NCBI GenBank assembly: GCA_902550325.1
Contig: CACCYT010000005.1
Span: forward strand, 1-45,510
Length of the DNA stretch: 45,510 bases
Reading direction: 5' to 3'
From: an uncultured Bacteroidota bacterium
Lineage (GTDB): Bacteria; Bacteroidota; Bacteroidia; Flavobacteriales; Flavobacteriaceae
Position numbers and translations under genes: made by a program. A model generated the notes under the pieces. That model made no database searches, was not told the origin of the DNA, and worked only from the letters and a program-made list of their open reading frames with translations. Of this stretch, positions 1 to 45,510 are shown in pieces. Numbering within the stretch: position 1 is the stretch's first letter; every line of letters starts with the position of its first letter.

Positions 1-8
1 ATATTCAT
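1..8 (-). CDS. Possible first codons of ftsZ (runs off the left edge)
   Basis: On the minus strand an ATG lies at 8-6, seven bases after the ftsA stop codon, and the frame continues out of the window. Only two full codons (Met-Asn) are visible, so the identity rests on gene order: ftsZ follows ftsA in nearly all dcw clusters. No Shine-Dalgarno sequence is seen, as in the neighbouring genes. The sequence itself cannot prove it. Confidence 0.3.
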
Positions 9-15
9 ATTTTTA

Positions 16-1341
16 TTATTCTGCGTTCTCTAAAAATGTTTTAAGTTTTTCTGTAAATTTTTCAAAAATTGATTTCTGTTTTGAAATCTCATCACCATTA
101 TTAATCTGATCATCATTATCAGTCTTATTAGATTCATTTTCATCTTTACTATTTATTTCTAATTCTTTATCATTATTAAAAAAATTATCCCTTGCATTCA
201 TAACAAGACCTACAGCTGTTGCATAAGTAGGGCTTGAAATTTCTATTAAATTATTCCCAGCTAAATGTTCATTTGGAGACCCAAGTCTGGTATCCATTCC
301 AGTGATATATTCAACTAGTTGCTTCAAATGTTTTAGCTGACTTCCACCGCCTGTCAAAACAATTCCAGCAATTAGTTTCTTTTTTTGCTCCTCATGTCCA
401 TAATTTTTAATCTCCAAATAAACTTGCTCAATAATTTCAACAACTCTAGCATGAATAATTTTTGAAAGGTTTTTTAACGTTATTTCTTTTGGTTCTCTTC
501 CTCTCAAGCCTGGAATTGAAACAATTTCATTTTCTTTATTTTCACCGGGCCAGGCAGAACCAAATTTTACTTTGAGTAATTCAGCTTGTTTCTCTATGAT
601 TGAGCAACCATCTTTAATGTCTTCAGTAATTATATTACCTCCAAAAGGGATAACTGACGTATGTCTAATAATTCCATCCTTAAAAATTGCAAGGTCTGTT
701 GTTCCACCTCCAATATCAATAAGTGCAACACCTGCTTCTTTTTCTTCTTTACTCAAAACAGCATCTGCTGATGCCAAAGGTTCTAAAGTTATACCGTGGA
801 AATCAATTCCTGAACTTTTTACACATCTAGCGATGTTCTTTATTGAACTAACTTGACCAACAACAACATGGAAATTTGCCTCCAATCTTCCACCAAACAT
901 TCCGATAGGCTCTTTTATTTCACCTTGACCATCAACTTTGTATTCTTGAGGTAAAACATGTATAATTTCTTCACCAGGTAGCATAACAAGCTTGTATACT
1001 TGATTTATTACATTGTTTATATCTTTTTCCTCAATAACTTGATCTGAATTTTGTCTTGTGATATAATCACTGTGTTGCAGGCTTCTTATATGTTGTCCAG
1101 CAATTCCAACTACTACCTTATCTATTTTGTATCCAGATGTTTTCTCTGCTTCATTAATTGCAGATTGGATCGATTGAATTGTTTGAGTAATATTATTGAC
1201 AACTCCCCTGTGTACACCCAAGCTTTCAGACTTTCCTAAACCAAGAATTTTTAGCTTACTATATTCATTAACATGTCCAATCATTGCAACAATCTTAGTT
1301 GTCCCAATATCTAAACCTATAAAGAGCTCATTATTTTTCAT
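16..1341 (-). CDS. ftsA: Cell division protein FtsA
   Basis: Actin-like ATPase that anchors FtsZ filaments to the inner membrane and recruits later divisome proteins. The 441-residue product has the actin-fold signatures: the N-terminal phosphate-1 loop (GLDIGTTKI, about residues 9-17), phosphate-2 loop (DIGGGTTDLA near 210) and adenosine motif (LTGGGSQL near 330). An Asn/Asp/Glu-rich linker (about residues 385-415) separates the core from a C-terminal amphipathic helix ending KTFLENAE, the usual membrane-targeting tail. The start overlaps the end of ftsQ by 11 bases, so translation is probably coupled. It is the last complete gene of the dcw operon here. Confidence 0.97.
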   Translation of the reverse strand: MKNNELFIGLDIGTTKIVAMIGHVNEYSKLKILGLGKSESLGVHRGVVNNITQTIQSIQSAINEAEKTSGYKIDKVVVGIAGQHIRSLQHSDYITRQNSDQVIEEKDINNVINQVYKLVMLPGEEIIHVLPQEYKVDGQGEIKEPIGMFGGRLEANFHVVVGQVSSIKNIARCVKSSGIDFHGITLEPLASADAVLSKEEKEAGVALIDIGGGTTDLAIFKDGIIRHTSVIPFGGNIITEDIKDGCSIIEKQAELLKVKFGSAWPGENKENEIVSIPGLRGREPKEITLKNLSKIIHARVVEIIEQVYLEIKNYGHEEQKKKLIAGIVLTGGGSQLKHLKQLVEYITGMDTRLGSPNEHLAGNNLIEISSPTYATAVGLVMNARDNFFNNDKELEINSKDENESNKTDNDDQINNGDEISKQKSIFEKFTEKLKTFLENAE

Positions 1342-2047
1342 TTTTATTATTTTCGATTACCACTTGATTTTTAAAACTTAAATTTATTTTCTCAATTTCA
1401 GAAAAAAGATCTGACTTAACTTTAGCACCATAGAAAATCTTATATTTTTTAAGCTTCTCTTGTATATTGTTTAGACTTCCAAATTTTATTAAATAATTTT
1501 GATTGACTGTTTTTAAATACACATTTGTTTGATCCATAAAAATATGATCAATATGAGAAAACAAGAACTCGTCATTTTTTATTATTGAGCTAATTTTTAT
1601 AGCCTTCATTAAATTAATTGAATCTATCTCACCTACAAAAAATGTTGTTTCTGGTTTATAAATTTTTGATAATGGAATTATTTCACCATTCAAATCGACA
1701 TACTTATTTTGATATTCTAAAAACATCACAGGATCTTTTTCATTAATTTTTATATTGATTTTTGAATCGACACTTCTGAAAACATTTGAATTAAAAAAGA
1801 AATCAATATTATTAATATGATTTTCTAGACTTGAAAAGCTAAATTCACGATTTAACAAAGAATCATTTATAAATTTATTTTCAACTAAATTTCTTTTCAA
1901 AGAATCTAATTCTATATAGTTTAGTTTTAAATAATTTAAGTCCTGGTAAATAAAATCATTTCTTTTGCTGTTAATGAAGTTTGCCCATATAGTTACACAA
2001 ACTGTGAATATTAGAAGAATGGAAAAAATTATTTTTTTATACAGCAT
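1331..2047 (-). CDS. ftsQ: Cell division protein FtsQ/DivIB
   Basis: Bitopic divisome protein that links early and late division proteins. The 238-residue product begins with a short cytoplasmic segment and one hydrophobic helix (about residues 5-22), followed by a periplasmic region with a POTRA/FtsQ-like pattern (for example the segment RSVDSKINIKINEKDPVMF). Sequence identity to proteobacterial FtsQ is weak, and the call relies on size, topology and position between murC and ftsA. Its start overlaps the end of murC by 11 bases, and its own end overlaps ftsA. Confidence 0.88.
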   Translation of the reverse strand: MLYKKIIFSILLIFTVCVTIWANFINSKRNDFIYQDLNYLKLNYIELDSLKRNLVENKFINDSLLNREFSFSSLENHINNIDFFFNSNVFRSVDSKINIKINEKDPVMFLEYQNKYVDLNGEIIPLSKIYKPETTFFVGEIDSINLMKAIKISSIIKNDEFLFSHIDHIFMDQTNVYLKTVNQNYLIKFGSLNNIQEKLKKYKIFYGAKVKSDLFSEIEKINLSFKNQVVIENNKNEK

Positions 2048-3389
2048 TTTGTAAAATCAATTTTTTTATACTTTCAACTTTTTCAGAAATATCACCAGCT
2101 CCCAAGGTTATAATTATATCAGAATCATCAATTTCTAGGTTTTCTATTAACTCCCCGTCATGAATAATTTTTTTGTTATCATTTTCTATTATTTTTAATA
2201 ACTGTGTTGAATCAATTCCAGGGATTGGCTCCTCCCTTGCTGGATATATATTTAATAAGAATACTTTATCAAATTTTTCTAAAGCTCTTGCAAACTCACT
2301 CATAAAATCTTTAGTTCTTGAGAAGAGGTGAGGTTGAAAAATTACTAGATTGGATTTATTCGGATACATTTTTTTTACTGAATCAACAATTGATTTGATT
2401 TCATTAGGATGGTGTGCATAGTCATCAATTAATATTTTAGGAGATTTTGTAATAATTGAAAATCTGCGTTCAATCCCTCTAAATGATTTAATAGCACTAA
2501 CAATTTTTTTTGGACTTAAATTAAGGTGGACTGCTATTGAAAAGGCAGCTAAAGCATTAAGTGCATTGTGTTTGCCAGGCATTCCAAAAATTACCTTACC
2601 GTAATTATTTTTCTCTGACTTAATTTCAAACTCTGTTTCAAATGGTCCGTAAATTAACTTATCAATATAGTAGTCAGATTTGTCACTTAGCCCATACTTA
2701 TATCCTCCAAATCCTAAATTTTCGTTCTGAAAAATAATTCCGTCTTTCTTTAAATTTCCTACAAAAGCTTTAAATGTGTTTATAAGATTTTGATGATTTT
2801 CATAAATATCTAGATGATCAGGATCTATATTATTTATGCAAATCACATTTGGTTTAAGTTCTAAAAAAGATTTATCAAATTCATCAGCTTCAACTATAAA
2901 AATTTTATTTCCGTTGATTATTAAATTAGAGTTATAATCATTCATAATTCCACCTACAAAAGATGTAAACTCTAAATTGAATTGAAATAAAATATGGGAA
3001 AGTATTGAGCTAATAGTTGTTTTTCCGTGAGTACCCGATATTGCAATACAATATCCATCGTTTACAATTTCTGAAAGAATTTTAGCTCTTTTAATTATTA
3101 TAAATTTTTTATCGTTGCAGTATTTTAGAATTTTGTTATCATTACTTATTGCTGGTGTGTAAATAATAACAGTATTTTTTGCATTTAACTTCTTTATATC
3201 AATCATTGATTCTTTTAAGTTATGAGAAACTCCAATTCCTAAGTCAACTAACTTTTTAGTTATGTTCGTCTGAACTTTATCATAACCTGAAATATTTTTT
3301 TTGTTGTAATGTAAATATTTGGCTAAGGCCGACATTCCAATACCACCAATTCCAATAAAAAAATAATTTTTATGTTCTAAATAATTCAT
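2037..3389 (-). CDS. murC: UDP-N-acetylmuramate-L-alanine ligase MurC
   Basis: Cytoplasmic ATP-dependent Mur ligase that adds L-Ala to UDP-MurNAc, the first peptide step of peptidoglycan synthesis. The 450-residue length is normal. Visible motifs are the N-terminal UDP-binding glycine loop (GIGGIGMSALA, about 13-23), the ATP loop GTHGKT (119-124), the central-domain EADEFDKSF stretch, and DDYAHHPNEI in the C-terminal domain, which is typical of MurC/Mpl. Completeness and dcw position favour MurC over Mpl. Its start overlaps the murG stop by four bases (ATGA). Confidence 0.97.
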   Translation of the reverse strand: MNYLEHKNYFFIGIGGIGMSALAKYLHYNKKNISGYDKVQTNITKKLVDLGIGVSHNLKESMIDIKKLNAKNTVIIYTPAISNDNKILKYCNDKKFIIIKRAKILSEIVNDGYCIAISGTHGKTTISSILSHILFQFNLEFTSFVGGIMNDYNSNLIINGNKIFIVEADEFDKSFLELKPNVICINNIDPDHLDIYENHQNLINTFKAFVGNLKKDGIIFQNENLGFGGYKYGLSDKSDYYIDKLIYGPFETEFEIKSEKNNYGKVIFGMPGKHNALNALAAFSIAVHLNLSPKKIVSAIKSFRGIERRFSIITKSPKILIDDYAHHPNEIKSIVDSVKKMYPNKSNLVIFQPHLFSRTKDFMSEFARALEKFDKVFLLNIYPAREEPIPGIDSTQLLKIIENDNKKIIHDGELIENLEIDDSDIIITLGAGDISEKVESIKKLILQNAV

Positions 3390-4486
3390 TTTAAAAAAGA
3401 TTCAATTTCATTTAAAATTATTTTGACGGCGTTTTTTTTTGAAATTGCTTTAATTTTTTCAGAAAGATTTTTTCTGTATACATCGCTAACAATTAGTTTG
3501 TTTATTATAGATGTTAATTTAAAATCTAGCTCATCCTCGTTTATAAATTCACAAGCCCCATTTTCATAAATTTTTCTAGCATTTTTTGTTTGATGATCAT
3601 CAACCACATTTGGTGATGGAATAAATATTACAGGCTTTCCTACGATACACAGTTCAGATATAATACTAGCTCCTGATCTTGAAACGATTAAATCCGAAAT
3701 TGAATACAACTCTTCAATCTTTTCTGCAAATGGGATAATTACTAGGTTTTTATTTTTAAATTTTTTGTAGGGCTCATAATATCTTGTTCCCGTTAGCAAA
3801 ATAACTTGTAAGTTATTTTTTATAAAAAAATCCATTGAGTATATTATAGATTTATTAAGCTTATCTGCTCCTTGACTACCTCCCAACACTAGTATTGTTT
3901 TTTTATTACTAATAAGATTTAGTTTCTTGTAAACTTCATTTTTATTGACAGTTTTAAATAATCTAATTGATTCTCTTACAGGATTTCCAGAGTATATTAT
4001 TTTTTTTGAATCAAAAAATTTGTCCATCCCATCGTATGCAACAAAAATTTTCTTTGAGTACTTACCCAAAATTTTATTTGTAATTCCAGGATAGGAATTT
4101 TGCTCTTGAATGAATGTTGGTATATTTATCAAACTAGAAACAAATAAAATTGGACCACTTGCAAAACCACCTGTTCCAATTACCAGATTTGGTCTAAATT
4201 TTATAAGAATAATTAAGGATTGTAATAAACTTATAATCAGCTTGTAAGGGAGCAATAGATTGGAAATAGAAACCTTTCTGTTAAAGCCTGAAATATTTAA
4301 CCCTTTAATTCTGTAGCCTCTATCTGGAATGATTTTCATTTCCATTCTTTTTTTTGAACCCACAAATAATAACTCACTATTTATAAATTTATTCTTTATA
4401 CTATCGGCAATACTTAAAGCTGGGTAAATATGGCCCCCAGATCCACCACCAGATATAATAAACCTATATTTTTTTTTATTAGCCAT
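3386..4486 (-). CDS. murG: MurG, lipid II-forming GlcNAc transferase
   Basis: Peripheral inner-membrane GT28 glycosyltransferase that adds GlcNAc to lipid I to make lipid II. The 366-residue protein starts with the glycine-rich loop SGGGSGGHIYPAL (about 12-24, including the conserved His19). It also has the second loop GGSQGAD near 203 and the UDP-GlcNAc-binding segment SRSGASIISELC near 270, followed by PVIFIPSP and the DDHQ motif. The start lies inside the last codons of ftsW (8-base overlap), which suggests translational coupling. Confidence 0.97.
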   Translation of the reverse strand: MANKKKYRFIISGGGSGGHIYPALSIADSIKNKFINSELLFVGSKKRMEMKIIPDRGYRIKGLNISGFNRKVSISNLLLPYKLIISLLQSLIILIKFRPNLVIGTGGFASGPILFVSSLINIPTFIQEQNSYPGITNKILGKYSKKIFVAYDGMDKFFDSKKIIYSGNPVRESIRLFKTVNKNEVYKKLNLISNKKTILVLGGSQGADKLNKSIIYSMDFFIKNNLQVILLTGTRYYEPYKKFKNKNLVIIPFAEKIEELYSISDLIVSRSGASIISELCIVGKPVIFIPSPNVVDDHQTKNARKIYENGACEFINEDELDFKLTSIINKLIVSDVYRKNLSEKIKAISKKNAVKIILNEIESFLK

Positions 4487-5627
4487 CTAATTCAACTGTG
4501 TTATAATTTATGTTGTTTTTACTTACACTTAATAAAATTCCCATTGCCAAAAAAGTTATCCAAATGGAAGTTCCACCAGTACTAACTAATGGAAGTGGTT
4601 GTCCAGTGACTGGAATCAATTGAACAGCAACTGCCATATTTGTAAAAGCTTGAAAAACTACAGGGATACCAACAGCAATAGATACTAATTGTCCAAATTT
4701 TGTTTGTGACTTGTAGGATATTATTATAATCCTGAATAGCAACACGATGTACAATAATAGTATTATAAAGGCTATTATCGTACCATACTCCTCAGCAATT
4801 ATAGAATAAATAAAATCTGAAGTGCTCTGTGGTAAAACATACTTCATAGAGCTTTTACCAGCCCCAACACCAAATATTTTTCCATTTGCTATTGCTGCCT
4901 TGGCTCTATTTATTTGATAATTTGATGTATCATCAAGATCATTTTTTACGAAATTTTCAATTCTGTTAGTCCATGTATCAACTCTGTTAGGAATTATTTC
5001 AGGAAACTTATTGACCGCAAACAAAAATGATGACAATAATAAAACGAATAAAAAAAATAGTGTAGCAAGATGCTTTAGTTTGTATCCTGCAACAAATATT
5101 ATCATTGTTGACATGATGAAAATTAACAAAGCGGTTGAAAAGTTAGATGGAAGAATTAATGCGACTATTAATATTATTGGAAACCACATTAATAAAAATG
5201 TTTTGATGAAACTAAGACTCTTGTTTTTTTCCTTGGATAAAAAATTTGACAAGTAAATTAACAAGAAAATTGAAGCTAAAGTTGATGGCTGAAACGAGAT
5301 TTCCAGTATTGGTATATTTAACCATCTATTAGCATTTGCACCATCCATCACATTTCCTTGAAAAGATGCAAAAAACAATAAAAAAATTACCAATGGAAGA
5401 ATAATTAAGGAAAGGCCTTTGAAATATTTATACTCAACCAAATGGGTTGAATACATTATCATAATACCAATAAATATGATTGATATATGTTTTATGATAT
5501 TTGAGAAAATTAAATTAGCTCCAAAGTTTGAACTGGCGCTATAGACCGGTAAGAATGAAAATATTGCTAAAGTTATAACTACAATCCATATAGCCTTATC
5601 CCCGCGAATATTTTTGAGTATACTCAT
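4479..5627 (-). CDS. ftsW: FtsW, SEDS-family septal glycan polymerase
   Basis: Polytopic SEDS protein that polymerises lipid II at the septum together with the class B PBP FtsI. The 382-residue product has about ten hydrophobic helices. The SEDS signature region is present, with YQINRAKAAIANGKIFGVG in the large loop, then EEYGTI, and the C-terminal GQPLPLVSTGGTS segment. It could in principle be RodA, but its position between murD and murG points to FtsW. It overlaps murD by four bases (ATGA). Confidence 0.96.
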   Translation of the reverse strand: MSILKNIRGDKAIWIVVITLAIFSFLPVYSASSNFGANLIFSNIIKHISIIFIGIMIMYSTHLVEYKYFKGLSLIILPLVIFLLFFASFQGNVMDGANANRWLNIPILEISFQPSTLASIFLLIYLSNFLSKEKNKSLSFIKTFLLMWFPIILIVALILPSNFSTALLIFIMSTMIIFVAGYKLKHLATLFFLFVLLLSSFLFAVNKFPEIIPNRVDTWTNRIENFVKNDLDDTSNYQINRAKAAIANGKIFGVGAGKSSMKYVLPQSTSDFIYSIIAEEYGTIIAFIILLLYIVLLFRIIIISYKSQTKFGQLVSIAVGIPVVFQAFTNMAVAVQLIPVTGQPLPLVSTGGTSIWITFLAMGILLSVSKNNINYNTVELDG

Positions 5628-6976
5628 AATTTTCTTACATGATTTTTAAATGAATTACCCCTCTCCTCAAAATTTTTAAATAAATCAAAACTTGCACATG
5701 CGGGTGATAGTAAAACAATATCACCCTGTTTTGAGATGTCATATGCACTTTTAACAGCATCAACCATTTTATCAGTGGAAACTACAAGATTACAGTGCTG
5801 AGAAAATGTTGAGATTATTTTTTCATTATCTGAACCCAAACAAACAATTGCTTTAACATTTCTCTTAACTAAAGGAACTAATTGATCATAATCATTACCC
5901 TTATCTACTCCCCCAACTATCCAAACTATTGGTTTATTATATGAATTTAAAGCATAAAACGCTGCATTTACATTTGTTGCTTTAGAGTCATTTACATATT
6001 TAACTTTATGTATAGTTAGAAAATGCTCCAATCTATGTGGTACATTTTGAAAAGTTTTAAGACTTTCAATAATTTTTTTATTTGAAATATTTAAAATTTC
6101 TGAGACAGCAATTGCTGCCATTGAATTTTTTACATTGTGTAACCCAACCAATGAGGTCTTACTAATATCTATCATATTTTCGTTATTATTTATTGATAAT
6201 TTAATCTTGTTTTTAAGCTTTACTAAATAGTTATTTTTCGAATTTTTATTATTTCCTGTAAAAAACGGAATAGTAAAAACCTGGCTTTTTAAATCATTAA
6301 TTTTATTTTTTATATTGGTACAATCGCCGCTGTATATGAGATAATCTGAACTTTTCTGATTGCTTATTATATTGAACTTTGCGTTTATGTAATTTTCTAA
6401 TTTATGATCATATCTGTCGAGGTGGTCTGGTGTTATGTTGGTTATAACAGAAATATCAGGCCTAAAATTCAGAATATGATCAAGTTGAAAACTACTAACC
6501 TCCAAGACATAATAATCAAATTTATTTTCTGCAATTGAGTCGGAAAAACTGTATCCGATGTTTCCAGCTAATCCAACATTAAATCCACTATTTTTTAATA
6601 TATGGTAAATTAATTTTGATGTTGTTGTTTTTCCGTTTGTTCCAGTTACGGCAATAATAAATGCATTAGTGTATCTACTGGCAAATTCAATTTCTGAAAT
6701 AATATTCTTGTTTTGAAGTGATGGTTTAGACTTAATTAATGACTTAAGATCAATCCCTGGACTAATGACTATTTCATTTGAATCCTCTATTAAATTTTCA
6801 GTATGCCCTGACTCCTCATACCTTACACCTAATTCTGATAAGATTTTTTTTGTTTCTGATTTAATATTTTTTGAGTCTGAAAGAAAAACATCTAAACCAT
6901 TTTTTTGAGCTAATTTTGCAACTCCAACTCCACTAATTCCGGAGCCCAGAACAAGTATTTTACTTTTAGCTATCAT
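5624..6976 (-). CDS. murD: UDP-N-acetylmuramoylalanine-D-glutamate ligase MurD
   Basis: Mur ligase that adds D-Glu to UDP-MurNAc-L-Ala in the cytoplasm. I place the start at the ATG at 6976, which forms an ATGA overlap with the mraY stop and gives 450 residues beginning MIAKSKILVLGSGISGVG. An upstream in-frame start at 7030 would add 18 residues that only read through mraY codons. The ATP loop GTNGKT is at about 112-117, the NITPDHLDRYD motif is in the central domain, and DSKATNV and GGVDKGNDY are in the C-terminal domain. Confidence 0.96.
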   Translation of the reverse strand: MIAKSKILVLGSGISGVGVAKLAQKNGLDVFLSDSKNIKSETKKILSELGVRYEESGHTENLIEDSNEIVISPGIDLKSLIKSKPSLQNKNIISEIEFASRYTNAFIIAVTGTNGKTTTSKLIYHILKNSGFNVGLAGNIGYSFSDSIAENKFDYYVLEVSSFQLDHILNFRPDISVITNITPDHLDRYDHKLENYINAKFNIISNQKSSDYLIYSGDCTNIKNKINDLKSQVFTIPFFTGNNKNSKNNYLVKLKNKIKLSINNNENMIDISKTSLVGLHNVKNSMAAIAVSEILNISNKKIIESLKTFQNVPHRLEHFLTIHKVKYVNDSKATNVNAAFYALNSYNKPIVWIVGGVDKGNDYDQLVPLVKRNVKAIVCLGSDNEKIISTFSQHCNLVVSTDKMVDAVKSAYDISKQGDIVLLSPACASFDLFKNFEERGNSFKNHVRKL

Positions 6977-8166
6977 CTTAATTTCAGTGTTATTAGAGTT
7001 AATATTGCGAGCAAAATTGAAACGATCCAAAATCTTGTAACAATTTTAGTTTCACTTAATCCTTTTCTCTGAAAATGATGGTGAATTGGGCTCATTAGAA
7101 AAATTCTTTTTCCAGTTCCATATTTTCTTTTCGTGTATTTAAAAAAACTCACTTGCATTATTACGGACATTGTCTCAATAAGAAAAACACCACACAAAAT
7201 AGGTAGCATTAATTCTTTCCTGACAAGAATTGCAATAACAGCTATTATACCTCCAACAGACAAACTTCCAGTATCACCCATAAAAACTTGAGCAGGATGA
7301 GTATTGTACCATAAAAAACCTATCAATCCACCAAGCAGAGCAGAGACAAAAACAAGTACCTCACCAATTCCTGGTATATAAATTATATTTAGATAATCTG
7401 AAAAAATAAAATTACCAGATACCCAAGCCAAAATTCCAAGAACAAAAACAACTATTGCTGAAGTTCCAGCTGCTAAACCATCAAGACCATCTGTCAGGTT
7501 AGATCCGTTTGAAACTGCAATTATTATAAATGTTATTACTAAAACATAAAAAATCCAGTTAAGGTTATTCTTCGAAATTTTGAATATCCGAACATAATCC
7601 AACTCATTATTTTTAACAAAAGGAATAGTTGTTTTTAAGGACTTTTGATTTGTAATTATATTTTGTTCATCATTATAATCCTTACTTTGCTTAACCTCAA
7701 TTCCAGGGTGAAAATAAACTGTAAAACCAATAAATAAACCTAAAATAGTCTGACCAATAATTTTTACCCAACTATTAATTCCTGATTTTCTATTCTTGAA
7801 AACTTTAATATAATCATCAATAAAACCAATTAGAGCTAACCAAATAAAAGAAACTAATAGAATTACTATATAAATATTCTTAAAGTCAGTAAACAATAAA
7901 ATGGGTATTATGGTTGATAATAATATTATAACACCTCCCATTGTTGGTGTTCCTTTTTTTGCCTTTTCACCTGGTAAATTGAGGTTTCTAATGTTCTCCC
8001 CTATTTGTTTTTCTCTTAAATATTTTATTATTTTCTTTCCAAAAATTGTTGAGATTAAAAGAGCTAGAATAAAACTTATTGCAGATCTAAAAGAAATGTA
8101 TTGGAACAAACTAGCCCCCATTAACTGAAACTCTTTCTCTAATATTTCAAAGAAGTAATATAACAT
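6973..8166 (-). CDS. mraY: Phospho-N-acetylmuramoyl-pentapeptide transferase MraY
   Basis: Integral membrane enzyme that transfers phospho-MurNAc-pentapeptide to undecaprenyl phosphate, making lipid I. The 397-residue protein has about ten membrane helices. The catalytic motifs are FIDDYIKV, NLTDGLDGLA and the SPIHHHFQRKG loop. Between the fourth and fifth helices there is an extended polar segment (about residues 170-210, rich in Lys, Asn and Gln); I recall such an insertion in Bacteroidota MraY and its absence from short proteobacterial forms. The start overlaps the murE stop as TGATG. Confidence 0.97.
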   Translation of the reverse strand: MLYYFFEILEKEFQLMGASLFQYISFRSAISFILALLISTIFGKKIIKYLREKQIGENIRNLNLPGEKAKKGTPTMGGVIILLSTIIPILLFTDFKNIYIVILLVSFIWLALIGFIDDYIKVFKNRKSGINSWVKIIGQTILGLFIGFTVYFHPGIEVKQSKDYNDEQNIITNQKSLKTTIPFVKNNELDYVRIFKISKNNLNWIFYVLVITFIIIAVSNGSNLTDGLDGLAAGTSAIVVFVLGILAWVSGNFIFSDYLNIIYIPGIGEVLVFVSALLGGLIGFLWYNTHPAQVFMGDTGSLSVGGIIAVIAILVRKELMLPILCGVFLIETMSVIMQVSFFKYTKRKYGTGKRIFLMSPIHHHFQRKGLSETKIVTRFWIVSILLAILTLITLKLR

Positions 8167-9623
8167 CAGACAGCAATTTTTAACGATTTTTTGACAACAT
8201 ATAAATCATTGAACTCAATTTTTTTTGATTTTATAATTTGATATTTTTCATGTCCCTTACCAGCTATTAGAATTATACATTTTTCATTTAACATTGATAA
8301 TGCAAGTTTTATTGCTATTTCTCTGTCTAACTCAATCATTACTTTTTTTAATTGGATTTTTTCAATACCTGATATCATATCTTCAATTATTTTTTCAGGG
8401 TCCTCATCCCTTGGATTATCAGATGTAAAAACAGAAAATGAACTGTTATTCACTGCTATTAAACCCATTTTTCTTCTTTTATCTTTATCTCTTCCACCAC
8501 CACATCCAATCACTGTAATCACTTTTAAATTATTAATGTTTATACTATGAATTGTATTCAAAATATTTAATAATGCATCAGGTGTATGGGCGTAATCTAT
8601 AATTGCAGTTATATTTTTATTGGTAACAATTTCAAATCTCCCAGTCGGTGACTTTAAAAGAGATAAATTTTCATAGATATTTTTTTCATTCAGATTAAGG
8701 ACCTTAGCTATTGAAGATACCGAGAGTATATTGTATGCGTTGAAATTTCCAATCAGTGAAGTTTGAATTTCTACATTATCAATTTTTAATTTCATTCCAT
8801 CTAAGGTGTTTTCTAGCACACGTAATTTAAAATCTGCTGGTTTTTTTAAGGACATTGTATAGATTTTGGATCCTGTGTTCTGAGTCATATACACTCCGTT
8901 TTTATCATCAATATTAACTAAGGATTTTTGATTATTTTTTAAGTTATCAAATAGCCTCTTTTTAGTATTTAAATAACTTTTGAAATCTCCATGATAATTC
9001 AAATGATCATGAGTGATATTTGTAAATACACAGAGAAAAAATTCTAATGAGTTGATTCTGTCTTGATGAATTGAATGGGATGATACCTCCATAAAGCAAA
9101 AATTTACACCTAAATCAACCATTTTTCTCAAATACAAATTAGTATCGTATGAATCTGGCGTAGTTAAATCTGTTTTATAATTTTTATTATTAATTTTGAT
9201 TGTATTTGTGGAAATTAATCCACTTTTATAACCCATTTTTAACATTAAATCATGAGCGAGGGAGACGGTCGTTGTTTTTCCATTTGTACCAGTCACACCA
9301 ATTAATTTTAACTTTTTAGATGGATTTCCAAAAAAATTACAGCAAATCTTTGCATACGATTTTCTGCTTGATTTGACTTTTATATAAGTTATATTTTTGA
9401 CTAAACTATCAGGTAGTTTTTCGCATACAATTGTAGAAGCACCTTGTTCTATGGCATTATCGATAAATTCATGGCCATCACAGTTATTACCATAAATTGC
9501 TACAAATAGATATTCAGCAGCAATGTTTTTTGAATTACTAGAAATATTACCAATAACTAAATCTATTTTTCCAATTAGTTTAACAGGATCAACACCAATT
9601 AATATAGTTTCAAGTTTTTTCAT
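8166..9623 (-). CDS. murE: UDP-MurNAc-tripeptide ligase MurE (meso-DAP type)
   Basis: Mur ligase that adds the third stem-peptide residue. The 485-residue protein has the ATP loop GTNGKT (112-117), the NITHDHLNYHG motif and DYAHTPDAL. The substrate-selecting motif reads DNPRDEDP; DNPR is the established signature for meso-diaminopimelate rather than lysine, so the wall is predicted to be meso-DAP type, as usual for Gram-negative bacteria. The start overlaps the ftsI stop by four bases (ATGA). Confidence 0.97.
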   Translation of the reverse strand: MKKLETILIGVDPVKLIGKIDLVIGNISSNSKNIAAEYLFVAIYGNNCDGHEFIDNAIEQGASTIVCEKLPDSLVKNITYIKVKSSRKSYAKICCNFFGNPSKKLKLIGVTGTNGKTTTVSLAHDLMLKMGYKSGLISTNTIKINNKNYKTDLTTPDSYDTNLYLRKMVDLGVNFCFMEVSSHSIHQDRINSLEFFLCVFTNITHDHLNYHGDFKSYLNTKKRLFDNLKNNQKSLVNIDDKNGVYMTQNTGSKIYTMSLKKPADFKLRVLENTLDGMKLKIDNVEIQTSLIGNFNAYNILSVSSIAKVLNLNEKNIYENLSLLKSPTGRFEIVTNKNITAIIDYAHTPDALLNILNTIHSININNLKVITVIGCGGGRDKDKRRKMGLIAVNNSSFSVFTSDNPRDEDPEKIIEDMISGIEKIQLKKVMIELDREIAIKLALSMLNEKCIILIAGKGHEKYQIIKSKKIEFNDLYVVKKSLKIAV

Positions 9624-11428
9624 TGATTTGTACTAGTTATTTTGTTGCTAATTAATCCTCTTTCAATTTCTGCTAGAGAAAATTCGAGATGATTAGGATA
9701 CTTAGACATAATTTTTTCTGCAATATTTTTAAAAACAGGACCAGCCACTGTTGATCCATAATAGCCTAATTTTTTATTTGGCTTATTAATTGTTATTATG
9801 CACGAATACTTTGGTTTATCGGACGGGAAAAAGCCAACAAAACTTGAATTATAATTAACAGTATCTGTATTATAGTCAATTTGAGCAGTACCAGTTTTTC
9901 CAGATATGCCAAAATATTTAGACTTTATATTATTGGCTGTACCGTTTGGATGATGCACTACATCATAAAGCATTTTATTAATTATCTGGAGCGTTTTCTC
10001 AGAGCAAATGGATGAGTTGATAATCTCCTTCTTAAATTCGTGATCATTTTCAACGGAGTTAACAACCTTTTCTAAAAATTTTGGCTTTACCATTTCTCCA
10101 TTATTTGCTATTGAATTGTAAAATGTTAAAATTTGAAGAGGAGTTAATGATATTCCGTAACCATATGCCATCCATGGTAATGATAATCCGTTCCAATTTT
10201 TATCATCAGGATGGGGAAATATTGGCTTTGGTTCACCCTTTATTTCAATCCCTAATGGTTCATCAATTCCAATATTTGAAATTCTATTTACGAATTTTCT
10301 TGGTTGATTTTTATAAAAATCATTTACTGCCGATACAATCCCTGTATTTGAAGATAGTCTAAAAATATCCATCAAATTTATCTTGCCATAGCCACCCACT
10401 TTTGAATCTTTAACATCATAACCATAGAAGTTTAATTTGCCATTTTTTGTATCTATTTTTTGAATTGTATCGAATGCATTATCCTCCAATAAAGAAATAA
10501 TAGACATTAACTTAAAAGTTGAGCCAGGCTCTAAAGATTCACCTAATGCATAATTCAATTTTTCGTAGTATTTGCCCTCACTAGTTCTACCAAAATTTGA
10601 TATTGCTTTAATTTTACCAGTGCTCACCTCCATGACTATAGCTGATGAGTGATCAGCCTCAAAATTTATAGTTTGCTCTAAAAGATTATCATGAACTATA
10701 TCTTGGATTTCAACATCAATTGTTGAATATACGTTTGATCCGTTAATAGGGTTCCTATTTAAATCATTATCCAGAATTTTCCATTGTCCATTTGAGATTT
10801 TTCTCTTTGTTACAAGTCCATTTTTCCCTCTCAAAAAATTTCCATAAGCATGCTCCAAGCCAACGCCTCTAAAATTTCCTTTCTCATCTACTCTTTCATA
10901 TCCAATAGTTCTTTCAGCAATTTTCCCAAAGGGGTATTCTCTTGTAACTTTATTTTCTATAATTAGTCCTCCTTTTATTGTACCATATTTAAGGATGGGA
11001 AAACTTTTAATTATTTCTAGTGATTTTAAATCACTGTTTCTGAAAATATTTAGATATCTGTTATTCTTTTCGCGAGCTTTTTTTATTCTTGAACATTCAT
11101 CATCAGACCTCGTTTTCTTCAATTGTGAAATTTTTTCACAAAGAGATCTTAGTTCAGTTTGAAAAATTCTATCAGAAATAATTTTTGTATCAATAAAAAT
11201 ATCATACTTTGATACAGTAGTTGCCAGTATACTACCATCGCTTGAATATAAATTACCTCTAATAGGTTTTGCTATAAAATTCTTTACAGTTTTATCCTCA
11301 GCAATCTTTCTATACTTATCTCCATCAATGAATTGTATTTGAAATAGCTTATAAAAAATTCCCAAGGAGAACACTAGCAATAAAAGTCCAATAATGTATA
11401 ATCGTATTAAAAAATTATTTTCCATCAT
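9620..11428 (-). CDS. ftsI: FtsI/PBP3-type septal transpeptidase
   Basis: Class B penicillin-binding protein that cross-links septal peptidoglycan and works with FtsW. The 602-residue product has an N-terminal membrane anchor (about 8-28), a PBP dimerisation domain, and a complete transpeptidase domain: SxxK as STFK (Ser303-Lys306), SxN as SSN (359-361) and KTG (511-513) in SGKTGTAQ. The chain ends about 90 residues after KTG and carries no C-terminal PASTA domain, which I would have expected from other flavobacterial FtsI proteins. Start choice is between two consecutive ATGs; the first makes an ATGA overlap with ftsL. Confidence 0.96.
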   Translation of the reverse strand: MMENNFLIRLYIIGLLLLVFSLGIFYKLFQIQFIDGDKYRKIAEDKTVKNFIAKPIRGNLYSSDGSILATTVSKYDIFIDTKIISDRIFQTELRSLCEKISQLKKTRSDDECSRIKKAREKNNRYLNIFRNSDLKSLEIIKSFPILKYGTIKGGLIIENKVTREYPFGKIAERTIGYERVDEKGNFRGVGLEHAYGNFLRGKNGLVTKRKISNGQWKILDNDLNRNPINGSNVYSTIDVEIQDIVHDNLLEQTINFEADHSSAIVMEVSTGKIKAISNFGRTSEGKYYEKLNYALGESLEPGSTFKLMSIISLLEDNAFDTIQKIDTKNGKLNFYGYDVKDSKVGGYGKINLMDIFRLSSNTGIVSAVNDFYKNQPRKFVNRISNIGIDEPLGIEIKGEPKPIFPHPDDKNWNGLSLPWMAYGYGISLTPLQILTFYNSIANNGEMVKPKFLEKVVNSVENDHEFKKEIINSSICSEKTLQIINKMLYDVVHHPNGTANNIKSKYFGISGKTGTAQIDYNTDTVNYNSSFVGFFPSDKPKYSCIITINKPNKKLGYYGSTVAGPVFKNIAEKIMSKYPNHLEFSLAEIERGLISNKITSTNQ

Positions 11429-11739
11429 TTTTTTGTAATAATAATTTTAGTTGGTGGGTTTAATGATGGTCCAATTCCTCTTTCATATAATTGAACTTTG
11501 ATATTTGACTCCATTTTTAGTGTAACCATTTCTTTTCTTACATCAACAAATTCATTTTCAACCATGGCCAGTTTTTCAGATAAATCATTCAATTTGTAGA
11601 TTTTTGTATCAACACTATGTGAAGAGTAAATCATAATTAAAGCGAGAAGGAATAAGAACATGATGAACCTTGTATTTTTGAGATTTGTTTGTTCAATTAT
11701 GAACCTTCCATTTATAATATCAAATAATTTCTTTCTCAT
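11425..11739 (-). CDS. ftsL: FtsL-like small divisome membrane protein
   Basis: A 104-residue bitopic protein with a basic cytoplasmic N-terminus, one hydrophobic helix (about residues 26-42, FIMFLFLLALIMIYSSHS) and a short periplasmic helix with heptad-like spacing (LNDLSEKLAMVENEFVDVRKE). Size, topology and position between rsmH and ftsI match FtsL, which pairs with FtsB/DivIC and FtsQ. Primary sequence is poorly conserved in this family, so position is the main evidence. It overlaps both neighbours by four bases. Confidence 0.85.
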   Translation of the reverse strand: MRKKLFDIINGRFIIEQTNLKNTRFIMFLFLLALIMIYSSHSVDTKIYKLNDLSEKLAMVENEFVDVRKEMVTLKMESNIKVQLYERGIGPSLNPPTKIIITKK

Positions 11740-12632
11740 AATTTTATCGCCGATCTTAATTTTGCACTTCTTGATCTTGTATTAAATTTTAATTCAGATT
11801 CTTTTGGTTTTAAAAAATGAAATTTTAGTTTGAAAGGATTTGAAAAATTTCCAAATTCATCTTTAATAGGCTCTTGATCAAAACAACCATTTTTAAAAAA
11901 TCTTTTTACCAAACGGTCTTCCGCTGAGTGATAGGTTATTACAGACATGATTCCGTTTTTTGATAAAAGATTTTTAGATTGGATCAATATTTCCTTTAAA
12001 AATTTGAGCTCTTTGTTTACCTCAATCCTAATGGACTGGTAAACTCTGGCCAAAAAACTATTTTTAGTATTAGCAGAGAAAAATGTTTCCAAAACATAAT
12101 TTAAATCGTTGGACATTGTGATTTTTTTATTTTCTCTCTCTTTGCAAATTTTTTTTGCAATCTTTTTTGAATTTTTTAAATCTCCATTTAGATAAAATAA
12201 ATTTGAGAGCTCGCTTTCGGAGTAATTATTTATGACTTGTATGGCATCCAAATTTTGATTTTGATTCATTCTCATATCTAATTTATATCCAGGATGAAAG
12301 CTAAATCCTCTATTTTTTTTATCCAGTTGGTGAGATGACACACCCAAATCAGCTAATATTCCATCAACTTTTCTAATTTTTAAGTATTCAAGAGTTTGCA
12401 TCAAAAAAATATTATTTTGCCTAAAAAAAATTAAACGCTCATCATCAATTATGTTGCTTTGTGAATCCAAATCTTGATCAAAAGCAATCAGCTTTCCATT
12501 ACTCCCTAATCGATTTAATATTTCTCGAGAGTGACCACCACCACCATATGTCATATCAACATAAACACCATTGCCTCGAATTTCCAAACTATCTAAACTT
12601 TCATTTAACAGTACAGGTTTATGATAATTCAT
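11736..12632 (-). CDS. rsmH: 16S rRNA (cytosine-1402-N4)-methyltransferase RsmH
   Basis: SAM-dependent methyltransferase (formerly MraW) that methylates C1402 of 16S rRNA. The 298-residue protein has the family opening HKPVLLNESLDSL, the SAM loop DMTYGGGGHSREIL (about 27-40), ADLGVSSHQLD, the RGFSFH segment and the late motif TYHSAEDRLVK. It is nested in the dcw cluster, as usual. The start overlaps the mraZ end by 14 bases. Confidence 0.97.
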   Translation of the reverse strand: MNYHKPVLLNESLDSLEIRGNGVYVDMTYGGGGHSREILNRLGSNGKLIAFDQDLDSQSNIIDDERLIFFRQNNIFLMQTLEYLKIRKVDGILADLGVSSHQLDKKNRGFSFHPGYKLDMRMNQNQNLDAIQVINNYSESELSNLFYLNGDLKNSKKIAKKICKERENKKITMSNDLNYVLETFFSANTKNSFLARVYQSIRIEVNKELKFLKEILIQSKNLLSKNGIMSVITYHSAEDRLVKRFFKNGCFDQEPIKDEFGNFSNPFKLKFHFLKPKESELKFNTRSRSAKLRSAIKL

Positions 12633-13083
12633 TTTTTTGATTACCCATAACTTGTTCTGTCAACTTTACAAAATCAATATTTTTATCATTAATTGATTTT
12701 TCATATTGGTCTTTATCCCATATTTCAACAATATTGATAGCAGAAGCCATGACAACATTTTTTTTTAGTTTGATATTGCTGATTAAATCAATTGGAACCA
12801 ATAATCTTCCATTAGAATCTAAATCAAGTACCCTAACTCCAGCACTGAATATTCTGATAAAATCATTATTCTTTTTAATAAACCTGTTCAAAGAATTTAT
12901 TTTTTCCATTACACTCTTCCACTCAACCATAGGATAAAGTTCAAGACAAGACTGAAATACAGATCTTTTAATAATAAATCCATCTTTCAAATTTCCATAA
13001 AGTTGTTTTTTTAACTGTGATGGTAAAAGGATCCTACCTTTATTGTCAATTTTACACTCGAAAGTTCCAGTTAGTTTTGTCAT
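12619..13083 (-). CDS. mraZ: Transcriptional regulator MraZ
   Basis: AbrB-fold regulator with two MraZ repeats that binds repeats upstream of its own gene and controls the dcw operon. The start is set at the ATG at 13083, giving a 154-residue protein beginning MTKLTGTFECKIDNKGRILLP. Further upstream the frame stays open, but it only translates the GTGGG operator repeats and cannot be coding. The N-terminal repeat contains the conserved DNKGRILLPSQL, and the second repeat contains LDSNGRLLVPIDL. It is the first gene of the 12-gene operon. Confidence 0.95.
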   Translation of the reverse strand: MTKLTGTFECKIDNKGRILLPSQLKKQLYGNLKDGFIIKRSVFQSCLELYPMVEWKSVMEKINSLNRFIKKNNDFIRIFSAGVRVLDLDSNGRLLVPIDLISNIKLKKNVVMASAINIVEIWDKDQYEKSINDKNIDFVKLTEQVMGNQKNELS

Positions 13084-13101
13084 ATTCGAAACGCCTTCTT
13101 T

Positions 13102-13109
13102 CAAATATA
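13102..13109 (-). promoter_or_regulatory. Candidate -7 box of the dcw promoter
   Basis: TATATTTG on the minus strand matches the Bacteroidota -7 consensus TAnnTTTG. It lies 10 bases after the last GTGGG repeat and 18 bases before the mraZ ATG, giving a short untranslated leader. No TTTG -33 element is found at the expected distance; that position is occupied by the MraZ repeats. The assignment is inferred from consensus only. Confidence 0.5.
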
Positions 13110-13119
13110 TATATTTTAT

Positions 13120-13144
13120 CCCACTTTTTCCCACTTTTTCCCAC
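13120..13144 (-). promoter_or_regulatory. MraZ operator: three GTGGG repeats
   Basis: On the minus strand, GTGGG occurs at 13144-13140, 13134-13130 and 13124-13120, each followed by an A-rich 5-base spacer, so the repeats lie on one helical face (10-base period). MraZ in other bacteria is known to bind tandem TGGG-type repeats with this period in the mraZ promoter. The array ends 36 bases before the mraZ ATG and covers the place where a -33 element should lie, consistent with autoregulation. Confidence 0.85.
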
Positions 13145-13306
13145 ATTGTTAATAAGTATCAAAAATCTTAGGTCAATAGTATATAAAATGTTGATTTACA
13201 ATATTTTATAAATGGAATTTTAAATTTTTATAATAAAAAATGATCTTTTAATAAAAAGTGTATTCTATATGATTACTTTAGCATCGACAATTTGAATTAT
13301 TTTTTT

Positions 13307-14056
13307 ATGATAAATACAAATTTTCAATACTTGTCAAAAGGTGATGGTCAGCCCATAATAATTCTTCACGGTCTTATGGGTGGCCTTAGTAATTTTAATG
13401 ACGTATTCGATTTTTTTCCAGAGATTGGGTATCGCATAATTGCCCCAGAGCTTCCTGTCTACAGCTCTAGTATTATAGATACAAATTTGAAACATTTTTC
13501 GAAGTATGTCTATTCCTTCATTAAACATTTGGGATTAAAAAATGTTATACTTCTGGGAAATTCGATGGGTGGTCACGTTGGATTAATCTTTGCAAAATTA
13601 TATCCTGAGTTGGTAAAAGGACTGGTTTTAACCGGAAGTTCTGGCCTTTATGAAAATTCAATGGGCGATTCTTACCCTAGAAGAGAAGATTATAAATTCA
13701 TAAAAAAGAAAACAGAAAATGTTTTTTACAACGCAAAGGTTGCTACAAAAGAACTTATTGATGAGGTGTATGAAACCGTTAATGATAGAAAAAAATTAAT
13801 TAAGATTCTTGCCTTGGCAAAAAGTGCTATCAGGCATAATATGTCCAAAGATTTACCCAAAATTAAAATTCCAACAGCATTAATATGGGGAAAAAATGAT
13901 AATGTCACCCCCCCTAATGTTGCTTTGGAATTTGATAAATTAATGCCAAACTCTGATTTATTTTGGATTGACAAATGCGGCCACGCACCAATGATGGAAC
14001 ATCCAAAAAAATTCAATGAGATTCTAAAACTGTGGTTATTAAAAAAGAGATTTTAA
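13307..14056 (+). CDS. Alpha/beta hydrolase
   Basis: Cytoplasmic alpha/beta-hydrolase-fold protein of unknown substrate, 249 residues from the ATG at 13307. A TTG 15 bases upstream is a less likely start. The oxyanion-hole motif HGLMGG is at 21-26, the nucleophile elbow GNSMGG has Ser86, and the acid and base are probably Asp198 (in WGKNDNVTP) and His226 (in CGHAPMMEHP). The length has room for only a small cap, as in MhpC/BioH-like esterases. The gene is divergent from mraZ and overlaps engB as TAATG. I recall the order hydrolase-engB-gldC-gldB from other flavobacteria. Confidence 0.88.
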   Translation: MINTNFQYLSKGDGQPIIILHGLMGGLSNFNDVFDFFPEIGYRIIAPELPVYSSSIIDTNLKHFSKYVYSFIKHLGLKNVILLGNSMGGHVGLIFAKLYPELVKGLVLTGSSGLYENSMGDSYPRREDYKFIKKKTENVFYNAKVATKELIDEVYETVNDRKKLIKILALAKSAIRHNMSKDLPKIKIPTALIWGKNDNVTPPNVALEFDKLMPNSDLFWIDKCGHAPMMEHPKKFNEILKLWLLKKRF

Positions 14057-14634
14057 TGAAATTTTCAAAAATTAAATTTTTAAAAAGTAGCCCAAACACA
14101 AATCAATGTCCTAAAAGTAATTTTGAAGAAATTGCATTTATTGGAAGATCTAATGTGGGAAAATCTAGTTTAATCAATATGCTTTTTAATAATAAAAATC
14201 TTGCAAAAATTTCAAAAAAGCCTGGTAAAACAAAATTGATAAATCATTTTATAATTAATGATACCATCCTATTAGCAGATCTACCAGGTTATGGGTATGC
14301 AAAGCTTTCAAAAGTTGAAACAAAAAAAATTAACGAAATAATTCAAGATTATATAGAAAATCGTAAAAATCTAACCAAACTATTTCTATTAATTGATATA
14401 AGGCATGAACCAATAAAAACAGACCTATCATTCATTAATTACCTTGATAATCTAAAGAAGGGTTTCTATATAATTTTTACTAAATCTGACAAGGTTAAAA
14501 AGAATGAACTTTCAAAAAAATCAAATATTTATATTAAAAATATTAAGTCTTCATGTTTGGAGAATAAATTTTTTGTCAGTTCTTCATCCTCAAAAAATGG
14601 AAAAGAAGAAATTTTGAATTTCATAATGAAATAA
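14056..14634 (+). CDS. engB: Ribosome biogenesis GTPase EngB (YsxC/YihA)
   Basis: Small GTPase needed for assembly of the large ribosomal subunit. With the ATG at 14056, which overlaps the upstream stop as TAATG, the product has 192 residues. G1 is GRSNVGKSS (30-38), G3 is DLPGYGYAK and G4 is TKSD. A GTG start 24 bases upstream is possible but would read back into the hydrolase. The 3' end faces gldC with only six bases between the stop codons, and no terminator hairpin is visible. Confidence 0.96.
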   Translation: MKFSKIKFLKSSPNTNQCPKSNFEEIAFIGRSNVGKSSLINMLFNNKNLAKISKKPGKTKLINHFIINDTILLADLPGYGYAKLSKVETKKINEIIQDYIENRKNLTKLFLLIDIRHEPIKTDLSFINYLDNLKKGFYIIFTKSDKVKKNELSKKSNIYIKNIKSSCLENKFFVSSSSSKNGKEEILNFIMK

Positions 14635-14640
14635 TAAAAA

Positions 14641-14976
14641 TTAAATTTTTTTTAGGGCTAATTTTTTAGCAAAATGATCGCAGAAATCCGAGAAATCATT
14701 AAATATTTTTTCATTATTAGTTGATCTTAAATGGGTTTTTGACAAGCTAACGAGAGTTTGATAAATAAAAATATTCATATGATCAAGCGGCATATCTTTA
14801 GTCCAAAGATCAATTTTCAAGGTCTCCTTTTTATCAAAATCCCAGGTACTTAAAATTAATGCTTTAACATCTTGATTGGTTACACCCCCACCTTCAGCTG
14901 ACCACTTTATATTCTCCGGAATCTTATTCTCATCAAGTTCAACATTTATAAGTATATCTTTTTTTGTTTTTTTCAT
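14641..14976 (-). CDS. gldC: Gliding motility protein GldC
   Basis: A 111-residue soluble protein with no signal peptide. It contains family-like segments (IPENIKWSAEGGG, then LSTWD, KETLKIDLWTKDMPLDHM and FCDHFAKKL) that I recognise as GldC, a protein that assists flavobacterial gliding motility. Its biochemical function is unknown. It starts inside the end of gldB (ATGA overlap), the same gene pair as in Flavobacterium johnsoniae. The short form and intact ends suggest a functional gene. Confidence 0.9.
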   Translation of the reverse strand: MKKTKKDILINVELDENKIPENIKWSAEGGGVTNQDVKALILSTWDFDKKETLKIDLWTKDMPLDHMNIFIYQTLVSLSKTHLRSTNNEKIFNDFSDFCDHFAKKLALKKI

Positions 14977-15932
14977 TTTCTTGGACCGTAATTAGATTTC
15001 AAATATAAATCATATTCATTCATAGTGACTAAATTTTTAAGTTCAACATTATATTTTTTTTGATAAGACTTAACAATATTATAGCCGATCCATTTGCCAA
15101 CCATGGGACTAGACTCAAAATCTATTGATAATCCAAACTTTGAGTATGGAGCATCATGAATAAATCTTTTATCAAGCGAAATATCAGTGGAAAAAATTAA
15201 ATTGTTTTTAACAAAATACTCCCACATTTCATATTCATTTTCTGTTAACCAATTTATGTTTTCTTGATTAATACCAATAATTTTTTCAAGACCGAAATCT
15301 GTTATTTTATCCATTGAGTAAATAATTTTACCGTAATAAATAATTTTTGATATAAATCTTCTGTCGTTCGGGTATTTAATAAAATCTACAAGAAAAGATT
15401 GAGTTATATCTTTTACAAAGTAGTCTACATTCATTTTCATTGAAATGTAATTAGGTATTGATTTATAGTGAATATTGTTACCGAGGTAACAATCAGTGGA
15501 AACCAAAAGAAGTGAGTCTGACTTTACGATATTATAGTTATAGTCGATACCATTATTGATAGTAATGATTTTTGGTATTTTAAAACTACCGAGTTCGGCT
15601 TGTATTTGTTTGATACTTTTTGAAATTTTGATTTTATATGGATTAAAATTTTTAAAAATTTGGTCAGACTTATTGAAAATATCTCTTCTCAATGTGTCAT
15701 TGTAAATACTCAACCAATCATCCATTGAAAACTGTTTTGGGAATAAATAAGGGAATTTATTTTTTAGAGATGAAATTGAGTCAAAATCGTACTCAAAAAA
15801 AAGTTTTTCAAATCTAATTACTTCAATTTCTTTAGTATAATCATTATCTTCATTTTTTATGTTTTTACATGAACAAAAAGTTAAAATAGATACTAAAAAA
15901 ATAAAAGAAAAATAGTGTTTGAAAAAAAACAT
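14973..15932 (-). CDS. gldB: Gliding motility lipoprotein GldB
   Basis: Predicted lipoprotein required for gliding in flavobacteria. I choose the ATG at 15932 (319 residues) because it opens directly on a signal peptide, MFFFKHYFSFIFLVSILTFC, with a lipobox-like LTFCSC cysteine. Starts further upstream at 15968 or 16001 would overlap nadE on the other strand and bury the signal. The mature part has the GldB pattern of a long alpha-helical domain (EVIRFEKLFFEYDFDSI, the FPKQFSMDDWLSIYND region, and a C-terminal MVGKWIGYNIVKSYQKKYNV). It is co-transcribed with gldC. Confidence 0.9.
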   Translation of the reverse strand: MFFFKHYFSFIFLVSILTFCSCKNIKNEDNDYTKEIEVIRFEKLFFEYDFDSISSLKNKFPYLFPKQFSMDDWLSIYNDTLRRDIFNKSDQIFKNFNPYKIKISKSIKQIQAELGSFKIPKIITINNGIDYNYNIVKSDSLLLVSTDCYLGNNIHYKSIPNYISMKMNVDYFVKDITQSFLVDFIKYPNDRRFISKIIYYGKIIYSMDKITDFGLEKIIGINQENINWLTENEYEMWEYFVKNNLIFSTDISLDKRFIHDAPYSKFGLSIDFESSPMVGKWIGYNIVKSYQKKYNVELKNLVTMNEYDLYLKSNYGPRK

Positions 15933-15966
15933 TTGGCAAGTAATTTGATCAACCCTATTTGAAGTC

Positions 15967-16779
15967 ATGTTTAAAGATAATTCAAAAATAATCAACTTCA
16001 TAGTAGACTGGTTAAGCGATTATTGTGATAATAATTCAGTTGATGGGTTTGTTGTGGGTGTGTCAGGCGGAATTGATTCTGCGTTGACCTCCACTTTATG
16101 TTGTATGACTGAAAAACCTGTATTATGTATTCAAATGCCAATACACCAATCCAAAAATGAAATCACAAGATCATCAAATCATATTAAATGGTTAGAGCAA
16201 CATTTTACAAATGTTATTTCAATTGAAGACAATCTGTCTTCAGTTTATGAAGAGTTTGTAAAATCTAAAAACGGTGCAACAAGCTCATTAAATGTTCAAG
16301 ATGACAACAAACAACTCGCTTTAGCTAATACAAGATCAAGGCTCAGAATGGTAAACCTGTATTTTCACGCAACGTCAAATAACTATATAGTAGCTGGAAC
16401 AGGGAACAAAGTTGAAGATTTTGGTGTGGGTTTCTATACTAAATATGGAGATGGTGGTGTTGATGTTTCACCAATTGCGGATCTTATGAAAAGTGAAGTA
16501 AGATCTCTTGCAAAATTTTTAAAAATTAATAATGAAATTATTTTAGCCAAACCAACTGATGGTCTTTGGGATGATACCAGAACAGATGAAGAGCAAATTG
16601 GAGCAAATTATGATGAGCTAGAATGGGCCATGAACGAAATTGAAAAAGGAAAAAAATCTGTTGATTTTGATGGTAGAGATAAAGAAGTAATTGAAATTTT
16701 AACAAGATTTAATTCTTTGAACAAACACAAAATGATTCCGATTCCAATTTGTAAAATACCGGAAGGATTAAAAAATTGA
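15967..16779 (+). CDS. nadE: Ammonia-dependent NAD(+) synthetase
   Basis: Adenylates nicotinate adenine dinucleotide and amidates it to NAD+ with ammonia. The 270-residue protein consists only of the N-type ATP pyrophosphatase domain, with the P-loop SGGIDS at 33-38, ANTRSRLRMVNLYFHA, and the GTGNKVEDFGVGFYTKYGDGGVDVSPIADL stretch (AGTGNK through DLMKSEV). There is no glutaminase domain, so it depends on free ammonia or a separate donor. It is divergent from gldB, with only 34 bases between the start codons. Confidence 0.96.
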   Translation: MFKDNSKIINFIVDWLSDYCDNNSVDGFVVGVSGGIDSALTSTLCCMTEKPVLCIQMPIHQSKNEITRSSNHIKWLEQHFTNVISIEDNLSSVYEEFVKSKNGATSSLNVQDDNKQLALANTRSRLRMVNLYFHATSNNYIVAGTGNKVEDFGVGFYTKYGDGGVDVSPIADLMKSEVRSLAKFLKINNEIILAKPTDGLWDDTRTDEEQIGANYDELEWAMNEIEKGKKSVDFDGRDKEVIEILTRFNSLNKHKMIPIPICKIPEGLKN

Positions 16780-16801
16780 TTAATCGAATTAAGACCCACC
16801 T

Positions 16802-17164
16802 TTATTTTGCATTTTTTTCTATGAACACTGCTACTTCATCCATTAATCTATCAGCTTCTTCACTAGTGTATCCTCTTTCTTCTAACATATCACAAGCTGT
16901 ACCATCCCATACATTATTTTCAGTTATTCTGAAAATTTCATCAGAACTCAGTTCTGTAATTTCAACGAGATGTTTAAAAAAATCTTTTAAGTGTTCTATG
17001 TTTTCAAAATTAATAGTACGTCCAAACTCATCCCCTTTATCATAGCAATCATATAACTCAGGTTTGCTGTGTTTATTTAATGTGTTTAACAGATCATAAG
17101 AATCAAAATAAAACTCTAAATTAGGACCCCCATATTCAGTCCAAGGTTTATCGTAGTTTTTCAT
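16802..17164 (-). CDS. Hypothetical acidic protein, 120 residues
   Basis: I do not recognise this protein. It is acidic, has no signal peptide or membrane helix, and reads as mostly helical with a Tyr/Asp-rich N-terminal third (YFDSYDLLNTLNK, ELYDCYDKGDEF). A C-terminal helical section contains ITENNVWDGTACDMLEERGY and EEADRLMDEVAVFIEKNAK. Two cysteines are too far apart for an obvious metal site. It lies 22 bases downstream of dnaG on the same strand, so it may be the last gene of that operon, and it converges on nadE. Its coding character is supported by normal codon use and a complete frame. Confidence 0.7.
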   Translation of the reverse strand: MKNYDKPWTEYGGPNLEFYFDSYDLLNTLNKHSKPELYDCYDKGDEFGRTINFENIEHLKDFFKHLVEITELSSDEIFRITENNVWDGTACDMLEERGYTSEEADRLMDEVAVFIEKNAK

Positions 17165-17186
17165 AATTATTTATATAATTCATAGT

Positions 17187-19115
17187 TTAAATAACTCTAT
17201 TTAGTTTTTTCGATAATAATGATTTTAACTGGTAGTAATTAACAATCTCTTCAAGTAATTCCTCTCCCTGATCATCTCCGGATTCCTTGGTTTTTTTGCT
17301 TAGCTCCGATACCTTTTTATTTATCAATAAAGTTCTCAATGTTAGAATAGACTCTGTAACAAGCTGGGTTATTTTCTTTTGCTTGTCTTTAACAAAAACA
17401 TTTTTGGATTGCCAATTATGCAACTGATACAAGTCATTATTCATTACTATTGATGTTACTTTAGTAGATAAATCAGAACTCAGATTATCTATAAAAGTTT
17501 TTAAGTCAAAATCATTATTTTTTTGAAAATCATCAATTAATAACAAATAAAGTTTTTTAAAATCTTCATTTGCAAACTCAATTTCATCTGCTTGTAAATC
17601 TAAATATATTTTTTTATAAACTTTTGATTTTTGTTTAATAGGCTTGTATGTCAGTTCACCATCTTTACCTTTAATCATAGAAATTTCATCAAAAACAACC
17701 TCATAATTTCCATAGAGAAGTAGTATTTCAATAATTTTTTGTTCAAGAATTTCAATTTGATCTAACTTTTTTGATATTTTGGGTATTGCAGATGGTTTTT
17801 CAAACTGTTTTTTTGGTGCTTTAAAATGCTTGATTTGGGCTAAAGAATTAAACAAAACTCTTTCAGAAATATCTAATACTGAAGAACAATCTTTTACGTA
17901 TATTTCTTGTTTGATTGGATCCGTAACTTTAGAAATTAATGTGATGATTTCATTAATAATTTTAGTCTTTTGTGATGGGGAATTTTTTATCGAAGAACCC
18001 AACATATTTGACTTAAATTCAATGAAATCAACAGAGTTTTCTTCAACGTAATTGTTTATTTCTTCTTGGGTTTTACTCCTACCAAAGGAATCAGGGTCCT
18101 CATTATCTGGCAAGATACAGATATCAATGTTCATACCCTGTGAAAGTAAAAGCTCTACCGCTCTTTCAGTTGCATTAACTCCAGCTTTATCGGAGTCAAA
18201 CAACATTGTAACATTCTTTGTCAACCTTCTAATTAAATTTATTTGACTTACAGTTAGAGCGGTTCCAGAGGAAGAGACTATATTTTTAATTCCTATTTGA
18301 TGGAACCTCATGACATCTGTATAGCCCTCAGCAATAAAACAATTGTCTTTTTTTACAATCTCATTTTTTGAATTATACAACCCAAATAAAACATTACTTT
18401 TATTGTAAATTATAGAGTCAGGACTATTGATATATTTTGCCGATTTTTTATTATTGTCTAATATTCTAGCTCCAAATCCAATTGTTCTCCCAGATATAGA
18501 TTTGATGGGAAAAATCAGCCTGGATCTGTAAATATCCATTTGATTTTTTGAACTAATAAGACCCAAAGCTTCCAAATCATCAGCATTATAACCCATAGAT
18601 AAACAGTGATCTCTGAGATTATACTTTTCAGATCCTAACGAACCAATCTCAAATTTTTTTAGAGTTTCATCATTAAATTCTCTTTCATCAAAATATGTAC
18701 GTGCAATTGTTTTTCCAAAATGCGACTCATTAAATTGATTTAAAAAATAATTTTTTGCAAAATCACAAATTAGATATAGTTTTTCTTTGGCATTATTTTG
18801 ATCTTTTTGTTTATCTGTCAGTTCTGTTTCAATGATTTCTATATTATATTTATCAGCTAAATACCTAATAGATTGAGGATATGAATATTGTTCATGTTCC
18901 ATCAAAAAAGCAATAACATTACCACCTTTTCCACTACTAAAATCCTTCCAAATTTGTTTTGTAGGGGAAACCATAAAGCTCGGAGTTTTTTCATTTGTAA
19001 ACGGACTTAAACCTTTATAATTTGAACCAGATTTTTTTAACTGAATGAAGTCACCAATAACCTCCTCTACAAGTGCAGTCTGAAATACTTTGTCTATTGT
19101 TATTTTTGAAATCAT
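17187..19115 (-). CDS. dnaG: DNA primase DnaG lacking zinc ligands
   Basis: Synthesises RNA primers at the replication fork. The start is the ATG at 19115 (642 residues), one base after the upstream stop; the TTG at 19133 is less likely. The N-terminal CHC2-fold region is intact in outline (KGLSPFTNEKTPSF, WKDFSSGKGGNVIAFLM), but the four zinc ligands of other primases (C, H, C, C) are replaced by Ser37, Thr40, Asp58 and Ser61. The catalytic core is normal: FIAEGYTDVMRFHQ with the Toprim Glu, SSSGTALT, and LFDSDKAG with the DxD pair. A long C-terminal helical domain probably binds the DnaB helicase. Confidence 0.95.
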   Translation of the reverse strand: MISKITIDKVFQTALVEEVIGDFIQLKKSGSNYKGLSPFTNEKTPSFMVSPTKQIWKDFSSGKGGNVIAFLMEHEQYSYPQSIRYLADKYNIEIIETELTDKQKDQNNAKEKLYLICDFAKNYFLNQFNESHFGKTIARTYFDEREFNDETLKKFEIGSLGSEKYNLRDHCLSMGYNADDLEALGLISSKNQMDIYRSRLIFPIKSISGRTIGFGARILDNNKKSAKYINSPDSIIYNKSNVLFGLYNSKNEIVKKDNCFIAEGYTDVMRFHQIGIKNIVSSSGTALTVSQINLIRRLTKNVTMLFDSDKAGVNATERAVELLLSQGMNIDICILPDNEDPDSFGRSKTQEEINNYVEENSVDFIEFKSNMLGSSIKNSPSQKTKIINEIITLISKVTDPIKQEIYVKDCSSVLDISERVLFNSLAQIKHFKAPKKQFEKPSAIPKISKKLDQIEILEQKIIEILLLYGNYEVVFDEISMIKGKDGELTYKPIKQKSKVYKKIYLDLQADEIEFANEDFKKLYLLLIDDFQKNNDFDLKTFIDNLSSDLSTKVTSIVMNNDLYQLHNWQSKNVFVKDKQKKITQLVTESILTLRTLLINKKVSELSKKTKESGDDQGEELLEEIVNYYQLKSLLSKKLNRVI

Positions 19116-19116
19116 T

Positions 19117-20094
19117 TTAAAAATCTCTTTCAATCACATAATTAATCATATCAATTAGTGATTCCTTAAATTCATTGTCGGGTAATTTCTTAAGATCATC
19201 CAAGGCAATTTTATGATAATAATTCATTTTTTCTACAGCATAGTTTAACCCACCTGTATCTTTTACTAAAGAAATTATTTCTTTAACTCTAGATTTATCT
19301 TTATTGTGCTTCTTGATCGATTTAATCAACCATTTCCTTTTATTTTTGTCTACTTCATTTAAAGTATAAATTAAAGGTAATGTTAATTTTTTTTCTTTAA
19401 TATCAATCCCTCTTGGCTTGCCTATCTTTTTTTTTCCATAATCGAATAAATCATCTTTTATCTGAAAAGCAATTCCAATATTCTCACCAATTTTTGAGAC
19501 GGATTCAATAATTTTTTTTTGTTTAGTTACTGAGGCTGCTGCTATTTTGCAACATGAACTAATTAACGAAGCGGTTTTCTTTTTAATAATATCAAAATAA
19601 ACTTTCTCATTAATATCTAATGACCTACTTTTTTCAATTTGAAGTAATTCGCCTTCACTCATTTTTTTTACAGATTCAGATATAATATCCAAATGATCAT
19701 AATCTTTATTTTCTATACACAATATCATCCCTCTGGATAGTAAAAAGTCACCAACTAAGACAGCAATTTTATTTTTCCAAATAGCATTAATTGAAAAAAA
19801 ACCCCTTCTTCTTTTACTTTCGTCAACAACGTCGTCGTGTATTAATGTTGCGGTATGAATCAACTCAATAACAGAAGCTCCTCGATATACTTTTTCATTA
19901 ACATTTCCACTATTTAATAATTTTGAAAATAGAAAAATTAACATTGGCCTCATCTGCTTTCCTTTTCTTTTAATTATGTAGTGAGTTATTCGGTTTAAAA
20001 GTGGGACTTTTGATAACATGAGTTTGGAAAATTTTTCCTCGAAAATTTCCATTTCGATATTTATTGGTTTTCTTATTTTGTATAATCTATTCAA
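19117..20094 (-). CDS. Long-chain polyprenyl diphosphate synthase
   Basis: Trans-isoprenyl diphosphate synthase that elongates farnesyl/geranyl diphosphate, most likely to make the menaquinone side chain. The 325-residue protein has the first Asp-rich motif HDDVVD (D87, D88, D91) and the second at FQIKDDLFDYG. KGKQMRP precedes the active site. It begins with a TTG codon; the N-terminus from there (residues 1-20) resembles other flavobacterial homologues, so I prefer it to the internal ATG at codon 15. Chain length cannot be read from the sequence. It lies 3 bases after rlmN and 1 base before dnaG. Confidence 0.92.
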   Translation of the reverse strand: MNRLYKIRKPINIEMEIFEEKFSKLMLSKVPLLNRITHYIIKRKGKQMRPMLIFLFSKLLNSGNVNEKVYRGASVIELIHTATLIHDDVVDESKRRRGFFSINAIWKNKIAVLVGDFLLSRGMILCIENKDYDHLDIISESVKKMSEGELLQIEKSRSLDINEKVYFDIIKKKTASLISSCCKIAAASVTKQKKIIESVSKIGENIGIAFQIKDDLFDYGKKKIGKPRGIDIKEKKLTLPLIYTLNEVDKNKRKWLIKSIKKHNKDKSRVKEIISLVKDTGGLNYAVEKMNYYHKIALDDLKKLPDNEFKESLIDMINYVIERDF

Positions 20095-20097
20095 ACT

Positions 20098-21135
20098 TTA
20101 TATTTTATTTGCCAATTGCCCGCAAGCAGCATTTATATCTTTTCCTCTCGATCTCCTAATACTAACTGAAATATTATTTGCCTTTAAGATTTCAACATAT
20201 TTTTCAATCCACATATTTTGGGGGCTTTTAAACTTTAAATTTCCTATTTCGTTGAACTCAATTAAATTAACTTTTGATGGAACTTTTACACAGAATTCCA
20301 CTAAACTATTTATATGTTGCATATTATCATTAATAGCTTGCCAGACTAAATATTCAATTGTGATTTTTGATTTTGTTTTTTTGTACCAATAATTTAGACT
20401 GTCCAAGAGTTCCACTATTGGAAAATCCTTTGAAAAAGGCATAATATCATTTCTTGTTTTTTCTATTGCTGAGTGAAGTGAAACTGCTAAATTAAATTTC
20501 ACATTTTGGTCAGCTAAGAGTCTAATAATTTTTGATATTCCAGACGTAGATACAGTTATTTTCTTTTTAGAAATTCCTAATCCTTTTTTAGAGCAAATCA
20601 TTTCAATAGCTTTTAAAACATTTTTATAATTTAATAAAGGTTCACCCATACCCATAAAGACAATATTTGATATTGATCTACCAAATAATTTGGAAGATTC
20701 AGCATTCAAAATCATTGTCTGATCAAAAATTTCATAAAAATTAAGGTTTCTCATTCTCCTAATTTTTGCAGTTGCACAAAAATCACAGTCTAAACTACAA
20801 CCAACCTGACTAGAAATACAGGCAGTAATTCTTTTTTCAGTCGGAATTAATACAGCCTCAATAATGTTTTTATCACAAAGGGAAATCAAAAACTTAACTG
20901 TTCCATCCTTACTTTTTTTAATCAATTTAATATCAACATTATTTATGATAAATCTAGAATTTAAAAATGATATTAAATCTCGGGGTAAGTTTTTCATCTC
21001 GTGAAAGGAACTGACACCTCCTTTAGTTAACCAATCATTAATCTGATTTGCTCTGTACTTTTTAAAATTTTGTTTTAATAGAATTTTTTCTAATTTTTTT
21101 ATATCTAGAGATCTTATGTCAGGGCTTATATGCAT
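20098..21135 (-). CDS. rlmN: Dual-specificity 23S rRNA/tRNA adenine-C2 methyltransferase RlmN
   Basis: Radical-SAM enzyme that methylates A2503 of 23S rRNA and A37 of some tRNAs. The 345-residue protein has the iron-sulfur motif CX3CX2C as CSLDCDFC (C113, C117, C120), the GMGEPLLNY motif that follows, STSG, and the C-terminal resolving cysteine in NAACGQLANK (C338). Presence of both catalytic cysteines and a normal length favours RlmN. Cfr would be a resistance relative, but no mobile context is seen. It follows queA after one base. Confidence 0.96.
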   Translation of the reverse strand: MHISPDIRSLDIKKLEKILLKQNFKKYRANQINDWLTKGGVSSFHEMKNLPRDLISFLNSRFIINNVDIKLIKKSKDGTVKFLISLCDKNIIEAVLIPTEKRITACISSQVGCSLDCDFCATAKIRRMRNLNFYEIFDQTMILNAESSKLFGRSISNIVFMGMGEPLLNYKNVLKAIEMICSKKGLGISKKKITVSTSGISKIIRLLADQNVKFNLAVSLHSAIEKTRNDIMPFSKDFPIVELLDSLNYWYKKTKSKITIEYLVWQAINDNMQHINSLVEFCVKVPSKVNLIEFNEIGNLKFKSPQNMWIEKYVEILKANNISVSIRRSRGKDINAACGQLANKI

Positions 21136-21136
21136 A

Positions 21137-22186
21137 TTAAATTATCAACATTGCATCGCCATATGAATAAAATCTATATTTATTTTTAATAGCTTCAGAG
21201 TAAGCTTCCATCATGAAATCATGACCACAGAAAGCTGAAACCATCATTAACAAAGTTGATTTTGGCATATGGAAATTAGTAATTAATGAATCTGCAATAC
21301 TAAACTTGTAAGGAGGAAATATAAATTTGTGGGTCCACCCATCATAGGGGTTCAAAGTACCCATGGATGACACTGATGATTCAAGACCTCTCATAACAGT
21401 GGTTCCCACAGCACAGATTTTACTTTTATTTTTAAGTGCTTTATTTACACAATTTGATGCATTGATATCAATAAATAATTCCTCTGAGTCCATTTTATGT
21501 TTTGATAAATCCTCAACCTCAACTGGATTAAAGGTCCCCAAACCAACGTGTAATGTTATTTCTGCTAAATCAATACCCTTAATTTGCAATCTTTTTAACA
21601 AGTGTTTTGAAAAATGTAAACCGGCTGTTGGTGCAGCTACTGCCCCTTCATGTTTTGCATATATTGTTTGATATCTATCTCTATCAAACTCTTCTTCTTT
21701 CCTTTTAATATATTTAGGCAATGGTGTTTGACCAAGGTCTATGAGCTTGGTTCTAAAATCCTCATAAGAACCATCATATAAAAAACGTAATGTTCTCCCT
21801 CTAGATGTAGTATTATCAATTACTTCAGCTACAAGGCTATCATCGTCTCCGAAGTATAGTTTATTTCCAATTCTTATTTTTCTAGCAGGATCAACTAATA
21901 CATCCCAAAGTCGTTGTTCTTGACTTAATTCTCTTAACAAAAAAACTTCAATGCTAGCTCCTGTTTTTTCTTTATTTCCCATCAAACGAGCGGGAAAAAC
22001 TTTTGTGTTGTTGAGTACAAAGACATCCCCATCATCAAAATAGTCAATTAAGTCCTTGAAAGTTTTATGTTCAATTTTTTTATTTTTTCTGTCCAAGACC
22101 ATCAATTTGGACTCGTCACGCTGATCCGAAGGGTATTCTGCCAATAAATTATTGGGTAGCTCATAAGTAAAGTTAGATAGTTTCAT
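21137..22186 (-). CDS. queA: tRNA ribosyltransferase-isomerase QueA
   Basis: Transfers and isomerises the ribosyl part of SAM onto 7-aminomethyl-7-deazaguanine in tRNA, giving epoxyqueuosine. The 349-residue length is normal. Family segments are [21 protein letters not shown] near the N-terminus, [45 protein letters not shown] ([14 protein letters not shown] is the family signature), [10 protein letters not shown] and the C-terminal [18 protein letters not shown]. It is the first gene of a probable operon queA-rlmN-polyprenyl synthase-dnaG. Confidence 0.97.
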
Positions 22187-22205
22187 ATGTAAATTTAAGT
22201 GCGTA

Positions 22206-22235
22206 AATATACATTCTAGAACAGGGGGTTGTCAA
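22206..22235 (-). promoter_or_regulatory. Candidate queA promoter (TTGACA-18-TATATT)
   Basis: In the 61-base gap between aroA and queA, the minus strand carries TTGACA at 22235-22230 and TATATT at 22211-22206, separated by 18 bases and ending 19 bases before the queA ATG. Read in Bacteroidota terms the same site is TTG-N21-TATATTTA, one base from the TAnnTTTG box. It is the only plausible start site for the downstream genes if aroA transcripts do not read through. No terminator hairpin is seen after aroA. Confidence 0.5.
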
Positions 22236-22247
22236 GAAAAAAAGCAA

Positions 22248-23477
22248 TTAATTAATAAATTGTACTTCGAAATCTAGATTTTTCAATATGGTCCAAAACT
22301 CCGGAAATGATTTTGATATAACATTACTATCATTAATTATCAATTTAACCAAAACTGACAAGGGGGAAAACGCCAATGCCATTCTGTGATCATCATAAGT
22401 ATCTATTTCAATATTTTTTGGTAATTTATCCGGAAAGTTTTTGATTTCAATAGATTCATCATCAACCACAACATCTACATTAAATTTAGAAATTTCAGTT
22501 TTTAAAGCTTTTAGTCGATCTGTTTCTTTAATCTTTAATGTATTTAGGCCAGTGAGTTTTGTAGGAATTGACAAACCCAAACTAGTAACTATTATTGTTT
22601 GAGCTAAATCAGGATTATTTATAAGGTTCAGTTCAATATTAATTTTTTGTTGTTTAGATTTTTTTAAAATAATTTCTTCATTCTCAAAATAGGTTTCAAC
22701 TCCAAAATTCTCATAAAGTTTAGACAAAATACTATCACCTTGAAAACTATTTGATTTATATGATGATAGGTTTATCTGGATACCTGACAAAGCTACTATG
22801 GAATACAGGTATGACGCAGAACTCCAATCAGATTCTATATTATAATTTTTTATTGATAATTTTTTATTGGGTTTTATTTCAATTTCGTCCCCATTAATAA
22901 TAGAATTACAACCAAACTTTTTCATTATTGAACTGGTTAATAGTATATAAGGTTTTGAAAAAATTTTACCAATTAATTTTATTCGTAAGCCATTATCAAG
23001 AATTGGAGCGACCATCATTAGAGAAGAAACAAATTGACTGCTAATGTCAGATCTTAGTTTAATTAAATTATTTTTTTGAATAAAACCATCAAATCTTAGT
23101 GGAGGATAACCAAATTTTTCTTCGTATGTAATATTTGCTCCCAAAAGTTTCAATGATTCCACAAGTTCTCCTATTGGTCTTTCTTTCATTCTACTGGAGC
23201 CAGTCAATATTACATTTTTTTTATTTGTTATCGCAAAAAGGGAGGTTAAAAACCTCATAGCAGTACCTGCATGATGAATATTAATTACTTTGTCATTACT
23301 CGCTAGCGCTTCCAACAGAACTTTCGTGTCATCTGAAGTCGATAAATTATTAATGGTTATATCACTACTAAACAACGATTTTAGAATTAAAGCCCTATTT
23401 GATTCACTTTTAGATCCAGAAATAAAAATCTTTTCAGATGATTTTATATTATAGCCAGATATTTTTACTCTGTTCAA
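22248..23477 (-). CDS. aroA: 3-phosphoshikimate 1-carboxyvinyltransferase (EPSP synthase)
   Basis: Sixth step of the shikimate pathway: joins phosphoenolpyruvate to shikimate-3-phosphate. The 409-residue protein is near normal length. It has GSKSESNRALIL (about 22-33), the PEP-site segment AGTAMRFLTSLF, SSQFVSSLMM, and the late KETDRLKAL and DDHRMALAF motifs. The residue matching Pro101 of the E. coli enzyme is Phe. The start is a TTG that overlaps the stop of the upstream gene as TTGA; no ATG alternative lies nearby. It is the last gene of the aromatic operon. Confidence 0.94.
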   Translation of the reverse strand: MNRVKISGYNIKSSEKIFISGSKSESNRALILKSLFSSDITINNLSTSDDTKVLLEALASNDKVINIHHAGTAMRFLTSLFAITNKKNVILTGSSRMKERPIGELVESLKLLGANITYEEKFGYPPLRFDGFIQKNNLIKLRSDISSQFVSSLMMVAPILDNGLRIKLIGKIFSKPYILLTSSIMKKFGCNSIINGDEIEIKPNKKLSIKNYNIESDWSSASYLYSIVALSGIQINLSSYKSNSFQGDSILSKLYENFGVETYFENEEIILKKSKQQKINIELNLINNPDLAQTIIVTSLGLSIPTKLTGLNTLKIKETDRLKALKTEISKFNVDVVVDDESIEIKNFPDKLPKNIEIDTYDDHRMALAFSPLSVLVKLIINDSNVISKSFPEFWTILKNLDFEVQFIN

Positions 23478-23800
23478 TTTAGTTTAGGATTATCCTTGTG
23501 TCTGGTTTTATCACGTAATGTTTTTTTTTCTAATTTTTTTGTGAATGATGATTCTAAGTCAACACCAGTTTGATTTGCAATACAAATTAAAACGAATAAG
23601 ACATCAGAAAGTTCTTCACCCAAATCACACAACTCCTCATTTTCCTTAAATGATTGTTCTCCAAATCTTCGGGAAATAATTCTTGCAACCTCTCCTACTT
23701 CCTCAGTCAATTGAGCCATGTTAGTCAGTTCATCAAAATATCTGATGCCATTTTTTTTAATCCATTTGTCTACAACTACTTGTAAGTTTTTCAAGTCCAT
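23474..23800 (-). CDS. MazG-like nucleotide pyrophosphohydrolase
   Basis: Small all-alpha NTP pyrophosphohydrolase, 108 residues from the ATG at 23800, one base after the dtd stop. A frame extension to 23824 would lie inside dtd. The metal-binding signature EExxE...ExxD is visible as LTEEVGEVARII followed by GEELSDVLFVLICIANQ. Enzymes of this type hydrolyse non-canonical or excess nucleoside triphosphates; the substrate here cannot be read from sequence. It sits between dtd and aroA in the aromatic operon and overlaps aroA. Confidence 0.9.
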   Translation of the reverse strand: MDLKNLQVVVDKWIKKNGIRYFDELTNMAQLTEEVGEVARIISRRFGEQSFKENEELCDLGEELSDVLFVLICIANQTGVDLESSFTKKLEKKTLRDKTRHKDNPKLN

Positions 23801-23801
23801 A

Positions 23802-24254
23802 CTATTCTTTAGCCTTTGAATCAATAACGATAGTTACTGGTCCGTCATTATTTAAAATTACATTCATATTACCACCAAATTTACCAGTTTTTACTTTAAA
23901 CTTATAAATTCTGTTCATTACATCTATAAATTCTAAATATAATTTTTCTGCAAAATGTCCACTAGCTGATTCTATAAATGATGGCCTATTTCCCTTTTTT
24001 GTTGATGCATATAATGTAAACTGACTTATAATCATAATATCACCATCAAGGTCACTAACGGATAAATTCATTTGATTATTTTGATCACTAAATATCCTCA
24101 AATTCACCAATTTGTTAGCAATCCAATTTATGTCCTGTTGTGTATCATGCTTAGAAACAGCAACTAACACCACTAAGCCAGTTCCAATTTTTGAGTAAAA
24201 CTTATTATCAACTAGGAGCTCAGCACTAATTACCCTTTGTATTACTACTTTCAT
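23802..24254 (-). CDS. dtd: D-aminoacyl-tRNA deacylase Dtd
   Basis: Removes D-amino acids (classically D-Tyr) and glycine mischarged on tRNA. The 150-residue length is normal, and both active-site signatures are present: SQFTLYA (about 78-84) and the late GPVTIVIDS. The start MKVVIQRVISAELLVDN is typical. It is the sixth gene of the aromatic operon, six bases after rsgA, so it would be co-expressed with tyrosine synthesis, which fits its best-known substrate. Confidence 0.97.
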   Translation of the reverse strand: MKVVIQRVISAELLVDNKFYSKIGTGLVVLVAVSKHDTQQDINWIANKLVNLRIFSDQNNQMNLSVSDLDGDIMIISQFTLYASTKKGNRPSFIESASGHFAEKLYLEFIDVMNRIYKFKVKTGKFGGNMNVILNNDGPVTIVIDSKAKE

Positions 24255-24260
24255 TTTAAA

Positions 24261-25175
24261 TCAATTATTTTTTAACTCAGATAAAAGTTCAAGATAATTT
24301 TGATATCTACTTTTTGGAATTAAACCTTTTTCAACTGCTAACTTTACATTACAGCCAGGTTCATCTTTATGTAAGCAGTCGTTATATTTACAATCATTAT
24401 AATTTAAAAATTCCATAAAACAATCTTTAAGTTGAGCTTCATCGAAATTATATAGTCCAAATCCTTTTATACCAGGTGTATCAATTATTTTAGATCCATT
24501 TTTCAAATCGAACATTTTAGAAAAAGTAGTGGTATGTTGACCCGTTAAATTTGAGCTTGAAATTGGAGCTGTTTTAATATTTAATGAACTATCTATTGAG
24601 TTTAAAAGAGTTGATTTTCCAGACCCACTATGACCATTAAATACGCAGGTTTTATTTTTCATTTCATTTTCTACATGATTAAGATTTAATAATTTTTTTC
24701 CAGAAATTTTAAAACATTTGTAGCCAATACTACTATATAAATCAAATAATTCATCTAATTCGATTCTTTCATCAGTATCAATATCATCAATTTTATTAAA
24801 CAATAAACATGTGTCGATATTATATGCAAAATTTGAGGCCAAAAATCTGTCAATAAACATTTTAGATGTTTGTGGTCTTGAAACTGTTATTATCAAAAAA
24901 CATAAATCAATATTTGAAGCTATTATTTGGTATTGTTTTGAGAGTTTAACTGATTTCCTTATGATATAATTTTTTCTAACATTGATAGCTTCAATAATGG
25001 GTGTTTTATTGTTATCAATTTTAACAGTTACATGATCACCAGTGCACACGGGGTTTGTTGATTTTGACTCAGAATTTCTAAGTTTTCCAGCCAGTTTACA
25101 TTCAATAAAATTATTTTGTTGATCTTTTACAATATACCAACTCCCTGTTGACTTGTAAACTATACCCTGCATCAA
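24261..25175 (-). CDS. rsgA: Ribosome small-subunit maturation GTPase RsgA
   Basis: Circularly permuted GTPase (YjeQ/EngC) that checks late 30S assembly. The 304-residue protein has an OB-fold N-terminus. The permuted G-motif order is NKID (G4, 127-130), then GHSGSGKST (G1, 181-189), then DTPGIKGFGL (G3). A C-terminal zinc site follows with the cysteines and histidine of CKYNDCLHKDEPGC. Two adjacent ATGs are possible starts; the first overlaps the stop of the DAHP synthase gene. Its place in an aromatic amino-acid operon links ribosome assembly to the same control. Confidence 0.97.
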   Translation of the reverse strand: MMQGIVYKSTGSWYIVKDQQNNFIECKLAGKLRNSESKSTNPVCTGDHVTVKIDNNKTPIIEAINVRKNYIIRKSVKLSKQYQIIASNIDLCFLIITVSRPQTSKMFIDRFLASNFAYNIDTCLLFNKIDDIDTDERIELDELFDLYSSIGYKCFKISGKKLLNLNHVENEMKNKTCVFNGHSGSGKSTLLNSIDSSLNIKTAPISSSNLTGQHTTTFSKMFDLKNGSKIIDTPGIKGFGLYNFDEAQLKDCFMEFLNYNDCKYNDCLHKDEPGCNVKLAVEKGLIPKSRYQNYLELLSELKNN

Positions 25176-26254
25176 TCTTTGAGAATTTTTTCTTGATGGT
25201 TTATTGATTCCTGATGTATAGCTTTAAATATTTTCAAAATAAAATCCTTACTTAGTCCTTTTCCTTTACCGTCCGATATCATTTTTTCTAAAATATCATT
25301 CCATCTAGCAGATTGTAAAATCGCAACATTTTGTTTTTTCTTGATTTTACCAATTTCTTCAGAAACCTTCATTCTATTTCCAATTATATCTAAAATTTGT
25401 GAATCCGCATTATCAATTTTAATTCTTAGGTTTTCTAATTCAGAAATAAAACTTCTTTCCTCTAAAGATTCCTTTCTGATTACTAAATTTTTCATCAGAT
25501 TTATTAACGTTTTTGGTGTTATTTGTTGTGCGGCATCACTCCAAGCATTATCTGGATCATTGTGAGTTTCAATCATTAAACCATCAAAGTTTAAATCCAG
25601 TGCTTTTTGTGAAGTCTGCTTAATAATATCTCTTCTTCCACAGATATGAGAGGGATCACATATCAAGGGTAAATCAGGAAATTTATTTTGTAATTCAATC
25701 GGAATTTGCCACTCAGGATTATTTCTAAATTTTGTCTTAGAATACGTAGAAAAACCACGGTGTATAACGCCTAATTTTTTGATATTAGCAGTATATAACC
25801 TTTCAATTCCTCCATACCATAATGATAGGTCAGGGTTGACGGGATTCTTCAAAAGAACAATTTTATCTGTATTTTTTAATGCATCAGCAATTTCCTGGAC
25901 TATGAATGGACTCACAGTTGATCTAGCACCAATCCATAAGACATCTATATCATGATCAAGAGCAATTTTAACATGATTTGCATTAGCAACCTCTGTGGTT
26001 ACTAGTAGCCCTGTTTCCTTTTTCACTTTTTGAAGCCATTTTAGACCGATTGATCCAACACCCTCAAAATTCCCCGGTCGTGTTCTAGGCTTCCATATAC
26101 CTGCTCTAAAAATTGAAACATCACTATTTTTAAGTTCATGAGCAATTCCCAATACCTGGGATTCTGTCTCTGCACTACAAGGTCCAGCAATCACTAATGG
26201 GTGATCAAGATCAAAATCATCTAACCAATTTCTGAGTTTCATATTATTATTCAT
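25172..26254 (-). CDS. Bifunctional DAHP synthase / chorismate mutase
   Basis: A 360-residue fusion. Residues 1 to about 260 are a type I-beta (KDO8P-synthase-like) 3-deoxy-7-phosphoheptulonate synthase with AGPCSAE (24-29), KPRTRPGNFEGVG, GARSTVSPF, LLKNPVNPDL and CDPSHICGRR. The C-terminal 90 residues are an AroQ-type chorismate mutase (LRIKIDNADSQILDIIGNRM, EEIGKIKKK). The fusion joins entry to the shikimate pathway with the branch to prephenate, and the mutase domain may act as the allosteric sensor, as known for related fusions. It starts one base after tyrA. Confidence 0.95.
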   Translation of the reverse strand: MNNNMKLRNWLDDFDLDHPLVIAGPCSAETESQVLGIAHELKNSDVSIFRAGIWKPRTRPGNFEGVGSIGLKWLQKVKKETGLLVTTEVANANHVKIALDHDIDVLWIGARSTVSPFIVQEIADALKNTDKIVLLKNPVNPDLSLWYGGIERLYTANIKKLGVIHRGFSTYSKTKFRNNPEWQIPIELQNKFPDLPLICDPSHICGRRDIIKQTSQKALDLNFDGLMIETHNDPDNAWSDAAQQITPKTLINLMKNLVIRKESLEERSFISELENLRIKIDNADSQILDIIGNRMKVSEEIGKIKKKQNVAILQSARWNDILEKMISDGKGKGLSKDFILKIFKAIHQESINHQEKILKD

Positions 26255-26255
26255 T

Positions 26256-27113
26256 TTATTTTATTTTAATTCCTGACAAAATTTCTCTAATTAAATTTAT
26301 TTTATTTAAGTCATCCAATAGGATGTCTTTTTGGTTATTATTTATTAAACTCTTTATTTCTTTCAAGTTATCAATATATTCATTCAATGCTTTAGTGATA
26401 TTTGATTTATTATCATTAAAAATTGAAGTCCAAGTCTCTGGTGAACTTTTTGCTAGTCTTACAGTTGATTCAAAACCACTTCCTGCTAAATCAAAAATAT
26501 TTTTTTTTAACGATTTTTTTCTAAGGACAGTTTTGGCTAACATAAAGGATGAAATATGAGACAAATGAGACAAATATGCAATATTTTTATCGTGATCTGA
26601 TGGATCCATTTTAATGATTTTCATTTTAAAACTTTTAAATAGTTTTAGGGCTTTTTCTAAAAGGTCTAATCGTGTTTTGTTTGATTCACAAATTATGTTT
26701 ATGGAATTAAAATACAGACCCGAGACAGCAGACATAGGACCACTATTTTCGGTGCCAGTAATTGGGTGTGTAGCTAAAAACTGATCTCTTCTTGGATGAT
26801 TTTTCAAAGAGTCACATATACTTTTCTTCGTCGATCCTAGATCAATTACTAATGTGTTTTTTGAAATATGGTTTAAATATTTTTTTACAATATTAGAAAT
26901 ATAATGGACAGGTACTGAAATAATAAGAAAATCTAGGTGTCTACAATTTTCATCCGACAGTAATTCATCTACTATTTTATTTTTAATAGAATAATCTAAA
27001 CTTTTTTGATCGTTGTCGAAACCGTAAATTTTTGAATTTTTATTTTTGGAACGAAAGTCAAGGGCAAAAGAACCCCCCATTAAACCAATACCAATTATAC
27101 CAATTTTCATCAT
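26256..27113 (-). CDS. tyrA: Prephenate dehydrogenase
   Basis: Oxidatively decarboxylates prephenate to 4-hydroxyphenylpyruvate on the way to tyrosine. The 285-residue protein opens with the dinucleotide loop GIIGIGLMGGSFAL. It has the catalytic-region motif ATHPITGTENSGP and SHLSHISSFMLA. There is no fused chorismate mutase or ACT domain, so feedback control probably sits elsewhere. Two ATGs in a row are possible starts; the first overlaps the aminotransferase stop by four bases. Confidence 0.94.
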   Translation of the reverse strand: MMKIGIIGIGLMGGSFALDFRSKNKNSKIYGFDNDQKSLDYSIKNKIVDELLSDENCRHLDFLIISVPVHYISNIVKKYLNHISKNTLVIDLGSTKKSICDSLKNHPRRDQFLATHPITGTENSGPMSAVSGLYFNSINIICESNKTRLDLLEKALKLFKSFKMKIIKMDPSDHDKNIAYLSHLSHISSFMLAKTVLRKKSLKKNIFDLAGSGFESTVRLAKSSPETWTSIFNDNKSNITKALNEYIDNLKEIKSLINNNQKDILLDDLNKINLIREILSGIKIK

Positions 27114-28255
27114 AATTTCATTAAAGCTTCATTTAATTTTTCATGGCTCAAACAAAGTGATAATCTAACATAGCCCTCCCCATTACTTCCGAATATTGAA
27201 CCAGGCGTAATGAAAATATCTTTGGTATGTAGTAAATTATTAACAAAATCTATAGATGAAATATTTGAATTTTTGATTTTTGCCCAAACAAACATTCCTG
27301 TTGAATTTTTATCATAAGTCAAATTTAGTTTTTTGCAAATATTGTAAACAATTTCTCTTCTTTTAGCATAAGTTTGATTTGAAGATTCATACCATGAACT
27401 ATCAATAGATAATGCCTCAATTGCACCTTTTTGAATACCGTAGTACATCCCAGAATCAATATTAGACTTAACTTTTAAAATAGTATCAATATTATTTTTG
27501 GAGCCATTAACCATACCGACTCTCCAACCTGCCATGTTGTGGGATTTACTTAATGAGTTTAGTTCCAAACAATGCTCAAAGCTGCTATCGACAGACAAAA
27601 AGCTCAGTGGATTTTCGTTTAAAATAAAACTATAAGGGTTATCATTGATTACAAGTATATTATTTGAAATTGCGAATTCATATATTTTTTTAAAAAATTT
27701 GATATTAGCATTTTTACCAGTTGGCATATTTGGGTAGTTAATCCACATCAATTTTAAATCATCAGAAATGAGTTTTTTGAGAGAATTTAAATCTGGCATC
27801 CAATTATTTTTTTCAATAAGGGGGTAGAGAATAGGTTCTGCACCCACTAATTCTGTAATTGATTTATAACTAGGGTAACCTGGATTTGGAATTAAAACTT
27901 TATCACCTTTATTTAGAAATGCTAATGAAATATGCATAATTCCCTCCTTCGAACCAATTAAGGGCAAGATGTTTTCATTGGGATCTAAAACTATATTATA
28001 TTTTTTTTTATAAAAGTCTGATATACTAACCCTTAATTCGGAGATACCCTTGTAAGGTTGGTACTTATGTGAACTATCATCTTTAATAGCTATTTTCAAT
28101 GCTTTATTTACATTTTCAGGTGGTGACATATCAGGATTACCGATTCCCATATTAATAATATTCTTACCTTGTTTATTAAGTTCATTAATCTCCCTCAGCT
28201 TTGTTGAAAAATAATATTCTTTAATGTGATTCAATCTTTCTGCAGGTTCAATCAT
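27110..28255 (-). CDS. PLP-dependent aminotransferase, class I/II (probable aromatic)
   Basis: Fold-type I aminotransferase of 381 residues. The PLP lysine is Lys237 in SLSKSHNMAGWRVG; NYPNMPTGK (about 173-181), NDNPYSF and the late arginine region YVRLSLCLS are the other landmarks. Enclosed by pheA and tyrA, it most likely transaminates phenylpyruvate and 4-hydroxyphenylpyruvate (or prephenate) to finish Phe and Tyr synthesis. Closely related LL-DAP or aspartate aminotransferases cannot be excluded from sequence alone. It overlaps both neighbours by four bases. Confidence 0.9.
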   Translation of the reverse strand: MIEPAERLNHIKEYYFSTKLREINELNKQGKNIINMGIGNPDMSPPENVNKALKIAIKDDSSHKYQPYKGISELRVSISDFYKKKYNIVLDPNENILPLIGSKEGIMHISLAFLNKGDKVLIPNPGYPSYKSITELVGAEPILYPLIEKNNWMPDLNSLKKLISDDLKLMWINYPNMPTGKNANIKFFKKIYEFAISNNILVINDNPYSFILNENPLSFLSVDSSFEHCLELNSLSKSHNMAGWRVGMVNGSKNNIDTILKVKSNIDSGMYYGIQKGAIEALSIDSSWYESSNQTYAKRREIVYNICKKLNLTYDKNSTGMFVWAKIKNSNISSIDFVNNLLHTKDIFITPGSIFGSNGEGYVRLSLCLSHEKLNEALMKL

Positions 28256-29070
28256 TTTTTAAAATTATTATATATACCAAATTCTTTAAGTTCTTCTGAA
28301 ACAGATTTTAAGTCATTGAAACATTTTTTATAGTTCTTCAAACTTCGGAATGTTAAATCAACAAAAAATGAATATTTCCAGGGTGATTCAATAATTGGAA
28401 TACTTTGGATTTTAGTGAGATTTATTTCATAATCTGAAATTATATTTAAAACATTTGCAAGGCTTCCATTTCTATGACTTAAAACAAATTTTATAGATGC
28501 CTTATTAGCTTTTTCTTTAGTTTTTTGATCAACTTTTTTTGATATTATTACAAAACGAGTTTGATTATAATCAACAGATTGTATGTTTTCCGCCAATAAA
28601 TTTAGTCCATAAATCTTTGATGCACTAATACTTGCAATTGCGGCTACATTCTTTAATTTTTTTTCTGAAATCAATTTTGCTACATGAGCAGTATCGACAT
28701 CCTCGATTATGGTTTTATTAGTTTTTTTTAGGTAATCCTTACACTGCAAAAGTGCCATCGGGTGAGATGATATTTTTTCAATATCAGATATTTTAACTCC
28801 CTTGTAGGCTAACAAGTTGTGATTAATATTTATGTAATACTCACCAATTATTTTTAAATTAAGCTTATCAATTATTGAATAGTTTGGTATTATAGAGCCC
28901 GCGATTGAGTTTTCTATTGCCATAATCCCCACCTGGGCTTCGGAGCTCGATATGCTTTCTGCCACTTTATCAAATGATAAACATTCTAAAACACTGACTT
29001 CCTCACCATATAATGCACAAGCGACATCGTGATGATATGAGCCTTTGATACCTTGTATTGATACTAACAT
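28252..29070 (-). CDS. pheA: Prephenate dehydratase
   Basis: Converts prephenate to phenylpyruvate. The start is taken as the ATG at 29070 (272 residues, beginning MLVSIQGIKGSYHHDVA), five bases after a ten-T terminator tail; a TTG six bases upstream is less likely. The catalytic domain has the TRF motif in NQTRFVIIS and the AIENS segment (GIMAIENSIAGS). A C-terminal ACT domain starts near NGSLANVLNII, but the usual Phe-binding motifs GALV and ESRP read GSLA and QSIP, so Phe feedback may be altered. It is the first structural gene of the aromatic operon and sits directly behind an attenuator. Confidence 0.95.
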   Translation of the reverse strand: MLVSIQGIKGSYHHDVACALYGEEVSVLECLSFDKVAESISSSEAQVGIMAIENSIAGSIIPNYSIIDKLNLKIIGEYYININHNLLAYKGVKISDIEKISSHPMALLQCKDYLKKTNKTIIEDVDTAHVAKLISEKKLKNVAAIASISASKIYGLNLLAENIQSVDYNQTRFVIISKKVDQKTKEKANKASIKFVLSHRNGSLANVLNIISDYEINLTKIQSIPIIESPWKYSFFVDLTFRSLKNYKKCFNDLKSVSEELKEFGIYNNFKK

Positions 29071-29074
29071 AATC

Positions 29075-29104
29075 AAAAAAAAAAGTCCTGATTAACAGGA
29101 CTCC
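29075..29104 (-). terminator. Intrinsic terminator/attenuator in front of pheA
   Basis: On the minus strand a perfect 7-base-pair stem AGTCCTG/CAGGACT (29102-29096 and 29090-29084) with a five-base loop runs into ten T residues (29084-29075). Two G-U pairs could lengthen the stem. It ends only five bases before the pheA ATG, so transcription must pass it to express the operon. It can also stop transcripts arriving from the receptor gene at 29257-32013, the only gene upstream. Confidence 0.9.
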
Positions 29105-29141
29105 TTGTTTAAATTTTAAGATTTACTAACAAAAAATCCTA
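29096..29141 (-). promoter_or_regulatory. Candidate antiterminator pairing
   Basis: The segment TAGGATTTT (29141-29133) can pair over nine positions, five Watson-Crick and four G-U or U-G, with GGAGTCCTG (29104-29096), which is the 5' arm of the terminator. The two structures exclude each other. The upstream segment lies over leader codons 20-23, just beyond the cluster of Phe/Tyr codons. A ribosome stalled in that cluster would leave it free, whereas one that reaches the stop codon would cover it. The pairing was found by eye and is not energy-tested. Confidence 0.6.
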
Positions 29142-29200
29142 TTCTTATACTGGTAGTAAAAGAAATAAACTGAATTTTTATTGTAAAAATATTTTAACAT
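29126..29200 (-). CDS. Tyr/Phe-rich leader peptide of the aromatic operon
   Basis: A 24-codon frame from ATG (29200) to TAG (29128-29126), with a second stop right after. Ten of 24 residues are aromatic: six Tyr and four Phe. They occur in two runs, YFY at residues 4-6 and YFFYYQY at 12-18. The frame ends 22 bases before the terminator stem. Size, codon bias and position are those of an attenuation leader such as E. coli PheL, though no sequence similarity is claimed. It would sense charged tRNA-Tyr and tRNA-Phe. No Shine-Dalgarno is visible, as elsewhere in the window. Confidence 0.8.
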   Translation of the reverse strand: MLKYFYNKNSVYFFYYQYKNRIFC

Positions 29201-29205
29201 TATTT

Positions 29206-29240
29206 CAAATGTAATACAGTATTTAGTTATCTCAAAATTA
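29206..29240 (-). promoter_or_regulatory. Promoter of the leader-pheA operon
   Basis: The minus strand carries TACATTTG (29213-29206), a full match to the Bacteroidota -7 box TAnnTTTG, preceded by TTTG (29236-29233) at a spacing of 19 bases, within the usual -33/-7 range. This promoter would start transcription at or next to the leader ATG (29200). The upstream element is itself part of TAATTTTG (29240-29233), another TAnnTTTG match, which would give a leader of roughly 30 bases. The sequence does not decide between them. Confidence 0.6.
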
Positions 29241-29256
29241 ATTAACTAAAATATTG

Positions 29257-32013
29257 TTACTTAAGTCGTCCACCTCCAGAATTACCTCTCCTGTTCCTGT
29301 TCTGATTTGCATCATTCTTTTTCTCTTTTCCCCCAAAGAGTGTCAAATCATATTTCAACTTAAAAAGAATATATCTAGGCTGGATGATATAGCTTCTAGT
29401 TTGTGTGAAAAACTGGTTAAATGAATCTCTGTTAGTAGATGTATCATTTAACAAGTTAGAGACACCAACTGAATACTCCCATTTTGAGCCTTCCTTGTTG
29501 TAAGAAATATCTGCATCAAGAAACCTAAAATAATTTAATACTTGGTCTTGATTTTTATACTTATTATAACTGTACTCAGCAGTAAAAACAAATCCTTTTC
29601 CAAAATACGCATCAGTTCTGATAAATGGTGTTTCTCTTACAAATTTGTTCTCAATATTTGCGTTCTTGTAGTTATTAAGGTTGTATTTTAACCCGATCTC
29701 AAAGTTTGGCTTATCTCTAAAGTTAGTCTCTAGGCTTGCTTCATAATCTTGATTAAAGCTCTCAGCATTGTTGACCACATCATTAATTATGTTAGAGAAC
29801 TCACTATATCTAACATTGGCACTCAAATTTATTTTGATGTTTTTAAACCTTTTATCTAATCTGGCCCTTGCGGAATAAGTTTCCCTAGGAAATATTGAAT
29901 TGTCCGCTGTTCTAACTGAGTTAATGCCATCTATTGCAGCTCGAGATTGAATAGAGTTTTCTCTTTTGGAATAGGATATATTGGAGAAGATATTTGTAAA
30001 AGTAAATTGATTAATACTTCTATAATTCAAATTATATGAATTTACGATTGCCGCTTCCAACTGTCTATTTCCTCTAAATATGCTGTTATAATTATTAAAA
30101 ACATAACCCTCCGAAATATTATTAACGTCAGTGAATTGAGTATTTTTTCTATATGTAAACCTTAAATTTTCATTCTTCTTGAACTGCATATTAACTCTTA
30201 GGTTTGGTCTTATGTCAGAAATGTCTTTTGAATATGTTTGGCCTAGTTGGGTGTTGTTGTTATCATAAAAATGAAGTGTCAAACCTGGGTCAATTGTAAA
30301 TATCCCAGTTCTAATTCTGTAATTGAGGGCAAAATATAAGTCCTTGAAGCTAAAATCTACATCATTATTAAACTGATCATCATCAAAAAGCTTTCTTCTA
30401 CCGTCATCTAAAATCTGGTTAAAGTTTGAGAAGTAATTTTGATCAACATTGGTGAAACCAATGCTTAGGTTAAGATTTGATTGATCATTAATTAAATAAA
30501 AATAGTCAAGCTTGGCCTCAAGTTTTTGTGTTTCAATAAATCTGTATTGAGCAATATCAAATCTCTGAACATTGGAGTCAAAAGGGATTAATGATAAGAA
30601 TGGGTTCCTGTCCCTCACAGCTCTGCCAATAGGATCTTCGGTTTGGTCCAAATGCTGTGCTTCGAACGAAAATATGTGATTATCATTATGGGTGTAGTAA
30701 ACTTTTAGTTCCTGGTTCAAAGCATTAGGAGTTTGAGTTCTTGTTAAATCAAGGTTTTCCTCAACCCTATTATTCAATCTTCCATAAATTGAAGTCAAAT
30801 CATTAACTTCTGATTGGTCCGAGCTGTTATACAATATATTGTATTCCAACTGAAAAATTTCGTTTGGTTCGTACTCAAGACTAAACTTGTAAAGTTCGAG
30901 TGTACTCTTTTGAAGGGAATATTCTCTGGTATTTTCTTCAACCTCAGTAGCATTATAAGTTCTTTTGATTTGTTCCTCAATATCATTAGTGACTGTTGTA
31001 AAAACACTAAATCCAGAAATTTCAAGCCCCTTATCATTATTGACAGAAAAATTGGCTGCGCCAAACTCAGATTCGATTAATTTAGCCCTGTTATTTTGTA
31101 GACTTCCGATTCCTGCTAAATCTGAACTGATATTGATTGATGTTCCAGCTCTGGAGTTAAGATTATTAAATCCACCCGAAAACCTGTAAAAATCTCGTCT
31201 GCTTAAAGCTGGAGACCCTACATCATTTGAATTACCGAGGACACTAAAATTAAATTTTTTATCATAGTAAAATATTTTTGGGGCAATCAAATGGATATCA
31301 TCTGGTCCTGTTCCAGCTAAAATCTCTCCAAACCAAAACTTATCTTTTCCATCCTTGAGTCTGATATTAATAGCGAAATTATCTTCATTATTTTGAACAT
31401 TTCTTAATTGTCCTACCTCGGTAAAATTTCTTAGTACTTCAACTTTTCCAACTGCCTTAGCTGGTAAATTTTGAGCAGCTAGTTTTGTATCACCATCAAA
31501 AAAATCTTTACCCTCTATTTGAATTTTTTTTACCTCTTGACCCTCCACCTCTATTCTTCCATCTTCATTAACTTCTATACCCGGCATGTTTGCTAATACA
31601 TCGGATAATTTTTTTTCAGTTCCTGTATTAAATGCATCAGCGCTGTATACGATCGTATCTCCTTTGATTTCCACAGGCATTTCATAAACCAATTCAACCT
31701 CATCCAATGCCTCAGCTTGTTCTTCTAAAACAAAATCTCTAATTAAATCCTCACTTAGTGAAATATTAAATTCAATTGGTTTATAACCAATAAATGTGAT
31801 TTTAATATTAAACTCAGTATCTTTTTTTAAGTTCAAACTGAAATACCCATTTTCATTTGATATGCCAAATCCGTCTAAAATTTGAGTTTCATTGTTAACA
31901 GCTATTATGTTAGCTCCCATTATTGAATATCCGGTCTGATCTTTAATTTCTCCGCTTAAGTTGACCTGACTAAATAAAAAAACAGGAAAAATTAAAAAGA
32001 ATAAATATCTCAT
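29257..32013 (-). CDS. Outer-membrane beta-barrel receptor with CarboxypepD-regulatory domain
   Basis: A 918-residue TonB-receptor-like protein. A signal peptide (about residues 1-15, LIFPVFLFSQ) leads into a carboxypeptidase-regulatory-like beta-sandwich (16-95: VNLSGEIKDQTGYSIMGANI). A plug-like domain follows (about 115-210, with LSDVLANMPGIEV and KIQIEGKDFFDGD), then a long 'outer membrane beta-barrel family' region. The final strand (YILFKLKYDLTLFGG) is followed by an unusual Lys/Asn/Arg/Gly-rich tail of about 25 residues. It directly follows the GLPGLI gene with no gap, a common pairing in Flavobacteriia. The substrate is unknown; uptake or protein/peptide binding is possible. Confidence 0.88.
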   Translation of the reverse strand: MRYLFFLIFPVFLFSQVNLSGEIKDQTGYSIMGANIIAVNNETQILDGFGISNENGYFSLNLKKDTEFNIKITFIGYKPIEFNISLSEDLIRDFVLEEQAEALDEVELVYEMPVEIKGDTIVYSADAFNTGTEKKLSDVLANMPGIEVNEDGRIEVEGQEVKKIQIEGKDFFDGDTKLAAQNLPAKAVGKVEVLRNFTEVGQLRNVQNNEDNFAINIRLKDGKDKFWFGEILAGTGPDDIHLIAPKIFYYDKKFNFSVLGNSNDVGSPALSRRDFYRFSGGFNNLNSRAGTSINISSDLAGIGSLQNNRAKLIESEFGAANFSVNNDKGLEISGFSVFTTVTNDIEEQIKRTYNATEVEENTREYSLQKSTLELYKFSLEYEPNEIFQLEYNILYNSSDQSEVNDLTSIYGRLNNRVEENLDLTRTQTPNALNQELKVYYTHNDNHIFSFEAQHLDQTEDPIGRAVRDRNPFLSLIPFDSNVQRFDIAQYRFIETQKLEAKLDYFYLINDQSNLNLSIGFTNVDQNYFSNFNQILDDGRRKLFDDDQFNNDVDFSFKDLYFALNYRIRTGIFTIDPGLTLHFYDNNNTQLGQTYSKDISDIRPNLRVNMQFKKNENLRFTYRKNTQFTDVNNISEGYVFNNYNSIFRGNRQLEAAIVNSYNLNYRSINQFTFTNIFSNISYSKRENSIQSRAAIDGINSVRTADNSIFPRETYSARARLDKRFKNIKINLSANVRYSEFSNIINDVVNNAESFNQDYEASLETNFRDKPNFEIGLKYNLNNYKNANIENKFVRETPFIRTDAYFGKGFVFTAEYSYNKYKNQDQVLNYFRFLDADISYNKEGSKWEYSVGVSNLLNDTSTNRDSFNQFFTQTRSYIIQPRYILFKLKYDLTLFGGKEKKNDANQNRNRRGNSGGGRLK

Positions 32014-32844
32014 CTAGCGAAGTCTTGCTGTTGAAGATTGTCTTTTCTGCCTTGCTTTTCTCCACATCTCTAATGATTCAGCTCTTTTTTCATCTTGCAG
32101 AGTAACAAAATCTTGATTTGAGATAGTTTTGCCTTTTTTTGGTCTCTTTATCTTTGTTTTTTCTTTGGGGTTCATTACAATTTTTGTACAAAGGATTGTT
32201 GTTTTATCATCACTAACCTCCAAAATAAGTCCTGGTAAACCTTGATACCAAGAGGGTCCGCTAGAGACAGGTATTTCAGGAGTGAACCAAGCAACAACTT
32301 CAACATCTCTCATTTTTTTTGGTTTCTTGTTCTGACTGGTTTGATTATTTTGATTCCAACTACCAAATGAGAATACTTTTTCCTCTACTTTCTTTGAGTA
32401 TGTAGCTTTGTAACAAGTATATTGTCCAATCTTTTTTGATTCGCCTGACATTTTCCATTTTGTATTTTCAAGGTCTTCGGTTACCAAAAAGAATTTACCC
32501 ATCATTTCTGTTTCATTTATGGAAATTTTATCTTGTGCATTTTTATAAATTTTTCCAATATTTTCACCCACATAATTTGCCATCCAATTAAAACCTTGAC
32601 CCTCAGTTTCTAATTTTTCAATTTCTTTGTATGTAGACTCTATCGAATTAAATTCCAATACGTAATCTTTTTCAGTATTTCTTTTAATCATATCATTCAT
32701 GTAACCTTTTCTCGATGCATATCTTGGGTTGTCCATCCAAGATTTGTCAACAGATATTTTTGACATGTAGTATGCTTTTCCTTGAAAATCTTGTGAAAAG
32801 CACATGATTGGAATTAATAATATTATAGACAGGAGATTTTTCAT
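32014..32844 (-). CDS. GLPGLI family secreted protein
   Basis: A 276-residue exported protein of unknown function, named for the motif GLPGLILEV, seen here in WYQGLPGLILEVSDD. The start is the ATG at 32844, which gives a clear signal peptide (MKNLLSIILLIPIMCFSQ). An upstream start at 32901 would add 19 residues before it and would overlap the promoter. The body is beta-rich (KAYYMSKISVD, KKIGQYTCYKATYSKKV, EVVAWFTPEIPVSSGPSW). The C-terminus is very basic (about 12 Arg/Lys in the last 35 residues). It is coupled to the receptor gene and probably works with it at the outer membrane. Confidence 0.92.
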   Translation of the reverse strand: MKNLLSIILLIPIMCFSQDFQGKAYYMSKISVDKSWMDNPRYASRKGYMNDMIKRNTEKDYVLEFNSIESTYKEIEKLETEGQGFNWMANYVGENIGKIYKNAQDKISINETEMMGKFFLVTEDLENTKWKMSGESKKIGQYTCYKATYSKKVEEKVFSFGSWNQNNQTSQNKKPKKMRDVEVVAWFTPEIPVSSGPSWYQGLPGLILEVSDDKTTILCTKIVMNPKEKTKIKRPKKGKTISNQDFVTLQDEKRAESLEMWRKARQKRQSSTARLR

Positions 32845-32898
32845 ATTTCTTGTTATTAGTTGTAAGACTGAAAAAAGTTTAAAAAGTTTAAAATTTTT

Positions 32899-32932
32899 CA
32901 AATTTATATTTTACATTTATTAATAATCAAAA
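32899..32932 (-). promoter_or_regulatory. Candidate promoter for the GLPGLI-receptor pair
   Basis: On the minus strand TTTTG (32932-32928) and TAAATTTG (32906-32899, a full TAnnTTTG match) are 21 bases apart. Transcription would begin near 32895 and leave about 50 untranslated bases before the ATG at 32844. The promoter ends just before the divergent kinase gene begins at 32936, so the intergenic space is shared. Confidence 0.6.
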
Positions 32933-32935
32933 ACC

Positions 32936-33550
32936 ATGCATTTAGCTATCGCAGGAAATATTGGCGCTGGTAAAACTACACTTACAAAAATGCTTTCAAA
33001 GCACTATGGCTGGGAGCCATACTATGAAGATGTTCTAAAGAATCCATATTTGGATGACTTTTATGAAAGAATGGAAAGATGGTCCTTCAACCTACAAATA
33101 TATTTTTTAAATAGCAGGTTTAATCAAATGATAGACTGTGCCAATAATGAAAAAGACACAATTCAAGATAGAACGATTTATGAAGATGCTAATATTTTTG
33201 CTCCAAATTTACTATCAATGGGTCTAATGACCAATAGAGACTTCAAAAACTATAACTCAATATTCAAAACACTAAAAACCTATATTAAAAATCCTGACTT
33301 ATTAATTTATCTAAGAAGCGGTATTCCAAATCTTGTAGATCAAATCCATAAAAGAGGAAGAGATTATGAAAACTCTATTAGCATAGAATACCTAAGTAGG
33401 TTGAACGAAAGATATGAAGCTTGGATTGAAAAATATGACAGTAGTAATTTACTTATCATTGAGGTTGACGATATAGATTTTGTAGAAAGTAAAGATGATT
33501 TTGATTCAATTATCTCAATGATTGATTCAAAAATAAAAAGTTTTGCTTAA
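32936..33550 (+). CDS. Deoxynucleoside kinase (dAdo/dGuo kinase type)
   Basis: Phosphorylates deoxynucleosides for salvage. The 204-residue protein has the P-loop GNIGAGKT (7-14), the YYEDVLKNPYLDDFY substrate segment, the QDRTIYEDANIFA stretch corresponding to the family DRS/DR motif, and LIYLRSGIPNLVDQIHKRGRDYE, which includes the lid arginines. The specificity cannot be determined; the deoxyadenosine/deoxyguanosine kinase group is the closest in appearance. It is a single gene, convergent with hppA with three bases between the ends. Confidence 0.9.
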   Translation: MHLAIAGNIGAGKTTLTKMLSKHYGWEPYYEDVLKNPYLDDFYERMERWSFNLQIYFLNSRFNQMIDCANNEKDTIQDRTIYEDANIFAPNLLSMGLMTNRDFKNYNSIFKTLKTYIKNPDLLIYLRSGIPNLVDQIHKRGRDYENSISIEYLSRLNERYEAWIEKYDSSNLLIIEVDDIDFVESKDDFDSIISMIDSKIKSFA

Positions 33551-33553
33551 ATC

Positions 33554-35920
33554 CTAATTTTCTTCTTTTATCTCTGCGATTCTTATGAGTAGATCAGCTT
33601 TTGAACCATAACATTTTTCAATATCCTCAATAAACACACCATTCACATTAGTTTTAGTTGTGATGGTTAGTATACTCTCCGTAGGTTTTTCTTCATTAAC
33701 ATTTAGTACAACAGTTTTATTAATGTCCTTAAAGTCATTAAAAACTGACTGTTCGGCACCATGTTCACCTAAAATTGGAGCAATTACAAGCCCTACTAGA
33801 CATGTAAGTTTAATGAGTATATTCATCGAAGGACCAGATGTATCTTTAAAAGGATCTCCAACTGTATCACCTGTGACTGCAGCTTTGTGAGCATCTGAGC
33901 CCTTTTTTTCAATTTTACCATTTATTTCAACTCCTGCTTCAAAAGACTTTTTTGCATTATCCCAAGCTCCACCAGCATTGTTTTGGAAAATAGCCCACAA
34001 AACACCAGAGACGGCAACACCTGCCATATAACTTCCGAGAGATTCAGGACCCATTATAAATCCAATTATAACGGGTGTTACAATTGTTAAAATACCAGGT
34101 AAAAGCATTTCTCTTAAAGCTGCATTGGTAGATATTTCAACACATTTTTCATAATCAGGCTTAGATTTTCCCTCTAAGATACCCGGAATTTCTTTAAACT
34201 GTCTTCTAACCTCTTGAACCATTTTCATTGCAGCTTTACCAACTGATTCCATTGCTAAAGCAGAAAAAATAACTGGAATCATTCCCCCGATAAAAAGTGC
34301 TGCAAGTACGTCAGCTTTGAAAATGTTGATCCCATCAATACCAGTGAATGTGACGTATGCTGCAAAAAGAGCAAGAGCAGTAAGTGCAGCAGAGGCAATA
34401 GCAAATCCCTTACCTGTTGCAGCAGTTGTATTACCAACAGAGTCTAATATATCTGTTCTTTCCCTAACTTCTTTTGGAAGCTCGCTCATTTCAGCAACAC
34501 CACCAGCGTTGTCGGATATCGGACCAAATGCATCAATTGCCAATTGCATAGCAGTTGTTGCCATCATTGCTGATGCAGAAATCGCAACGCCGTAAAAACC
34601 ACCAAGTTCATAAGCACCCCAAATTGCAACTGCAAACAAGATGACAGATGAAAATGTTGATTTCATACCTGTTGCAAGGCCAGCAATTATATTTGTAGCA
34701 GCACCGGTTGATGAATTTTGGACAATATTTAAAACAGGCTTCTTACCAAGGGCTGTATAGTATTCAGTAAAAGCAGAGATTAGATAACCAACGGTTAAAC
34801 CAACAATTGTTGAGTAAAAAATATTTATGCTTGGTATGTCTTTTGCACCCTCCCCAAAAAACTTCATTCCGTAAATGGTTACGGGAAGTAATAAGTCTAT
34901 TAAAACCCAACATGATCCAAGAGTGATCAATATCGATATCAAGTTTCCTAAATTTAATGAGCTCTGAACTTGAGCTTCTTTTGCATCGTTGTTTTTTATT
35001 TTAATGACTAATGTCCCGATTATTGAAGCGATAATTCCAACTCCTGCAATAAATAGAGGCAAAAGAATCGGACCAATACCACCAAATGGGTCATCAAATT
35101 GCTTTTGTGCATAATCAGTCATATCCTTAATAATGTAGTTTCCTAAAACCATAGATGCCAAAACAGTTGCAACATAACTTCCAAATAAGTCAGCGCCCAT
35201 TCCAGCGACATCCCCAACGTTATCTCCAACATTATCAGCAATTGTAGCAGGGTTTCTTGGGTCATCTTCAGGTATTCCTGCCTCAACTTTTCCAACTAAA
35301 TCAGCACCAACATCAGCAGCTTTTGTATATATACCACCACCAACTCTTGCAAATAATGCAATTGACTCTGCACCAAGTGAAAAACCAGCTAAAGCCTCTA
35401 GAACTACTGTCATATCCAAATAAAAGTTATTGCTGTCACCAGACATGAATTGGTTCATAAAAAACATAAAAAACAAACTTAGGCCAAGGACAGCTAAACC
35501 AGCAACACCCAGACCCATTACAGTACCACCCCCAAATGCGATATCCAGAGCTTTAGGTAAACTTGACCTTGCTGCTTGTGTTGTTCTACTGTTAGCATCT
35601 GTTGCTATTCTCATTCCAATATTTCCAGCTAAACCCGAGAAAACAGCGCCGACAACAAATGCTGGTATTATCATCCAACTGGTTGTCTCAACTAAAATTG
35701 AAATAACAAATAAGGCAATTGAAGCAACGATCACAAAAACAAACAACAATCTATATTCAGCATTGAGAAAAGCAAGTGCCCCTTTTTTTATGGCTGAACT
35801 GATTGTGATCATTTTTTCATTACCAGGATCTTGTTTTTTTACCCATCTGGCCTTAAAAAACATAAATATTAAACCTATTATGGACAAAGCGATTGGGATA
35901 AAAACTGGATTGAAATTCAT
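33554..35920 (-). CDS. hppA: Membrane-bound pyrophosphatase (ion-pumping), K+-dependent type
   Basis: Pumps H+ and/or Na+ across the inner membrane using pyrophosphate. The 788-residue protein has about 16 helices and the hydrolytic motif around DVGADLVGKVEAG, with EDDPRNPATIADNVGDNVGD. Alanine in GNTTAATGKG marks the K+-dependent class. The gate position in helix 6, Glu in Na+-type enzymes (LFESY), is Gly247 here (LFGSY), while helix 5 has Glu185 in GAESIALF. A C-terminal soluble extension of about 50 residues (from about 740) follows the last helix. It is a single gene between kinase and pdhB. Confidence 0.95.
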   Translation of the reverse strand: MNFNPVFIPIALSIIGLIFMFFKARWVKKQDPGNEKMITISSAIKKGALAFLNAEYRLLFVFVIVASIALFVISILVETTSWMIIPAFVVGAVFSGLAGNIGMRIATDANSRTTQAARSSLPKALDIAFGGGTVMGLGVAGLAVLGLSLFFMFFMNQFMSGDSNNFYLDMTVVLEALAGFSLGAESIALFARVGGGIYTKAADVGADLVGKVEAGIPEDDPRNPATIADNVGDNVGDVAGMGADLFGSYVATVLASMVLGNYIIKDMTDYAQKQFDDPFGGIGPILLPLFIAGVGIIASIIGTLVIKIKNNDAKEAQVQSSLNLGNLISILITLGSCWVLIDLLLPVTIYGMKFFGEGAKDIPSINIFYSTIVGLTVGYLISAFTEYYTALGKKPVLNIVQNSSTGAATNIIAGLATGMKSTFSSVILFAVAIWGAYELGGFYGVAISASAMMATTAMQLAIDAFGPISDNAGGVAEMSELPKEVRERTDILDSVGNTTAATGKGFAIASAALTALALFAAYVTFTGIDGINIFKADVLAALFIGGMIPVIFSALAMESVGKAAMKMVQEVRRQFKEIPGILEGKSKPDYEKCVEISTNAALREMLLPGILTIVTPVIIGFIMGPESLGSYMAGVAVSGVLWAIFQNNAGGAWDNAKKSFEAGVEINGKIEKKGSDAHKAAVTGDTVGDPFKDTSGPSMNILIKLTCLVGLVIAPILGEHGAEQSVFNDFKDINKTVVLNVNEEKPTESILTITTKTNVNGVFIEDIEKCYGSKADLLIRIAEIKEEN

Positions 35921-35951
35921 CTTGTTAAAATTTAGGGGTCAAAAATAGAAT

Positions 35952-36932
35952 TTATTTTTGATATAGTACTTTATGGACAGACTTAATTACGTCATTTTGG
36001 TTAGGAAGCCACTCTGCAAGTAAGACAGGTGAATAGGGTGCTGGAGTATCAGCTGTATTTAATTTTTCAATCGGAGCATCCAAATAATCAAAACACTTGT
36101 TTTGAATTTGATGAGATATTTCTGTAGAAACATTTCCAAATGGCCAAGCTTCTTCAACTATCACTAGTCTGTTTGTTTTTTTGACGGAATTTATGATTGT
36201 ATCTATGTCAAGTGGTCGAATCGTTCTAAGGTCAATTATTTCTAAGTCAATGTTTTTTTCCTTCAATTTGTCTGAGGCTTTATATACCTCTTTGATAATT
36301 TTTCCAAAAGAAACAATTGTAACATCATTACCTTCTTTTTTTACTTCTGCCTTTCCAATTGGTATTAAATATTCTTCCTCCGGAACATTTCCTTTGTCCC
36401 CATACATCTGTTCAGACTCCATAAAAATAATGGGGTCATTGTCTCTTATTGCTGACTTCAACAAACCTTTTGCGTCGTAGGGATTGGATGGTACAATTAC
36501 CTTTAAACCAGGGCAATTAGCAAACCAATTGTCAAATGCCTGTGAATGTGTTGCTGCAAGTTGTCCAGCAGAGCCAGTTGGTCCACGAAAAACAATGGGA
36601 CATGGAAATTGACCACCAGACATTTGTCTAATCTTAGCTGCGTTATTTATTATTTGGTCTATACCTACCAATGAAAAATTGAATGTCATAAACTCAATAA
36701 TTGGTCTATTACCAGTCATAGTGGACCCAACTCCTATTCCAGCAAAGCCTAACTCACTTATTGGTGTATCTATGACCCTCAATTCTCCAAATTCGTCTAA
36801 CATTCCCTTCGACGCTTTGTATGCACCGTTGTATTCCGCAACTTCTTCACCCATGAGGTAAATTGTTTCATCTCTTCTCATTTCTTCAGACATTGCTTCA
36901 CAAATGGCTTCTCTAAATTGAATTTCTCTCAT
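35952..36932 (-). CDS. pdhB: Pyruvate dehydrogenase E1 component, beta subunit
   Basis: Beta chain of the E1 alpha2-beta2 pyruvate decarboxylase of the pyruvate dehydrogenase complex. The 326-residue product (ATG at 36932; a TTG nine bases upstream is rejected) contains MREIQFREAICEAMSEEMRRDE, GEEVAEYNGAYKASKGM, FGELRVIDTPISELGFAGIGVG, QLAATHSQAFDNWFANCPGL and DAPIEKLNTADTPAPYSP, all diagnostic for PdhB. The alpha subunit is not in the window. It is divergent from etfB, with a palindrome between them. Confidence 0.96.
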   Translation of the reverse strand: MREIQFREAICEAMSEEMRRDETIYLMGEEVAEYNGAYKASKGMLDEFGELRVIDTPISELGFAGIGVGSTMTGNRPIIEFMTFNFSLVGIDQIINNAAKIRQMSGGQFPCPIVFRGPTGSAGQLAATHSQAFDNWFANCPGLKVIVPSNPYDAKGLLKSAIRDNDPIIFMESEQMYGDKGNVPEEEYLIPIGKAEVKKEGNDVTIVSFGKIIKEVYKASDKLKEKNIDLEIIDLRTIRPLDIDTIINSVKKTNRLVIVEEAWPFGNVSTEISHQIQNKCFDYLDAPIEKLNTADTPAPYSPVLLAEWLPNQNDVIKSVHKVLYQK

Positions 36933-36973
36933 CGACAACAAAAATATGAATATTTATTTTAAAATTTTTCAAA

Positions 36974-36991
36974 TACTATGCGTGCATAGTA
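36974..36991. repeat. 18-base palindrome between pdhB and etfB
   Basis: TACTATGC-GT-GCATAGTA has eight-base arms and a two-base centre, in the 95-base space between the divergent starts of pdhB and etfB. It resembles an operator for a dimeric regulator. It is too short and lacks a T tail, so it is not a terminator. On the plus strand a TATCTTTA (37005-37012), near the TAnnTTTG consensus, begins 13 bases after it, placing the palindrome in the -33 region of an etfB promoter. Confidence 0.6.
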
Positions 36992-37027
36992 AATTGATTT
37001 TAATTATCTTTATGGTTAGGTATATTC

Positions 37028-37774
37028 ATGAAAATTTTGGTATGTGTAAGTTGTGTTCCAGAAACAACTTCAAAAATAAATTTCACAAATAATAACACTG
37101 AATTTGACAGCAGTCAAGTTCAGTATGTTATTAATCCAAACGATGAGTTTGGATTAACAAGGGCTGTATGGTTTAAAGAAAATGATGGTGCAGAAATTGA
37201 TGTCATTTCGGTTGGATTAGAAAATACTGATCAAATTTTAAGAAAAGCTTTGGCTATTGGAGCTGATAGAGGTTATAGAATTAATCAAGAACCTACTGAC
37301 AGCTACCAAGTAGCAAAATTATTGTCTAATCATATATCAAAACACAATTACGATTTGGTCATTGCAGGAAGAGAATCAATTGATTATAATGGAGGAATGG
37401 TTCCAGGAATTATTGCTGAAATTTTACATTTTAATTATGTAACAAATTGTGTTGATTTAAAAATAAATGAAAATAAAGCAAAAATAAAAAGAGAAATTGA
37501 AGGTGGAATCGAAACCTTGTCATGCAAACTTCCTTTGATAATTGGAGCTCAAAAAGGACTTGTTGAAGAATCAGATTTAAAAATCCCTAATATGAGAGGA
37601 ATAATGCAGGCTCGTTCAAAGCCATTTGAAATTATTGAAGACAACACAGTGGAAACTAAAACAAATACTATTTCGTTTTCAAAGCCTGACAATCATAAAG
37701 AAATCAAATTATTATCACCAGATAATTTGGATGAACTGATTGATCTTTTACATAATGAAGCAAAAGTAATTTAG
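37028..37774 (+). CDS. etfB: Electron transfer flavoprotein beta subunit
   Basis: Beta chain of ETF, which takes electrons from acyl-CoA dehydrogenases. The 248-residue protein has the N-terminal MKILVCVSCVPETTSKI, the NPNDEFGLTRAVW segment, GADRGYRI, a DLVIAGRESIDYNGGMVPG stretch and the family signature around LPLIIGAQKGLVEESDLKIPNMRGIMQA. It is the first gene of an etfB-etfA pair, one base apart, and is divergent from pdhB. Its role is in fatty acid and amino acid catabolism feeding the respiratory chain. Confidence 0.96.
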   Translation: MKILVCVSCVPETTSKINFTNNNTEFDSSQVQYVINPNDEFGLTRAVWFKENDGAEIDVISVGLENTDQILRKALAIGADRGYRINQEPTDSYQVAKLLSNHISKHNYDLVIAGRESIDYNGGMVPGIIAEILHFNYVTNCVDLKINENKAKIKREIEGGIETLSCKLPLIIGAQKGLVEESDLKIPNMRGIMQARSKPFEIIEDNTVETKTNTISFSKPDNHKEIKLLSPDNLDELIDLLHNEAKVI

Positions 37775-37775
37775 A

Positions 37776-38738
37776 ATGAGCATATTAGTCTACATAGAAT
37801 CCAACGAAAATGAAATAAAAAAAAGTTCATTTGAGTTACTATCATATGCTAAAGAGTTGTCAAAAAAACTCTCGCTGGAGGTAATTGCACTAGTAATTAA
37901 TTGTTCTAATATTTTAACTCTTCAAGAGTTTGGCCCTGATAAAATATTATCAATAAATCAAACTAAGTTAAATTTATTTAATGCTCAAAATTATGCTGAG
38001 TTAATTTCTAATGTTTCAAAAAGTACAGGTGCTAAAAACATTATAATTTCTGACAGTGTAAATTGTAAATATTTAGCTTCACTCTTATCTGTAAAAATCA
38101 ATGCTGCTTTTATTTCTAATGTTGTTTCTATTCCATCCTCCATATCCCCGTTTATTGTTAAAAGAAGTACCTTTTCTAACAAAGCTTTTTGTGATATCAA
38201 AATAAATTCTGATATCAAAATTTTAAGCATCTCCAAAAACTCATTTGGTGTAAACAAAAATAAATCCGAACCAATTATCGAAAACATTGAAAATGATTTC
38301 ATTGAATCTGGAATTATTTTTGAGTCTGTTGAACTTTCGAGTGGCTCTGTTAGAATTGAAGATGCAGATATAGTTGTTTCTGCAGGAAGGGGAATGAAAG
38401 GCCCTGAGAATTGGAATATTATTGAGGATTTGGCAAAAACACTTAATGCTGCAACCGCATGCTCTAAGCCTGTCTCTGATTTGGGATGGAGACCCCATAG
38501 TGAGCACGTAGGACAAACTGGAAAACCAGTTTCAACCAATCTTTATATTGCAATAGGAATTTCTGGTGCCATTCAACACTTGGCGGGTGTCAGTTCTTCA
38601 AAAGTTAAAGTTGTAATTAATACAGACCCTGAGGCACCGTTCTTTAAAGTTGCTGATTATGGTATCGTTGGTGATGCGTTTGATGTTGTCCCAAAATTAA
38701 ATGAAAAACTTAAGGTTTTCCAAGCTGAAAATAATTAA
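37776..38738 (+). CDS. etfA: Electron transfer flavoprotein alpha subunit
   Basis: FAD-binding alpha chain of ETF, 320 residues. The N-terminal half is divergent, and the C-terminal FAD domain is well conserved: AGRGMKGPENW, then SKPVSDLGWRPHSEHVGQTGKPV, LYIAIGISGAIQHLAGVSSS, and VVINTDPEAPFFKVADYGIVGD. It follows etfB after one base and is followed 24 bases later by the bifunctional nuclease gene. Confidence 0.96.
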   Translation: MSILVYIESNENEIKKSSFELLSYAKELSKKLSLEVIALVINCSNILTLQEFGPDKILSINQTKLNLFNAQNYAELISNVSKSTGAKNIIISDSVNCKYLASLLSVKINAAFISNVVSIPSSISPFIVKRSTFSNKAFCDIKINSDIKILSISKNSFGVNKNKSEPIIENIENDFIESGIIFESVELSSGSVRIEDADIVVSAGRGMKGPENWNIIEDLAKTLNAATACSKPVSDLGWRPHSEHVGQTGKPVSTNLYIAIGISGAIQHLAGVSSSKVKVVINTDPEAPFFKVADYGIVGDAFDVVPKLNEKLKVFQAENN

Positions 38739-38762
38739 CTTTCTGTAATCATTTAATGATCC

Positions 38763-39329
38763 ATGAGCTTAGTTAAGTTAAAGGTAAATAGAATATCGTA
38801 TAGTCAATCACAAAACGGTGCTTATGCACTTATTCTAGAGGAAAATGATGGTGAGAGAAAGCTACCAATAGTAATAGGTGGTTTTGAGGCCCAATCTATT
38901 GCAATTGCATTGGAAAAAAACATTGAACCACCACGCCCTCTAACTCATGATTTGTTTAAAAAGTTTGCGAAAAATTTTGAAATTAAAATCAAACAAGTCA
39001 TTATTCATAAACTTGTTGATGGTATTTTTTATTCAAGTCTTATATGTGAGAGAGATAGTGTAGAAGAGATTCTAGATGCAAGAACTTCGGATGCAATTGC
39101 ACTAGCACTAAGATTTGACTCTCCAATTTATACTTATGATAAAATTTTGGAAAAGGCTGGAATAATTTTGAAAAAAGAAGTTTCCAAAAAAAATATAAAA
39201 AATGATCTTCATGATGATTTTAAAAAATACAGTAAAAAACAACTTAATAAGAAAATTGAAAATGCAATTGAAGCTGAAAATTACGAATTAGCAGCAAGGT
39301 TGAGAGATGAGATAAATACAAGGAAATAG
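38763..39329 (+). CDS. Bifunctional nuclease family protein with C-terminal UVR motif
   Basis: A 188-residue DUF151/BFN protein. The N-terminal 125 residues carry the family pattern (YALILEENDGERKLPIVIGGFEAQSIAIAL, PPRPLTHDLF, LDARTSDAIALALRFDSPIY). The C-terminal 30 residues (LNKKIENAIEAENYELAARLRDEI) match the UvrB/UvrC-type UVR helical motif, joined by a lysine-rich linker. Family members in plants and bacteria have reported nuclease activity; the role here is unknown. It is probably co-transcribed with etfA and nupC, with three bases to nupC. Confidence 0.9.
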   Translation: MSLVKLKVNRISYSQSQNGAYALILEENDGERKLPIVIGGFEAQSIAIALEKNIEPPRPLTHDLFKKFAKNFEIKIKQVIIHKLVDGIFYSSLICERDSVEEILDARTSDAIALALRFDSPIYTYDKILEKAGIILKKEVSKKNIKNDLHDDFKKYSKKQLNKKIENAIEAENYELAARLRDEINTRK

Positions 39330-39332
39330 TTT

Positions 39333-40676
39333 ATGTTAAATTTTTTATCATTCATTGATCAGAATATACCTAGCGCTGGTTTTTCATTTGATAGCTTTTC
39401 AAGAGGATTATTAGGGCTAGTAACCATACTCTTGATTTCTTATTTTTTAAGTAATAACAAGAAAAAAATTAATTGGAAAACAGTCTTTATCGCATTATTT
39501 TCGCAGATTTTTCTTGCTATTTTAATCTTAAAAGTAGATTTTGTTCAAAAGTTATTTGAGGGGGCAGGCTATGCTTTTGTCAAACTAATTGATTTTACAA
39601 GAGAAGGAACATTGTTTGTTTTTGGAGACTTGTTAAAACCTAACTCAACAAGTTACATTTGGGCTTTTGAGATTTTACCCACTGTCATATTTTTTTCGGC
39701 AATTACTTCAATTCTTTTTTATTTGAATGTAATTCAAGTAGTAGTAAAATTTTTTGCAAGGCTTTACACAAGATTTTTAAAAATATCAGGATCCGAAAGT
39801 TTATCTGTCATTGGAAATATTTTCCTGGGTCAGACAGAAGCTCCATTAATGATTAAAGCATACCTTCCAAATATGAACAAATCTGAAATTTTATTGGTTA
39901 TGGTTGGTGGAATGGCTACTGTAGCTGGTGGTGTTTTAGCTGCTTACATTGCTTTTTTAGGTGGTGATGACCCAGTTAAACAAGTTGAATTTGCTAAGCA
40001 TTTATTAACGGCATCTGTAATGGCAGCTCCCGGGGCAATTTTAATTTCAAAAATTCTATATCCACAAACTGAAAAAATTGAAAGTGATGTCAAAATATCT
40101 AACTACAATGCTGGATCTAATATTCTCGATGCAATTTCAAATGGAACTATAGAGGGCATAAAACTCGCTGTAAACATAGGTGCAATGGTTTTGGTATTTA
40201 TTGCTTTTATAGCGCTGGTTAATTACTTGTTTTTGAGTTTTGGGGAGATAACAGGAATCAATTCATTATTAATGGAAAACACAATTTATGACTCATTGTC
40301 GTTAGAAGCGATAATGGGATTTGTATTTGCTCCTCTCATGTGGCTTATAGGAATTGCAACTGCTGATATTATGCCAATGGGACAACTATTGGGAATAAAA
40401 CTTTCTATTAATGAATTTATAGCTTACATGCAACTTGCTGACTTTCAGAGTAGTTCAAATCTTGTAACATTAAAATATCAAAAGTCTGTTATAATGGCTA
40501 CTTATATGTTGTGTGGTTTTGCGAATTTTTCATCAATTGGTATTCAAATTGGTGGTATTGGATCATTAGCGCCAAACCAAAGAAAAACACTTTCGGAGTT
40601 TGGTATCAAAGCTTTAATAGGTGGTGCTCTTGCCTCATTGCTATCTGCTACTATTGCAGGTATGTTAATTGGTTAA
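39333..40676 (+). CDS. Concentrative nucleoside transporter (NupC/CNT family)
   Basis: Sodium- or proton-coupled nucleoside importer of the inner membrane, 447 residues with about ten helices. Landmarks are GNIFLGQTEAPLMIKAYL (the substrate-binding QTEAP motif), MATVAGGVLAAYI, and the late NFSSIGIQIGGIGSLAPNQR. It sits directly before thyA and near a deoxynucleoside kinase, a context for nucleoside salvage. Confidence 0.94.
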   Translation: MLNFLSFIDQNIPSAGFSFDSFSRGLLGLVTILLISYFLSNNKKKINWKTVFIALFSQIFLAILILKVDFVQKLFEGAGYAFVKLIDFTREGTLFVFGDLLKPNSTSYIWAFEILPTVIFFSAITSILFYLNVIQVVVKFFARLYTRFLKISGSESLSVIGNIFLGQTEAPLMIKAYLPNMNKSEILLVMVGGMATVAGGVLAAYIAFLGGDDPVKQVEFAKHLLTASVMAAPGAILISKILYPQTEKIESDVKISNYNAGSNILDAISNGTIEGIKLAVNIGAMVLVFIAFIALVNYLFLSFGEITGINSLLMENTIYDSLSLEAIMGFVFAPLMWLIGIATADIMPMGQLLGIKLSINEFIAYMQLADFQSSSNLVTLKYQKSVIMATYMLCGFANFSSIGIQIGGIGSLAPNQRKTLSEFGIKALIGGALASLLSATIAGMLIG

Positions 40677-40730
40677 TATCTTTTTATTTTTTTTAATTTT
40701 TCTTCTTACACATTTTATAATTTTACAGAT

Positions 40731-41555
40731 GTGAAGCAGTATCTGGATCTTATAAAACATGTTATCGAAAAAGGTGATGAAAAAGGAGATAGAACAGGAA
40801 CAGGAACCAAGAGTGTATTTGGTTATCAGATGCGTTTTAATCTAGAAGACGGTTTTCCCCTCGTAACCACCAAAAAACTGCATCTAAAATCTATTATTTA
40901 CGAGTTATTATGGTTCATAAACGGAGAGACCAATATCAAATATTTAAAAGAAAATGGAGTCAAAATTTGGGATGCATGGGCAGACAAAAACGGGGATTTA
41001 GGTCCTGTCTATGGTTCACAATGGAGAAATTGGAACAATGAAAAAATAGATCAAATCTCTAATTTAGTCGAACTGATTAAAAATAATCCAAATAGCAGGA
41101 GGATGTTAGTTTCTGCTTGGAATCCAAGTGTTTTACCTGATACTAATAAAGGCTTTGGTGAAAATATAATGAATGGAAAAGCAGCTTTACCTCCATGTCA
41201 TGCCTTCTTTCAATTTTATGTATCTAATAAAAAATTATCTTGTCAACTTTACCAAAGAAGTGCAGATATATTTCTTGGTGTACCATTTAATATAGCATCT
41301 TATGCGCTTTTTACTCACATGATTGCACATGTTTGTAAACTTGATGTAGGTGATTTTATTCACACATTCGGTGATGCTCACATTTACAATAATCATTATG
41401 ATCAAATTCAACTACAATTATCCAGATCTCCAAGAAAATTACCCAAACTAAATATTAAACGAAGAGTGAATAGCATTTTTGACTTCAGGTTTGAAGATTT
41501 TGAAATTTTAAACTATGATCCTCACCCCCACATTAAAGGAAAAGTTTCAGTATAG
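40731..41555 (+). CDS. thyA: Thymidylate synthase ThyA
   Basis: Methylates dUMP to dTMP using methylenetetrahydrofolate. The 274-residue protein begins with GTG ([15 protein letters not shown]); the overlapping ATG two bases upstream is followed at once by TGA. The catalytic cysteine is C156 in [13 protein letters not shown], and [15 protein letters not shown] and [17 protein letters not shown] are the dUMP-binding stretches. It ends [12 protein letters not shown], the expected terminus. An insertion of about ten residues after [10 protein letters not shown] is present compared with the E. coli form. Confidence 0.97.
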
Positions 41556-41595
41556 TTTGGCATTGAGTTTGTAATTATATTTGGCATTGATTTTG
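41556..41595 (+). repeat. Two 16-base direct repeats, sigma-54-like
   Basis: TTTGGCATTGAGTTTG (41556-41571) and TTTGGCATTGATTTTG (41580-41595) differ at one base and start 24 bases apart, directly after the thyA stop codon. The second copy, extended by CA, gives GG-N10-GC (41583-41584 and 41595-41596), the spacing and bases of a -24/-12 sigma-54 promoter (TGGCA...TTGCA). In the first copy GC is replaced by GT. No protein is encoded here. Confidence 0.55.
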
Positions 41596-41643
41596 CAAAT
41601 TGATTAGTAGGTAAAATATATATTTTAATTTAAATTTATAGTC

Positions 41644-44600
41644 TTGAATATAAACAAATCAATCCTTACTGTTTTTACTTTCCTTTTGCTGTTTGCTCTA
41701 GTTGATTATATCCACATATCTAATAATGAAAAAAGAGTTATTCATAAGGAAAACTTAGAAAAATCAACATTAAGTAAAACCAACAATTTAGATAAAAAAA
41801 TAAGAAAAGGTCTAGAATTACCACCAAATCCCTACTATGAAAAAATGCTTGAACTATCAATGAACCCATTGACAGGTAGAGCAGAGCCTGAAAAATTATT
41901 TGAGTTAAGAAAACAACTCGAAAATCAAAGTAACAGGATCAGTTCAAGGTTTGGGGCTGTTCCAGGTGAAAATGAAGAAATGAAGTGGATTCAAAGAGGT
42001 CCAACAAATGTTGGTGGTAGAACAAAAGGAATTATGTTTGATCCAAATGATCCAACAGACGAAACTGTTTTTGCAGGAGGTGTTAGTGGTGGAATATTCA
42101 AAAACACTAATATTTCTAATCCAGATTCCGAGTGGACATTAGTTACTAAAAATATACCACAAAATATTGCTGTTTCGTCATTAGCATATGACCCTAACAA
42201 TACCCAAATATTTTATGCTGGAACAGGTGAATCATACACCGCTGGTGATGCATTAGGTAATGGTTTATGGCAATCCAAAGACGGTGGAGATACATGGAAT
42301 AAAGTATTTGGTGGAGATACGGATAATCCCTCCACATTCATTAGTGAACCTGATGTGGTAGAGATTATAGATCCTGTGTCAAGTAGAACATATAATTATG
42401 GAAGTGCAGATTATGGCCCACCAGTGCCATCTGAACCAATTGTTGCACAAGCAATCCTTGGAAACCCAATTCTTGGTTGTAGTTCCTTTTCTAACGCTGC
42501 TGATGTAAAGGATAAAATAGTAATAGTAGACAGAGGTGATTGTTATTTTTCTAATAAAAGTTATGCCGCAACTCAAGCTGGTGCTAAATTGGTCATTGTT
42601 GTAAACCAAGATAATGGCTCTGGTGACTGGACTGACGGGGTATTTACAATGACTTCACCCGGACCCAATGCAGATCCACCAATTACGTATGACCTAGATT
42701 GGATAAATATCCCATCCATTCTAATTTCACGTGCAGATGGAAATCATCTAAAGTCCTTACTCAACTCTGGTGATGTTACTTTATCCATAAAAAAATCAAG
42801 TGTCCAAATTCAAGGCTACAGAATCGTTTCGGGAACATATTATATAAATGATGTTGCAGTAAGATTTAATGATCAAATTGGAAAATCAGAAGTCTTGGTT
42901 GCAGCTGGTACATCGTCATACAGAGATGCTTCTCGAACGATTTTTGGAAGTGACAGTGATTATGGTTTTTTCAAAGGTACAGAAGATGCAAACGAAGAGT
43001 GGACGTGGGAGAGGATTCCTCTATATGGAGAAAATAGTAATATTTTACTTCAACCGATTGATATTGAAATTAGTCCTGTAGACGAAAGAGTTTGGATATC
43101 AACTACTAGATGGAGAGGTCAAGGAGGTGGTGCTGTCTATCTTGCTAACGAAGATGTAACTTCATTTGAAAAGAAATTCCAAATTACAGAAGATACCAAT
43201 GAAGACGGAATTGTTGACTCAGAAGACGCAGGAAGCGGTCGAAGAACTGAGATTGACATATCATCCAATAATACTGTTTGGGTCCTGGGTCAAATTGAAA
43301 CTGATAATGGTGGTTTGTCATCACCTCCCGTCGGTATATTCAAGGCTCCAAATGCTTTTGAAGGAACTGTTACAAGAATTCAACTGCCATCAGATATTGA
43401 TAATGGTATAAGCGATGATGATTTTACCAGAGGTCAATCCTTTTATGATTTAATGATCAAAGCTGACCCTACAAATCCCAATGTTGCATACGTGGGTGGT
43501 ATTGATCTTTTTAGAACAGATAATGGTGGTAATACATCTGGCTCAAGTAATCCTTGGACGCAAATTTCCCACTGGTATGGTATGTCAGGAATGCAATTTG
43601 CTCATGCTGATCAACATAGCTCAACAATTTCAAGTGTGGACCCAAATAAAATTTTATTCGGAAATGATGGAGGAATATTTTTTAGCGATAATAAAGGAAC
43701 AAATTTAAGCTCCCGAAATAGTAATTACCATACTTCTCAATACTATACTATTGCAGTTGCACCTTCGAATATGTTTGAAAATCATTCCACAAATCAGCGA
43801 GGTACTGATAGAAGCATAAATGCTACTAGAACCAAAATAATATCGCAAACTGGTGCAAATCAAGATGTGTTTGTTGGTGGTCTTCAAGATAATGGAACAA
43901 TGTTTCAAGTTGATAGGGAAAACAGAAATACCTCAGCAATTGATGTTTCTGGTGGAGATGGAGCTGCAACTATGTTTTCTCAAAATATTAATAATAAGTA
44001 TTACATAACAAATTATGTTTACAATCGAGCCGTTGAAGCAGTAAATCTTAACGGAGATAGTTCTAGGACATTCAGATTAAATTCTGAAAGTAGCACAAAT
44101 GGTGACTTTATTACTGTTCAAGATCTAGATTCCAATAGAGGTGTTGTTTATTCAAACTACAGGTCAGGGAATAACAACAGAATTATTGCATACCACAGTT
44201 GGGATGATTTTAACGATGCTGACCGAAATACTAATGCTCCAAACATTATATTAACTGGTTCACTTGACGGCAATGTTTCTGCAATAAAAGTCTCCCCTCA
44301 CACTACAGATAGCTCAACAATTTTTGTAGGTACCGAGGCGGGAAGCGTTTTCAAGGTCACTAACGCTGATACTGTAGACGCTAATGAAAACTCAACAGCA
44401 AATTGGTCAAATATCACAGGTGGTCAATTTTTAGGCAGTATATCTGATGTTGAGCTAGGTAAGGATGAAAATCACATTTTTGTAACATTCCATAATTATG
44501 GTGTTGAGAATGTTTTCTATTCAGACGATGGTGGACAATCATGGACAGAGAAAGAAGGAAATCTTCCTGATATCCCCGTCAGATGTGTATTACAAAACCC

Positions 44601-45510
44601 TCTTTCTGAGAACGAGGTCATAATTGGAACAGAGTTAGGAGTATGGTATACAAAGAATTTTGACTCTGACTCACCAGATTGGTCAAGAGCCAACTCAGGT
44701 ATGAGTGATGTAAGAATTACAGATTTAGATATGAGAGATGATTATAAGGTTTTTGCAGCTACATATGGCTTAGGAATTTACTCCGGTATTTTTACGGAAG
44801 AAGAAGTCATTGTGGAACCTTCCCTTTCTATCAATGTTGACCCGAAAATTTTGAAAATTGGACAAGGAAATTCTGACACTTTTGATATTAATTATGAAGT
44901 TGAAGGTGGCTTTAACGAAGAAGTTACTTTTGATGTTGTTAACCTGCCATCCCTAACTACTGAATCATACGATCCCAGTGATGTAATTACTGTTAACCAA
45001 GATGGAGCTTTAGTTGTTACAATAAATGTTGGAGCAGAAGAAGTCTCAGGCTCTTATAATCTTGAAGTAATAGCTACTAGTATCAATCAGTCGCTCACTG
45101 CAAATATCACTTTAGATATCCTTTCAGATGACTTTGACAATGATGGGATATTTAATGAAAATGATAATTGTCCTGATACTGCAAATCCAGATCAATCTGA
45201 TCTAGATGATGATGGAATTGGTGATGTTTGTGATCCTAACCCAATCCCACAAAATACATTCACTCTGCAAACAACTGATGAGTCATGTAAATCATCGAAC
45301 GATGGAAGGCTAAGTATCTCAATATTAGAGGACGAAATTCCAGGAATAAAGTTTACGATTCATGTTAAAAATGGTCCAGATGGCTTCTCTCACAATCCTG
45401 AATCCATCTTAGGTAATAGTTGGTCTTTGGGTAATTTAGAGGCTGGTAATTATGAAGTGTGTCTTACATCAATTTCTCTACCTAGCTATGAGCAGTGTTT
45501 TAATGTTTTA
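41644..45510 (+). CDS. Large secreted beta-propeller protein with PA and TSP3 domains (3' end outside the window)
   Basis: An open frame of 1289 codons that leaves the window. It begins with TTG at 41644 (the frame is closed at 41626), giving an N-terminal hydrophobic signal (NINKSILTVFTFLLLFALVD). A VPS10/BNR-type propeller starts near residue 113 (WIQRGPTNVGGRTKGIMFDP) with Asp-box-like blades (SKDGGDTWNKVFGG, SDDGGQSWTEKEG). A protease-associated domain is inserted at about residues 265-385. Thrombospondin type 3 calcium repeats lie near 1162-1198 (DFDNDGIFNENDNCPD). Next comes a short beta-sandwich (TTDESCKSSNDG) of a type I recall before type IX secretion tails. Surface adhesin or enzyme; no catalytic site is visible. 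Confidence 0.85.
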   Translation, partial: MNINKSILTVFTFLLLFALVDYIHISNNEKRVIHKENLEKSTLSKTNNLDKKIRKGLELPPNPYYEKMLELSMNPLTGRAEPEKLFELRKQLENQSNRISSRFGAVPGENEEMKWIQRGPTNVGGRTKGIMFDPNDPTDETVFAGGVSGGIFKNTNISNPDSEWTLVTKNIPQNIAVSSLAYDPNNTQIFYAGTGESYTAGDALGNGLWQSKDGGDTWNKVFGGDTDNPSTFISEPDVVEIIDPVSSRTYNYGSADYGPPVPSEPIVAQAILGNPILGCSSFSNAADVKDKIVIVDRGDCYFSNKSYAATQAGAKLVIVVNQDNGSGDWTDGVFTMTSPGPNADPPITYDLDWINIPSILISRADGNHLKSLLNSGDVTLSIKKSSVQIQGYRIVSGTYYINDVAVRFNDQIGKSEVLVAAGTSSYRDASRTIFGSDSDYGFFKGTEDANEEWTWERIPLYGENSNILLQPIDIEISPVDERVWISTTRWRGQGGGAVYLANEDVTSFEKKFQITEDTNEDGIVDSEDAGSGRRTEIDISSNNTVWVLGQIETDNGGLSSPPVGIFKAPNAFEGTVTRIQLPSDIDNGISDDDFTRGQSFYDLMIKADPTNPNVAYVGGIDLFRTDNGGNTSGSSNPWTQISHWYGMSGMQFAHADQHSSTISSVDPNKILFGNDGGIFFSDNKGTNLSSRNSNYHTSQYYTIAVAPSNMFENHSTNQRGTDRSINATRTKIISQTGANQDVFVGGLQDNGTMFQVDRENRNTSAIDVSGGDGAATMFSQNINNKYYITNYVYNRAVEAVNLNGDSSRTFRLNSESSTNGDFITVQDLDSNRGVVYSNYRSGNNNRIIAYHSWDDFNDADRNTNAPNIILTGSLDGNVSAIKVSPHTTDSSTIFVGTEAGSVFKVTNADTVDANENSTANWSNITGGQFLGSISDVELGKDENHIFVTFHNYGVENVFYSDDGGQSWTEKEGNLPDIPVRCVLQNPLSENEVIIGTELGVWYTKNFDSDSPDWSRANSGMSDVRITDLDMRDDYKVFAATYGLGIYSGIFTEEEVIVEPSLSINVDPKILKIGQGNSDTFDINYEVEGGFNEEVTFDVVNLPSLTTESYDPSDVITVNQDGALVVTINVGAEEVSGSYNLEVIATSINQSLTANITLDILSDDFDNDGIFNENDNCPDTANPDQSDLDDDGIGDVCDPNPIPQNTFTLQTTDESCKSSNDGRLSISILEDEIPGIKFTIHVKNGPDGFSHNPESILGNSWSLGNLEAGNYEVCLTSISLPSYEQCFNVL

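Follow-up and report, generated by a model that had tools for sequence, protein, structure and literature searches.

The enterobacterial pheA leader (pheL) places a leader peptide, a terminator and a competing antiterminator before pheA, and in E. coli this leader is rich in Phe codons and lacks Tyr. The multivalent ilv-type attenuators and the his and trp attenuators of proteobacteria carry codons for the products of their pathway in one leader, and a stalled ribosome frees the antiterminator. Lopatovskaya et al. 2010 (doi 10.1134/S0026893310010164) may hold earlier predictions. The best-documented examples of leader-peptide attenuation are those of proteobacteria and Actinobacteria (passages of PMC4833913). 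In the Bacteroides thetaiotaomicron transcriptome, small open reading frames (ORFs) in long 5' UTRs recall attenuation leaders (passages of PMC7366714). Furthermore, main-text passages of Guerin et al. 2021 (PMC9723704) report clues to leader-peptide attenuation of amino-acid operons in Flavobacterium psychrophilum, together with a 5' element of pheA that is conserved in other Flavobacteriaceae genera and has no Rfam hit.

Here we describe a leader upstream of pheA in a stretch of 45,510 nucleotides (the window) from an uncultured member of the Flavobacteriaceae. It resembles pheL (Rfam RF01859) in having a leader peptide, a terminator and an antiterminator upstream of pheA. It differs in that the leaders described here mix Phe and Tyr codons (204 of 205) and in that the operon behind them also makes Tyr and starts the shikimate pathway. 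As in the ilv, his and trp systems, the leader codons correspond to pathway products and a stalled ribosome would free the antiterminator, but the competition here is between two states, with the 1:2 pause hairpin unsupported. We interpret the element as a ribosome-mediated transcription attenuator that senses the charging of tRNA-Phe and tRNA-Tyr and controls pheA, an aminotransferase gene, tyrA and a DAHP synthase/chorismate mutase gene, a reading to which we assign a probability of roughly 0.92. Direct support comes from the parts themselves, their conservation, the covariation of the competing helices, the constraint on aromatic codons and the in silico geometry.

The element is probably the same as the pheA 5' element of Guerin et al. 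2021, whose main-text passages describe no peptide, antiterminator, covariation or reach beyond the family (PMC9723704). The novelty claimed in the preliminary description of this DNA, which knew of no such aromatic-operon case in Bacteroidota, was thus overstated, given the attenuation clues and the conserved pheA element in those passages. What the present analysis adds to them is the anatomy, the covariation, the mixed Phe/Tyr code and the range beyond the family, for an element that was partly anticipated. Our literature search, which covered neither most subscription papers nor the supplement of PMC9723704, returned no description of the leader anatomy, covariation, dual specificity or wider range. 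Six Bacteroidetes and Phe terms are absent from the consulted text of a premature-terminator survey (PMC2965389).

Architecture of the leader and the operon

The leader locus is bounded by an outer-membrane protein gene, which ends at 29257 on the minus strand, and by pheA. Between them, predicted promoter, leader ORF, hairpin, T tract and pheA ATG follow in this order.

29206-29236, minus strand: predicted Bacteroidota-type promoter (TTTG at 29236-29233, 19 nt spacer, TACATTTG at 29213-29206)
29126-29200, minus strand: leader peptide ORF MLKYFYNKNSVYFFYYQYKNRIFC, 24 codons and a stop codon (29128-29126), with an aromatic leader at the equivalent site in 209 distinct upstream regions
29147-29170, minus strand: putative control codons, V followed by the YFFYYQY cluster, residues 11-18, marked by the retention of F/Y in related leaders
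29131-29143, minus strand: leader tail, predicted 5' strand of the antiterminator, pairing with 29106-29094 (duplex energy, swap test, covariation)
29080-29106, minus strand: intrinsic terminator, an 11-pair hairpin of -12.9 kcal/mol with a TTAAT loop
29075-29084, minus strand: terminator T tract of ten T

The sequence bears out most of the anatomy in the preliminary description. It had pointed to a 24-codon frame at 29200-29126 (minus) with ten F/Y codons, including YFFYYQY at residues 12-18, followed by a perfect 7-bp hairpin and ten T before pheA, all of which are present. The hairpin core, AGTCCTG-TTAAT-CAGGACT, occupies 29102-29084 and lies within a longer stem of 11 pairs, including two G-T pairs, at 29106-29080. 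The distance from the T run to the pheA ATG (29070-29068) is four bases, not the five originally given. The pairing proposed between 29141-29133 and the 5' arm of the terminator falls inside a longer paired segment, in which 29143-29131 and 29106-29094 form 13 pairs at -13.1 kcal/mol.

The genes behind the leader were identified by their protein families:

28252-29070, minus strand: pheA, prephenate dehydratase with an ACT domain, the first regulated gene (PF00800, PF01842)
27110-28255, minus strand: class I/II aminotransferase (PF00155)
26256-27113, minus strand: tyrA, prephenate dehydrogenase (PF02153, PF20463; NF006307 above cut-off)
25172-26254, minus strand: DAHP synthase fused to chorismate mutase (PF00793, PF01817)

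These Pfam identities point to an operon for the synthesis of Phe and Tyr that also provides the entry step of the shikimate pathway. Together with the presence of both residues in nearly all leaders, they agree with the original remark that a leader holding both Tyr and Phe codons matches an operon making both. The four genes stand in identical order at 77 of 80 Flavobacteriaceae loci; at the remaining three, L059, L066 and L069, the sequence covers 2031, 1195 and 2430 bases, respectively, counted from the start of pheA, which is not enough for four genes. rsgA, a D-aminoacyl-tRNA deacylase gene, a MazG-like gene and aroA come next on the same strand (Pfam, NCBIfam). Upstream of the leader, a GLPGLI family gene and a large gene run in one direction (29257-32901, minus); the large gene (29257-32013) has a CarboxypepD-like domain and a match to an outer-membrane beta-barrel below threshold.

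Promoter and proposed mode of control

TTTG around -33 is part of the Bacteroidota promoter consensus, and Bacteroidetes ribosomes reportedly sequester their anti-Shine-Dalgarno sequence. In the window, only 5 nt separate the end of the predicted -7-like box TACATTTG from the leader ATG, which predicts a nearly absent 5' UTR for the leader mRNA. A box of this kind, preceded by a TTG, lies at most 45 nt from the leader ATG in 150 of 205 leaders, compared to 9 of 199 control windows. In the 150, box and ATG are a median of 17 nt apart; in 13 of the 14 own-genus leaders listed, the spacing is 4-7 nt. Passages of PMC9723704 give TAnnTTTG as the flavobacterial promoter consensus and describe flavobacteria as lacking Shine-Dalgarno sequences. 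This lack, together with a predicted promoter so close to the leader ATG in the genus, sets the element apart from the ilv, his and trp attenuators.

With transcription predicted to start close to the leader ATG, the ribosome would trail RNA polymerase through the leader. Once Phe-tRNA or Tyr-tRNA is scarce, the ribosome would stall in the YFFYYQY cluster, leaving the leader tail (29143-29131) free to pair with the terminator 5' arm (29106-29094). The antiterminator thus formed would preclude the terminator, and the four operon genes, from pheA through to the DAHP synthase/chorismate mutase gene, would be transcribed. When both charged tRNAs are plentiful, a ribosome at the stop codon (29128-29126) would cover the antiterminator strand, the terminator (29106-29080) would form and transcription would end within the T tract, immediately ahead of the pheA ATG. 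We infer that the leader is translated, that transcripts terminate in vivo and that the switch responds to tRNA charging. The logic of ribosome-mediated attenuation, proposed when the locus was first described, finds support in the conserved frame, the covarying helices and the genes for both amino acids. The element very probably lets these bacteria turn on their Phe/Tyr genes when ribosomes run short of Phe or Tyr, judging by its sequence and that of its relatives.

A translated leader with stalling ribosomes could also act mainly on the initiation of pheA translation or on mRNA stability and not on termination. The T tract of the window ends 4 bases before the pheA ATG, and the hairpin could hinder initiation as well. 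However, the hairpin carries a tract of ten T, and in a number of relatives (L064, L072 and L117, among others) it starts 60-140 bases before the start codon used, too distant to block initiation, which makes this alternative very unlikely.

Conservation of the leader across Bacteroidia

Conservation of the leader before pheA was assessed with a strict detector, which requires an ORF that starts with ATG, spans 10-45 codons and has five or more F/Y within eight codons, followed by a perfect hairpin and a T tract. It takes ATG starts and unbulged hairpins only; a relaxed version was run on strict negatives only, and some of these were also read individually by eye. The detector was applied to the best 80 pheA matches in Flavobacteriaceae and to by-genome sets from the genus, family, order, class and phylum; the samples are partial and the two kinds of set overlap, so that their counts are not additive. 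At the genus level, 18 of 19 matched genomes were examined, the nineteenth (G012) being a fragment at a contig end, and four others had no pheA match. In the family, 178 genomes matched, from which we took the loci obtained with the search, the following 20 matches and another 20 at the weak end of those listed, plus members found in the genus and phylum searches. In the class sample, only 33 of 119 genomes matched prephenate dehydratase, so statements on the class are limited to gene-bearing genomes; the matched class genomes G421, G449, G497 and G518 were left out of the counts.

ORF and terminator were found before pheA at all 80 Flavobacteriaceae loci, compared to none of 602 other ORFs of the same loci and none of 1045 dinucleotide shuffles of homologous upstream regions. 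The arrangement is not due to chance. By genome, it occurs in 18/18 members of the own genus examined and 91/94 other Flavobacteriaceae (109/112 together), in 6 of 10 other Flavobacteriales with one more under the relaxed detector, and in 21 of 40 other Bacteroidia with nine more. It thus precedes pheA in most related bacteria examined. Compared in this way, the upstream regions show what the preliminary description had suggested checking: the Tyr/Phe-rich frame is conserved, and the terminator covaries with the competing stem.

Within 400 bases of pheA the element is absent from 2 of the 94 other Flavobacteriaceae, 3 of the 10 other Flavobacteriales and 10 of the 40 other Bacteroidia. More specifically, among the strict negatives of the family, G193 has the ORF and a bulged hairpin seen by eye, while G035 and G172 have neither aromatic ORF nor hairpin; in the order, G040, G047 and G053 lack the element. 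Among Bacteroidia scored negative by the detector, G360 has a leader with a GTG start, VITNIKYNFYYYFYFYYIKAGRVVFAKI, and a terminator. In G314, G346 and G425, pheA stands directly behind aroA, so a leader would have to sit elsewhere. A terminator retained without an aromatic frame, which had been named as evidence against attenuation, was found convincingly once (G448, one of the ten negatives, where the hairpin is kept) and perhaps a second time (G430, one of the nine relaxed positives, with an unconvincing ORF).

Outside the class Bacteroidia, 12 of 16 examined genomes of the phylum, chosen from many more matches, lack the element. The four positives, G255 (L217), G304 (L203), G366 (L155) and G388 (L156), combine a Bacteroidia-like PheA with an aromatic leader, and the other 12 have neither. 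Among the 16, the PheA of these four is closest to that of the window (E 6e-55 to 5e-68, compared to 8e-48 or weaker), which suggests that operon and attenuator moved together in a possible horizontal transfer.

Two further loci stood out. In L025 (G035), where the leader is missing, several near-identical repeats with GC-rich inverted repeats were seen by eye, as if replacing it. L081 (CALPLL020000010.1), titled as a Rhizobium sp. Q54 metagenome-assembled genome (MAG), has a pheA 52% identical to that of the window and a flavobacterial-type leader, and is probably a mislabelled or mixed MAG.

Selection on the aromatic reading frame

Codon changes were compared in 54 disjoint pairs of related leaders. 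Within the cluster, F/Y codons underwent 19 synonymous changes, 14 F-Y exchanges and 11 changes to or from another residue; outside it, the respective numbers were 4, 9 and 12. F/Y was thus retained in 33/44 changes in the cluster and 13/25 outside, relative to a neutral expectation of 22%. This pattern indicates that the leader frame is under selection as a coding frame.

Phe and Tyr substitute for each other readily in related leaders, and both residues are present in 204 of the 205 leaders of the window and its relatives, making up 23.6% (F) and 15.5% (Y) of residues. Because of this ready exchange and joint occurrence, the leader appears to sense both amino acids. Trp codons occur in 90/205 leaders but account for just 2.0% of residues. 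The mixed Phe/Tyr leader represents a simple case of one switch for two end products.

Covariation of the competing helices

The energy tests used 205 of the 209 distinct positives, omitting four that had unknown bases or a short or duplicate tail. For these 205 distinct leaders, the leader tail, defined as the stretch between the cluster's last aromatic codon and the terminator, was paired with the terminator 5' arm and loop. The mean antiterminator energy was -11.5 kcal/mol for cognate pairs, -7.7 kcal/mol with a tail swapped in from a lineage with a different arm, and -6.2 kcal/mol with shuffled tails. The cognate pair was better than its own swap median in 200/205 leaders, and equally good pairing was reached on average by 17.5% of swaps and 4.3% of shuffles.

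In a table of the three strands, anchored for 195 of the 205 leaders (10 had no anchor), the leader strand and the terminator 3' arm both track the 5' arm. The arms GTCTCG, GTCCCG, GTCCTG and ATCCTG stand most often opposite the leader strands CGAGAC, CGGGAC, CAGGAT and AGGAT, respectively. Core position 4 is C-G in 124 and T-A in 65 of the 195, and core position 5 is C-G in 136 and T-A in 55; the table is built on the best duplex of each locus and is hence biased toward pairs, for which the swap test serves as the control. The pairing data indicate an antiterminator that excludes the terminator and is maintained by covariation.

These results also bear on the idea that the hairpin simply terminates the upstream outer-membrane protein gene (29257-32013), with the aromatic frame as an accident of AT-rich DNA. 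That gene has the same orientation, and its end lies some 150 bases upstream of the hairpin. Furthermore, when the intergenic region was shuffled with dinucleotides preserved, 146 of 20000 shuffles contained an ATG ORF at least as dense in aromatic codons as the leader, so that the ORF alone is weak evidence. However, leaders average 8.77 F/Y, compared to 3.64 in mononucleotide shuffles, ORF and terminator occur together at every pheA of the 80-locus set and at none of the 602 other genes, and covariation between leader tail and terminator arm would be needless for a plain terminator. An origin of the hairpin as an upstream terminator is therefore extremely improbable.

Geometry of the switch and in silico folding

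The gap between the last aromatic codon of the cluster and the antiterminator has a median of 10 nt (5-95% range 3-16), roughly the stretch that a ribosome covers ahead of its A site. In the window, the antiterminator begins about 3 nt after Y18, at the low end of this range, and stalling would therefore have to act at residues 12-16.

For folding, the RNA was taken up to the terminator loop and the leader was masked 3, 6, 9 or 12 nt past the last aromatic codon as a stand-in for the stalled ribosome. The antiterminator probability exceeded 0.5 in 202, 202, 201 and 170 of the 205 leaders, respectively. When the mask was extended to 9 nt beyond the stop codon, as for a ribosome at the stop, it exceeded 0.5 in 0/205. 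For the window, the probabilities were 0.997 (3 nt mask), 0.0004 (ribosome at stop) and 0.993 (no mask). The partial transcript of the window therefore already favors the antiterminator when no ribosome is present, a point against the attenuator reading; over all 205 leaders the unmasked mean was 0.54. The modelled spacing fits a stalled ribosome that frees the antiterminator strand and a ribosome at the stop codon that covers it.

The data do not support conservation of a 1:2 pause hairpin like that of E. coli trp, with 58/205 leaders reaching the best 5% of shuffles. Pairing of the 1:2 type is present in the minimum-energy fold of the window itself, and over the 205 leaders it lies only slightly above shuffles.

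Two competing helices alone would fit any antitermination switch, but it is barely credible here that something else than the ribosome makes the choice, be it an RNA-binding protein, a tRNA in the manner of T-boxes or an aromatic aptamer, as no Rfam family reaches its gathering threshold in 20 loci, the window has sub-threshold matches only, and the conserved feature is an aromatic frame with F/Y-keeping substitutions at a narrow range of distances from the antiterminator.

Membership of the window in the Phe_leader family (RF01859) was rejected at 20.4 bits, compared to a gathering score of 55. Under a relaxed E-value, the window gave 11 sub-threshold Rfam matches, snoR66, RatA, FopS and Phe_leader among them, which we attribute to chance, barring the mechanistic likeness of Phe_leader.

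A possible wider role in Bacteroidia

Covariation supports attenuation in many Bacteroidia families. On balance, we favor an ancestral attenuator of the aromatic operon in Bacteroidia, in which Phe and Tyr codons would be interchangeable, giving an 'any aromatic missing' gate. It would operate in the absence of Shine-Dalgarno loading, in many cases behind a very short 5' UTR, hence with tight coupling of ribosome and RNA polymerase, and would have undergone tandem doubling in one lineage. Because attenuation needs a ribosome that keeps pace with RNA polymerase, the element may serve as a natural reporter for transcription-translation coupling in Bacteroidota, to our knowledge an open question.

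L210 (G310) and L212 (G398) carry two tandem aromatic leader ORFs within 400 bases upstream of pheA, in L210 MLQTRFFFGYYYFYAAA followed by MVPTQQVFFTYGYYFFYLKKPARCCQC. A T-tailed hairpin seemingly follows each ORF (one per locus by the relaxed scan, the others by eye), so that one genus in another family of Bacteroidia apparently has a double attenuator.

A similar arrangement was observed at hisG. In 14 relatives (L272-L285), an upstream short ORF with at least three His, such as MFFNHHHHFTTLLK, was present in 14/14, compared to 26 of 675 other ORFs. The strict scan found a terminator-like hairpin at 11 of the 14 loci, two of them far upstream of the chosen start. No hisG match was obtained in the genome of the window itself. 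In those relatives the his operon seems to be attenuated likewise, in line with the main-text passages of PMC9723704.
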